64,000 nucleotides of DNA from Lichtheimia corymbifera B2541 (taxonomy: Eukaryota; Mucoromycota; Mucoromycetes; Mucorales; Lichtheimiaceae). Positions 1 to 64,000 of this stretch are shown one piece after another. The stretch spans positions 84,043 to 148,042 of the forward strand of contig JNEU01000888.1 of assembly GCA_000697475.1 (NCBI GenBank). The letters run 5' to 3'. Below the pieces are notes generated by a model that ran no database searches, was not told the origin of the DNA, and saw only the letters and a list, made by a program, of their open reading frames with translations. Position numbers and translations under genes: made by a program. Positions within the stretch are counted from its first letter, which is position 1, and the number at the start of each line of letters is the position of its first letter.

Positions 1-1257
1 ATTCGTGAATTCCGACCTACCATCATGACAGGTGTACCACAAGTGTGGGAATCCATTCGTAAAGGCGTACTTGCCAAAGTCAACGCCTTATCACCTAAGG
101 CTCAAGCCATGTTTCACAAGGCATTCGCTACCAAGCTCTGGCTCATGGAACGTCAGCTCCCCACAGGTTTCCTGGATAAAACCATCTTTGGCAAGATCCG
201 TGATCAAGTGGGTGGTCGTTTAAGATTTGCGCTTTCTGGTGGAGCACCAGTATCGATTGAAACGCAACGTTTTCTTTCTGTGACGGTATGTCCCATTCTT
301 GGTGGCTATGGCATGACTGAAAGTAAGTGATTGTTTATTTGTTTGTACATGTATCATGCAGGATGGGGGTAAATAACTAATGATGATGCACGTGCACTGC
401 TTTTTGTTATATCATAGGTTGCGGGTAAGTGGGATTGTGACGAGGAAGAAGAAGAAGCATGGTTAACCCAAAATTGTATAGCATGTGCGGAATTATGGTG
501 CCAGAGCAATTTGGCTATGGTCATGTGGGTAGTCCAGTCCCTTGTTGTGAAATTAAGCTTGTGGATGTACCGGATGCAGGCTATCGATCGACAAACAGCC
601 CAAAGCCGCAAGGTGAAGTATGGGTTCGTGGACCTTCGATTACTCAAGGTTATTGGAAACGGGAGGACCTTACACGTGAAACCATCACCGAGGATGGATG
701 GCTGCAAACGGGTGATATTGCCGAGTGGAACGAGAATGGTACCTTGGCCATTATTGATCGTAAAAAGAATCTTGTCAAGCTCAGCAATGGTGAATACATT
801 GCTTTGGAGAAGCTCGAGTCAGTGTACAAGAGCTGCTTGTACGTCAACAACATCTGTGTGTATGCCGATCCATTGCGTCCACGTGCAGTAGCATTGGTGG
901 TACCTGTCGAAAACACAGTTCGTGATCTTGCCAAAGAACATGGGCTTGATAAAGCTGAATGGGAAGATATCTGCAGCAGCAAAGATATTCGACAAGCTGT
1001 TCTTAAGGCCATGACAAAGCAGGGTAAAGAAGCCAATCTCAAAGCAGCCGAGTTATTATTCGATGTGTATCTTTGTCCTGAAGAATGGACCATTGAGTCG
1101 GTAAGTTGTATTGGGTGTGTGTGTGTGTTCATTGTAATCCCAACCTGCTGACTGATTTCGGGGATCACATGTGAAACAGGGGCTTCTCACCGCCGCACAG
1201 AAAATCAAGCGCCAAGATATCAATCGTCGTTATAAGGACCAACTTGACACGATGTAA
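1..1257 (+). CDS. Long-chain fatty acyl-CoA synthetase, C-terminal part (5' end outside window)
   Basis: Activates long-chain fatty acids to acyl-CoA with ATP (ANL superfamily). Exons read as <1-322, 418-424, 482-1100 and 1180-1257 (TAA). The open frame at base 1 gives EFRPTIMTGVPQVWESI, a hallmark of the family. The A5-type motif GGYGMTESCGMCGIM is only obtained when a 7-nt microexon (418-424) is included. Downstream come the region with PEQFGYGHVGSPVPCCEIKL, the GDI-x-E segment (QTGDIAEW), the hinge DRKKNLVKLSNGEY and the C-terminal helix ending QLDTM. The C-terminus is not SKL-like, so peroxisomal import by PTS1 is not indicated; ER, lipid-droplet or membrane location is equally possible. 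The N-terminal half, including the ATP-binding P-loop, is not in the window. Family call is firm; which FAA paralogue it is cannot be told. Confidence 0.93.
418..424 (+). other. 7-nt microexon of the acyl-CoA synthetase gene
   Basis: The flanking sequences are a perfect AG before base 418 and GTAAGT from 425. Joining 322 | 418-424 | 482 gives codons AGT, TGC, GGC and restores the conserved TESCGMCGIM segment. Skipping it joins 322 directly to 482 and shifts the frame away from that of the downstream MCGIMVPEQF segment. The flanking introns are 95 nt (323-417) and 57 nt (425-481). Confidence 0.85.
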
Positions 1258-1845
1258 GTTGGAAAGCAAGCTCACATGATGTTGTCTCTTTTTCTTACTT
1301 TGAAATGATATTAGGAACAATGCACAAGCATCTTGATTGAATTATTTAGTATAACGTATTATATAACGCTTAATATACACTCTTTTTCCCATAGTTGAGT
1401 TGGGCGTCATTTTCAATGTGTGGGGAATTAGATTGGTGGGATTATTGGGAGAGTGGGTGGATCGTGGGTTGACTGCAGGATTTAGTGCAGGCCGAGAACA
1501 CAGCGAGGGTGGTCTTGGTTACCCTTTTCCCTTTCTCTCTCACTCCAGACGCTTTATCTCTTTGTCTCTCTCACACATACACAAGCAGCAGACTCGTACC
1601 TCTTAAACAACGCTTCTCTCTCTTTCTTTCTTTCTCTTGATACATTCTCTCGCCCATTCTATCTACTCATCTATATCCCGATCGCCTTATTGGACGATAT
1701 CAATCCCGTGCCCGATTGCTTCATCAGCGACTACAACTTTGATCAACTCATCGCTCGCTTTATTCCACTCAACATCTCGAGTTTCTTATCTTCATGGCTT
1801 CACGAACAAGACCTCGAGCACATAGTGAAACGGGAACAGTGCACC

Positions 1846-4105
1846 ATGATTATGGGTAGGTTACTGCTATGCTTACTGCTCGTTTGCGACAATGAGCTTA
1901 TATATCCCAACGATAGGCAACTCGTATCTGAAGCCTTTCAACGATATCAGCTACCCAACAACCTAGGCCATGAAGGTGGAGGATGGCCATCCGAAGAAGG
2001 TGTTACTCGACGAATCCAATCTCGTTTCCTTGGCTTATCTTCACTCAAGCTCACTCATTGTACACTACCAAGCATGGCCTTTTATGAGATCACCGAGTCG
2101 GAAATTTCAGTGATTGCATCTCGACAGCAACATCAACAACAACAACGACAACCTGATTTGGGTGAAGAGGATGATAAGGTGTCATTGTCTACAACGAGTG
2201 CTTCATCTCCCGAGTGTGTGGATGCTTTATTATCACTGGCCCAATCGAGTCCGCCGCCGCCTCCGTTAGGAGATGCCATGATCCTGACTGATAATCCATC
2301 ATCATCCACTACCCGTTCCTTACCGCCAAAGAAAAGAAAACGCCGTCGTGTCATCAGTTACAATGTCGTCTTTTGTATTCCATCAACGATAAACGAGGAT
2401 CTTCTCACCCTTCCTAACCCCGATCAAGATTATTTCATATTTCCTCGGGATGCTGTGGTCGAAGCTGTCAATCAAACATCGACACCTTTGGAGGTAAACT
2501 TTTCTATTGAAGATCTATGCGTGTGTGTATATATATACTTATCTCTCCAATAATAGGTCATGTTCTCATATCATCTCCCTCAATGCACTACTGAACCGAC
2601 AACATTGATCCATACTTCTTCCCTGTTGCATTCCATGTGTTCATGCCGATCATCCACCTATCCATCTAAACTGGAGGAATTCGCAACTGTATGTTCAGAT
2701 CACCTTGCGTCCACCACCAACCACAACAGCACTTTTCTACGCTCGCAACGACGTTTCACCGATCCATGCATACAACCCGAAAGTTGTCATGTCCTCAACA
2801 TGCGGATGACCGGTGTATCCAAGGACTTATATGATGCCATGAAACAAGTGGTTTCTAATTTCGAATCTGTATGTCAACGCATGATGGATTTGGTATGTAT
2901 CAAGGGCAACCCAATAGATTGAATGAGTCATTCATTGTGTGTGTATATATAGATACGCTTGCATACCGAAAGGATGAACAATGAAAAGGCGATTGATTTG
3001 AAGCAAGAAGATCAAGATATGACAGAAGAAGAAGCTACGATTACAACCATGTTGACCAAGACTCAAGTACAATCCGAAGAGGAGGAAGAGGTGGATCCAA
3101 TGCTCTATGATAGCACAGCTGCTGTTGCTACTGGAGGCGGTCATTGGAGCAGTGATGAATGGGACAAGGGTCGGTATAAAACATTATTTTGTCGTTTTTT
3201 TCTTTCCCTTATGCTGAACTCTCTATATTATGTCATCAGATTTGGATGATGACCAAGATGACACTGATTATTGCATGACATCACCTCACAGCAAGTCAAC
3301 GATTGCAAGTACAAGTAGTCATTATACAGCAACAGCAGCAGCACCTCCTGCTCAACCACAACCACCCCCGCCACCAACACCTGCTACTACGACTACTACG
3401 ACGACGACAACGAGTAATACAGACACAAAGAAAGGAGGCAAATCAGGGAATGGAAGCAATGGCATGAAAAAGTGTTTGTATTGTGGATCAAAGTCAACGC
3501 CCATGTGGCGTCGTGGGCCCCAGGGTGCAGGTACACTCTGCAATGCGTGCGGCGTCAAATGGAAACACGGCAAGATTCTCTGCGGCAACGATGCACCTAG
3601 TCAATCCAACACGGCTTTATCATCATCATCATCATCGACACAAGCCAAGGAATCACATCCTCGAAGGAATAGTGGGAAAGGAGATAAACGACGACGCAAA
3701 ACTTCTTCAGCTGCAATCAAAAAAGATAAAACCAAAAACAAGGCAGCACAACAAAGGAAACGTGCAAGCATACAACAAAAGATGGAATCAGACGAAGATG
3801 ACATGATGACGGGCGTGCAGTATACCTTTACTTCACCAAGAGACATTGTTCCTGAATCATTCCACCACCCTCGTTATCAACAACAACAACGAATGTGGGA
3901 GCCTAGCAGCAGCGTATCATCTTATTCCCATTCATTTGAAGAATCATCATGCAGTCCGCCTTTGGAATCGTTTTCCTCATCCCCCAACTCTTCCATTCAT
4001 GATCCAATGATGGATAAGAACTCCTCTTCCTCCTCCTCGTCATCATTCCCCTTATCCGATGCTGTTGAAGCCGCTACTGTTTTAACCTTATTGAAACGAA
4101 GCTAG
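1846..4105 (+). CDS. GATA-type zinc-finger transcription factor
   Basis: Predicted nuclear DNA-binding regulator of about 688 residues. Exons 1846-2493, 2557-2892, 2953-3169 and 3240-4105 (TAG). The single GATA finger is C-x2-C-x18-C-x2-C at about residues 479-504 ([12 protein letters not shown] ... [13 protein letters not shown]). It is preceded by an acidic stretch (E/D-rich, exon 3) and a P/T-rich linker, and followed by a basic, nuclear-localisation-like segment ([12 protein letters not shown] ... QQRKRAS) and S-rich tails. The N-terminal third has no fold I recognise. The start is uncertain: 1846 is the first ATG in the coding frame, but the same frame stays open and protein-like upstream to about 1640 without an ATG, so an upstream exon or a non-AUG start is possible. 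The x18 spacing means I cannot assign it to a named fungal GATA subgroup (AreA, SreA, WC-2). Confidence 0.82.
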
Positions 4106-4237
4106 GAACAACTATTTACTCCCTTCACATTATCATCCGCGACTACTATCCCTATCTCTTTGTATTTTATTTTCATTTTCACATTGTAAACAACCTTCTC
4201 TTTTTTCTGTTTTGAATACAATTCTGCCTTATCCACC

Positions 4238-5390
4238 TTACTCGTACAAAGGAATATCAATACCATAAAGCTCAAGTTCATTGTATCGAATGTTCTTATC
4301 CATGTCAGTGATCACCTTGTAATCTTCATCATCCAAAGACCAGGAAAACAAATCGAGGTTTTGTTTTTGGCGTGTGTCGTTGCTACTCTTTGGAATGACT
4401 GCCACCTTTCTTTGTACTTGCCAGCGTAACAAGACTTGGCCTGTGGTCTTGCCATGCTTGTCAGCGATCTTTTTGATGGTTTCATGTTCCATCAAGGGGA
4501 CCAGATGCATGTTTTCCGCGGTGAATTTATCGAATGCTTCGGGACCGAATTGCGAGTAAGCTGTCACTTGGATACCTTGTTTTTGGAACCAGTCGACGAC
4601 TCTTTGACGTTGCAAATAAGGGTGCATCTCGATTTGTAGCACAGCAGGCTTGATCTCGCAATAAGTCAATAGATCCAATGTCAGCTGGACATTAAAATTC
4701 GAGATACCGATATTGCGTAGCTTGCCATCCTTGACCAAAGCTTCCAACTCACGCCATAAATCTTGAAGAGGGGATCTTTCCAACTCTAGCTTTTTCGAAT
4801 CAGGATCTACCCATTCAGGTGGATATTGACGAGATGGGTCAACGTATTTTTGTGGAATGGGCCCTATTATTATCATTTCATGTCAGCAACAACAATGATC
4901 CTATCCCTTGGTTCTTTTCTTCCTTACAATGGATATGATACAAATCAATGTAATCAAGACCAAGTTGCTTGAGATCACGTTCAAATTGAGGACGCACATG
5001 ACTCTTGTGATGATAACAGTTCCACAATTTGGCCGTAACTACATATGCAATGATTTAGTGCCATCCTATTTGGCTCCGACAACATAGTTACATCAATATA
5101 CCAAAGATATCCTCGCGCTTTACAATACCCTCGTCAATGGCACGGCGAATACCCTTGCCAACACCTTCCTGGTTGTCGTATAGCAAGGCTGTGTCAATAA
5201 GACTAGAGACTGACGAGCTTAGTGATTGGTGATGTACATACCCTTTTCCTTTTTCTTACCGGTAGCCATTCTTGATAGCTCTATAAATCATTTTTTCGCC
5301 TTGGTCATTCGTAATTTTCCAAGTGCCCAAACCCACAAGTGGCATCTTTTGTCCACTGGGTTCCAAAGTAATTGTGTTTTCTTGTGCCAT
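4238..5390 (-). CDS. Aldo/keto reductase, D-xylose reductase type
   Basis: NAD(P)H-dependent reductase of sugar and other aldehydes, cytosolic, 322 residues, the normal length for the AKR2 family. Exons (minus) 5390-5260, 5202-5102, 5038-4928 and 4863-4238 (TAA). The catalytic tetrad is visible: Asp47 and Tyr52 (IDTALLYDNQEGVG), Lys81 (VTAKLWNCYHH) and His114 (YIDLYHIHW). The substrate-loop WPIPQKYVDPSR, the NIGISNF strand and the cofactor segment IPKSSNDTR are present. The start is the ATG at 5390 (MAQENTITL); the longer frame to 5447 has no ATG. A TATA-like ATATAAAG lies on the minus strand near 5466-5459. Which sugar it prefers cannot be read from sequence; erythrose or glycerol metabolism are alternatives. 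Confidence 0.92.
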
Positions 5391-6355
5391 TGTATGGATA
5401 TGTGTTGGGGAAAAAAGAAAGAGGAAAAAGGACGCGACGCGAGACACAAAGTGCGGATGACTTTATATCGGAGGAGGGCTGTTCTCACAGTAACGTTGCT
5501 GGATGGGTATTCACTCCGAAAAGCCCTTGACTATAGCTTATTGATCAACCGCAATGCTGCTTTTGACATGTAAACCATGCTAATACACGATGAGGCAATG
5601 TGGATTGTTGTACGTGCTAACGAATCTCAATCGATGTGCACGTCACGATAGCAACCGTGTCCATGCATGTAGGTTACTGGGATACCTACTACTTACATGC
5701 ATGGATGTTGGCCCAGCATAGCCAGGTGACGTGTGGTGGTGTTGTTGTTGCTGTAGTGACAGCTCCGTGGAAACAGGGTGCATGACTAGGTGGTCAAGGA
5801 GCTCATGCAGGAGCGTTCAGCACAGGTTTAGAGTTGTTTTTCTTTGTGCGCTGAATGCTTAACAACATTAAACTTTCAGAACTAATGCTTTTGATGGCTG
5901 CAGTAAGGAGCATTCAGAATTGGTCAAATGTAATGGTGACGATCTCTCGTTTTGTTATTGAAAGAAACATGGCTTGTAATCCAGCAGGTAGTGGAATCCG
6001 CTCATCATCCCAAGAAGACGAATACAAGAAGCTCCTGCATACCGTGTACTTGGAGAAGATGATCAACTCTTAATTACATAGCTGCAAATGATTATGCTAA
6101 ATACATTCAATTAAATCAGCCTCGTTTCAGATTGACAAGCAACAATATGTTAATAGCCGATGTGAGAAACTGCGAATTATCGAATCCGGGATGTGGTTTT
6201 TTTTGGCAGTTGCAGTACAGTAGCAGCGAGGACACTATCCGTATGACCGGGTACATGCATATTTTGTGCATCCTGGCCCATCATCCTGGATCTTGATTAT
6301 AAACCTATTTAAGAATGCCTCCTTCTTTCTTTCTTTCAACAACCCATTATCCATC
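5391..6355. other. Intergenic region between divergent genes
   Basis: Shared upstream region of the aldo/keto reductase (minus) and the NRPS-like gene (plus). A TATA-like element (GATTATAAACC, about 6295-6305) lies about 50 nt before the plus-strand start. A 72-codon open frame at 5855-6073 has no recognisable motif, and I do not call it a gene. Confidence 0.5.
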
Positions 6356-9300
6356 ATGACAACGCCTATTCAGCATTCTTCTTCTTCTTCTCCGTCACTA
6401 CCCCAATTCCACGAACCATCCCATTATCATGCATTCATCAATCTCTTCCGGCACTTGGTGACCCAATATGAGACACACGCATGCATCTACTATCAGGGCA
6501 ACAGGAGCACGTCATTCCACTGCTTGACTTTTGGTCAAGTTGACCACATTAGCACCAATTTGGCATGTCACTGGGCGCCCTTTCTACCTGCGAATGGTGG
6601 TGGTCATAACAATCATATGCCCGTTGGTTTTTTGGCCGACCACTCTGTCGACTACTTTATATGTTTTCTTGCCATTCTCAAGCTACGGATCCCTTTTTTG
6701 GCCCTGTCTCCACGAAACTCGAATGTGGCAATTGCACACTTGCTTGAAAAGTCAAAGGCTAGGTTCCTTTTATCATCGAAAAAGTATGACCTTAAAGCTA
6801 CGGATGCGTGTGACCTCGTCAACAAGCAACAATGCAATGATGGGAACACTCTAATAATATCCCATCAGCTATTTTCAACCTTGGATCTTGAAGAACTTTT
6901 AGAAGATCCATTGCATCGCGACGCTTCCTCTATTGTTAATACACGCTTCACACAGGAGGATGAGGATATGCCAGTACTTTACACTCACAGGTTTGCTGCA
7001 TGGCGTGCCATGGTATGTTATGAGACATTCCTAAGCTGTTGTTTATGCATCCTAGTTCAGGGACCACATCCTTTCCCAAGCTTGTTGTCCATACAAATCA
7101 ACGGTTCATGCTGATGACCCAGACGTTTGCTCACGATTTTCAAAAGATGCAGCAACAGCCCAAATTCATATTGGGCGCATCCGATGTGTGTTTGAATACC
7201 TTTCCTATGTATGCAAAAGGCGTTTTGTTTTGGGGGGTGGAAGAAAGAGAAAGACTAATTTTCTGCAATTGAGTGCAGGTTTCACATTGCAGGGATAGAA
7301 CAAACACTTTCTGCAATGGTGCATGGTAGCGCATGCGTATTCTTGTCCCAGCCTCTTGCGCAATCCACAGATCTGGTACTTGCAATGAAACAATGCCCGG
7401 TCACATATGCAGCCTTACCGCCTTTGATGCTTGATGACCTTGCTGTGTATCTCAAAAACACAGCTAACTATGAACCTTTTCAGCGGCTCAAATACATCAC
7501 GCAAGTATCACTGATAAATTCTGTCGCTGGGTGTTGCATGGCTGATGATGCTTATGTTTATGATAGGTTCGCGGGTGCCCCATTACGGCCAAATGTTGGT
7601 GACTTTTTAGCTGCTCATGATATTCGCTTGCAGAGTGTGGTTGGATGCACAGGTAACAAAGAGAGAGAAAAAAGCGTGCATATACAATATTCATTGTTAC
7701 GCATTATTAGAGATTGGCATTTCTTTATGGAACGATTTTAATGAACCACGAGCATCTTGGAATGCATGTAGACCATCCGATCTTATAGCAGAGTATTGTT
7801 CATGGGAGCCATTTGATGAGCTTTTAGAGGTATATCACTTGGTGATCAAAGCAGGGTGTCCAAAAATGTCACCTTGCATTGCGAATCGCGTCAACGGTGA
7901 CTTTGCAACCAATGATCTATTTATGGAGGATCCGCCAGGGTCTGGTTACTGGTGTCACCTTGGCCGTATTGACGATACTTTGGTGATGGAGAATGGAGAA
8001 AAGACGAATCCCACACCTATGGAACAAGTGATTCGTGCATCGCCTGTAGTCAAGCATTGTATTGTCATTGGACAAAATCGTCCGTGTACCGGTGCACTTG
8101 TTGAATTGAAAGATGATGTTGTGCTCTCTCATAAGGATATCAAAGAACAAGGTATGTATGATAGTAGTTATCATTGGGATAAGAACTCAGCTGACTAAAA
8201 AGTATATGTACATATAGTCCATGCTGCAGTAGCTGCTGCCAATAAGGATGCACCGGATCATAGCCATATTTTACCACACATGGTTTACATCCTCGCGGTC
8301 CATGAGCATCTGCCATTGGATGCAAAAGGAAATGTTGTTCGAAAAGAGACAATGAAGCAGTTTGAAAATGTCATTGAAAACATGTATGACGAATTTATGC
8401 AAGGAACAACCTCCGCGTTGAATGTGTCCAAAAATACAGATACCATCATCCTATCGAACGACCAGCAACTCGAATCTTTCCTTTGCAATGAAGTTGCTTC
8501 CGTATTGGGAAAGGAACCTTCGCTCATTACCACCAACAAGAGTCGCTCATTATTCGACCTCGGTCTCAATTCACTGCTTGTCATTCATCTACGCAACATC
8601 ATTACCAAAGCGTTGAAGCTATCCATACCCAACAATTTCATATATGAAAATCCATCCATTCAAGCCCTGGTACATGCTTTGAGGAGAAGAAGAAAAGATG
8701 ACCAATCCTTTACCACCACGATGGAGCAACATTACAAAGAAACACAAACCTTGCTTGAGAGTTACCTTGAGCGTGCCAAACGTGATTTTCAAAAGTGCAT
8801 TGCGGTACACCAACAACACCATGACCATGTCGTGTTGCTTACGGGTGCCACAGGATCATTGGGTTCATTTATGCTGTGCGACTTGATTCAGTCGTCACGT
8901 GTCACAAAAATCTATTGCTCTGTGCGCACCACCACCAAGGAGGAGGCCATCAACCGCATCCGTCAATCATTTTATGATCGTATGCTTGATGTATCGTTAC
9001 TGGATCATGTCAAAGTGGAAGCACTACCGACCGATTTCAATGCAACTTACTTTGGATGGGGCAAGGAAACCTATAGCCGGCTACGACAAGAAGTCACCAT
9101 GGTACAAGCATGTGGCTGGCTAGTTGACTTCAATCAAACTATCACCCATTTTGACAAGGAATGCATTCAAGGTCTCTATAAGCTGCTAAAGTTTGCACAC
9201 CATTCCATCAATCCAATGTATGTGCATACCATTTCAAGCATTAGTACTACTGCTGCTGCACCAAGGCATCGTTTTATGCCAGAGGTATTTCCACCGCAGG

Positions 9301-9941
9301 ATCCACATGTGGCACTCCCTATAGGATATGCTCAATCCAAGTACATCGTTGAGCATCTATTTGATTATCTCACAAGAGAAAAACACTTTCCTTGCATTGT
9401 GGAGCGAGTGGGTCAACTTTGTGGTGATACGATTCATGGCTCATGGAGTAAAAATGAGCAGTATCCTTTAATGATCATGGGCGGTGGAGATAAACTACAT
9501 AGGATGCCCGACTTGAAGGATACGATGATTGATTGGCTTCCTGTGGACTATGCATCCGCTGCTATTGTAGACATTATGCTAAAGGCATCATCAGTATCAT
9601 TCATCCCTGAAGATTTGGTGGGACGCGTGTTCCATATTGTCAATCCTAACCGTGTAAGCTGGTCTCATGTTCTCAAGGCAATGCATGGCTGCGGAATGGA
9701 TTTTCAAGTTGTGGACCCAAAAGAGTGGATTACGACGTTACAAAACCATCAGACCAACCCAGCCTACCGCTTGTTATCATTCTATCAAACTTTTCTACCT
9801 CAAGGGGAAAACGATGCAAGGCACACGCAAATCTGGGAAACCAAGCACACTGCAAGGCTAACAAAGATGCTGGCAAAAGCCCCGGTTTTGGACACAGACC
9901 TCATGTCGAAATATTATCAATTCTGGAAAAGTCATCCATAA
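6356..9941 (+). CDS. NRPS-like carboxylic acid reductase (adenylation - carrier - thioester reductase)
   Basis: About 1086 residues from six exons: 6356-6990, 7056-7208, 7279-7500, 7567-7652, 7711-8151 and 8218-9941 (TAA). Domain order: (1) ANL adenylation domain, residues about 20-560, with the P-loop SSGTTSFPK (about 213), the A5-like GCTEIG and A7/A8-like GRIDDTLVMENGEKTNP; (2) a carrier domain with LGLNSLL, phosphopantetheine Ser631; (3) a thioester-reductase / extended SDR domain with TGATGSLGS (721-729) and a YxxxK pair (Tyr883, Lys887). There is no condensation domain. By family knowledge such A-T-R enzymes activate a carboxylic acid, load it on the carrier and release it as aldehyde or alcohol with NADPH; alpha-aminoadipate reductase is the primary-metabolism relative but is longer, with an N-terminal extension. 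The substrate is unknown. Neighbouring genes do not look like a biosynthetic cluster. The third intron is GC-AG. Confidence 0.88.
7501..7566 (+). other. In-frame GC-AG intron of the NRPS-like gene
   Basis: The segment begins GCAAGT and ends GATAG. Its 66 nt (22 codons) contain no stop in frame. Removing it restores KYITFAGAPLRPN, the expected adenylation-domain sequence. Retention would insert 22 residues without a frameshift. Confidence 0.7.
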
Positions 9942-10725
9942 TAAGGACTTGCAAGCATTTAAATCACGTAGTAGTACTGTCATTAACTTTAGGAAAGCAT
10001 AGTGATTGAGGACTATGTTTACAAAGTAAAATGCAATCATGCATGCTGACATCGAAGTTTGGTCACAAGCGAGAAGAATAGTAATAGGATTGTACAATAA
10101 GGTTTCTGCATACCGCCTCCTTGCCAGGGAACTATACATAAGAGGGTCATGAACGAAAACAATATCAAGTGTTGTTTTGGCATATACGCCTTTAATATCG
10201 GTACGAAGCACGGGCCACCTTTATTATCATCATAGAGCTGGGTTAGCACGTGAGCAGATTGCAGATCAAGCGATGATCGGAAAAAACGGCAGAATGTGAT
10301 CCGAAGCCAAACGTGATACAATTCTGTTCCGAGCAATGTGGGTAGATTAACCATGCTTTTGGTAGTCGTAGTGAGATTATGTTGCATTATTGCTGGCCAA
10401 AGTAACACAAGGTCAAATGATGCCCCTTTATACAGATTATCTTTCAATTGGTTTGATGAATGACAGATGGTACATTGTAAAAACAAGGCGATATTTTGTC
10501 GAGCAATGAAGACATTGAGTACAAAATATAGAAAATGTTGGTATATGGGTATGTGATGTGTTCTATCAGTTTCCAAAGAAGACGAGGGAAGGCAGGAGGA
10601 GGGAAACGAGATCCAGTCACACAAGGTTGCCCGTCGTCCAGTTGCATGCCCCAACCTTTGTTCTTTCTCTTTTTTCCTTTCCACTTGGTCTTTCTCGAGC
10701 CGCGTGCACACACACACACAACACT
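9942..10725. other. Intergenic region, no gene seen
   Basis: This lies between the NRPS-like gene and the trehalose gene. Long open frames on the minus strand here have no motifs and no plausible splice structure. A short (CA)n run lies just before the next start codon (about 10706-10720). Confidence 0.5.
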
Positions 10726-13700
10726 ATGCCTGGAGGACGAGTACTTTGTACCTCGCTGTTCCTTCCTTATACTATCGACTTTGAACTTGCAAGGGACAAA
10801 CGGTCGCGTTATCTCACAACGACAACACCCACCAGTACAACATCCCCGACATTGCCAACCGAAGCAGCACCTGCATCCAATGTCCTTCGTGAACCATTGA
10901 GCCACCACCAACACCATGAACCACCACCCAACTTGATTGCCAGCTTGAAACAAAAACAACGCCATGAAACCAATGACAACAACAACGCGTCGTCCGCCAC
11001 TACGCCGCTAACCAAAAGCAGTATTCCAAGCGACGATACAAGGGCCATGTTCGATTTTAAGAAGCCTGAAAAGTTGGTACAACCCAAGAGCAAAGCTCAG
11101 CGAGAAAAGGATATGAAACGACCTTCACCACTCATGGTTCAACCTGTTGCACCCACGCATCATCATCATCATCATCGAGAACAATCGTTGGATAGTGCCA
11201 CTTTATTTGATGAAGCTCCTTGGACAGTGAAGCCTTGTATCGCTGGCAACATTGGATTACACAACGCACTAGTATCAGTACAAGGCAAAGAGGGAGATGT
11301 ATTGCAAGACCGTAAATGTATGTGGATTGGTACACTCGGCATGTCCACCGATCAATTATCCAACCAGACCCGGGGTGATATTCGATCCAAGATGATTCTC
11401 GAGTACGATGCGTATACCGTGATGCCCTCCGATACTGAGTTTGAAGGACACTATGATCGATATTGTAAGCAGGTGAGATCATATCTATTTGAAGGGTGGG
11501 TGTTCAACAAAGCAAAGTTATTGACTCTCTTGGGTAGGTGCTCTGGCCGTACTTTCATTACGTGGTGCAAGATGATTTGCAAAACATGATGTACCAGAAT
11601 GATGCATGGATGGCATATAAATCGCTCAATCAACGGTTTGCCGATGTCATTGTGGAGAATTATCAAGAGGGTGATATAAGTAAGTATACGATCATCTGCC
11701 TTGAATAATAATACTCAATTTATCCAAAGTCTGGATCAACGACTACCATCTTATGCTATTGCCCGGATTGGTCCGTGAAAAGTTACCACACGCTGTCATT
11801 GGCTTCTTTTTACATATTCCGTTTCCAAGTTCCGAACTATTCCGCTGTCTTCCCAGTAAGTGCCCATCTCCCCCCACTCAACCGGATAAACTACTAACAG
11901 TTTTGATTTAGCACGCAAAGAGCTATTGAGCGGCATGTTGGAAGCTGATCTCGTTGGATTTCAGACATATTCATTTGCAAGACACTTTTTACAAACATGT
12001 TCTCGCATCTTATCTCTGGACACCACGCCATCAGGCATTCAGATGGATTCGCATTATGTATCGATTGGTATCTTCCCTATCGGCATTGATATTGACACGC
12101 TAAACAAAAAAAGGTTAGTGAATCTATATACACACACACACACACACAGAGCTGGAGGATATTCATTGACAACAACCATAGATCAGCACCTGAAGTACAG
12201 CGATCGGTTGAGATGTTACAGGAAAAATATGCAGGCAAAAAGTTGATCGTGGCACGTGACAAGCTGGATTATATCAAAGGAGTGCGACAAAAATTACTTG
12301 CATTCGAGCAATTTCTGATCAGGCATCCTGAATGGCGAGAAAAGGTAAAGAAAAGAGAACAGGATGGATGATAAACAAGGATTGACAGAGGTTGTTGTTT
12401 TAGGTTGTCCTTATCCAGATTGCGTTGTCCACAGCTGAAAAGAATGAATTAAGGGCTCATATATCGGATGTTGTCTCTCGAGTGAATTCCAAATTCAGCA
12501 CCATTTCCTATCAACCCATTGTATTTCTTCATCAAGACATCTCCTTTTCGCAATATCTTGCCCTGCTCACTGCAGCCGATACCTCCCTCATCACGCCATT
12601 ACGTGACGGCATGAATCTCACGTCTCATGAATACATTGTCTGTCAAGAAAACAACCATGGTCCACTCATCTTGAGTGAGGTATGTATTTATATATCTATA
12701 TGACTGTCTTATTGACGACGACCCGTTCTAGTTCACTGGTACCTATGGTAGCTTTGGAGCATGTTTACGAGTGAACCCATGGGATTATCGTGTAAGTGCA
12801 TCATTGGTAAAAACGAGGATGTATGCTGACATTTGACCACAGCAAGTGGGTGACGCCATTCATGAAGCACTCTCCATGGGTGAAGAGGAAAAGGCTGGTC
12901 GATGGAAGGTATGTCGAATGATATTAAACAATGACACTTTTGCTGATTTCCATGCCAATAGGAATTATACAAGAGCATTGTCACCAATTCTGGTATGTTG
13001 ATTTGCCCCCTTTAAAAGAGGCGTGTGTATTGAAAGGATATGCCTGTTCCATTTCTAGCGCAACACTATGCCAGCAGCATTATCAATGAGTTGATCAAGG
13101 CAAGTAGAAAGACATCAAGTCAAAGGGATCGCATTTCATTTATACCTTTTTGATAGATCCGCAACGGTGAATTACATCGTATTCCAGCACAGATACCTCC
13201 TTTGGATGTTGATCACGTGAAAGAACTGTTTCAATCCAGCAAGAATGGCTTGTAAGTATTTGTTCACTGGGAGTAGCATGGATGATGTTTCTGAGATGAT
13301 GATCATGTTAGGCTCTTGTTTGATTATGGCGGAACGTTGGTGCCACATGGCAAAACAGCTGGACCTGGTGATTTAGATCGGATATCTGATATTCTTTCCA
13401 AACTCACACAAAGGAGCGCAGTCTATGTGATATCGGGGAGGACACAGCCTATCATTGAGAGGGACCTGGGCCATATACCCAAACTTGGATTATGGTAAAT
13501 GGAGAACCGGGGGGGGGGGAAGGGCGGGATGGATTTGGATATGGGATAGCTGCTTACAAAGAAGGACACAGTGCTGAAAACGGATTCCATATACGACCTC
13601 GTGGTGAATCATGGCAACGTATGCGAAGCGATGTCGATATTTCGTGGATGTCTGCCGTCAAGCAGGTTGGTTTTGGAATCAGGATAATCGAGATTACGCA

Positions 13701-14337
13701 TATATTTATTTACATGGATGGTTAGATCTTCCAATATTACACTGAAAGGACTCCAGGTTCATATATCGAAACGAAGGATATCTCGATTGTATGGGTAAGT
13801 CATCTACGAGTCATATGTTGAAAGGAGGGAGGGACTGACAGACGCATGTAGCATTATCGAAGCACTACAGCAGGACAAGATGCTCAATTTGCGTAAGTAT
13901 GAAATGGATGTACCTGAATATCGATACTCACGACGAATCTATAGTGGATGGCAAGCCGCTGAATGTCAAAATCATATTGCAGATTCAGTCAACAAGAACT
14001 TTGCTGTGCATTCTGTCACTGGAAAAACCAACATTGAGGTAACAAAAAAGCAAGTGATGGAAGAAAATGGTTTATACTGATGACAATCTTTCAATAGGTG
14101 ATGCCACATGACATTAACAAGACAGCTATTGCCAATCGGATCCTTCAAGATATCAAGCCCGATTTTGTACTTGCCATTGGGGATGATCGAATGGATGAAG
14201 ATATGTTTGCATTTCTCAACAAGCAAAAGATACCACATGTCATTACCTGCACTGTTGGCCCTCGTAGCACTGAGGCAAAGCATTTTGTGCCCAATGTTGA
14301 AGGGGTTTTAACCACGCTCGAGACTCTCTTGTCATGA
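10726..14337 (+). CDS. Trehalose-6-phosphate synthase/phosphatase family protein (Tps2/Tsl1-like) with altered HAD nucleophile motif
   Basis: 889 residues from 17 exons: 10726-11472, 11538-11679, 11730-11855, 11912-12113, 12182-12344, 12404-12679, 12732-12791, 12843-12908, 12962-12992, 13059-13099, 13157-13251, 13312-13494, 13572-13665, 13726-13794, 13852-13892, 13945-14038 and 14098-14337 (TGA). The N-terminal 195 residues are low complexity with a His6 tract. A GT20 synthase-like domain follows (IIWINDYHLMLLPG, GFFLHIPFPSSELFR, RDKLDYIKGVRQK, DGMNLTSHEY), then an HAD phosphatase-like domain (SGR at 691-693, GDDRMDEDMF at about 838). The DGMNLTSHEY form is typical of the phosphatase/regulatory branch rather than Tps1. 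HAD motif I reads D654-Y-G656-G-T instead of D-x-D-G-T, so the general acid/base Asp is missing; a regulatory (Tsl1/Tps3-type) role is more likely than catalysis. One intron (13100-13156) starts with GC. Confidence 0.9.
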
Positions 14338-14540
14338 ATAAATCTCATTCATTTGCATTTTATATATACAGATGTGTGTGTCATGGAAACAATGTTGCCG
14401 GGAGACGCCAAAAATGCCGATGTGCATGCAGCATGGTTCAGTTCACACTAGTCACAGGACCTGATTTTTGAACCTCTTGTCACCAGACAAAACTCAACCC
14501 TCCTACCCCACCCACTCAAATCCCACATTGCCCTCACACC

Positions 14541-15157
14541 ATGTCGCCCTCTTTGGTCACCGCCCCTTCAGAACGCATCGATCTGGGCGATATCACTCAC
14601 AACAATGTTGGTCAATTGCGTAAACTAAACACGGTCATTTTCCCTGTCAATTACGGCGACAAGTTTTACAGTGATGTCCTCCATGCTGGCGAGTTGGCCA
14701 AGCTTGGTAAAGTAGAATACGCGAAATGTGGGTCTATGTGTACTTATGAAGGTGTGAATAGTGTATTACAATGATATCTGTGTGGGAGCAGTATGCTGTC
14801 GTAAGGAAACCAAGGACAATGAACAACGGCTATACATGATGACTCTTGGTGTTCTCAAGCCATACCGTCAACTTGGATTGGGTTAGTTAGTGTATATGAA
14901 GGATGGAAGTGAGAGTTGATTTAACATTGGGGATGCAATTAGGAAGCAAGTTGTTGGAGCATATTCTTGAACACGTTGCCAAGCACCCTGAATTGGGACC
15001 CATCTATCTTCATGTCCAGATCACCAATGAAGCAGCACTCAACTTTTACAAGAAGCACGGTTTTGAAGTGGTTGATACCGAAAAGGATTATTACAAGCAC
15101 ATTGAACCCAAAGATGCCTATGTTCTCCGCAAGAATGTCACTCAAGCATCATCGTAG
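14541..15157 (+). CDS. NAA50: N-alpha-acetyltransferase, Naa50 (San) type
   Basis: GNAT-fold acetyltransferase of 166 residues; Naa50 acetylates protein N-termini and associates with the NatA complex at the ribosome. Exons 14541-14706, 14762-14881 and 14943-15157 (TAG). The family sequence is clear: LRKLNTVIFPVNYGDKFY, the acetyl-CoA-binding signature Y-R-Q-L-G-L-G-S, and LHVQITNEAALNFYKKHGF near the C-terminus. The length matches animal and fungal Naa50. An AATAAA-like signal (CAATAAAAAG) follows within 30 nt of the stop. The gene is about 200 nt downstream of the trehalose gene on the same strand, with its own promoter space. Confidence 0.92.
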
Positions 15158-15356
15158 TTGTCATAGCAGACTGTGTACAATAAAAAGTAATCTCTATTTA
15201 CCCCACATTGAATATATCATGCAAGTATGGCATAGGATGTCGCAAGTGGGTTGCACATGTCAAGGATCACGGGTTGGGTTTGCTTTCAAATTTGGGATCG
15301 CTGAGTCAGGTTAAATGAAATTCATCCATATCTCTTCACTGTTATCTGTTTGAAGG

Positions 15357-16766
15357 ATGGCTCTACAAGGTATGTATATATATATATATGCTTTTATACC
15401 AAACTATGATTGACTTTTATATATAGCCCTTAAAACACTTTGTCAGCAACTTCAACAAGCAAAGCCTTTGCATATCGATTCGCCACCTGAGCAACCTCGT
15501 CGTGCAGCTGTCGCAGCCATTCTACGATGTCGTCCCATTGACCATGACCACGCATCCCTCAACACTGACCCCATTTCCAATGTCGCTGATTTCCTTCAAC
15601 AACCTTGGGTGCAACAGTCGAGTGAACCAGAACTTTTATTTATTCAAAGAGCAACGAGGGAAACAGATAGGTGAGAAGATAGACAGACTACATGCCATGT
15701 GTTGATATCAACATGGGGTGAATAGATGGTCAGGTCATGTTGCATTCCCAGGCGGTAAGAACGAAGCCAATGAAACGGATGAAGAAACAGCCATACGAGA
15801 AACCATGGAGGAGATCGGCTTGGATATCGGTAGCTCGGCATTTGTAAAAGTGGGACAACTCGATGAGCGGGAAATCACATCCACGGCCACTGGCAGACTC
15901 ATGATGATCTTGGCACCTTTTGGTAAGTTGAAATAGACTTCAAGTATCCCAAATCTAATTAGGATAATCCTTAGTATTCCTTCAAGTGGTACCTGATACA
16001 CCTCCATTGACCATCCAGGAATCCGAAGTGGCTACCGTACAATGTAAGTAGTCCATATCCATCATCATCGTTGTATTCACAAAGGACAATGATAGGGGTA
16101 CCATTGCGCTTCTTTTTGTCATCTACACCTTATCCTGATCAATCGATGCAAGAATCAATTGCACCAACACGTCGACGTGATAGTCGTATGATTGCTCCTT
16201 TGGCAAGAGTCATGCTTGGCACTGTCAGTTTCCCTGCTATTGATTTACCCGTGGATGATCCAGAGGAGCACCGAATGCGTTTATGGGGCATGACATTGGG
16301 AATGACGCGTGAATTGATTGAACTTACCTGTGAGGATACAACAAGTACAATCGATGGGAGGCCTGCATGGCAGCAGCAATTTGTAACCATGGCTGCCGCC
16401 AGACCCAAGTTTTCCAATCTTGATATGCAATGGCTTGTTGAATTCTATCTACGCATGTCCAAACCACGTTCAAAGGTTCTCCACTCGTCCTCTTTGTAAG
16501 TTCGTATCACGCTCTCCCTCTCTCTCTTTTATATACGATGGGCAGCAGCAGCAGCAGCAACACAGCTAGACATTGGAGAAAATTAACCTGGATCATCATA
16601 TCAATGTAGGCGGAAACACAGACATACCAAGGAAACTATTATTTATATTACTGCCTTTCGTCGTGCCATCTATACCGCTGTTGCCTTACGCATCCTCCTC
16701 CTGTTGGCTGGTATCGGTTATCTAGGACGTCGTTTACCCTTATCACGACTCATTAAGCTTTACTAA
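15357..16766 (+). CDS. Nudix hydrolase, probable coenzyme A diphosphatase (Pcd1/NUDT7-8 type)
   Basis: 359 residues from six exons: 15357-15369, 15427-15670, 15726-15922, 15975-16043, 16096-16495 and 16610-16766 (TAA). The Nudix box G-x5-E-x7-R-E-x2-E-E-x-G-L spans about residues 96-118 (Gly96, Glu102, Arg110, Glu111, Glu114, Glu115). The sequence in front of it (LLFIQRATRETDRWSGHVAF) resembles the CoA-pyrophosphatase subfamily, which clears CoA and acyl-CoA in peroxisomes or mitochondria. The first coding exon is only 13 nt. Unlike short family members it has a C-terminal hydrophobic segment (IYTAVALRILLLLAGIGYLG) followed by basic residues, which suggests tail anchoring in a membrane. Substrate assignment is by subfamily resemblance only. 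Confidence 0.82.
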
Positions 16767-17438
16767 AGTTGATTACACAAAAACACCCATTATAATAATA
16801 AACACTTTGGGCATGGCTCAGGTCCTCATACTTGATGACAGCAGCAATGTGTTATAATGTCCGTAGCTACCCTCCGCACGAACAAAGAGAAGATGCGAGA
16901 TGAGTGTCCTTCACAATGGTGCACGTATCACAAAGAAAGAAAGTGAACCCCTTGAATCCATTGTGTGGATAAAGTTAACCCTGTGGTGATATAACAATAC
17001 CTTTAAGGCTTCACGAGGTTGTTTAGGATAGTATCTCTGACCAAATTTCTCAGCCTTGAAGATGGCCCATATTGCACCATGATACTCCATGCCGCTAATG
17101 GATCGAAAAAGGTTCAAAACGTTGAACACAATGGAATAGATTTTACTTTGTTCTACTAGCTGGACATTGCAATGACAACCATGAGACTAGGCTCATTATG
17201 ATAAACTATGGATGACCATATTATTTGTGTAGCATCATCCAGAAGCATTCTCCAGCAAATGATATCTCCAAAGGTATAGCGGGTTCCCTTTGTCCCTTTC
17301 AATTTTCTCTCATTCTTACGCATTCTTAGTGCTATAGAAGATTCATTGTGTATACGTATTCTCTGACAATGAGACTGAAGGTGCACAACATTTATGTACA
17401 AAGGTCGACGCGATATAAAAGTTCCAGATATTGCTGTA
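16767..17438. other. Intergenic region
   Basis: No gene seen. A TATA-like CGATATAAAAG at about 17411-17421 sits 20-30 nt in front of the SUN-domain gene start. Confidence 0.45.
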
Positions 17439-18998
17439 ATGGTAGGCATCTCCTGTGTGATGTCCCAAAACTCTTTTCCCTACTCACAGTTTTCAGTTTC
17501 GAGCCTAGGAACAATCCCAGAAATACCAAGGAGAGCTCGACAACAACAAGAAACTCCTCAACGACAACAGCAGCAACAGCAACCACCTCCAGACATATAC
17601 GCTTGGTTGAGTGGTATCACTGTGCCAGAAGCTTCCGAAATTCAAGGTAATATATATTAGAATGAGAGGATTCAACCATCGTCAGCTTTATGTAACATAA
17701 TAAATTTATTAGCCACAGCTCTCATGGATCATATTCAGTACAAGTGCCGACTAGCTATTCAATTCCTTGGGATATTTCCTAATGATGGCGAGGAGGTGGT
17801 GGAGCAACAGCATCATCTTCACGGGACTCTGCTTGAGGAACTTTGTATGACTGTCCTTTTATCAGTGAAGGCGGTGGTGTATGCGATCCTGTTCGTACCC
17901 AAGGAGATCCTCTTTAGCCTCTTTGCCTATATCGATATGTTTGTTGTCTCGACGATTTTCAACTTTATCCTTTTCCACCTAAAGAACTTGGGTCGTTGTC
18001 GCGATCGCTCCTATGTCGATGGACACAAGCTATTCTCGGTTCGTGGCACGGAAACAAGAGCAGGGAGATCCAGAGTTGCCATTCGTATTTTAGCCATATG
18101 GTTTGCAATTGAATTGTTGAAATCAAGCATGGATATCAGTGTCACGGAAGCAATTGACAACATTTCGCCCTTGTGGAAAAGCCCAAAGATAATCGAGTGG
18201 AAAGATGGCATGGAAATAACGACCTTTATGGACAACACGGTATCCAAGCGACATTATCCACTATCAAAAGAAGAGCCACCAGAGATTCATCCTCACAGAG
18301 GGCCATCGCCATGTGTCCAAGTACTCCGTAACTGTATAGCATCAAAGTTGCCACGCTGGTTGTTCATGAGCAATATGGGTCCCAATCCCATTTTATGCAA
18401 TGTGTGCAATCGTTTCTTGACGGGTTGTGAGTGTTACCAAGACATGGAAGAACTGCCTGATGCTGCATTGGCCACCCATGGATCGCGTGTCATTGGCGAA
18501 TTGACATCACCGACTTTTCAAGGAGGCCTATTTACCATATTGAAACAACGACGCCCTAGTCCCATCACTGCCATTTTGCCCTGGGAGGAACCTGGTGAAT
18601 GTTGGCCGATGGCTGGTAGAAATGGGTCACTTGGTGTGGAGTTGAGCCAACCTGTATCAGTGAAAGCGATCTCGATCGATTCTTCGGATCATCCCTTGGG
18701 CTTGGCCAGTGCGCCAGCGGATTTTGAAGTATGGGGTTTGATCCACTACCACGACGAAGATGATCGATCTTGGAAGTATCCTTGGGATTCCTTTGAGTCT
18801 ATGGTGGATAACAACGTCTTGTTTCTCGGTCGGTTTACATATAACTCAGCAAAAGGCCCTGCTGTACAAACATTTGCAATCGGTACAACGGTGGCCTTAC
18901 CTCCCATCAAGACCGTTGTATTCCGTTTTCTCAATAATTGGGGCCGTGACGACTATACATGCATCTATCGCGTTCGTGTCCATGGTGGAACCTATTAG
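17439..18998 (+). CDS. SUN-domain protein (Sad1/UNC-84 family)
   Basis: 497 residues from two exons, 17439-17646 and 17713-18998; an alternative ATG is at 17460. The N-terminus is Q-rich. The middle carries hydrophobic helices (MTVLLSVKAVVYAILFVP, FVVSTIFNFILFHL, and IRILAIWFAIELL). The last about 200 residues form a SUN domain: GECWPMAGRNGSLGVELS, VKAISIDSSDHPLG, SAPADFEVWG, FTYNSAKGPAVQTFAI and VFRFLNNWGRDDYTCIYRVRVHG. SUN proteins sit in the inner nuclear membrane and pair with KASH proteins to link nucleus and cytoskeleton, in fungi mostly at the spindle pole body. The disulfide or KASH-interface residues were not checked. The several membrane segments make topology prediction uncertain. 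Confidence 0.9.
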
Positions 18999-20033
18999 TA
19001 TAGACATCCACCTTTCCCCTTATTAGTAGTGTTGCCATAAATACATGATAATAATACTTTATACATCTCCTCTTTGGATTGGTACGTAGCAAATCATCTA
19101 TAAACATCTTTGATGGTCTTTAAAGCAGCTTGGAATGGTGAAGCAGAGAGGAAAGAACCTACCTTGAAACTTAGGGCTGTGCATGCCGCACGGTATATAC
19201 AGTCTCTATGCTGCATGATAATGCATGTTACACACAGACATCCCTCTCCTCCAAGCATGTTCTTCGCCCCTATTGGTCTCGGGTTAAGGCGTTAGCACAT
19301 TGTGGCATAATATTATCACCCAGTCTGTAGTTAGAGCAAATTGATTGCTTTTTGTCTTGTCCAATATGCTCTCTATAACAATTAAAGTGTGCATCTTCCT
19401 AGAATACTGAGCTAGCCAACAACATTCTGTTCTTTTTTGTTTCAGGTGTATACATACCCCGCCCATATAGGTTGATGTACATCATCGCACTAATTTCAGG
19501 GGCTATTTAATGCTCTATGAATGTACGTTTATCCTATGTATATCAGATGATCCACGATCAGCCAAGGCTGTATGATTTATTGGATGCATTTGATGGTATG
19601 ATACAAATAGGTAGAATCATCTAAGCGCTATTGCTTGGAGTGTACTCATCATTGAATCGCGCATGTACATGCAGAGAGGGGTTATATAGATCCGAAAAGT
19701 CGCATAACACCACGTTGGTTAATGCTTTGAGAAGAAAGGTCCACATGTAGGATTCCTTAGACGCATATTGAAACTGGAGATAGGTGCTATTCATGATTCA
19801 GGGGCCCAGTTAGCCATTACATGTTCCCTTAGTGTGTGATCAAACTGTCTCAATAGCACATCCCATTCATTTTATTCTGTTGATGCAAACATCTTTTAGT
19901 ATGGTATTATGATCTAAGCATCATGAAGGATGGAACCATCATCTACAACTATAAAAAGGAAGAATCAAAAACATGGATGAGCGATATCAACAACCTTCTT
20001 TTCCTTTCAACGACTCGTAGAACAACAATCAAC
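18999..20033. other. Intergenic region
   Basis: No coding signature recognised. A TATA-like element ACTATAAAAAGG lies at about 19949-19960, roughly 75 nt ahead of the next start. Confidence 0.45.
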
Positions 20034-20330
20034 ATGCTTTTCAAGACCACCCATTTCATCGCTTTTGCCGCTGTCATGGCAACAACTGCTTTTGCCGTAC
20101 CTATTTTGGGACTTGATGGGAATCAACAAGAGCAGCAAGGCACCACTGAGGGAGGCCAAGCTGGTGGACAAGAAGGCGCTGGCGGTCTCGTCTCCAATGT
20201 GCAGAATACTCTCAAATGTACTGTGGACTGTGTTACCTCCTCGGGTCAACCTCTTAATTCAGTGGAATGCATCAACGCCGGCTGCGGTGGGCAACAACAA
20301 AGTGGCGGTGGTTCCTCGGAGCAGCAGTAA
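20034..20330 (+). CDS. Small secreted protein, Q/G-rich, four cysteines
   Basis: 98 residues, single exon, ATG at 20034 (MLFKTTHFIAFAAVMATTAFAVP, signal-peptide-like with likely cleavage after AFA). The mature part is rich in Q, G, E and S. It carries four cysteines in the pattern C-x3-C ... C-x4-C (KCTVDCVTSSG, ECINAGCGG) and ends in a G/S/Q tail. The same frame extends upstream to an ATG at 19923, but the TATA-like element and the signal peptide favour 20034. No known family recognised; extracellular or wall location is inferred from the leader. Confidence 0.7.
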   Translation: MLFKTTHFIAFAAVMATTAFAVPILGLDGNQQEQQGTTEGGQAGGQEGAGGLVSNVQNTLKCTVDCVTSSGQPLNSVECINAGCGGQQQSGGGSSEQQ

Positions 20331-20959
20331 TTATTATCGTAATGGTGTCAATCAATAGCTTCCATAAGGAGACCCATTTACATTCATTCAGAAGCACTTT
20401 ATACTAGCACTAGTTGTAGCTCTTTTATCCATTGTGCTTTATATTAAACATCCAGTGATTAACAGAACTCTGCAGTGGGAAAAAGCAGTGGTGTAAATGG
20501 TATGCAAAAGGGGAATGTTGTTGATCGGACAAGCCATGGATGAAGATGATAGTTATCATAAAGACATTATATTCCATTAAGTAGTTTATTGGGTTTACAC
20601 AAAGACTATGCTTGTTTTCTGCCATGATGTCGCTGTCTGAAATTTGTGAGGAATCATGCAACCTTCTTCTCTACCTCTTCCGGTCCAACACAAGAGACAA
20701 GGTTCGCAAAACCAGCTCTTCTTTATACAAGACCACTGTTATCCAAACGATAGCGACTTATAAGACTCAAGGGGGTGTCATGTACATGGGGGCAGCCACA
20801 CGATGAGACGATTTCAAGCCGACATTGAACCCATCAGCAACAGCAGGAGGAGCTTCGCAATCCACACCGAATGACAATTGTTGAACGCACGCTGCTTATT
20901 TGTGTTTGACTTTATCCGAAAGGTGGATCAGCATACTTTCTACATGGATGAATACAACG

Positions 20960-21220
20960 ATGGAGGTTGTTGGAGTTCTCAATACCTACTGGGATACGCA
21001 AGAGGATACGGTTCAAGATCGTTGTGCATGAACTGCAGGGTCGGTTATCCGAGGATGGACTGACGAATATGGAAAAAGCTCGCTTTGTTTACAGCCCATA
21101 ATCCCACTTTTTACTCTCGCAGCATACTTCCAACGCAATGATCCACCATCAACAATGATAGCCGCCGGTACAGCAAATGATAAACGAGATGATGAGGTGA
21201 GTTGATTCTCCAAAAGCGGG
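20960..21220 (+). pseudogene. Possible degenerate coding remnant
   Basis: One frame reads protein-like from ATG 20960 (MEVVGVLNTYWDTQEDTV) through a single in-frame TGA at 21029-21031 and continues (VIRGWTDEYGKSS, then LAAYFQRNDPPST) to a GTGAGT splice-donor-like site near 21197. I recognise no family. The rest of 20331-21685 shows nothing else convincing. It could be a decayed gene, a gene with a sequence error, or chance. Confidence 0.25.
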
Positions 21221-21685
21221 ATTGATGATGAAACACTAATTGGGATCAGCTGATCACGTGCAAGTAGTACATCAATGCATGCAGCCCACCTATAGCGACA
21301 AGTCGGATTGATATCAAGAACACCGGAAGCTTTCACATATACTACTACTATACATCAAGGACCGTGTCTATTGTAAGTCATCTTGAAAATCAATAGCATT
21401 CTTATCCACTACTAATACCACCATTTAATAATCAGCCTAAATATGTCTTATATGGGGCCAACCATGACGGGTCAATTGCATTCCGAGAGTCAACAAATGC
21501 CAACCATTCTGTGTCACACGCTAGTTACCTTTTTGAGTCATTGACCGGAAACTGAAAAAGGGCGCATTGCATCAGCAGCTCTCTCTTTCTCTCTCACACC
21601 TCCTCTCTTCTTTCACTTTCCTCTTTTTTCTTGTATATAAACCGCAGCACACACATACTTTTCTTTCTCTCACACACACACATAC

Positions 21686-22489
21686 ATGGATAAGAAAGCA
21701 GAATTACCACCTCCACCTGTCATTGCTTGGCAGCATACCAATGAGACACACAAACGATGGACATGGGTGCGTCGCTTTATTGCCGTCTTGGTTGTCTTGG
21801 CTGTAGTGATGCATTGTACAACTCCACGTGCTCGTCTTTCACAACTCTGGAAACATACCAACAGCAACGACAAGGAGCCCCAGCTAGTGCTTCATACTGG
21901 CTTCCCAGTGCCTGATGCTGTCGTTGGCCAAACGATTCAACCCAAGGGATATTCAGCTGCGATGGCGTTTGCACCTGTAGACACATCATCATCCTCTTTG
22001 ACAGTACAAAACAAGGAAAGCTGGTGGGACCGTATTTTCTCATGGCGTCATGTTCACTTGGCATCTGTTCAGTTGGCTGTCACAAGCCCTGGTCCCCTTG
22101 ATCACGTACGCGCTACTATTTCTATTTGCACATCCACCCATGACGATCTATGGCAATCCATCCCAGATGCAACAAAGTGCATAGCATCCACAATGCGCGG
22201 TGTGGATGAAGGCACAGCACCAGATGAACCTCTTGGCATTATCACATGGAATCCTGTACAAGAAGAAAAAGATGCTATCGTCCTTAAAAAGAACAAAGTC
22301 TACTGGCTGGTCGTCGAAGCTCCCCCTGGTGCTGATGCATTTGAATGGGCACTTGCTCAAATTTCTGGTGGTGTCGGTGCTCATCAAGGTGTCGCTTTGG
22401 AAACTCCCGAACGTGGATGGCAGTTGCAAAATGCCGATGATGATGACGCACCTATTCCAAGTGTAATGTTATCCGTAGTTGCCCATTAG
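21686..22489 (+). CDS. Hypothetical single-pass membrane protein
   Basis: 267 residues, no intron. A short cytosol-like N-terminus (MDKKAELPPPPVIAWQHTNE) is followed by a basic cluster and one hydrophobic segment (RFIAVLVVLAVVMHC, about residues 30-45), giving type II topology. The remaining 220 residues form a soluble-looking domain with alternating beta-type strands (VHLASVQLAVTS, ATISICTST, VYWLVVEAPPGADAFEW) and an acidic tail (NADDDDAP). A TATA-like TGTATATAAACC (about 21632-21643) precedes the start. No family recognised. A lumenal or extracellular jelly-roll-like domain is only a guess from strand pattern. Confidence 0.7.
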   Translation: MDKKAELPPPPVIAWQHTNETHKRWTWVRRFIAVLVVLAVVMHCTTPRARLSQLWKHTNSNDKEPQLVLHTGFPVPDAVVGQTIQPKGYSAAMAFAPVDTSSSSLTVQNKESWWDRIFSWRHVHLASVQLAVTSPGPLDHVRATISICTSTHDDLWQSIPDATKCIASTMRGVDEGTAPDEPLGIITWNPVQEEKDAIVLKKNKVYWLVVEAPPGADAFEWALAQISGGVGAHQGVALETPERGWQLQNADDDDAPIPSVMLSVVAH

Positions 22490-22935
22490 TAGTAGTAGTT
22501 GTTGTATAGCACTGCATTTTTTTTGTTTCCATTAAAGTTGAGGATATCTCCATGACAACAGTATGAAGCGGAGCAAAATAGTATAATCGATCCGATGACA
22601 TATCAGCATGACATTGCGCATATAATACTCTCACGCCCCCTTAAAGTGTCCTATACAGCTGCATTCATTCAATATGGTGATTGTTGAAAACTTATTACTG
22701 CCGCCGTTGTATCATTTATAGGCTTGTTTAAAAAAGTCTTTTGCATATTAGCTATACTATTACTACTACTAGGATAAATTGGTTGTAAGGGTACTTGATA
22801 AGGAATGGAGGGGGAGAATCGCTGATCTCATACGTCATTTCTTTATGATATTATGACACAAGTAAAATGGCTTAGTATCTATGATAAGGTACAGCCTTTG
22901 TTATTGACCTGCTATTTCAATCCACGAATCATTGT
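22490..22935. other. Intergenic region between convergent genes
   Basis: AT-rich 3' flanks of two convergent genes. No coding signature seen. Confidence 0.4.
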
Positions 22936-23124
22936 TTACTTACGACCATTATGTGTATGTGCACGCAACGGCCAATCCCAAATGCAGTCGTCTTCGTGTT
23001 CTTTGCATCCGTCCTCGTCGTCATGGAATTGATTGCAGTCAAGGGCGCTTATGACAGAGGATTGGATGAGTACCAGGAATAGGGTGGTAACACAGAATGC
23101 AGTAGGAAAAAGACGGAAGAGCAT
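22936..23124 (-). CDS. Small secreted Cys-motif peptide
   Basis: 62 residues from ATG 23124 with a strong signal peptide (MLFRLFPTAFCVTTLFLVLI, then QSSVISA). The mature part contains C-x8-C-x6-C-x-W (CNQFHDDEDGC ... DDCIWDW), acidic and His-rich. The frame ends AATGGTCGTAAGTAA, and the GTAAGT could instead be a splice donor leading to a further short exon; I could not identify a convincing one. The Cys/Trp pattern recurs at 30256-30828, 53868-54128 and 56014-56265. Confidence 0.6.
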   Translation of the reverse strand: MLFRLFPTAFCVTTLFLVLIQSSVISALDCNQFHDDEDGCKEHEDDCIWDWPLRAHTHNGRK

Positions 23125-24859
23125 GGTGGTGGTGAATGTTAGTAAACAGACACACCTTGTTCAAGCTTCTTATATTTGGGTAAATGGGAACCATCCTCCA
23201 AAACAAGTAAAAGGGCGTATGAAACGCGAGATCTGGATCTTGGTATACAGTGAGGTCACACCACCCCCGTTCAATGGTAATTCGCATGTGTGTCTCAGGG
23301 GCAGATAAGGCCACCTTGGATGCGTTTGACTTTTACTTTAACATCTAGAAGATGATGTTACCCCTATGGTGTCAACTTTTATCGGGATAGTTATCATAAT
23401 CGATCGGCCAAAGACTATTTTGCACTGTAATTGTTTACTAGACGCTGTCTTATGTCTGAACCGGAAATACCATGCAACAATATTAATGTATGATACTTCG
23501 AAGTATATAGCCCCCATATCCTAGGGACTCGTGATGCGCTGCCTGATCTCCTTTCTTCTTCAAGCTTCTTCTTGTAGTCGTCTTCATTGCCGCTAGTAGG
23601 AACCCATCTTTCATTGCTGCAATAGGATGATCAATGAAAGGAGAGTGGGTATCTTCTCTTTCTTTTTTTGCCCTTTCAGAATTCTCAAAGTACACCCAGA
23701 GGAGGTAGTTACCTTTCGCGCGCATTGCAGGTTTGGGTCTCGCCTCCACACCATGTTCCTTGTTTTACAAGAAACCCATAACGTTATCGAGAATACAGTC
23801 ATCCCCCTTTCGCCCCTTTTGTGGCATAAAGTGCCAGAGACTTGGGTTGCTATTTGTGTAGCAATGGTGATGCCCCTGCTATGTAGATCAAAAAATGCAA
23901 CGTTTATAATGGATTCAATGGATATACACACACAAGGCTGATAATCCCCTTCACAGCCTCAATTGACACCGCCCTTCTATCAGCAACTGCTATAAAGAAA
24001 GTCCAGTGCAATGGAAACTCCCATCTCTTTAAAAAAGAACGTGCATCCATGTTTTCTTCTTTGGTATCTTCAAGGATGTGCACATCCCCTTCTCCTTTTT
24101 CTGCATCCCCACACCGAAAACAAAGAAAATATATGGTGCAGCTAAGCCTTGTCTAGGCTGGTGTGGATTACTTTCTACATACCCTGGGTTTGTCTGTGGA
24201 ATTAATGGTATAGTAGGGGTAAATGGACAAGGGGCAAACTTTCTTTCTTGCCATCTCCACAATATCCTTCCAAAAACGAAAGCGTCGTTCATACACACAC
24301 ACCAATTTTTACGTGGATCGTAATAAACAGCTTGCTTTATCATTCTACTTGGATTCGATAACTCGTCACGGCACTCTGAAGGTCAATGCCCATGTAAAGA
24401 ATGGTGCATGATACTAAATTTATCATTGGGTGAGTCGTATTTATGATATGATACAAAAACATCCATAACCCGTGTTGTATTGAGGAACAAGCACCTAGGA
24501 TTGATACATGCCCAAATAAAGTTTCTTGCTGTTGTACATATACCAGCTTGATCTACCGGTAAGCTTTGATTCCTCCTCGCTAGAGTTCTTCCTTCTTTAG
24601 TTATGATCAGCAAAAGATTCTCCTACACTGAATATTTGAGATAGGTAGTGCATACTGAAGTGCCCTTGTTTGGGTGTAGCTCTCAGTGAAATCAGCTCGG
24701 GTCAAGGCAATTGAATCATGGAAATAAATGTCTGGAGCAGGAGCATTGTTCTGATGTTATACAATTGACAACATTGCCGATTGTAAGGAAACTGCTGTTA
24801 GCTCGCAATATATGAACTATATAAGAGTATCATGCATTCATCTCTCCAGTTCTACCCAA
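23125..24859. other. Gene-poor region before the repeat array
   Basis: Short open frames on both strands have no motifs, no signal peptide and no coherent splice structure. I see no gene here. Confidence 0.45.
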
Positions 24860-25101
24860 TCAGCTGTGTTACACGAAGAAGTGTTTCTGCATCTTTGGCT
24901 CTATTAGCGCATAGCTACTTTATAAAACTCACTTCCATATAGCTTCACGTTTAAAACATATATAAAACATAAAGGCAGTCTTATCTCAAAATCTTGCAAT
25001 GAAACGCGAGATCTTCAGTCGAACAAAGTTGCTCGTCATGGTCAAGCGCACCTTGGGTGCAAGTTTCACGATCGTTGTGGCCATTCTCAGATTCACCCAA
25101 T

Positions 25102-25164
25102 GTCACCACCAGCCTCGTCGAAAAAAAATTCGAGGTCGATCAGATCCACTTTGGCTGGTGGTGA
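25102..25164 (+). mobile_element. Mini-element with 13-bp terminal inverted repeats, copy 1
   Basis: Ends are GTCACCACCAGCC (25102-25114) and GGCTGGTGGTGAC (25152-25164). The core contains TCGTCGAAAAAAAATTCGAG. It sits at the centre of a larger palindrome. Confidence 0.65.
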
Positions 25165-26019
25165 CATTGTTGGGTGAAACTGAGATCAGCGAGCTAGATC
25201 GGGAAACTTCTACACAAGGTGCGCTCCACCTCGACGAGCAATATTGTTCGATTGAGGAGCCCACGTTTCATTGTAAAGTTTAGAGATACAGGCACCTTTA
25301 TGTTTTTACATATGCTGTAACCATAATGCTCTATAGAGAGTGGTGTGTGCTCATTGTGAAGTATCATGCAAATGAGCTGTGTTACACAAGCACGCCCCTG
25401 CGCACCTTCCGCTCTATCAGGGTCAAGCGACTACACAATGAACAAACAACAGCACTTGTCATATAGCATCACGCTTTCAACATATGCAAAAACTTAAATG
25501 TGCCTGCATCTAGGATCGGCAAGCTTGATCATGAAACATGATTGACAAGGTGCGCTCCACCACGACGAGCAATATCGTTCTATAAAAGATCCCTTGTTTC
25601 ATTGTAAAGTTTAGAGATAAATGCACTTTCTCGTGTTCACATATGCCGAAAAGCATGGCGCTATATGACAAGTGGTGTTTGTTCATTGTCAAGTAGGTAG
25701 ACCGTGATAGAGCGGAAGATACGCGGGAGAGTGCATGTGTAACACAGCTCATTTGCATAATACTTCTCAATGAACAAACACCACTTGTCATATAGCGCCA
25801 TGCTTTCCAGCATATGTAAAAACGAGAAAGTGCATTTATCTCTAAACTTTACAATGAAACATGGGATCTTCCATAGAACGATATTGCTCGTCGTGGTAGA
25901 GCGCACCTTGTCAATCAAGTTTCACCATCACGCTTGCCGATCCTAGATGCAGGCACATTTACGTTTTTGCATATGTTTAAAATGTGATGCTATATGACAA
26001 GTGGTGCTTGTTCATTGCG

Positions 26020-26612
26020 TAGTATCATGCAAATGAGCTGTGTTGCACAAGCACGCCCCTGCGCATCTTCTGCTCTATCAGGGTCAAGCTACTTGACAAT
26101 GAACAAACACCACTTGTCATATAGCATCATGCTTTCAGTATATGTAAAAACATAAATGTGCCGGTATCTCTAAACTTTACAATGAAACATGGGCTCTTCA
26201 ATCGAAGAAAGTTGCTCGTCGGGGTGTAGCGCACCTTGGGTGCAAGTTTCACGATCAACCTCGCCAATCTCAAATTTACCCAATGTCACCACCAGCCTCG
26301 TCGAAAAAAATTCAAGAGGTCGACCCGATCAACTTTGGCTGGTGGTGACATTCTGTGAATCTGAGATCGGCCACGACGATCGTGAAGCTTCCACCCAAGG
26401 TGCGCTCCGCCTCGACGAGCAACTTTGTTCGATTGAAGACCCCACATTCATTGTAAAGTTTAGAGATACAGGCACCTTTATGTTTTCACATATGCTGTAA
26501 GCGTGATGCCATATGACAAGTGGTGTTTGTTCATTCTGAAGCAGCTTGACTCTGATAAAGCGGAAGATGCAGACGGACTTTGTGCAACACAGCTCATTTG
26601 CATGATGCTTCA
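26020..26612. repeat. Near-complete ~590-bp inverted repeat (hairpin unit)
   Basis: The left arm (about 26020-26297) and right arm (about 26337-26612) are reverse complements over about 270 nt with scattered mismatches. The arms run from CATGCAAATGAGCTGTGTT through the TTTACAATGAAAC block to the central GTCACCACCAGCC. A roughly 40-nt loop separates them. It is the best-preserved palindrome of the array. Confidence 0.85.
26285..26349 (+). mobile_element. Mini-element with 13-bp terminal inverted repeats, copy 2
   Basis: Same ends as copy 1, with a core TCGTCGAAAAAAATTCAAGA then GGTCGACCCGATCAA. It forms the loop of the 26020-26612 hairpin. Confidence 0.65.
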
Positions 26613-26797
26613 CTGAACAAACACCACTCCCCATATAGCATCACGCTTACAGCATATGAAAAAACATAAAGTGCCTGTACCTCTAAACTTTACAATGAAA
26701 CGTGGGCTCTTAAATCGAAGAAAGTTGCTCGTCGAGGTGGAGCGCACCTTGGGTGGAAGTTTCACGATCGTCGTGGCCGATCTCAGATTCAACGAAT

Positions 26798-26862
26798 GTC
26801 ACCACCAGCCAAAGTTGATCGGGTCGACCTCGAATTTTTTTTTCGACGAGGCTGGTGGTGAC
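26798..26862 (-). mobile_element. Mini-element with 13-bp terminal inverted repeats, copy 3 (flipped)
   Basis: Same ends, but the core is reversed: AAAGTTGATCGGGTCGACC then the T-tract and CGACGAGGC. The core orientation is opposite to copies 1, 2 and 4. Confidence 0.65.
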
Positions 26863-27933
26863 ATTGGGTAAGGTGCGCTACACCCCGACGAGCAACTTTC
26901 TTCGATTGAAGAGCCCATGTTTCATTGTAAAGTTTAGAGATACCGGCACATTTATGTTCTTACATATGCTGAAAGCATGATGCTATATGACAAGTGGTCT
27001 TTGTTCATTGTCAAGTAGCTTGACCCTGATAGAGCGAAAGATGCGCAGGGTCGTGCTTATATAACACAGCTCATTTGCATGATACTTCACAATGAACAAA
27101 CACCACTTGCCATATAGCATCACGCTTTCAGCATATGTAAAAACGTAAAAGTGCCTGTACATAGGATCGGCAAGCGTGATGGTGAAACTTGATTGACAAG
27201 GTGCGCTCCACCACAACGAGCAATATTGTTCGATGAAAGAGCTCATGATTCATGGTAAAGTTTAGAGATAAATGCACTTTCTCGTTTCTACATATGCTGA
27301 AAGCGTGATGCTATATGATAAGTGATGTTTGTTCATTGTGAAGGATTATGCAAATGAGCTGTGTTGCACAAGCTCGCCCCTGTGCATCTTCCGCTCTATC
27401 AGGATCTACCTACTTGACAATGAAGAAGCACTACTTGTCATATAGCATCATGCTTTTCAGCATATGTAAAAACGAGAAAGTGCATTTATCTCTAAACTTT
27501 ACGATGAAACATGGGCTCTTTCATAGAACAATATTGCTCGACATGGTCGAGCACACCTTGTCAATCAAGTTTCACGATCAAGCTTGCCAATCCTACGTAC
27601 AGGCACTTTTACGTTTTTACATATGCTGAAAGCGTGATGCTATATGACAAGTGACGTTTGTTCATTGTGAAGTATCATGCAAATGAGCTGTGTTATATAA
27701 GCACGACCCTGCGCATCTTTCGCTCTATCACGATCTACCTACTTGACAATGAACAAAGGTCACTTTTCATATAGCATCATGGCTACAGCATATGTAAAAC
27801 GTAAAGATGCCCATAACTAAAAATTCTACAATGAAACGTGGGGTCTTCAATCGAACAAAGTTGCGCGGCAGGGTGAAGCGCACCCTGTGTGCAAGTTTCA
27901 CGATCCAGCTCGCCGATCTCAGATTCACCCAAT

Positions 27934-28001
27934 GTCACCACCAGCCTCGTTGAAAAAAAATTCAAGAGGTCGACCCACGATCCACTTTGGCTGGTGGTGA
28001 C
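27934..28001 (+). mobile_element. Mini-element with 13-bp terminal inverted repeats, copy 4
   Basis: Same ends. The core starts TCGTTGAAAAAAAATTC and has a slightly longer right part (GGTCGACCCACGATCC). Confidence 0.65.
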
Positions 28002-28339
28002 ACAGCGAAATCTAGGATCGTCGAGCCTGATCGTGAAACTTGCACCCAAGGTGCGCTTGACCCCGACGAGCAATATTGTTCGATTGAAGTCCCCATATTT
28101 CATGTAAGATTTTTAGTTATGGGCATCTTTGTGCTTTTACTATGCTGTACGCGTAACGCTATATGTAAAGTGATCTCGGTTCATTGTCAAGCAGCTGGAG
28201 CCTAATAGAGCCAAAGATGCAGAGGGACGTGTTTGTGTAATACAGCTCATTTGCATGATACTTCACAATGAACAAACACCATTCTCCATATAGCATCACG
28301 CTTACAGCATATGTAAAAACATAAAGGTTCCTGTTTCTA

Positions 28340-28970
28340 CAAGTTGCCATGATGAAGTGTGGGGTCTTTATGAGAACAAAGTTGATCAGGATGGCCGAGA
28401 GGACCTCTGACCAAGTTTCATATTCGAGATCACCAATATCGGCGGGCGCGGCCCGTACATCTTAACTATGTTTCCCTCCGTACATCCAGGCGCCGCCAAC
28501 CAAAACTTCATAATGAAGTGTGGCATCTCTATGAGAACGAAATTGCTCGCCGTGATCGGAAGTACCTTGCATGAAAGTTTCAGGTTCGAGGTAGCCAATC
28601 TCAGGCTCAGGGAGCGTCCAACCTACTTTTGCCCTACATTTGGGCCGCCCCGCATTCAAAACATTTATAATGAAGCCTGCGTTTTTTAAATGAATGTGGT
28701 TGATCAGCATGCCCCAGCGAACCTTCTGACCAAATTTCAGGTTCGAAATGGGCAATCCCAAGTTAATACATACTACTTCGATAAATCATAAATCCGGCGC
28801 GTACCCGATTTCCGACCATCCATAGTAAACCCCACATTATACCCTCCCATTCAAAATTTTCAAATGAAGCATGGGTTCTTTATTAATACAAAGTTGATCA
28901 GCATGACCAAGAGCATCTTGTGTGAAAGTTTCAGGTTTGAGAGAGGCAATCACGGTCATGGATTAATTTA
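28340..28970 (+). repeat. Four divergent direct repeats (~110 nt each)
   Basis: Units start with ATGAAG at about 28352, 28513, 28670 and 28864. Each continues with a G/T-rich stretch, then AA-AAAGTTGATCAGCATG-like sequence and AAGTTTCAGGTTCGAG-like sequence. They are related to the arm of the preceding palindromes (ATGAAAC ... AAGTTGCTCGTC ... AAGTTTCACGATC) but all point the same way and are more diverged. Confidence 0.7.
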
Positions 28971-30255
28971 TAGTGTGCATGAATCTGTCGGACTCAGTGT
29001 CTGACCTATTTAGTTTCCACTTCTTCCACTATCAACTACAACTACAACCTGCGAACAATTGTCCTGCTTCAACCCATCATGTCAATCCTACAACTGCCTT
29101 GATCCTATTTGTCTTTGACTGAATGGCAAGTTCATGGCGTGTGCACCCCACGACAACACCCGCAATTCTTGGCACTCCACTTTCTCTTGCACACTCCTCT
29201 GCCACGACCAACGTAACAGCAGCTGCCATCAGCAATGTCTTCAACTCCATTGTCTCAAGTTACTTGCAGCAGCTTGTCTTTGGGCCTTTTCACTTGGACA
29301 GCAGATAGTCATTATATAGAAACAGCTTTATTTTGCGTGTAGCAACTTGCTTGAATACATACGATTTGCCTAAGGAAATGGATATGGATATTGCTTTGGT
29401 ATATGGGATGGGAGGAATTGGATATATCCAACGCGTGGAAAGAGGGCCTTGTTTTTATGCATTCATTGTCAACTTGCTTGGGCATTATGCGTGCTACTAT
29501 CATCCTAAACCATGCATGCATGCATGTAATTACCGTCTTTTACATAAGCTATTCCATGGAAGCCACTGTCATCACCCTTCATGCAACCTGTGAACCAAGT
29601 ACAATCATCATCAACCTACTGCATACTTTGACATGGTGTGGTTATCATGCGATACCACGAATCAAGAGCCACTTCACATTCATCTTGGCACAGTGCACCC
29701 GGAAGGATAGAAACCTTCCAAATCGATGCATTTCCCTTATTGGAACATTTCATTATACATCTCTCAATCTACCTCTTGTGAATAGTTTGGATCAAAAGGC
29801 TACACTGGCAAATAAAGCAATACGTTGCTCACCAACCAGTTCTCGGTTTCTACTGTGTAAGGCCTTCCTTTTTCCTGAACAGGACCTCATTGTATGACAG
29901 TACGATTCATGGTATGGGAAATGTAGGGCTGTAGAAGGATATCCACATATGAATGCTATGATAAAGGGCAAAGAGAGGAAAAGAGGAGTCTTCCTGATGG
30001 ATTCATTGTGTCTTGAACAAAGGCTGTATTCGGTATATAATGTATCCCCTTTTTCGTTCTGTGATTTCGATCACTTTTCATGTTGAAGATTAATATCGTA
30101 CGTTGTGTCTTCATCGGTTTTATTTGTCATAATACCATATTGCTATTAGTAAGCCACTTGTTCACGGTCATTAAAGAGATGTGACGCCATCTTTAGGCAG
30201 GACTCAGCAGTTACAATAGTCTATATAGAAGCGAAACGTAGCAACAGCGAACAAC
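28971..30255. other. Region after repeats, no supported gene
   Basis: A 61-codon frame (29123-29308) and a 168-codon frame without an ATG at its start (29391-29897) show no domain, leader or splice pattern that I can support. The rest is featureless. Confidence 0.4.
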
Positions 30256-30828
30256 TCAAATCTGCATCTCTTTGTTCAAGTTTCTGTAAAATTCTACAGG
30301 TGTAAGCAATTTTCGACAGCAGCAAGGTTTTGTAACTAATGATGTGCAGTAGCAGCATGAGTAATGAAGCAAGGAGAAACACAGCATGAATTGTGAATGC
30401 CTACCCTGAACATATTTTTCTTGGCCATCGAGTTTGTATACCATGTTATGGATATCCGTTGCACCTGGTCCTGGCCAGTAATACTTTGATGGACAATATC
30501 GGGTGCTTACACTATGCCCATAGCAGCCGCTATCGATACATCCACAATCCGAAACATCCTCGTATACGATGCCCGGCTTATCTTCGCAAAGACCTTCATT
30601 GTTGGCACTTGTAGTCCACTGGCAGTGACCTTGGTTTTTGCAGCTAGATTCATTGGTTGAAAGCTCTTTGCACCAAGGAACAAGTTGGAACAATCCATGA
30701 TGAACCTTGGTTGGATGCGTGCTTGTCGTTGGCGTAGTAGTTGAAGCACTAGAAGGAGCAGGAGCAGCTTGCAAAAGGCTTGACAATGTTGCGATTGCAA
30801 TAAGCGAACAAACGAAAAGGCAATTCAT
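30256..30828 (-). CDS. Secreted cysteine-rich protein
   Basis: 167 residues. Exons (minus) 30828-30405 and 30335-30256 (TGA). The signal peptide is MNCLFVCSLIAIATLSSLLQ followed by AAPAPSS, then a T/P/S-rich linker. A Cys-rich region follows: C-x9-C-x5-C-x-W (CKELSTNESSC ... GHCQW), then CEDKPG, CGCIDSGCYG, YCPSKYYWPG and a C-terminal KPCCCRK. The 69-nt intron is divisible by three with no stop, so unspliced mRNA would still encode a longer product. Many paired cysteines suggest an extracellular disulfide-bonded protein. No named family recognised; the first Cys block resembles the other small secreted proteins in the window. Confidence 0.72.
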   Translation of the reverse strand: MNCLFVCSLIAIATLSSLLQAAPAPSSASTTTPTTSTHPTKVHHGLFQLVPWCKELSTNESSCKNQGHCQWTTSANNEGLCEDKPGIVYEDVSDCGCIDSGCYGHSVSTRYCPSKYYWPGPGATDIHNMVYKLDGQEKYVQGRHSQFMLCFSLLHYSCCYCTSLVTKPCCCRKLLTPVEFYRNLNKEMQI

Positions 30829-31844
30829 CCTGCAAACATAAAATGGGATATCCTACATTACTACTACAACCAAATATCTTTTATTTTATATATCATAAAT
30901 ACATGCATGGATCATGCAGGAACACGCTTTGGCGTTGAAGTAGTCAAACAAGATTACGAATTCAGATGCTGCAAACACACGTGTGGCCAATGCTTTCCTT
31001 TTGACGTGAAATTAGTTTTTTGCTATGTGCGTATTTAAGACATCATCGGGATCTTCACAATTTCATATGTCGTTGAGCCTAGCGAGATATCTTTGGTCTG
31101 GTACCCTTACACACATTTTTTATTTCACATACAAGCAATACTAGTACCGGTCAATAAGCCCCTTAAAGTCACACCTGCATGATGATACAGTAAGCTCCTT
31201 GATGCGAATTTTTCATCATTCATGAAAAGAGTAGTAGGTGATGGTCCCGATTATTGCTCACGAGATGATTACGAGCCATAACTAGATCGATGTGTGATAT
31301 AATGCTCAGCCTGGGGATCTTGTATGTATCATACGCATTACAGCATAACTGGTCAAGGATTGGCTGATAGAACGTTACTAAAATTTGTACCTGTAATGGC
31401 TTGAGTGTGCCCCTGGGAACAAAAGGAGTCATTGTCTGTATATGCTGGCTCAATTATCGTGATAACAATCATGCTTTTAAAGGCGGTGATCACAAATCCC
31501 CTAAAATAGACATACGAATAGCATAGGATACACATGCATCTGATGTTCGCTTGATTGGCTTTATTATACGTCATGTTACAAAGAAAAGAAAAATGCACCT
31601 TGATAGTAATAAATACCCATTTATTATAGAAGATCAAGAAATGGATAATGATAATGTATTGTGATTGTGGGTGAGATAAATAGGAAAGGATGTGTGGTTG
31701 CACTTGAATGGCCAATTCAGTGGTGGCAATAGATGATGCGACACAAAGAAGCGGAGCTGTGATGATTCCACGTCCCAAAGAGTGCCAGCACCTTCTACTC
31801 GACTTGCCTCTTTCTTACTCGTCCTTTTTCTACTTGCTCTCATC
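30829..31844. other. Intergenic region between divergent genes
   Basis: Upstream space of the secreted protein (minus) and BFR1 (plus). No other coding signal is supported. An in-frame extension in front of BFR1 begins with GTG rather than ATG and is treated as 5' UTR. Confidence 0.4.
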
Positions 31845-33496
31845 ATGGCTGAATCCGCAACTGCTACCACCACTACCACCACTTCTACTACACCTCCTGC
31901 TACGCTTACTCCTCCGGTCCTTCCATCCCATGTCAAGAAGCCCAATGAAGAAGAACACAAAAAGGCACTCGCCGAAGTGAACGCGAGAATCGACAAGCTC
32001 CAGAAACAAATGGTAATTGCATACACGCGCGTGCCCATCATCTTGTCTAGTATCCCAGTTGCTTATTATCATTGTAGGATGCTGTCAAGGAAAAGATCAG
32101 CAAGTTGCCCGGCAAATCAGACAACACTCGTCGCGAAGAGCTTCGTGCTCAACTCGCTGAAGTGCGTGAAAAGCAGGCAGAGATCAAAAAGGGCAAGCAA
32201 GCTGTCTATGAACAATTGGATGCTTTGAATGAATCGATTCGCAAAAAGGTAGGCTAATAGGTTTGGGGTGTGTGACATGAGTTGGGCCGTGCGTTATATC
32301 TTACAATGGATGTAGGTTGGCAACATCAAAGGTCTTCAATCCAAGGTACCTTACAAGACTGTTGCTGAAGTCGATGAACGTATCAGGTAAAAAGGAACAG
32401 AAATGTAGATGATGATGATGTCATGTATCTAAAACCTTATTTATAGTGAATTGGAGAGCAAGATTGAAAGTGGTGTGAGAATCGTGGAGGAAAAGAAGGT
32501 AAAGGATGATCATCACGTTTATATAGAGAAAGAGAGAGTAGCTAACATGTATTGTACGTTGTATAGATGTTGCAAGAAATCTCTCTCTTGAAGCGCAACC
32601 GTAATGCTGTTGAGGGATTGGATGAACAGCAAGAAGCTATCAACAAGGAGCGTGCTATCTATGATGGTATTCGCAAGAACATTGACACTGAAGAAGCCAA
32701 GAAGCTCAGCGAGCAGTTTGAAAAGGCCATGGCCGAGCTTAACAAGATCAATGCGGATCAAGCACAACAACGTGAACAGCGCAACAAGTTGTATGATGAG
32801 CGGACACGTATCAAGGGTCTTTTGGATGAAGAATACAACCAATTGCGTTCCATGCGTGATGAGCATCGTAAGGCCAACGACGAGTACTACACATTCATTC
32901 GTCAATTGCGTGAATACAAGCGAGAACAAGAAAAGGTGCGCAAGGCTCAAGAGGAAGAAGAAAAGCGTAAGGAGGCTGCCAAGCAGGAATTGGAACTTGC
33001 CTCATTGCCTGCTTTTGAGCATGAAATCACCTTGTGTGACAACCTTGGCAAGTTTTTGCAAAGCTTTTTGAACAAGGGCGAGACCAATGGCACTGCTTCT
33101 GCTGCTGCAAACAATGAGGAGGATGCCAAGAATGCCGCTACGGGTGGTCGTGCAATTGAAGCTCCTGACGGTGTTGCTCTCGTCAAGAAATCCGATCGTG
33201 AAGAGAACTACTTTGTTGGCAGTGGCAAAAAGAAGGGCAAGGGTGGCTCAAAGAAGAATGCTAATGCTGCATCCAGTGGTGCTACTCCTGTCTCGGATAC
33301 ACTCAAGTTGCCCCTTGCTACCATGGAAGGTTTCTTTGAAGTCAAGGTCACTGTTCCCACCAAGATCTCGGATATCCCATCGACTCTTGAAAAGTTGCAA
33401 GAACGTAAGGCCTACTATTTGGCTGAACAACCCCGTGTCACCGAAGAGAACAAGAAGAAGGCTCAAGAAAAGATCGATGCCATGTTGAAGGCATAA
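31845..33496 (+). CDS. BFR1: BFR1-like coiled-coil protein (polysome/mRNP-associated, nuclear segregation)
   Basis: 463 residues, close to yeast Bfr1p (470). Exons 31845-32012, 32078-32248, 32316-32386, 32447-32498 and 32567-33496 (TAA). Residues about 35-330 are an almost continuous charged coiled coil (LAEVNARIDKLQKQM ... LPGKSDNTRREELR, VGNIKGLQSKVPYKTVAEVD, EHRKANDEYYTFIRQLREYK). A conserved block LPAFEHEITLCDNLGKFLQ and a C-terminal FFEVKVTVPTKISDIPSTLE region follow. Bfr1 binds mRNP and ER-associated polysomes and affects ploidy and secretion in yeast. The start is the first ATG (MAESATAT); upstream frame lacks ATG. Codons look well optimised, in keeping with an abundant protein. Confidence 0.9.
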
Positions 33497-33601
33497 AGGA
33501 GATATACATTTTGGGAGGAACTATTTTACATTACAATAGACGGATAGAAGGATGGTAACAATGACCTTAGTTTTGATAAAAAAAAAAAGTATATATCCAT
33601 T
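33497..33601. terminator. Short convergent 3' spacer
   Basis: About 105 nt separate the stop codons of BFR1 (plus) and the NAD kinase (minus). It includes an A10 run near 33579-33588. The two transcripts probably overlap at their 3' ends. Confidence 0.4.
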
Positions 33602-35452
33602 TCATTCTTTTACACATTTGGCAAATGGGTTAGGGGGTTGTAATTCTTCTATGGACCATTCTGGCAATACTACCAAATCATCATCTTCATCTTCATCTTC
33701 GCTATTGTAAGCTGTCGTGGTCTCGCTGTTGTTGGCTGTTGTGCTTGTTGACGATGAATCGGTCCCATTGTTGGATTGTTTTTGCTGCTTACCATTGTGG
33801 AGACATCCAAATAAGCCTTCTTCATGCCCTGGTAAATCTTCTTTTGTAGGTGATGATGCCACAGCCGGCGTTTTCTTGTCATCTTCTTCCAATACCAAAA
33901 ATGATTTTTGCCGCATACGCACATTCCATTGTAAAGAGGTTTGAAGGGAATGAAACCAGTCGCATGTGGAACCCGTACGTGCGACTGTTGTGAGTGGATT
34001 TTGAGATACAGTGATTTTGACGTGATCACCAGCTGTGGGAGAACGATCAGCTGACCAATGTCAAATACACATGGCACATACTATACTTACGTTTCAACTC
34101 TACTCGATTACGGCCATCAAAGCTGCAATAGGCTGATCGTACACTACCAAACGGTACAACAACACGAATGACCATTGTCTCTGGCAACAGCATGGGTCTA
34201 AAGCTGAGCGTGTGTGGGCAAATGGGAGTCACCAAGGTTGCACGTACTTCAGGATGGGTCAAGGAACCACCAGCAGAAAGCTAAATAATACATTTGTGAA
34301 TAATACTTCTTCCAAAGATTATATATTACATGGCATCATACCGAGTAAGCAGTGGACCCTGTGGGTGTAGCAATGACAATGCCATCCGCTTGTACGGTTG
34401 TCAAATGACGTTCATCACCAAATAATTCCAGTACTGACATGTACGCACTTGGCCCACGATCCACCACAATTTCATTAAGGACATCGTAGGTTGCACAAGG
34501 GGCTGCAGTATAACACGGGATTTCCTTGCTCACTGCGTCACGCTCAGGCTCACTTAGATTACGTGATTCGATTTTGAGCTGCTTTTTCATCCAAGTCGTC
34601 TCGATATGAGCCAGCTGACATGCTTGCAAAATGGATTCTGATTGACGCCTTCGTTCACATGCACTATTATCTTGCTGATGCCGATAGATGGTACAGCTTA
34701 GACGCATCCGTGCTGTAGTCCTATACCCTTGTTCAAAGACTTCCTTGAACGTCTCACGGTGATCATGATATGGATAGGTTGCAAGGAAATTCAGCGAGCC
34801 CAAATGAAACGAAAGAATCGGTGGCACGTAGGATTGAAACAGCCATGATGTAAAGAGCACCGTGCCATCACCACCAAGCTACATACATACATGCTGTGTA
34901 TTGGTATCTCATCCATACTCTCTATCTCCACGGGGGACTTACCGTAAGGATCAAGTGAAACATTCTGGGGTTTTCATGCAGTAATTTGGGTGTCCAAAAC
35001 TTGAGATTCTTTTTGATGAGTAGATTGACTTGAGTCATTTCATGGTATCGAAAACATTTGACATGCTCCAAGTGAGCATCCACATAACTTTTTGTGAAAT
35101 AGCGTTGAGAACATGGTAGCATAAATAATGAGCGCACAGACATTTGCTTACACTGTAAATGGATCTTGTTTGCCGAATCGGGGTGTGCAAATTAACCATT
35201 CAGTCAACCTTCTTGTCATTCTGAGCAGCTTTTTGTCGCCTGCTTTGGTGATAATGACCAATTTGTTTTGATTTGGATCCCATTTTTGCAGCACTGGACG
35301 CACGTTGATGAATAAGGATGATAGAATAGCATAACAGCACTTTTGCACTTACTTGATTCGAAATGCTCGGGATATATAGGTGAAGATATGGGTGGTGAAT
35401 GTACACTGGATTGACGACGTGGACGTGGTATATCTGTGTTAAGGTCAGGCAT
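33602..35452 (-). CDS. NAD kinase (ATP-NAD kinase, Utr1/Pos5 family)
   Basis: 514 residues. Exons (minus) 35452-35353, 35293-35152, 35087-34943, 34878-34342, 34280-34091 and 34032-33602. Phosphorylates NAD+ to NADP+. Core motifs: LTLGGDGTVLF (GGDGT at about 131-135), PPILSFHLGSLNFLA, VLNEIVVDRGPS, ADGIVIATPTGSTAYS then LSAGGS, and SFDGRNRVELK. The upstream segment (VIITKAGDKKLLRM, WLICTPR) matches fungal cytosolic/nuclear enzymes more than the short mitochondrial Pos5. A Ser/Asp/Glu-rich C-terminal tail (NSEDEDEDDD) is peculiar to this protein. For the last intron I chose the 58-nt version, giving KPGDHVKI; a 40-nt alternative acceptor in the same frame adds six residues. Confidence 0.92.
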
Positions 35453-35699
35453 AATGATAAAGATGTAAAGAATAGAAAAAGGTATTCATGCAAGGGGTTG
35501 ATGGGATGAAGGAAGGGAAAAATGGTCAGCCGTGTGACGGGAATTAAAGTTGACCTATCATATCGGATTGGTCCCCGGTTGGTTCTCGACAGCCCAACTC
35601 CATCACTCATTTATCTTTCCTTTTACCAACCATGTGAAAGGAAATCTTTTTGTACCTTTTTCTTCCCCGCATTCTTTACTTTTTTCGCTCCAATACAAC

Positions 35700-36630
35700 A
35701 TGCCAGCAGACGTCAAAGAGCCTTTGAACCCACTCGCCATTGCGAAACTCCTTGGTCCTAACACACCCACGCTTGACCATTTTATTCGATTTTTCAGCAC
35801 CGTGCGTGGCACTGATAAAGTGCTCATGGTAACAAAGATGATGACATTTGTGGATATACACAAGCACATACCAACCAATCAAGGTGATCCATCTATCTAC
35901 TCTAGTTTATCTCATATTGGTCCAAGGTGGTGATTTGGTTTTTGCAACGTCGTGGCGTTGATCCCAAGATTGCTATGCGTATCCAAAACTTGGCTGGTCC
36001 TGCTAGTGATTTCCGCATGTTGCTGCGTTACTATGGTTTGTTGCCCATGATCCAGTATATGAAATATCTCGAATACAACAAACCTCCAAGCAAATTGACC
36101 CTGCACGTTGAACGCATTCAAAACTTGTCAATGCTCTTTTACTACCCACTCGAACACTTGTACTGGCTTGGTGCCCATCAAATTGTCCCCATGACTGAAA
36201 ACAAGGCCAACAAGATTAGTGTATGGAGCTGTCGTGCTTGGGCTGTGTGGGTGATTCTCGAGTTTGTTCGTCTTGGTGAGCAATATCGTGTGCTCAAGCA
36301 CCGTGAAACTGGACTGTTGAAGCGCATCAAGGCCGGTGATATTGAATCAGATGAGGATCCAGAAGCTGAAATGGCTAGTATGAAGGCTGAAAGGTCATCC
36401 ATCTTTGTCAACACCATGATGAACATTGGGTAAGCATCTTTGGGAGGAGAAAAAAGGATCCATTGGCACTTGATACTTACTCATCGGTAACCCTTTTCAA
36501 ACCCAGTTATTTCCCTCTCACGTTGCATTGGTCTCGTGAAGCCGGCCTCATTCCGGATGTCGTTGTTGGCATGTGCGGTGGTTTTGCCTCTCTTTTCCAA
36601 CTCTATGCCGCCTGGCGCGACACTGCTTAA
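35700..36630 (+). CDS. PEX11: Peroxisomal membrane protein PEX11
   Basis: 251 residues, three exons 35700-35828, 35927-36429 and 36507-36630 (TAA). PEX11 drives elongation and division of peroxisomes. Family sequence is visible: LDHFIRFFSTVRGTDKVLM (amphipathic N-terminal helix), GPASDFRMLLRYYGLLPMI, an internal helix LFYYPLEHLYWLG, ISVWSCRAWAVWVILEF, and the C-terminal membrane segment LIPDVVVGMCGGFASLFQLY before WRDTA. The length is typical (about 230-250). It is divergent from the NAD kinase gene with about 250 nt between starts. Confidence 0.92.
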
Positions 36631-37076
36631 TTGTTAAATCATTATCATGTGTGTACAGTATCCTCTCTATATGTGTATTCCCTCTACTGTTATCCTCCAA
36701 TCCCCATCCACTTGCCACTTTTAGAACTTTAAAAATATACTCACCTCGGGGCTAATCCCGCTATATTTTTCATCCGTCCGCTCATTGTTTTATATGAAAG
36801 ACATGCACTCACATGCTTTTTCATTCCAACACAATGAACATTTATGCTCTACCATTGTCATGTCGTACGGCAGCAACGTGTATTTTTGCGGGGAATGGAG
36901 TTCACGTGATCACAACAAGCGACCATTTTGTTCTGTATAGTAATCAGCAATGCAAAATGATATATATATACTACGATGACTTTTTGTAGAAGGGGGTGAA
37001 CAAATAAAGCTACCCTTTGATCTAATATTGGTGGTATAATAAAAGCATATCATGCTGTGAAGGATAAGGCCATCCA
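36631..37076. other. 3' spacer between convergent genes
   Basis: AT-rich. Contains a short TATATATATA run near 36960-36970. No gene seen. Confidence 0.4.
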
Positions 37077-39274
37077 TCATGTTTTAGGTTTTCTTGGTGG
37101 GCAATCTTGGATAGTGATAGTCGTTTGCCGTGGTGGTGGTGGTGGTGGTGATGGTGATGCTGTTTCTACTGTTGTAATTTCATCAATGTCCGTGTTTGAT
37201 CTTTCATCGGTGGTGGCTCCAACATCTGTGGTTGAGTCGCATTGTTTGCTTGCTGTTGTAGTAATAACAGTCTTCCCTGATAATCCAATAGCTTGTTTTT
37301 CCAAATCCATGAGGACATTCTTTTTGCCTTGTTGGGTCATCCATGTGTTACCATTGCCATCGACTGCAGTAGTGGCAATACTTTCGAGATCGGTTCGGCT
37401 CAAATCATTACGTTTCAAGGAAAATAAATCGGATGCACGTCGTTCGCCACGACATAGTTGCCAAAGGACACGTGTTCCCACCCACACTGGGATCGAAAAA
37501 CCATGCACCACGACAGATGCCAATACAATAAAATAGACAACAGGCAAAAGTGTCGCTCGTGCATATGCAAATGGGCCATCGGGTGTAAAGATATCGGTTG
37601 CAGTTGCATAATAAAAGATCTAATAATAAATCATTGACATGAGTGATGCATTTGTTGGGCATGAATTTTGTAACAACATACAGCTCCCACACCAATGGGT
37701 CCAAACCAGCCTGTGAATAAAGCCTCTTGCCAGTCATAAATTGCAGGGACAAATTTGTACAAGAGCAAGGTGGATGGTACACGTCGTAAAAGAATAACAA
37801 GGATCGCCAACACAAAAAGTCGCCACAAGGATAGATCCACAAATGCTTGCCATGGCTATACATTATGGATGTTGTGAGTGAACGATCTGGGGGGAGAGGT
37901 GGATGATTGTGTGTGTCGATGGCTTACCATAGTTGCACCGATATAAGTAAAAATGATGACATTTAAAAGTGGATCAAGCACCTGATATAAAAGTTAGTAA
38001 ATGATCAAAATGCCATTACAATGCACATACCTGTAGGAAATGGGAATTACGTGTATGTCGACTGAACCATTCATCCCATGAGAGTGCGACACCAGCTGTA
38101 AAGCACGCTAACAAGTCATCGCTCGTCACGAGGGACACGACACCGAGCAAAAATATCTATATGTAATATGACAATCAGTTACCAAGCTATTTCAGATGAT
38201 CTTTTTGAATGCACTTACACCCATGGCAAAGCCTACTAACTCAAGCCACTCCTTATCAATCAGGTTCCTACAGATATATAAACACGCAGGTAAGCACATT
38301 AGGAATGTGCTATTGGAACAAACAGCCGACCGACATACCATTCATGACATTTTTTGAGCAAAAGGCGGGCACCTGTACCAAGCAAGGCGCCTATAGCAAC
38401 TGAGAGCAATACACCACGCAGTACAGCTTGTATAACCCATTCTTTAACAACCTCACCACCCGATAATTTCATCAAGTAGACTGCTAGAAAGAGAAAAGGA
38501 TAACCAAGACCATCGTTGGCAGCACTGAATCAAGACACCTTAGATTAGTAAATTGAAAGGCCAAGATGAAGATAATACACAATGATCGTACCTTTCAGCA
38601 GCAATGAGATAGCGAATGCCAGCACGTACATTGCGTTCAGCGTATGGGCCTTGTACAATGGCGTTCGATAAGACAGGATCCGTTGGCGTGAAGCAGGCGG
38701 CGATCATAAGTGCTGCTAGCTATTGGTAGATTAGTTTCTGCATATATCAAGGGGCAAAATGGCTAAAAGGAATTGCACTTACAAAATCCATTCCAGGCAC
38801 CAAGGCTTCCACTAGAGCTGCACTTACTACCCACATAAGCGACATGCCTGCTAGTAGAATAAGGAGCATAGATAGCCATTCATCCCAGATATATCGATTC
38901 GGTAATGTAAGGCCCACAGCCATCACCTTATCAGTAGTCGTTAATATCCAATGATCCTATTCTTCTTGTCGAAAATGTTGTTACCTGCAAATCGATGATC
39001 ACTCGGCTGATTCCCAAGGTAAAGCTTTCTTGTTCTTCTGCGGTTGCAAAAGAGATAAAGTTTGCACATGCTGGACCCAACAAGATACCAAAAGCAACCG
39101 CAATGGCTATACTCTCTTGTATTAATATTGAGGAACATGGGATGCATCGATTCCTTTTTTTTTTCACATACGTGCTTCTGAAAGACACAGCCTCTCTTTA
39201 AGGAAAGAAGAGCACAGACCAAATACCAAAATAAATCCACCGAGAAACGTGGCAATAATCGAGAGATCCATCAT
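37077..39274 (-). CDS. NHA1: Plasma-membrane Na+(K+)/H+ antiporter, fungal Nha1/Sod2 type
   Basis: 545 residues in ten exons (minus): 39274-39172, 39115-38985, 38926-38783, 38719-38592, 38524-38339, 38267-38219, 38156-38031, 37981-37928, 37855-37682 and 37619-37077. Exports alkali cations in exchange for protons. About 12 hydrophobic helices start at MMDLSIIATFLGGFILVFG. Ion-site motifs are present: FTPTDPVLSNAIVQGP (Asp140) and AESAANDGLGYPFLFLAVY (Asn172-Asp173). Later helices include FAMGIFLLGVVSLVTSDDL, NVIIFTYIGATMPW and LPVVYFIVLASVVVHGFSIP. The hydrophilic C-terminal tail is about 110 residues with a poly-Pro run, much shorter than in S. cerevisiae Nha1 and closer to S. pombe Sod2. Two consecutive ATGs begin the frame. 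Confidence 0.93.
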
Positions 39275-40512
39275 CAGAGAAAGAGGAAGAGGAGGAGATT
39301 ATTATATGAAATAGTAGGTTGTATATACAAAGAAGGAGGGTGATTTGATAAGAAGTTATCCACAATGATGCAAGAAGATATGAATGTACAAGTGCTCACA
39401 ATCAAAAGTGAGAAAAGTTCTTGCAATGGTATAAGAGGTGGTGGTGGTGAAAAAGGTTTCCAGTTACTTTAAGGTCGTCGTTATTTGATGATGTGACGGG
39501 ATTCCGACAATCCGATCATCGTCCCTTTTGTACGAGTGCGCGAATTATGCCAGTGGGGCATGTCAATCCATAGTGCGTTGAACAAGCGGTGACATTACGC
39601 ATCTGGCTAAAGAAAGTTTCTGCCCCCAACCCCCCTTATCCTTATGCATTGACCTTGTTGATTGCATTGAATGATCCTATGTGTATCATCTAATATCGAG
39701 TCATGCGTTGTTTTCTCTTTACGAGTGTGATCGTATCAGCAGATTGTACCAAAAACTTTTATTTACCGCAATAAGCACTCTAGAAGCAGATGGCTCAAAT
39801 TTACCTGCAAAGGCAATTAGCCTTCAACACCATGAGCGGAGAAACTCCTATTTGGGGTTAAAATGATCATTTTCCCATGGTGGCGCGCGTGCGAGAGAGC
39901 GGCAGGTTCCAGGAAAATTGGTGCCTTTTTTGTTTTCATGGCAAGAACAAACATTTTTATTCAAGCTACTAACTACAAAGGATGATCATCTCCACACACA
40001 CATATTAAGCTTAATCCGTTACACATACAGTGAAGCGTTCCTTTATTGTAATACGTATATATATCTATCTATACTACTCTTTCTCTACTACTACCTTATC
40101 CAATCCCATCCAGTACCCACCTCATTGTGTGTCATCCCGAAAATCTGAAAGAAGATAACAAAAGAACCTGAAACGAGATCATGTTTGTGCACAGATGCAC
40201 CCTGAAATGTTTGTGTGTCCATCCACCAACATGTGATGTTGTTGATCCAAGCGCTGCTGCTGTGTGTGTTGACATTCTAGATTTCCCCCGTCATTGTTAT
40301 AGAAGTAACACCTCCACCATGCGAGAAGCAAAACACGATAAACAATGCCGTTTTCCCAATGATCCATGATCAATCAAACAAATGCTGCGTATGTGTGTCG
40401 AATCAAACGTGGGACAGCAGTAGTAGCAAATAGCAGCAGTAGTCATAGCGACAGACAGACAGACAGAGAGACAGAGAGACAATGTTTCAAGCCAATAATT
40501 CTTTAATGTCCA
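39275..40512. other. Intergenic region
   Basis: Promoter space of the antiporter and 3' flank of the R/P-rich gene. It contains (GACA)n-type repeats near 40450-40480. Small open frames lack motifs. Confidence 0.4.
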
Positions 40513-42040
40513 TCAGCGAAAATCTCCATCTCGACGATACATGGGTCTGTATGGGCCATTACGACCCCGTTCTAAACGTCGATGAGGTGGTCTATCCACA
40601 AGGCGTCTCTCATCGGGTCGGCGTAAATGTGGATATTGGCGTGATGGTGGTGGTGGTAATCGTGGCGGTGGTGATGGTGGCATAGGTGGATGATGATGGT
40701 GATGATGATGATGATGACTATTATATCCATTGGTACGTGGATGATCATATCCAGCTTGTTGACGAGGAGGTCGATCATAATAGCTGTCAGGTGGATAATC
40801 ATGATGATACCCATTAAGATGATGCTGTCGTCTTGGTGGTGGTGGTGGCAAAGGCATATCACGTGGACGAGGTGGTGGTGGTAAGGGTGGTAATGGTGAT
40901 CGTGCACGTTGTCGATTGTTGGGCCAATCTCTTCGCTCTGATGGCTTTGGATAAGGTTGTCGTTCTCTGCTAATACTACGACGTCGTGTGTCTCCTTGAA
41001 TAACCCTGCGAGAACGATCCTGCCATGATGATGATGATGAAGATTCTGGAAAACGAGGAGGTGGAGTAGGTGAGCGATGTCGATAATTCAATGGTTCCCG
41101 ATTGCTACCGCTACGTGGCACAATGGCTTGTTGTGGTGGTAATGGCTGATGATCTTTTGTCCGGTTGTATCCATGGTGATGATTATCTCTTGAGAATCTT
41201 CTTGGTGCTGAAGGTGGTGGTGGTGGTGCTGCTACTGGTGCTGATGATGCTGGTGGTGGTGATGTTGAACGCTGTCGGGAAGTTGTAGGACGTTGTTCTT
41301 GATCCCTTCCTCTACCTCTTCCTCCTCCTCCAACTCTGATATTGTTGCTACTACTCACTGGTGGTCTTGACCTAGGATGCTGCTCTGACATACGACGATC
41401 ATTATTATCCATTCTGGGTCGTTTGTACTGCTGTGGTTGTTGTTGTTGTTGTCGTTCTCTTTCCATCCTTTCCTTTTCACGCACACGCCTTTCTTGCTGC
41501 TCCTTTAATTCGTCCAAACGCTGCTGATGCTTGAGTTCTTGTTCACGTAACAGATCCTGTTGCTTTGAATCATTTACTTGACGTTCCTTTTCCTGTCGAT
41601 GATGATCTGATTCACCAAAGATGGCTTCCTCTTCTTCTTCATCAGCTTCAAGAGATATCACAATATCATCGGCTGAAGGTTCACTTGGTAAAGGTGCTAC
41701 TGCTGCTGAAAGTGGTGGTGGTGGAGGCGGTGACGGAGAACGTGGCGACTTTGGAGGAGGAGCTGTTGACTCATGATGGCTGTCTGCCATGGTTCGATCG
41801 CTAGAAGGAGCCGGGAATGCAAGAGTTGTGCATTTCATCCGTCAGCAACGTGCGGCACAACAACGAGACAAAAAAAGATGGGCACCAGTAACTGATGCAT
41901 CTTTAAACATGTTCAAACCTTGTTGGTGAAGAATGACGTGGTAACGATGGTGGTGGACGTCGGTTGTTGCTACGTTTGTATTCCACGTTCCGCTTATCGT
42001 AAGGTCGCTTAGGTTGACGGTCTCGTTTGTATCGGTCCAT
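40513..42040 (-). CDS. Arg/Pro/His-rich low-complexity protein, possibly RNA-processing related
   Basis: 469 residues, two exons (minus) 42040-41919 and 41800-40513. It starts MDRYKRDRQPKRPYDKRN. Features in order: a basic N-terminus; a P/S segment with SPRSPSPPPPPP; an acidic stretch (LEADEEEEEAIFGE); a charged helix of about 60 residues (QELKHQQRLDELKEQQERRV); an RGG-like patch (GGGGRGRGRDQ); many RS/SP dipeptides (RSPTPPP, RRRSISRERQ); a His9 tract; and a C-terminal R-rich tail. RS, RGG and proline-rich character suggests an intrinsically disordered RNA-binding or spliceosome-associated protein. No folded domain is recognised, so this is inference from composition. Confidence 0.72.
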
Positions 42041-42474
42041 GAGGAAAGAAAAATGCTCTGAAAGAGTGGGAAAAGGAAAAAAGAGAGATGCCAGATGAAA
42101 ACGATCCATTCGCTGAGCCCCAAAGGCACCACTTGGCTTTTTCCTCTGATTGGATGACGATACCCACTGCTGCTGCGCACCATGTCACCAAAAGATGCAA
42201 TACAGTACATCAAGCCCCATTTTCTACTTTGTATATATCCAGCGACCCTCAGTGTAGTGTAGGAGAGAATTAGTTATGTGATATCCCTATTTTATTGATC
42301 TTTGATGTTCACTATAAACGAACACTTCTTTTTATCTCATTCACGGTTCAAATGACATGACTGTGGTTTAAAAGTGCATATATCATTCATTACCACTCCA
42401 ACAAGTGCTATAAAATTCTTTCACTCGCTACCACGTGAAAAAGGCCAGTCATGAAGAAAAGCCGTTTTGCGCAC

Positions 42475-42510
<36 letters not shown>

Positions 42511-43481
42511 GGGGCCCCTAATGACACCCAATAGGTCTTATAGTTATTTCGCTGTAGAGAGATTATATCATTTTCTTTTGGTTTGATAAAAAAAAAAGTA
42601 TAGAGGAGTGAGGATGCTGTGTAATCCGCATTGAGTTGCCAAGTAAAACTTGGTCTCGCGTATTGCACTTCATAACAAAACACCAGGGGGGAAGATTTTC
42701 AATAACCCACCAATCCCATATCCTAAAGAGAATCCGAAGACGCTCTCATCGTTGGCATAAGGAAGAGCAGGCCATGGTTGTCTGGTACCCCTACCACACC
42801 CTTTCGAGTGCTGCCTACCAAAAGCATTGTCAGGCTATTCGCGGACTTTCCCACGGGCGATAAAGAAGAGTAGAGAATACTACAAAAGCAGCATCTCACC
42901 GTATGTTGACCCGTAAACGCAAGCAAGCAACCTCACTCCAAGAGAAAAGAAAAAAAATTTTGCGCGCCGTTGAATGCTGAGCTTTTATACCTTATTCAAA
43001 AGGCCGTCACCCGGTATAACCAATAACAGTCCTTGGTTTTTGTCAGCCAGCTGCAAACCATCGGGAAAACAATACCCACTTTTTTTTTCCAGATACAGCA
43101 AAAGCAAGGATTGGTTCCTGAACGTCCCAACATGCTTTCAAAAGCCTTGATGTAAGACAACACATTGCACCGTATCGTTGTGTCTTTTTATGACAAGGAT
43201 TGATGATTGATGTGTATAAAACAACAAACATGCAGAATGTGAGTGTGTGTGTAACATTTTTCCTTTGACAGATTTATACGATTCATCTGCCGACGACGAC
43301 ACCCAAAGGTGTCCCATTTTCAGCTCACCCAATTTACGTCCGAGAGACCGGAAAACATGGCCGAACTACTGATTATCATCTAACACAATGAGAGCGGAGC
43401 GATCATTCATCTCCACACGCACACTCAAAAAGGATTCGGATATGGTAAAAAAAGAAAAACTCTACTTCTTTTCCACATATC
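42041..43481. other. Intergenic region between divergent genes with (CAA)n microsatellite
   Basis: A trinucleotide run (ACA/CAA)n spans about 42474-42511. A 75-codon frame near 42636-42863 has no ATG at its beginning and no motif. Nothing else is supported. Confidence 0.5.
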
Positions 43482-45083
43482 ATGCACTTGAACCCCACAA
43501 GCACACTTTCTTATTGGCTTACCAACGCTCCTTTCCAACAACCTACCAAAGAACCCTTGCCAAACAAGGCCGACATTGTCATTATTGGAGGTATAACTTT
43601 GTTGTCATGGTGGTGAACAACATTGCTTTTGTGGATTGCTCATCATCATCATATATCCATACCCCTACATATGTAGCTGGTCTTACTGGCATGTCGACTG
43701 CCTACTGGTTGCAACAGCTACGTCCTGAACTTAAGGTGGTTGTCGTGGAGGCCCGTGGTATTTCGAGTGGTGCCACTGGACGAAATGGTATGTCTGTTTA
43801 TCAGGTCCGTCATGGTCGTGAGATCTCGATCTCTCGTTTGTTGCACTTGAATCCCACGACCCCGCCCCCCCCCCCACTCCCATGATTTCTCACGCTGAAT
43901 GTATGTAGGTGGTATTATCACTCCTGGATTGAATGACGATTTCGATGCCATTGTCAATAGCTATGGTGTGGATGCTGCGAAAAACTTGGTTGAATTTGAT
44001 TACCGTAATGTGGATGCATTGGCTGAATTTCTTAAACATCATTCGGACAATGACAAGGGCTTTTTTGATCCCGAGATCACGTGGACCAAGGGCACGATTA
44101 TTGCATGGTCCACAGCACAAGAAGCTGAAGATAGTTATCCTGGTGCAGTAGCATTGGCTAACAAGATTGAAGATATCCGTGTGCTTTCCCCTGAGGAATT
44201 ACAAAAGATCCCAGGATTGGAATCCTTCAAGCATGGTGGTATCCATATCAGAACAACAGCTATCGCATGGGCTGCCAAGATTGTGTTTTGTCTCGCACGT
44301 TATCTTCAAAACAAGATCCACATTGCCACCCATACCCGTGTTTTGTCGGTGGAGGGTAATAAGGTTATCACCAGCCGTGGTACCATCCAAGCCGGTCGTG
44401 TTGCCTACTGCACAAATGCATGGTCAGGTCGTCTGCTTGAAAAGTTATCGCCTTATATTGTGCCTGTACGCAACCAAGTAGTGAGTGCACGTGCTGTTGA
44501 AGGTCGTCCTCGTCTTGAACATGTGCTTAGTGCCAACCGAGGGTAAGTAGAACGATGACATGATTAGTGTAGGTTCTCACACACTTTTTTAGTTATCAAT
44601 ACATGTCATTCCGCCCCAATGGTGATATTATCATGGGTGGTATGCGCGATATTGTGCCCAGCAAACAAGAATACGAGGACGATGACTCAACCATGAATCT
44701 TACTGTGTCACAAGGACTGCGAAAGTTTATGCGTGAGATTGTCCATGTGCCTTCGGTTGATAAGGAATGGGTTGGTGTGATGGGTTTCTCACGAGATCGA
44801 CTCCCTATTGTCGGTAATCTTAAACCTGTATTGGGTGACAAGGAAGGTAGCAACCAGTACATTGCTGCTGGTTTCACCGGTCATGGTAAGTGTAGAAAAA
44901 AAAGCATGGATGATCCACATGCTAACACTATGTGTATATATAGGTATGCCACGTACTTTCCTCTGCGGTCGTGCTCTCGCTCAAATGCTAGCTGATAAGC
45001 CATTGGATGATTGGTTCCCTTCAGAGTTTTTGGTCGAACACGAGTCTCGTAAGAGCTGGTGGAGTGATAAGAGCAAATTGTAG
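43482..45083 (+). CDS. FAD-dependent oxidoreductase of the DAO (glycine/D-amino-acid oxidase-like) family
   Basis: 428 residues in five exons: 43482-43590, 43677-43787, 43909-44542, 44593-44885 and 44944-45083 (TAG). After a 30-residue lead (MHLNPTSTLSYWLTNAPFQ) comes the dinucleotide fold DIVIIGAGLTGMSTAYWL (GxGxxG), then EARGISSGATGRNGG, the second FAD-contact region (VLSVEGNKVITSRGTIQAGR, YCTNAWSG), and a C-terminal RPNGDIIMGGMRD ... VGVMGFSRDRLPIVGN and YIAAGFTGHGMPRTF. This is the architecture of fungal DAO-domain amine/amino-acid oxidoreductases. There is no N-terminal signal peptide and no SKL end, so a cytosolic location is most likely. The substrate cannot be told. Confidence 0.9.
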
Positions 45084-45545
45084 ATATCTTTCCGTACGCT
45101 CTAGTATATAAAGACGGATATTGTGTATTCCAACTTTCTCTTCTTTTGTCGTTAAGGAATGCTTTTATTAACAGATCAACATATCTGATGATTGCGGCGT
45201 TTGTCAAGTAAATGTCATTGAATATGAGCAAGCTTTTGTCCACGTGATTTGGATTCATGCATTCAATCACAAGTGCCAAGGCTGATATAGCAGAGTGTCA
45301 AGGTATAAAGGCATGTATGTAATATATGTCATGAGGACCATCGCTTTTGTGAGCCTGATCATCGTCAATGCCCGGGAATAAGATGTGGGATGCGGGGTGG
45401 GAGGGGGAAGGCTGCATTAGGCTTCCAAATGTGGATAGAGAAATGCTTCGGACGAGACAATACGCAGCCCTTTTCATCCTTTTTCCTTTTCTTTCTCTCT
45501 CTCTCTTCTCTCTTTTGATTTTTCTTCACACGTGCGTGTTCCACC
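45084..45545. other. Intergenic region
   Basis: Ends with a pyrimidine-rich (CTCTTT) stretch at about 45475-45530 directly before HSE1, typical of 5' leaders in this window. No gene seen. Confidence 0.4.
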
Positions 45546-48000
45546 ATGTTCTCCAAACCCAACCCATTCGATGAATCAGTCGGTAAGTTCGAGAGTGATG
45601 ATATCATCAAGGCAATATTAACAAGACATTTATTTCGACTTGTTTTCATATTATCAGCTGCGGCCACAAACGAGAATCTGACATCTGAAAACTGGGAACT
45701 CATTCTCGGCATTTGCGACAGAGTATCACGAAGTTCACCGGATAGGTAGGCTACTGCTTGATTGGGAATCCCAAGGGATGGCAAGGCGAGGGGGAAAAAA
45801 GTTCTTGGCATTGATATACTTCCTCCCATCCTAGTGCTCGTGATTGTGTTTCTGCGGTCGCCAAACGATTCGGGAGCCGCAATGCCAATGTTCAGTTGTA
45901 TGCTCTTGCTGTAAGTAACGTGGGCCAAGGATAGGTGTACGTGCCAAGCCCAAACTGACACTCCTTTTCCTCCCTTGGCAGTTGTCGGAAGCTCTCGTCA
46001 AGAACTGCGATATCAATGTTCATCGAGAAATCTCATCCCGTGCCTTTACCAATGCACTAAGCAAATTGATCCATGAAAAGGTAAGATATAGGTAGATATG
46101 AAGGGGATCATTAATACTGATATATGTGGATATAGACCACCCATGATAGCGTACGCAAACGAGCACTCGAATTTATTCAAATGTGTTCCCAAGAGTTCAG
46201 TGCTGATTCAAGTCTCGGTTTGATGAACGAAGTATATCATTCCTTGCGTGCAGAAGGCATCCAATTTCCCAACCCACAGAAACCGAAAAAAGAATATACC
46301 CAGGTAAGCTATTTGATTGATGGGCATCCATCCTCCTTCATCACTAACGCATGATATAATACCATAGACTGAAATGGATAAGCAAAAGGAAGAAGAAGAA
46401 CTTCAACTCGCACTTGCTCTTTCTTTATCCGAATCTGAAAACCGATCCACCTACAGGGTAAGCGTGTTTACATGGAAAGAGAGAGAGAACACAGATCTCA
46501 TGCCTTGTTATATTTTAGCCATCCGCAGCTACTGCAAAGGCATCATCAACAACACAAGGAGCCGAAGCAAATGCATCCAAGGTATGTATGGATTTGATAT
46601 GGGGGGATGGTGTAGTTATTGACGAACCTGTCTTTTACTCTCTAGCCCAAACCTGCACAAGAATCAGCCCCCAAGGTCTCTCGAGTGCGTGCTCTTTATG
46701 ATTTCACACCTACAGAACAAGGCGAATTGGGATTCCAAAAGGGTGATATTATTCGCGTGATTGAAAGCGTATATCGTGATTGGTGGAAGGGTGAATTGCG
46801 TGGCGAAATGGGTATTTTCCCTGTCAACTATGTGGTAAGTAACAAAGGGATAGGGATAGGGTGATGGCCAGTGTATGCTAAAGATAGGATGCTTAGGAAA
46901 AATTGTATGATCCCACACCAGCTGATTTAATGAAGGAGGCTCAAATAGAAGCTGAAGTGATGGCTGAAATCCAAAACGTTGATCGTTTATTGGACATGCT
47001 TGGTCGCATTGATCCACAACGGGATGCCTTTTCGGAGAATGAGGAATTACAGACTCTTTACAACAATACCCTATCCATCAGACCCAAGCTTGTGAGATTG
47101 ATTGAAAAGTATAGCGTCAAGAAAGGTATGTAAGGTGATGGTTTATTATTGGTGATCTAATGGGCTTACATGATGATATTATAGATGAACTCGTGGCATT
47201 GAATGAGCGATTCCTGCATGCACGCACAATGTACGACCGTATGCTTGGCAGTTCGATCGCACAGTACACTTCGACAGCTGGAGGTAAAACAGAATGATAT
47301 GATAAAATGGGGTTGGTCAACGTGCTAACGTGGGTGGGATTTTATAGCACAGCCCGATTATCGAATGTCACAACAATATGGTGGTGTGCCTGCCTATGAT
47401 CCTCAGCAATTCCATCAACAACAGCCACCTCAGGCCACACCTCAAGTGATGCCTCAACAAGCTCCTCAGCAACCATATGGCATGTATCCACCCCAACAAC
47501 AACAACAGCAATCTCCTCAAGTCCAACAACAACCTTATGGTGTTTATGACAATTATCAGCAGCAACAGCAGCAACAGCAACCACAGCAACAGCAACAACC
47601 TCCTGTTGCTCAACAACCATACCCACCAATGCAACAATCGCCACAACAATCCCAGCAACCAGGAGCTCAACAACAGCCCTACGGTGGTGCCTATGATCCA
47701 TCCATGCAACAGCAACAGCAACCCTATCCCCCTCAACAGCAACAACCTTATCCTCCACAACAGCAACAAGCTCCTCCTGCTGCTGCTCCCCAACAACAAC
47801 AACAACAACCTCCACAACAGCAAACACCCATCTCCTATGGTAGTGGTGGCAGCGTACCTACTCCTACTGAAACTTATCCAGGATACCAGCAACAATCTTA
47901 TCCCCCACAAGGTTACCAACAACCTTCGCCAGCCATTCATCAACAACCCCCTGGTGCCCAGCAACCACCTGCTTACGGATACGGTGTCGTTTCGCCTTGA
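45546..48000 (+). CDS. HSE1: ESCRT-0 subunit Hse1 (STAM homologue)
   Basis: 596 residues in eleven exons: 45546-45582, 45658-45745, 45835-45910, 45982-46080, 46136-46303, 46368-46457, 46519-46581, 46646-46834, 46897-47125, 47185-47283 and 47348-48000 (TGA). Hse1 pairs with Vps27 on endosomes to sort ubiquitinated cargo. Domains: VHS about 5-145 ([34 protein letters not shown]); a ubiquitin-interacting motif about 164-180 ([17 protein letters not shown]); an SH3 domain about 219-270 ([39 protein letters not shown]); and a GAT-like coiled coil about 275-370. A long Gln/Pro/Tyr tail (381-596) of [12 protein letters not shown] repeats follows. Order and motifs match the family exactly. The Q/P tail is longer than usual. 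Confidence 0.95.
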
Positions 48001-48139
48001 TTCGACAGAGACAGAGGATAAAGATGGTAAATTATAAATAGTCAACTTTTTTTTTTGCATAGCGTGGAATAAAAGGGAACTTTTTTCTCCAATACCAAAA
48101 GAGTAGTGTGCTAGGTTGTCTTTATTGTACATGATTCTA
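48001..48139. terminator. Convergent 3' spacer
   Basis: About 140 nt between the HSE1 stop and the stop of the minus-strand SWIM gene. It contains AATAAAAGG on the plus strand at about 48068 and a T-run at 48048-48056. Confidence 0.4.
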
Positions 48140-51100
48140 TTATAAGCCAATTTCATCGAATAAATCATCGACTTTATCTCGTTCATCATCATTGCTATAG
48201 ACCATAATGGTGTCCTTTTCCTTGTCTGAAGGCTTGTTACTACTGTGCCTGGTGGCAGATATATCCACTGACATTTCGTCGCTGAGGCTGCTGCTGGTTC
48301 GGGTGGTAATAGGTATATCCAACGACATGCTGTTGGTGTTGTTGTAGCTCTTGCTATCACCCTGATTTTGAAATGGCGAACGAGTATCATTTTCATCATC
48401 CATCATGAGATCTAAACCATCCTGTGTGGCATCACTATCGTCGTCGTTGTCAACCATTTGGTCATTCCTCAAAGGTGACTTGTTGAACATGATGATGGGC
48501 GTGGAGGAATGAGAAGGAGGAGGTTCAAGAGATGATATTTGTGGTGGTGGTGATCGTTCTGGTACAGGCGTTTTATCCACTGCTGGCATTCCAAGGCCGA
48601 ATTCTGCATCCATCAAATCTACCACTGATTTCTTGGGTCTGGTTTCTGTTGCTGCTACTACATCGCTGTCATTGTCTTCTTTTTCGCTCGTGTCACTGGT
48701 CGACATGGCAACATCCTGTTTATCCACTTTGGCTCTTCTCGATGGTGTTTTTCGCCTGGTTGTTGTTATGGTTGTTGTTGGCATATCCATGCTGGACGAC
48801 GTATCAATACCAAACTCATCATCCATGACATCCACCGTTGTCTTCTTTTTCCTTCCTGTGGTCCTCGCTGTTGTTTTCGGTAGTTCCGCGATAGACGACG
48901 TATCAACACCAAACTCATCATCCATAGCATCCACTGTCGCTTTCTTTTTTCTTCTCGTGGTCCTCGCTGTTGTTTTTGGTATATCAGCGATAGATGATGC
49001 ATCAACAGCAAATTCATCATCCATAGCATCCTCTGTCGTCTTCTTTTTTCTTCGTGTCGTCGTTGCTCTTTTGGGCGCTGTACTGGTGCTGGTGGATACA
49101 CTGTCATCTTCATCCATTTTTTTCTTTTGTCGTGCTTTGGTAGTAGTCGTGGTTTTCTTTGGCTTCTTTTTGTCGTCATCCTCAGTATTCGCTTTTCGTC
49201 GTGCTTTTGTCTTTGGTTGTTCATCCAAGGCATCTGACCACGGGAGTGATCGTCGTCGTCGAGGTGGCCTTGAGGATGAAGAGGATGGCTGAGTCGTGAT
49301 ACTTGTCGATGATGCCGGTGCTGGTGCTGGTGTAGCTGCTATAACATCTGGCTGTTTCTCAGGTACAGTGGCGTCCTTGGATATTGTCGCCTTGTCCTTA
49401 GTAGTAGGTTTACTGGTATCAGTTGTTGTAGATGGTGGTGGTGGTGGTCTTCTGCTAGGCGCATAATCGAAATCATCGCCGTTGATCATGAACATCTTTA
49501 GTGTGGCGACACAGTGCTTGCATTTTCCTCCCTTGCCAACGGGACATGAACACAATCCACCCGATATAACTAAGTCTCTGTTAGCCAATGTATCCCTTTT
49601 CATCCTATAAACATGTACATACCAATATTGCCACCACTCGGTTTTTCCAACGTCATATGCACATTGTATGGTTCAGCTGCTGTTCCCTGTGCCTTGGCAA
49701 ATAATGTGATCTTCTCTTCGTTGCCAGAAAACTCAGTTTGATCAAGAGAGTCAAGGATAGATCCACCACGCTTGTAGGCACCTTGGTTGTCGATGTAATT
49801 CACAATCATAGCATCTTTGAGCGCATATGAAAACGACTCCATCAAATCCATTGGATCACCATGATACGGTTCTTGGATCTCTTCGTGCTCTGGCTCTTTT
49901 GGTGATGATAATGGAGAAGTGGTGGTGTCCTCGTCGCCATTTTGGATCGTTTCTTTCATGATGGTATCATTCTCTATAGGATTCCCAGCAGGAATAGTTG
50001 CCTCCATGCATGATTTCCACTTTTCATAGGTTGACGCATTCTGGATAATCCAAATGTTAATCAGCCAGCACGATTGCAAATACTTTTCTTCTTTTACTTA
50101 CCGATGCCGATACACTATGCGTCAATCTCTCTGTAAAATGCTCCGTCGTGGTAAGATCCCCCTTGTTCAAACGCTCCACTAATGGCTCCAGGGAGTCCGA
50201 CTTTATCTCTGGAGGTAAATCCCTGGGTTCATGTTAGCACAAATTTGATTAAATGGCAACACCGTACAATACTTACAGCAAGGATGGGGATTTTAGAGAC
50301 AACGTATCACCTTTGCCACGTGCTTTATCGACTTTCATCATAATGGAACTACCATCAACCATATTAGATAGCTGTAGATCAACGCACTGTTACTACTTAC
50401 AAGTCATCTTTCCACCGAGAGCGGTTCTTGGATGTCGTCTCATTCAGATATACATTTTGGATACTTGATAAATAAGCCTGATCTTCCATCTTGCGAGCTT
50501 CTTGACGAGAGAAATGCAAACAAAGAGAGCGGGACAAATCCAGATGATGACGATGCTGCATGCTATTATATAACGTCAGATAACCTACTTGAGTGTATCA
50601 TCACCATTGTCCACTTGCCATGTAATTTGATCAATGAGCTCTTCAGGATGCGCGCTCCAGTAATCGCGAAAATACATGTATATAGGACATGATGCATTCA
50701 TCTCTTGTAATCGCTCATAGGTTGCTTTTCGAAGCCTTGTCAATAATCCCTCCTGTTTGCTAGTAGTCGACTTTGAATGAGATCACATGATCATCATGTA
50801 GTAGCAGGTCCAATGCACGTGATACCTTTTGCTTGGTTGATTCAAGACCGCTTGACCAAAGAGAAGCTTCTCATCGACAAAGAAAACCAGAGTACTACAA
50901 AGAACCATCAATATGCAACTCATCCAGGTTTTCCAACCGAAGAATAACTCACCCAGCTCTCGATAATGATGTCATTGCATCCGACCAACCTTGGATAGCC
51001 GCTTTTGCATCGGTTGTCAATACCATGCCATGTTCTACTGAGGGTGTTTGGTCGCACAAGGACAAGGTGATGTTCACAAAGAGCGCCTATGCTTTTTTAT

Positions 51101-51688
51101 AAGTTTACCGAAGAAGAATAAAATGGAGGAATCAACGAACCTGCTTGGTAAAAGGGGTATCGCTTATGCAAAAGAGGCTGTTGGCATCATCTGTAATACG
51201 ATGGATCGTACACGAGGAAGGTGTCTGTGATGCTGCTGGATCATAGGGAACAAGACATCGTCGCATCCACTGTTCGGCTGTTGTATTATGCTGATGATAG
51301 ATAGACATACTCCATCCAAGCAAAAGGTTGATCTGAAGCTTCAAAGTAGGCAACTCGTAGCATGCCATACGCAGCTCTGCACGTATCTTGTTGAGGAATA
51401 TCATGACTTGTTCTAGTCTCTTGTCGCCACAGGGATGCATGAAATGGACGGCGAGACTCTTGTTATTCTTGAATGAAGCGAGATCAGTGATACATGGTTA
51501 AGGATCGGTGGGAGAGAAGAATGACGTACAGAATCGTATACTGTCAAGATATCGCGAGCCAATGCGCGAATTGGCATTGGATGGTTGCCATCGTCTGGAC
51601 AATAAAGGACGTGTGTCTCTTTGAGGTGTTGATAATAATGAATGGCTGCGATAGCTGGATGCCCTTGTAACCAAATGATATCATACAT
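48140..51688 (-). CDS. Large SWIM-type zinc-finger protein, function unknown
   Basis: About 1009 residues in ten exons (minus): 51688-51530, 51467-51141, 51086-50953, 50894-50826, 50759-50615, 50555-50401, 50348-50277, 50222-50102, 50040-49623 and 49569-48140. The only recognisable domain is a SWIM zinc finger C-x-C-x7-C-x-H at Cys540, Cys542, Cys550 and His552 (GLCSCPVGKGGKCKHC). The N-terminal half (MYDIIWLQGHPAIAAIHYYQ, FRDYWSAHPEELIDQI) looks folded but unknown. The C-terminal 450 residues are low complexity: P/T/S-rich, then K/R-rich with an about 31-residue unit containing MDDEFGxD repeated in tandem, then acidic to the DDLFDEIGL end. SWIM fingers occur in DNA-binding and recombination-linked proteins, and the basic/acidic tail would fit a nuclear role, but this is inference. 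Exon 5 uses a GTGGAC donor, and the exon 5/6 and 6/7 junctions are the least certain. Confidence 0.78.
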
Positions 51689-51994
51689 GGAAGAGATGCA
51701 GAGGTCGCTCAGTGCAGGAAATTCATGTTGATCTCAGACACACGAGACGCACACACATTTATAATTGGATACGACTTTATTGGGAACATTTGACATATCG
51801 GAGGGTGATCGTGGTGGTGGTGGTAGTGGGGGGGTGTACGAGGCGAGGGTCACTCCCCCACACTCTGGTTGTCGGAGGCACAAGTAGTGAATTCTGCTTT
51901 GTCAACGGATAAAGCTTGATCATATAATAAGAAACCCACATCCATTCCCACCCCATTCTCTCTTTCTTCTTTATTACTCATTCTAATTATCCAA
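51689..51994. other. Bidirectional promoter region
   Basis: The 306 nt between the divergent SWIM-protein and thiolase genes. A pyrimidine-rich leader (CTCTCTTTCTTC) precedes the thiolase start. It includes a G-rich patch near 51810-51840. Confidence 0.45.
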
Positions 51995-53537
51995 ATGGCT
52001 CCTCAACTCCCTCATCCTATTCGTTTGGCCCCTCAACCCGAGGCTCAACCCACAAAGGTTGGCGTCAAGTCTCCCGAGGATGTCGTCGTCGTCGCTGCTG
52101 TACGCACTGCCATGACTAAGGGTCGTAAGGGCGGTTTGAAGAACACACGTGCCGATGGTAAGACTTTTCTTTATTTCAACATAACACATGTTACTCATTG
52201 TATATGAATAGAGTTGTTGTCATTTGTCTTCAAGGGCATCATTGAACGCACTGGCATTGATCCCAAGCTTGTCCAAGACATTTGCGTTGGCAATGTGGAC
52301 GGCAAGGGTGGTTTGGCTACTCCTTCACGTATGGCTGCTTTGGCTGCTGGTTTCCCCGATACCACCAGTGTCATGACTACCAACCGTCAATGCGCTTCTG
52401 GTTTACAAGCCTGTGTACAAATTGCTTCTTCTATCCAAGCAGGTCTTCTCGATATCGGTATTGGCGCTGGCGTCGAATCCATGAGCAATGACTACTTTGA
52501 TCGTAACCGTAAAATGTCCAAGAAACTTCCTCAAGAGGTCCCTGTTGCTGCTGACTGTTTGGTCCCCATGGGGTAAGCAAGGATGACACAATGATGATTC
52601 ATGCAGAAATTAACAAGTCAACCCCTTTAGTGTCACCTCTGAAAATGTGGCTTCTGATTATGGTCTTACTCGTCAAGAACAAGATGAATTTGCTGTGGCA
52701 TCCCACAAGAAGGCTGCTGCTGCTCAAGCTGCTGGTTACTTTAAGGAGGAGATTATCCCTGTCAAGGCTACTGTGTATGACAAGGATGGTGAAAATCCAA
52801 AGGAAGTCTTGGTGGATCAAGATGATGGTATCCGCGCCAACTCTTCAGTCGAAAGCCTTGCCAAGCTCAAGCCCGTCTTTAAAAAGGATGGTTCTACTAC
52901 CGCTGGTAGCGCTTCTCAAATTTCGGATGGTGCTGCTGCTGTGTTGCTCATGAAGCGTAAGACTGCTCTTGCTCTTGGTATGCCCATCCTTGGTAAATAC
53001 GTCACTTCTGCTGTCGTTGGTGTAAGTAATGAGAAGGATCATGTGGGGATAAACATTAGGTTGACATGATGGATGCTTTTAGGTGCCTCCTCGTATCATG
53101 GGTGTTGGTCCTGCTTATGCTATCCCTGTCGCCATTGAGCGTGCTGGTATCACTCAAGATGATGTCGACATTTTCGAAATCAACGAGGCCTTCGCTTCTC
53201 AAGCTCTTTACACCGTCCGTGTCTTGGGTATTCCTTTTGAAAAGGTTAACCCCAAGGGTGGTGCTATTGCCATTGGTCATCCACTTGGGTAAGTGTCACG
53301 TGACATCACTCCTGGTGAAACACTGAGGCTGATAATTGGCATTTCTAGATGCACTGGTGCTCGTCAAGTATGTACACTCTTCCCTGAATTGAAGCGCACC
53401 AACAAGCGCATTGGTATCACTACCATGTGCATGGGAACTGGTAAGTTGGAAGTGAGCCATTATTATAATCACCCTACTAATGATAACTACTACTATGCTT
53501 AGGTATGGGTATGGCCTGTGTCTGGGAACGCGAGTAA
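51995..53537 (+). CDS. 3-ketoacyl-CoA thiolase (acetyl-CoA C-acyltransferase)
   Basis: 415 residues in six exons: 51995-52157, 52212-52572, 52631-53021, 53083-53288, 53349-53440 and 53503-53537 (TAA). Carries out the thiolytic last step of fatty-acid beta-oxidation. Catalytic residues are present: Cys115 in NRQCASG, His371 in GHPLG and Cys401 in TTMCMGTG. Other landmarks are [32 protein letters not shown] and [12 protein letters not shown]. The 35-residue N-terminal extension ([20 protein letters not shown]) resembles the position of a PTS2 but does not match R-L-x5-H/Q-L exactly, so peroxisomal targeting is likely by family, not shown. Codon bias is strong (high expression). Its last two-thirds of exon 3 to exon 6 are duplicated downstream as a pseudogene. 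Confidence 0.95.
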
Positions 53538-53867
53538 ATGCTTTATGTTCCTGTCAAGTAGCATAATTGTCTATTTAACAATGATTTTATATACCTTGTA
53601 CAAAATCCATTAAAGTGACCACTAACAATGACAAAGATGGCATGTGAGATGGTGCTTGAGGATGAATGATCAATGTGGAAGGGATGCATATGACGACCCT
53701 ACCCCGTCAATTGAAGTCATAACGACAATTCCGCGTTATTCACCTTTTTAATGACAAGAATGTCTCAACTAAGTAACAAAGCAAACATAAACTGACTACT
53801 ATGCGCATCCGCATGACATGTTTTGTATTCAAGGACTTCTTGTAAAAATTGGAATGGCTTATTCAAA
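53538..53867. other. 3' spacer, part of a duplicated segment
   Basis: No gene. The sequence from about 53620 on (GTGACCACTAACAA ... GCATGTGAGATGGTGCTTG) is repeated near 55739-55965. Confidence 0.6.
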
Positions 53868-54128
53868 TCAGAGCTTACCAGTATCGTCGTCTGTCCTATC
53901 TAACTCAGAAACATGTTTACATTCGGCCGCTATAACAAATAAACAAATCAATAAAGTGAAGGGGAAAACAACAGAATGATTATACAACTTAAAACCATTA
54001 TCCCATAAACATTGAAAGTGTTTTTCACACTCATTTGGCGTTTTGGTGGTCAAACACTCCATAATTGAGGTAGCGCTGGCTGTGGCGAAGATGGTGGCAA
54101 TGGCAAAGACGAGTGCAGAGAACTTCAT
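53868..54128 (-). CDS. Small secreted Cys-motif protein, copy A
   Basis: 64 residues, two exons (minus) 54128-53996 and 53929-53868. The signal peptide is MKFSALVFAIATIFATASA. The mature part has C-x8-C-x5-C-x-W-D (ECLTTKTPNECEKHFQCLWD) and a fourth Cys just after the splice (AAECKHV), then an acidic tail. The intron donor here is GTTTTA, whereas copy B has GTGAGT; failure to splice would read into a longer hydrophobic C-terminus. It is a paralogue of the 56014-56265 gene within the same tandem duplication. A TATATAAATA-type box lies on the minus strand about 55 nt upstream. Confidence 0.68.
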   Translation of the reverse strand: MKFSALVFAIATIFATASATSIMECLTTKTPNECEKHFQCLWDNGFKLYNHSVVFPFTLLICLFVIAAECKHVSELDRTDDDTGKL

Positions 54129-54610
54129 TGAAACGATGGAAGTCTTTTGTCATGTAAGGGTGGATATCAACATGCCTTATTTATATACCCGCTGCCTCCT
54201 CCGGGTAACTTTTACTTTTGGAAAAGATTCCTGGCATTCTAACGTCTAAAGGGGTAATGTGTAGCTTCACATTTCGTATACGTTTACGCATAAACATGCC
54301 TCTACCACGATATGCGAAAACAAAGCGCCCCTAAAAGTGGGCTAACTCATGTCGACTTGAGAGATCTCGATATGCAAGAACACCTCCTGTTAGGAGACGC
54401 TGGCCAAACAACACGGGTGATTGCCGTTTTGTCGACGTACATGTATATGGGGAGTAGAAAATTGAAGCAGCAAGCTCACCAGTTAGTTTTGATCTGACGC
54501 ACTATTCAAATGGCCATTAACAGAAGCCGAATTACATTTCATAAGGGCAGTGACAACAGGAGGAAAGGTAAACGCATTCTTTTATTTCATATTCTCTATA
54601 CTAGTAGAGG

Positions 54611-55024
54611 ATGTTGCACCATGCAAAGTCGATCAATTATGCATGCATAACGCCACCCTCTTACTACAGTGATGCGCCATGATACGCCCATCTCACGTTG
54701 CACTAAAGATGTTATCACGAATCATTTTATTCCAACGTACACCCCTTTCCTCCATCGTACCTCCTTTGCTTACACTCTTCAGTATCCAAGCTTTGATGCG
54801 TATCATGACCGGTCATTTCTGGAGTCCCTTGGATAAGAGCGTGCCCATAGTACTCTTATTTGTACTGACCTTTAGAATCCCATGCTCATTGTTATTATTG
54901 CCATTGTGATTTTTGGCTCTTGTAATGTGGTATAAAGACCAATTATATTGTTTGATTTGCTGGGTAGTCATACCTATATCGCATTACTTTCGATGTAGCA
55001 ACCCCCTGTGGTGAAATCCGCGAT
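54611..55024. other. Unique spacer between the two duplicated segments
   Basis: About 410 nt with no detectable counterpart in either copy. A 76-codon frame at 54679 (MIRPSHVALKMLSRIIL) is hydrophobic but has no motif. Not called as a gene. Confidence 0.4.
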
Positions 55025-55030
55025 CCCTTC

Positions 55031-55667
<637 letters not shown>

Positions 55668-56013
55668 ACAATTCGTGTAACGTTTCGAGTAGCATGACTA
55701 TCTATTTAAACAATGTTTCATACACCTTGTACATTAAAGTGACCACTAACAAAGACAAGGATAGCATGTGAGATGGTGCTTGAGGATGAGTGATCAAGGT
55801 GAAAGGGATGCATATGATGACTATTACCCCGTCAATATGAAGTTATAAGAACAATTCCGTGTTACATATTCACCTTTTTAATGACAAGATCTTACAAAAA
55901 CAAACATAAACTAACTACTATGTGCACGCACATAACGCGTCTTGTATTCAAAGACTACTTGTAAAAAATGGAATCGCTTATTCCAGTAGGCTGTGGGTTC
56001 CTTTGGAGGGGGG

Positions 56014-56265
56014 TTACCGCCCCATTTTACATTTGGCCCCTACAACACATGAAGAGATCAATAAAGTGAATGAGAAAACTACAGAATGATTAGTATACAA
56101 CTCACCCACGTCATCCCATGCACATAAAAGGACACTGCCACACTCCTCTTTTGTTTTGTGGACGCTACATTTGTCACCAGTACTGGAAGACGAAGGCTCG
56201 CCGCCGGCAGCGTTGGTCGTAGCAAGGACGGTGGCGATAGCAAAAACGAGTGCAGAGAACTTCAT
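56014..56265 (-). CDS. Small secreted Cys-motif protein, copy B
   Basis: 61 residues, two exons (minus) 56265-56106 and 56039-56014. The signal peptide MKFSALVFAIATVLATTNA is nearly the same as copy A. A short GGEPSSSSTGD linker is followed by C-x8-C-x5-C-x-W-D (CSVHKTKEECGSVLLCAWDD), and a fourth Cys after the intron (AKCKMGR). It retains a good GTGAGT donor and intact frame, so unlike its thiolase neighbour it appears functional. An in-frame ATG at 56313 would put 16 residues before the leader; the copy A comparison favours 56265. Confidence 0.72.
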   Translation of the reverse strand: MKFSALVFAIATVLATTNAAGGEPSSSSTGDKCSVHKTKEECGSVLLCAWDDVGELYTNHSVVFSFTLLISSCVVGAKCKMGR

Positions 56266-56675
56266 TGGAAATGATCTATGACGATGTTGTTGCATAAGAG
56301 AGAATATCAACATGGCTCGTTATATGCTCGATGCTTCTTCCGGGTAACCTTATCGTATTGGATAAGATCTCTACCATACGCCCACCAAAAGTAAGGAGTA
56401 ACATAGTTAATATTGCGTACATTTACACACGGTAACCCTCTTCTACATGCCGATATGTAAGAAGAGGGTCTCTGGTCAGGAGCAGTTGGCGAAACTATAT
56501 GGCAATCGCCGCTATCTTCCCACCCCGTATGTATGCATGCATGCATAAAAGAGCAACGGTTTGCTATTTTCAATCAACAACAATCAGTACTATTGGCGTC
56601 AACCGAATTCATGTCATAAAGATGACGAATAAACGCATCCTTTGATACTTCATATTCGCTACTGCGAGTGAATTA

Positions 56676-57819
56676 GGCACACTTTAAGGAAAAGAGAAGA
56701 AATCGATCGTAGGGATGCCACTTCTCTTTATTACCCTGCTAGGTATGATGACAAGAGAACTCCACAGCATATCAACCGACGGCGTTTTCGAATGGCGCAA
56801 AACCCATTTACATGATTTACGCCAAATTGACAACAGTGATATGCCGCTTGATCATTATGGAATGCCTCGCATTCCAATATGCAATCGGTGTTTCTGAGGT
56901 GAAAACAAATGATCATGAAGGCAGCGTTGTCACTTTTGATAATTGACATGCTAGGTCGTAATCACATCAATACGTCGTCCATGACGACCAGGATCTATAT
57001 AAATTCATGGCAGCATTAACCAAGTGATAGAATCTATAATACACCAACTCATGAACCACTCACATCTTCACCACCAGTAAACATAATACAGCAGAGCATG
57101 ATATATCCACCACGATCGCTTGAAATAATCCTCGTTGCTATGAGACCATAAACAACGCTATTTGGATCCAAGGACTACACAACAACAAGTCCAACGAGCG
57201 ACAATCCATTCCCTATCTCATAGCAAGCATCCACCTTACCTTGTATGCCAGGAAATAAAAAACGTTCATTTTACCTCCATCACGGCATGGTACTATATGA
57301 CAGCCCTCCTTGGACATTTTATCTCAAACGTGTGTCTGTGCGTCGATCACTTTCGGAGAATTCCAAAAATAGATGATACATAGTAATGTTGATGTTCAAA
57401 GCTTTGTCTATGAATCCAGCCATGTGAAAATACGATTTCTAAACGTGGATAAAAGCATATTGATGGGGAGGGAGGGAGTGCTTAAAGTAGACAACATCCA
57501 CACAGCCTGCATGTTGTTAGTAAAAAGATGGAGGGAGATGAACAAGGAACCAAGACATTGTTCCAGACAGCGGGATCACGCATCCAATGTGGACCCCGCG
57601 TGGGTCCAGAACGAGAGGGTTCATTTCTGTAGAAGCTTTTAGTGTATGAGACTAAATATATAACACGCACGCAAGCTCTAACGTGATATAGCTTATCGTG
57701 CATTATCACCATCATCATCCACCCTCATCATCCCTCCCATATATGAGCTTTTCACGTAAAAATAGACAAGATGGGCAATATTTACTACTACAAAGTACAT
57801 GTATAAATATGTTGTTATA
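56676..57819. other. Intergenic region, no supported gene
   Basis: Small open frames on both strands lack motifs, leaders and splice structure. I see nothing to annotate. Confidence 0.4.
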
Positions 57820-58917
57820 TTATGCAAGATTGGGTTTATGTTCAATGGTGGGTTCATCAGGCTTCATATTTTCTTGAAGTTCACGCTGTGTGCCCATGGC
57901 CATGCCTGGTGTAGGTGTGGGATAATAGTAACCCCCTTGTGAATTATAATAGTCAGCGCCCATATCATGTTCAGGATGATGGTAGTATTGGTTGCTGGTG
58001 TTGTTATAGTCCATAGCTGCCATATTGCCATAGCCAGCGGCGGCGGCAGTTGTGGTGGGTGAAGTAGGCGGGACAAATGGGCGCTGTTGATGTTGTTGGA
58101 AAGGTGATGATCCACCACCATAACCGCTATGGTTGCTGGTTTCGGCCATGTTGTTGAATGCAAAGTCATCAGGTTCGTGCTTGAGTCGTTGTTTACGCGA
58201 GTTGTCTCTGCTGCTACGTCGGATGAACCAAATCACCAGACCACCAATGATAGCAAGACCCACTAGTGGTATCCTTTAGTATCCTTTACAATGAACGATT
58301 TTTTCGAAAAGAAACTTACCGACACCACCAACAACCGAGCCAGCTACGACAGCTGTTGTATTGGTACCATTGTTGCCTTGTTGGTGTTGCTGCTGCTGTT
58401 GATCGCCTTGTTGCTGGTTGTTATTGTTATTTTGTTGTTGGTTGTTATCATTGTTGGATGATGAGGAGGATGAATCAGAGTTATCAGAGGAAGAGGAAGA
58501 GCTGTCAGTTGCCTTGCCATGGTTATGATTAGAGGATGAGGTGGGTTTATCTTCGGATGATGATTGTTGCTGGTTATTGTTATCGTTTGATTGGGTGGGT
58601 GTAGGTTGTTGACTATTGTTATTGTCATTGTTGTTGGAAGAGGTAGGTTGTGCACCTGAAGAGTTGGTGGGATCTTGAGACTGTTGCTGATCACTTTGTT
58701 GAGCATTATCTGATTGCTGTTGGTCAGGAGAAGATGCTGTAGCCGAAGGGGAGCTATCACTGCCACCGGCGCTACTGCTGCTGTCACCACCACCACCTAG
58801 TAGACCACCACCACTGTCACCGCCTATGCCTAGTAAATCGGCACGACCCACAGTGCTGCAAATATGTAAAAAGACAAGTACAAAGAATAAGAGCGATGTG
58901 GATGAAGGTAGTCGCAT
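57820..58917 (-). CDS. Ser/Asn/Gln-rich single-pass surface protein (Mid2/Wsc-like architecture)
   Basis: 346 residues, two exons (minus) 58917-58320 and 58262-57820. Order: signal peptide (MRLPSSTSLLFFVLVFLHIC); Gly/Ser patch; about 150 residues of almost pure S, N, Q, D and T (likely O-glycosylated, extended); one membrane helix reconstituted across the splice (VVAGSVVGGVVGLAIIGGLV, then IWF); a basic stop-transfer (IRRSSRDNSRKQRLK); and a 110-residue cytoplasmic tail rich in Y, P, G and N ending EPTIEHKPNLA. This is the layout of fungal cell-wall stress sensors and related surface proteins. No WSC Cys domain is present, so the role is inferred from architecture only. Confidence 0.78.
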
Positions 58918-59234
58918 GCTTGATGTATATATGAAAAAGAAAGGGAAAGAGAGAGGGTTCCTTTGGTATAGTCTTGGTTATAAATGGGGATGGTGTGTGC
59001 CTATCAATCATTATTATTAGTATTTAGATCGGCGCTCCATCGCATGTTTCTTGGCTGTGTGATGGTGGATGGTGATAGCCCTGACACACCACTGCTGTCG
59101 ATCCCATTGCCCCAATAAGCTATTCCCCATTTAGTCACAAGTAATTGATCCTTACGATTCCAAGGAATCCAATGCTTCATTTAATCATGGATCGGTCACC
59201 CGAATTCATATGTGTTCATTCTAAGTCTTTTTGT
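58918..59234. other. Intergenic region
   Basis: Promoter of the surface protein gene and 3' flank of the next minus-strand gene. No gene seen. Confidence 0.35.
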
Positions 59235-59729
59235 TTATTGCTGTTGTTGCATAATAGGCTTTTTCCCGGCTACTGCTAATCTTCCAGAGATGGCTCCACC
59301 AGCTGCTCCACCATAAAACACCACACCACACCTTGCAATCAACTCCATGGCTAGTTTCAGTGTCACTATCCGGATATCCGCATTGGCTGGTGCCTTTGCA
59401 AAGAACAATCGATGTCGCGTATCAGGTTGAAACGTCAACTTGCCGAGCACGCCCATGCTCACCAACGTCCCTGCAGTGGCCGCCCATCCTGAACGAGGTG
59501 GATAATATTCTCTCAGTAACTCGCTTGTCGAGCGATCTAGTTGATGGCCTCATGAGTCTAATCGTCGTTTCCTCTATATAATAAAGAGTCGATAGATACC
59601 TTTTAGGTTTTGAGGGGGAGGACCCTGACACAACTTTGCAGCCTCATAATCGACACCATTGAAGACCTTGGAGAATGTGAAATAGCCAATGGGGGCACCA
59701 ATGAGAAATGCTGGAAGGAAAACGGCCAT
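59235..59729 (-). CDS. Small membrane protein of unknown function
   Basis: 127 residues, two exons (minus) 59729-59600 and 59488-59235. It starts MAVFLPAFLIGAPIGYFTFS and continues NGVDYEAAKLCQGPPPQ. The splice restores LKGWAATAGTLVSMGVLGKL. Then follow RHRLFFAKAPANADIRIVTL and a second hydrophobic, Gly/Ala-rich segment (CGVVFYGGAAGGAISGRLAV). Two or three membrane-associated segments are likely; no known family recognised. The 111-nt intron is longer than most here; the alternative 26-nt splice would give a frame with an early stop. Confidence 0.62.
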
Positions 59730-60230
59730 GAAGGAAGGTGGGGGTATAATACAAGCAAAAGAAATGACTTTACAAGCACACACACCCTGGCATTAATCCC
59801 GCTTTGTTGCATGATATCATTTTGCGATCACCGCGTCATAGTCATTTGGAGTATGGGAGAAAGAGAACCATATGGTGAAAGCCTATTTGTATCGCTGGAA
59901 CATCCAAACTATGAGTGCATGTAGCGCTCACAGAAAGGACTATACACCGTGGCCTGGTACACCGTGGCCTGGGGAATCTCATTGCTCACTACTAGTAGAG
60001 TTTTATGGTGATGAGCCGGTTCTCTCAGTGTAATCTTAATATTTAGAGCGGAATGCGTATTTGAGCAAGTGTAAGCAACATTAGTTACATTAAAGATGCA
60101 TTTGGCAACGTTGCTCCAAAAAAATAAAACAAAGCATGTCTACTGGGGTTATGGCTGCAAAATGTAAACAGCGCGTAGGTTATGCAAAGTAACCCGAATT
60201 GATAATCAATGGTTACTAGAGTGGAATACT

Positions 60231-60700
60231 ATGTGTCAGAGTGTAAAACAAGTCATGGATAAGCTGGCCACCATTGACATCAATGTGGATGATAAACACA
60301 GCTTTCCTTTGATGATTCGAGGCATCAATGATAATGGAAAAGCAGACTCTTCGTGTAGAGACCATGACACAGTGCCCCTGCTACTACTGGCAGCTTTGCT
60401 GAAGCTCGATCGATCCATCGACTTGGCCAGCAGCAGGCATTGGATCATACCAAGTGGCCATTATGTTGTCAGGAAGAAGCATAGCATAGGTTTATTATCT
60501 TAACGAAACGTTGTTACTAGATCCATATAGCCAACAAGCTGGGCAAAAGAATCGAGCAGACTCGTTTTAGTAAGGTAGAAATTGTGGATCTAGACGGTGC
60601 CTTTCAGGTTGCTGGTGGAGAAAAACAGGATCGCACCGACGTCGAAAAAGGAAATGCAAGAGAGAGGTTTCGATCGGGTAATTCCCTGCTGTATTTGATG
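60231..60700 (+). pseudogene. Possible degenerate open frame
   Basis: A 90-codon frame from ATG 60231 (MCQSVKQVMDKLATIDINVD ... HWIIPSGHYVVRKKHSIG) is followed after 31 nt by another coding-like stretch in a different frame (about 60522-60680; IHIANKLGKRIEQTRF, EIVDLDGAFQVAGGEKQDR). No valid intron of normal length joins them. No family recognised; it might be a decayed gene or transposon fragment. Confidence 0.25.
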
Positions 60701-61331
60701 CGGATGCCATGTGCATTTTATTGTGTGTGTGTAACACTATACCCGTATATGAGAGAAATGTAAAGGTGATGATGTGTGTTCATTTGACAAGGAGTGGTAG
60801 TATATGCTATAGCATCCATGATGATGATGATGAGTGGGTCTGGACACGTGGATCAAGTGAATATGCCTGGTGGATGGTGCATGTTTCAGAGATTGGTGTT
60901 ACACATTCGAGCATAAGCAAGAAACTCCCTTTTCCCTTTTACTCGTCGTCTTCAGGGGTAAAATGTGCCCTTTTTGTCTCTTGTTGTTTTAACTTGATCC
61001 CTTTTTTTCTCGTTTGTTGTTTCTTCTCATACGCAATCGAGTCATTGTGCAATATACAAAGAATAAGTGGAAGAAAAAGAGAAGCACAAGACCCATCATC
61101 TGCGGCCTAAACTCAGCATCTCACGGCACGCACGATATAATATACTTTAAGCAAGGTAACTGGTGGATAAAGAGATACAGTTGAAAGAGGACAAGCGGAG
61201 GCAGTATTGACAAGAAAGCGAATGTGAGCGTGTGTGTGTGTGCAGGCATCAAGTTTGGGGGTGGGGACGTAATAGCTCATACGCTTGTTTCTCTCTTTCT
61301 CTCTTTTAGACATATACACGTACACTTTCTT

Positions 61332-61417
<86 letters not shown>

Positions 61418-61445
61418 TTCTCTCTTTCTCTCTCATTTTCCTGCA
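60701..61445. other. Long upstream region of the RRM gene, with (CT)38
   Basis: A pure CT dinucleotide repeat spans 61339-61414, about 30 nt before the start codon and so within the probable 5' UTR. The frame stays open through the repeat but lacks an ATG upstream, so I do not extend the protein. Confidence 0.6.
61339..61414 (+). repeat. (CT)38 microsatellite
   Basis: Seventy-six bases of uninterrupted CT, flanked by further CT/TTC-rich sequence. Confidence 0.95.
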
Positions 61446-63324
61446 ATGACATCTGGAGGGAGCAATAATACTACCACCACTACTTCTCCTCATCCCACGG
61501 ATGACAAGCCTGTTACTGCAGCAACTACAACCACAGCAGCACAACCACAGCAACCAACCACTGTTCCAGTACAACAGCAACCACCACCATCAGGGGCTAT
61601 TCCTTTCAATGGAGTCATGACACCGACATCACCACCCTATCCACCTTATGTCACCTACATTGACCCTGAGCATGTGGATGAAGCGGGTGGGTATACTTAT
61701 GTGTACCCCATGAGCCCACAGTTCTCTGTGCAGTATTATCAGGACTTGAATGGGTATCAGAGTTATCCAGGTTCGCCTGCATTACATCCACAGTCGCCGC
61801 CTGTCAACCCCACCAGTCCGCCATTCAGTCCTACTTTCCAGCCTGCTGGTGCTGCTCCTGGCACTTCCATCACCTTATCACCACCTACACATGCCTTTGT
61901 TCTACCATCCCATCATCATCACCAATTCCCTCCGTTGCACATTCCTTCTCCCGTATTGACAGGCACCAACCATCCCCATCATCATCCACCCGGTTCGCCA
62001 CCTCAATACATCCAACCTTTACCTACATTATCCGCAGATCAGCGTCAAAAACAAGGTCAAGATCATTTCCATACGCATAATGTTTATGTACGTGGTTTGG
62101 CGGCTACTACAACAGATGATTCATTCTTGGAACTTTGCAGTGTGTAAGTGTATACAATATGTATCTATCATTGCTGTATTAACGTTGAATGCTTATTAGA
62201 TATGGCAAGATTACATCAAGCAAAGCTATCATCGATCAAAAAACGGGTGAATGCAAAGGATACGGTTTTGCTATGTATGAATCTGAAAAAGAGTGTCAGC
62301 ATGCCATTGATGGATTGAACAAAGCTGGATTGCAGGCATCATTTGCCAGAGTGGGTCAGGTACGTACAGGCAACTTTATACAAAGGATGGGGAACCTTAT
62401 GCAACATGTTGTTGTAGGAATCGTTTAGCTCTCGATTGAGAAGTCTCCAAGATGAAACATCAACCAACATTTATATTTCAAATCTACCTTTGGATATGAC
62501 TGAACAGGTAAAAATAGGGAAAGAAGGGATTATGGAGCATTGTTTTGCTAAGGGATCGATGAATAGAAATTAGAAGACTTGTTCCAACCTCACAAGACCA
62601 TTTCCAATCGTATCTTGAGAGATCCACAATCAGGAATAAGCCGTGGTGTGGGATTTGCCAGGTATGTGTTAATGTCAAAGGATGAGGATGGGTTCTTATG
62701 ATGATGATTCATAGATTGGCGGATCGTCATTCAGCATTGACTATTATTGAAAAGTTCAACGGCCATGCCATTGATGGATCTTCAGCACCTTTGCAAGTGA
62801 GATTTGCAGATTCACCTGCCCAAAAGAGACTCAAGAGCCAGACAGCACGCAAACGAATACTCCGACCACGAGAATTCCAACCCATGGCTAGTTTCCCTGT
62901 ACGATCCATGATGCCAGTGACACCAGAGACCATGCTTGGTATTGCACCTGCCAGTGCTGCTGCGGGTGTAGCTACAACAGCTGCTCCACAACCTGCTTAC
63001 ACATATTATCCTCATGATCCGCATCATCCTCAGTAAGTAGTAATCTATGTGGTGACCTTGGAGGAGAGAGAAACAACCTATTCATGGAAACCCTTTTTTT
63101 TTTATAGATACATTCATTATCCTGCAACGTTAATGACGACACCTATGCCCATGCATGCAGCTACGGCTACCGCAGCTTCGCCACATACAGCGCCACAACA
63201 ACAACCACAACCACAGCCGCAAGATACTACTGCTTTGGCATCTCCACCACCCACCACGGATGATAAGGAACTCAAGGAATTGACTGCAGCTGTAGAACAG
63301 AAATTGGATCTGACTAAACAATAG
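61446..63324 (+). CDS. RNA-binding protein with two RRM domains, RBMS-like
   Basis: 525 residues in six exons: 61446-62143, 62200-62359, 62418-62507, 62567-62661, 62715-63032 and 63108-63324 (TAG). The N-terminal 210 residues are T/P/Q/H-rich disorder. RRM1 (about 214-285) has HNVYVRGLAATTTDDSFLEL, YGKITSSKAIID and CKGYGFAMYES; RRM2 (about 300-375) has TNIYISNLPLDMTEQ, HKTISNRILRD and SRGVGFARLAD, with LQVRFADSPAQKR after it. RNP1 and RNP2 are intact in both. The pairing and the ADS/KR linker resemble animal RBMS/Shep proteins and their fungal relatives, which bind single-stranded nucleic acid or AU-rich RNA. The C-terminus is A/P/Q-rich with a final short helix (KELKELTAAVEQKLDL). Confidence 0.9.
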
Positions 63325-63927
63325 TACCTCAACAACAAACAACAAACACCTCCCGCAAGCTCTCTTTCTCTCTTTCTCTCTCTTTTTACTGCTCAACTCC
63401 CCTCACTACCCATTCACCACTGTTTCACGCACATACGCAATGCATTCACCACCCAAAAAGAACCAATTTTTGTAATACAATTCGCACTCTGCAAAAACAC
63501 ACAAATACGATTTGCCCCCTCGGGTATCAGGATTAAGGGAGAAAATGACATTATGGATTACATTAGCAACAAACATAATCAAAAAGGAGGGAGATGATCA
63601 GTCGACATCTTGACATGTGTATATACTATCTTTTTGCACACTTGAGAGTAGTAGAGTAGCACAGTAAAAGGATGATCCTTGCCGTGTCTTCCGTTGATTG
63701 ACTTGTTGTGCAACCTTCTCGGTCAAATCCTTCCGTTGTCCCGAGCACGGCAAGATCAGCAATGTACATAGTGAGCCTTAATAAAGAGACTATAGAGATC
63801 CATATTATCCATTCATTCATTGGCAGCAAACAATGCATGGTCTTGGACGTGTGTTAAATAAGCATCTAGCAAGGAACCCCGCTCACGATGTACATCGGAT
63901 CGACAATCCGGTCATCATGATGTTGTA

Positions 63928-63958
<31 letters not shown>

Positions 63959-64000
63959 CCCCCCCAAAAAATCAACTCCATTCATTTAAAAACCGCATGG
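63325..64000. other. Window-edge intergenic region with homopolymer runs
   Basis: After the RRM gene's 3' flank, a run of T29 (63930-63958), C7 (63959-63965) and A6 (63966-63971) stands close to the window end. No gene is supported. Confidence 0.6.

What the first reader, a model, noticed from the sequence alone, without database searches (positions are those of the whole stretch)
24860..28330. 3.5-kb array of alternately inverted repeats able to fold into long hairpins
At least three sequence blocks recur about 8-12 times each in both orientations but fixed internal order, making palindromes joined end to end. I can find no coding capacity. Such a layout could be a family of non-autonomous foldback elements, a satellite generated by palindrome amplification, or a source of long hairpin RNA feeding the RNAi machinery known in Mucorales. 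Neither the element family nor the role is known to me.
Basis: partly seen in the sequence, partly recalled or inferred. Interest (0 to 1): 0.8.

Follow-up and report, generated by a model that had tools for sequence, protein, structure and literature searches.

The report
Dispersed foldback-like hairpin-array repeat family
The window holds one of many copies of a non-coding repeat in a bread-mould relative, built from palindromes set end to end in mirror-image order; it is most likely a family of 'foldback' jumping DNA rather than a gene, with an unusually regular layout.

Summary
The array is real and larger than reported: 24858-28387 is a chain of eight palindromes inside a repeat of about 24640-30070. 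Arms A alternate in strand (367 of 368 neighbours in 40 loci), with centres S or C and 63-nt spacers B. The family is dispersed over the 35-Mb assembly: 724 sites of its outer R1 word, 602 of B, 896 of the C stem, 271 of S, none for reversed controls. All 136 classifiable neighbouring hairpin pairs fit one mirror grammar, C - S(-) | S(+) - C. No coding signal was found. Arms are scarcely more alike within a hairpin (84-86%) than between loci (83%), which speaks against selection for pairing RNA. Outward lie about four ~160-bp direct repeats and an R domain, in some loci inverted at both ends, as in foldback transposons. No convincing target-site duplication or exact terminus was found and no transposase was sought genome-wide, so membership is unproven. 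Best reading: a non-autonomous foldback-like family whose interior grew by palindrome duplication. An RNAi role is neither shown nor excluded.

The parts
24640..24857 (+). L module: right arm and loop of a palindrome that is whole (L- L+) in L003, L014, L017, L039, L048, L050, L051; only half is present in the window; the left limit is approximate
24858..28387 (.). hairpin array: alternating A+/A- arms with S or C centres and B spacers
24936..25345 (.). hairpin 1, C type
25454..25683 (-). hairpin 2, S type, minus orientation
25694..25756 (-). B spacer at the first dyad centre; arms 25450-25695 and 25761-26006 are 92% complementary
25773..26012 (+). hairpin 3, S type, plus orientation
26102..26531 (.). 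hairpin 4, C type; the RNA fold of 26092-26571 has z = -33
26616..27005 (.). hairpin 5, C type
27095..27333 (-). hairpin 6, S type, minus orientation (second dyad; about 1,651 bp after hairpin 2)
27350..27412 (+). B spacer at the second dyad centre
27423..27652 (+). hairpin 7, S type, plus orientation
27762..28171 (.). hairpin 8, C type
28271..28387 (+). terminal A arm that runs into the r block
28352..28942 (+). r block: four direct repeats, start-to-start 157-194 bp, overlapping the inner half of A; outward of the array in the other loci where it adjoins one
29020..29444 (+). R1-R3 domain, no coding signal; the R1 word has 724 sites in the assembly; one of six TATA-like words lies within 140 nt upstream in 19 of 32 copies
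29888..30070 (+). Z module, the outer end shared with L040, L045, L050, L051

Best explanation
The array is the inner part of one copy of a non-coding, dispersed, foldback-like repeat family. Shown here: copies lie on many contigs, share the modules L, A, B, S, C, r, R and X or Z in recurring order, give no coding signal, and follow a mirror-symmetric hairpin grammar. Inferred: copies were spread by transposition in trans (source of the enzyme unknown); the r block and R domain act as long inverted outer arms in complete copies (L013 is the best example); and the interior grew or shrank by palindrome-driven exchange or template switching, which adds S units of about 328 bp or whole C-S-S-C blocks of about 1.65 kb and leaves the loops of C in either orientation. 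The window copy has lost or never had one outer arm: it ends in half of an L palindrome on the left and in r-R-Z on the right. It probably has no cellular function.
For: Dispersal: 484 matches of a 613-bp probe with only 40 of 705 candidates scored; 724 R1, 602 B, 896 C-stem and 271 S sites, 0 in reversed-pattern controls. Grammar in 40 loci: 367 of 368 neighbouring A pairs alternate; C to S- 32, S- to S- 13, S- to S+ 37, S+ to S+ 11, S+ to C 27, C to C 16; no C to S+, S- to C or S+ to S-; 8 further pairs with an unclassified centre were set aside. A check that does not depend on how the loci were chosen: among the 100 S sites printed of 271, 41 neighbours within 1 kb are 11 --, 16 -+, 14 ++ and 0 +-. 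Inverted outer arms: r outward at both ends in 6 of 44 array chains, one of them (L020) doubtful; in L013 the two r blocks are 96.6% identical, the highest of 595 pairs. No coding signal. Copies with unlike arms (L012 76%, L034 79%, L049 81%), a kind described for Galileo. Local growth: the 1,650-1,652-bp spacing of direct repeats in the window.
Against: No shared word of 8 bp or more was found round the window copy or L051. L050 does have a shared 12-base word near its two ends (0.008 expected), but one copy lies inside its third L arm and the other just outside Z, so it may or may not be a duplication. Outer limits are ragged. No transposase was noticed in the ORFs listed for L031-L049 (read by eye); the genome was not searched for one. 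Many arrays do not have two inverted R arms: some carry X-R5 in direct order (L018, L035, L036, L038, L052, L053), others end in L, the window copy among them.
Confidence: 0.6

Rival explanations
1. Satellite-like arrays made by palindrome amplification and seeded by recombination, without a transposable element of their own.
For: S hairpins of one dyad are more alike within a locus (92.1%) than between loci (89.0%), and the own partner is the best match in 16 of 37 dyads; runs of S units and the 1,651-bp repeat show local growth.
Against: The same outer modules (r, R, X or Z, L) accompany arrays at distant places, and the R1 word has 724 sites; the arrays are short (0.4-3.5 kb in 44 chains, some of them cut by a locus or contig end).
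Confidence: 0.17
2. Source of long hairpin RNA that feeds Dicer and silences relatives or other targets.
For: Extreme foldback potential; RdRP and Piwi domains are encoded in the genome; the word TATTTAA lies 68-76 nt upstream of the R1 match in 7 of 32 copies, and one of six TATA-like words within 140 nt in 19 of 32, against 0.5% and 6% of random windows (the copies are related, not independent).
Against: Arms of single hairpins are 84-86% alike against 83% between loci, so pairing has hardly been kept by selection. The TATA-like words are on the strand that reads outward, away from the hairpins. No miRNA family reaches its threshold. No RNA data.
Confidence: 0.12
3. A derivative of a retroelement: the r-R-X block is a long terminal repeat or a unit that recurs in direct order about every 2.9 kb, with the hairpins as its non-coding inside.
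For: Direct order r-R-X-array or r-R-X-array-r-R in L035, L036, L038, L052, L053; R1 sites about 2.8-3.5 kb apart on one strand on C222, C257 and C308; TATA-like words upstream of R1; two same-strand r blocks in L034 are 90.7% alike.
Against: The best-matched r blocks within a locus (L013, 96.6%) are inverted, not direct; the two direct R units within L052 and L053 are only about 74% alike, the r blocks of L038 73.7%.
Confidence: 0.08
4. Assembly artefact (collapsed or folded-back contigs).
For: 18 of 38 array places with known contig length lie within 3 kb of a contig end, against 7% expected; the outer arms of L049 are 98-99% identical over the last 600 bases and run to the contig start.
Against: The window array lies inside a contig with unlike flanks; most of its arms differ by 8% or more, which a folded read would not give; the same grammar recurs at dozens of places.
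Confidence: 0.03

Closest known systems
Tetris, foldback element of Drosophila virilis (PMC4079207; abstract, passages and section 10 seen)
   Same: Non-coding; long inverted arms with an outer flanking domain and a run of ~220-bp tandem repeats (here R and about four ~160-bp r repeats); middle part of variable make-up; its repeats also form longer arrays.
   Different: In the parts seen, no interior made of a chain of palindromes with a mirror grammar is described; Tetris has 8-10-bp target-site duplications, not established here.
Galileo, P-superfamily foldback-like element of Drosophila (PMC3573991, PMC4168063; passages seen)
   Same: Very variable long inverted arms, tandem subrepeats, internal short inverted repeats in some groups, inner segments recruited into the arms in inverted order, chimeric copies with unlike arms.
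   Different: Has copies with a transposase-coding segment and 7-8-bp duplications; no alternating chain of long hairpins is described in the passages seen.
Tm1, Mutator/Foldback family of root-knot nematodes (PMC3169594; passages seen)
   Same: Composite inverted arms with internal repeats; mostly non-coding copies.
   Different: 13-15-bp subrepeats, defined terminal motifs, mostly 9-bp duplications; a transposase-coding member is known.
Large non-coding LTR-retrotransposon derivatives (LARD/TRIM type; recalled, apart from a listing and abstract start on bivalve TRIMs)
   Same: Non-coding inside; direct repeats at both sides in some loci here.
   Different: No near-identical direct pair round an array was seen; the best pair of blocks within a locus is inverted.

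Membership tests
Foldback transposon | Long inverted terminal arms | tested here: inconclusive
   Outward r blocks at both ends in 6 of 44 chains, one doubtful; L013 96.6% alike, L012, L034 and L049 only 76-81%; the window copy has L on one side and r-R-Z on the other
Foldback transposon | Arms contain tandem subrepeats | tested here: met
   Mostly four r repeats of about 160 bp per block, five or six in L036, L038, L053
Foldback transposon | Dispersed, multicopy | tested here: met
Foldback transposon | Target-site duplication (8-10 bp in Tetris and Tm1) | tested here: inconclusive
   None of 8 bp or more at the window or L051; one 12-base word at L050 of unclear standing; exact ends unknown; only three copies looked at
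Foldback transposon | A related copy encodes a transposase | not tested
   No search of the genome for transposase families was made; ORFs listed for L031-L049 were read by eye and one of them scanned with Pfam
Satellite DNA | Long uniform head-to-tail arrays | tested here: not met
   Arrays of 0.4-3.5 kb with alternating orientation; some are cut by a locus or contig end
Hairpin-RNA (siRNA) locus | Arms kept complementary by selection | tested here: not met
   84-86% within hairpins, 83% between loci
Hairpin-RNA (siRNA) locus | Dicer-size small RNAs from the hairpins | not testable with these tools
   No RNA data
LTR-retrotransposon derivative | Near-identical direct terminal repeats | tested here: inconclusive
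   Direct R units within L052 and L053 about 74% alike; r blocks of L038 73.7%, same-strand r blocks of L034 90.7%

The most novel reading that the evidence does not exclude
The strict mirror grammar (C - S-minus | S-plus - C, no exception in 136 classified pairs), with loops of C in either orientation, marks an element that copies itself through hairpin-ended linear DNA, as in rolling-hairpin replication: each palindrome centre would be a former hairpin end, the half L palindrome a broken end, and the either-way loops the flip and flop forms. That would be a kind of eukaryotic mobile DNA that I do not know to be described (recalled; no search was made for it).
Probability: 0.1. Interest if true: 0.8.

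Novelty: new variant of a known kind. Interest (0 to 1): 0.5.

Why it matters
If the reading holds, a Mucorales genome carries a large non-coding repeat family whose palindromes are likely hot spots for rearrangement and break assemblies (18 of 38 sampled places lie at contig ends). It would be a tractable case for asking how long palindromes arise, multiply and survive in a eukaryote, and whether a fungus with RNAi genes processes such hairpins.

Tried and rejected

Rows dropped: 12 of the 30 first loci (L001, L004, L005, L007-L010, L016, L022, L026, L028, L029) because they overlap the window or loci among L037-L046; the others plus the window and L031-L051 make the 40 loci. L052 and L053 came later and enter only. 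In one search a centre with any C piece was counted as C. The 40 loci were mostly chosen by likeness to window 25448-26060, which itself holds an S- B S+ dyad, so the presence of a dyad is partly selected; one search is the check that does not depend on this. In one search the 38 places are those of the 40 distinct best places whose contig length was known to me (C414 and C367 left out).

Full report
What is there. The window is G000:C251:84043-148042 of a 34,979,012-base, 432-contig assembly. Among hits that carry a source's name, the best for one window gene is from Lichtheimia corymbifera at 60% identity over 88% of the query, with Phascolomyces, Benjaminiella, Rhizopus and Mucor lower; unnamed assembly proteins reach 93%. 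A Mucorales fungus near Lichtheimia is likely; the species is not known.

The array (24858-28387) consists of an arm A (about 118 bp, or a short form of about 67 bp on one side of S) in alternation of strand, with a centre of type S or C between A+ and A-, and a 63-nt spacer B between A- and the next A+. The order in the window is L, C, S-, S+, C, C, S-, S+, C, A, four r, R1-R3, Z. The two C-S-S-C halves look like a direct duplication, with repeat spacings of 1,650-1,652 bp; 613 bp are about 85% alike in a gapped alignment. A stretch with one C hairpin folds with z = -33 against 100 shuffles; 1,200 nt from 24858 fold at -672 kcal/mol, without a shuffle control.

It is one of many. A 613-bp probe gave 484 matches although only 40 of 705 candidate places were scored. 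Word counts over the whole assembly with up to three mismatches gave 724 (R1), 602 (B), 896 (C stem; up to two per C hairpin) and 271 (S), all with 0 for the reversed words. In the 40 parsed loci the words hit 27 times for 32 R1 modules, 121 for 207 B and 79 for 118 S, so the true numbers are probably higher; the loci are chosen for likeness, so the correction is only rough.

Grammar. In 40 loci 367 of 368 neighbouring A modules alternate. Of 136 neighbouring hairpin pairs with clear types, all fit C...C S-...S- | S+...S+ C...C; C to S+, S- to C and S+ to S- never occur; 8 pairs with an unclear centre were set aside, and any centre with a C piece was counted as C. B follows the same polarity in 81 of 83 pairs off the centres, and is found both ways at the S-|S+ centre (24 and 13) and between C hairpins (7 and 9), where the reading direction is arbitrary. 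C loops occur both ways on either side of the dyad (left 9 plus and 15 minus, right 14 plus and 10 minus, 3 unclear; only loops that a simple expression could find, in loci with one dyad). Because the loci were picked mostly with a probe that contains a dyad, I checked the 100 S sites printed of 271: among 41 neighbours within 1 kb, 11 are --, 16 -+, 14 ++ and none +-.

Surroundings. Where an array end adjoins an r block, the r repeats point outward; other ends run into X-R5 of a neighbouring unit in direct order, or into an L palindrome, or into nothing recognised, or are cut. Six of 44 chains have outward r blocks at both ends, L020 among them being doubtful. In L013 these two blocks are 96.6% identical, the best of 595 pairs (mean 82.6%); in L042 93.9%; in L012, L034 and L049 only 76-81%, i.e. 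arms of unlike origin. The L palindrome is whole at some loci and cut at the window.

Coding and RNA. Substitutions do not fall into one phase, and most indels are not multiples of three, in R1-3, R4-5, r, array, C hairpin and Z; the counts, with the modest unevenness in R4-5 and the C hairpin, are in Tried and rejected. The word TATTTAA lies 68-76 nt upstream of the R1 match in 7 of 32 copies, and one of six TATA-like words within 140 nt in 19 of 32, against 0.5% and 6% in random windows; the copies are related and not independent. No Rfam family reaches its threshold in the array; two chance-level matches lie below.

Evolution of the arms. A arms are 85.8% alike within C hairpins (n = 78), 84.0% within S hairpins (106), 84.8% across B (181), 83.3% elsewhere in the same array (1,723) and 83.3% between loci (3,844). 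So single arms drift apart nearly freely. The S- and S+ hairpins of one dyad are more alike (92.1%, 37 dyads) than between loci (89.0%), and the partner is the best match in 16 of 37: partial local homogenisation or recent origin at some loci, not at others.

Reading. The best explanation is a foldback-like, non-coding element family. What is shown is dispersal, recurring module order, mirror grammar and lack of a coding signal. What is inferred is transposition, the identity of the ends and the growth by palindrome exchange. The closest described element that I found is Tetris of D. virilis, whose arms hold an outer domain, ~220-bp tandem repeats and an inner domain; Galileo shares chimeric copies, elastic arms and, in some groups, short internal inverted repeats; Tm1 shares composite arms. 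In the parts of these papers that I saw, no interior made of alternately inverted palindromes with a mirror grammar is described; hence 'new variant of a known kind'. Since no convincing duplication or exact end was found and no transposase was sought genome-wide, I do not file it as a proven foldback transposon.

Against and open. 18 of 38 sampled places lie within 3 kb of a contig end, where 7% would be expected, so array lengths there are lower limits. L049's outer arms are 99% identical over the first 300 bases of the contig, falling to 80% further in, which may be a folded-back contig or a recent duplication. L050 has a 12-base word in common near its two ends, more than chance (0.008 expected), but one copy lies inside an L arm, and the window and L051 show nothing of the kind. 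The hairpin-RNA reading has the machinery for it (RdRP, Piwi) but no support from arm conservation. The direct r-R-X-array order at some loci is not explained by a simple two-armed foldback element and may reflect tandem insertion or recombination.

Noticed in passing
window 42609-42935 (-): Nuclear RNase P RNA gene, 94.1 bits, full-length model match.
   Followed up: no
L031:6070-7182 (+): A 371-codon open frame with a CCHC zinc knuckle lies between two parts of a C hairpin: a nested retroelement-like insertion.
   Followed up: partly
L049:1-5708: The whole stretch matches itself inverted (84%); its outer 600 bases are 98-99% alike and run to the contig start: recent duplication or a folded-back contig.
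   Followed up: partly
L050:222-233 and 3408-3419: A 12-base word is shared near both ends of this copy (0.008 expected); one copy lies inside the third L arm, so its standing as a duplication is unclear.
   Followed up: partly
L045:2279-2939: A low-complexity tandem repeat, open in all three plus frames, sits in a 1.35-kb gap between the r block and R1.
   Followed up: no
window 48795-49061: 99-bp tandem repeat within a long open frame on the minus strand (48140-49672), so probably a repeat in a protein.
   Followed up: no
genome: C337, C333, C425 (two), C96; C59, C169, C248: Five places with RdRP matches and three with Piwi matches; some exon matches contain stop codons, which may be introns.
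   Followed up: no
array places at contig ends: 18 of 38 sampled arrays lie within 3 kb of a contig end against 7% expected: the family seems to break this assembly.
   Followed up: yes
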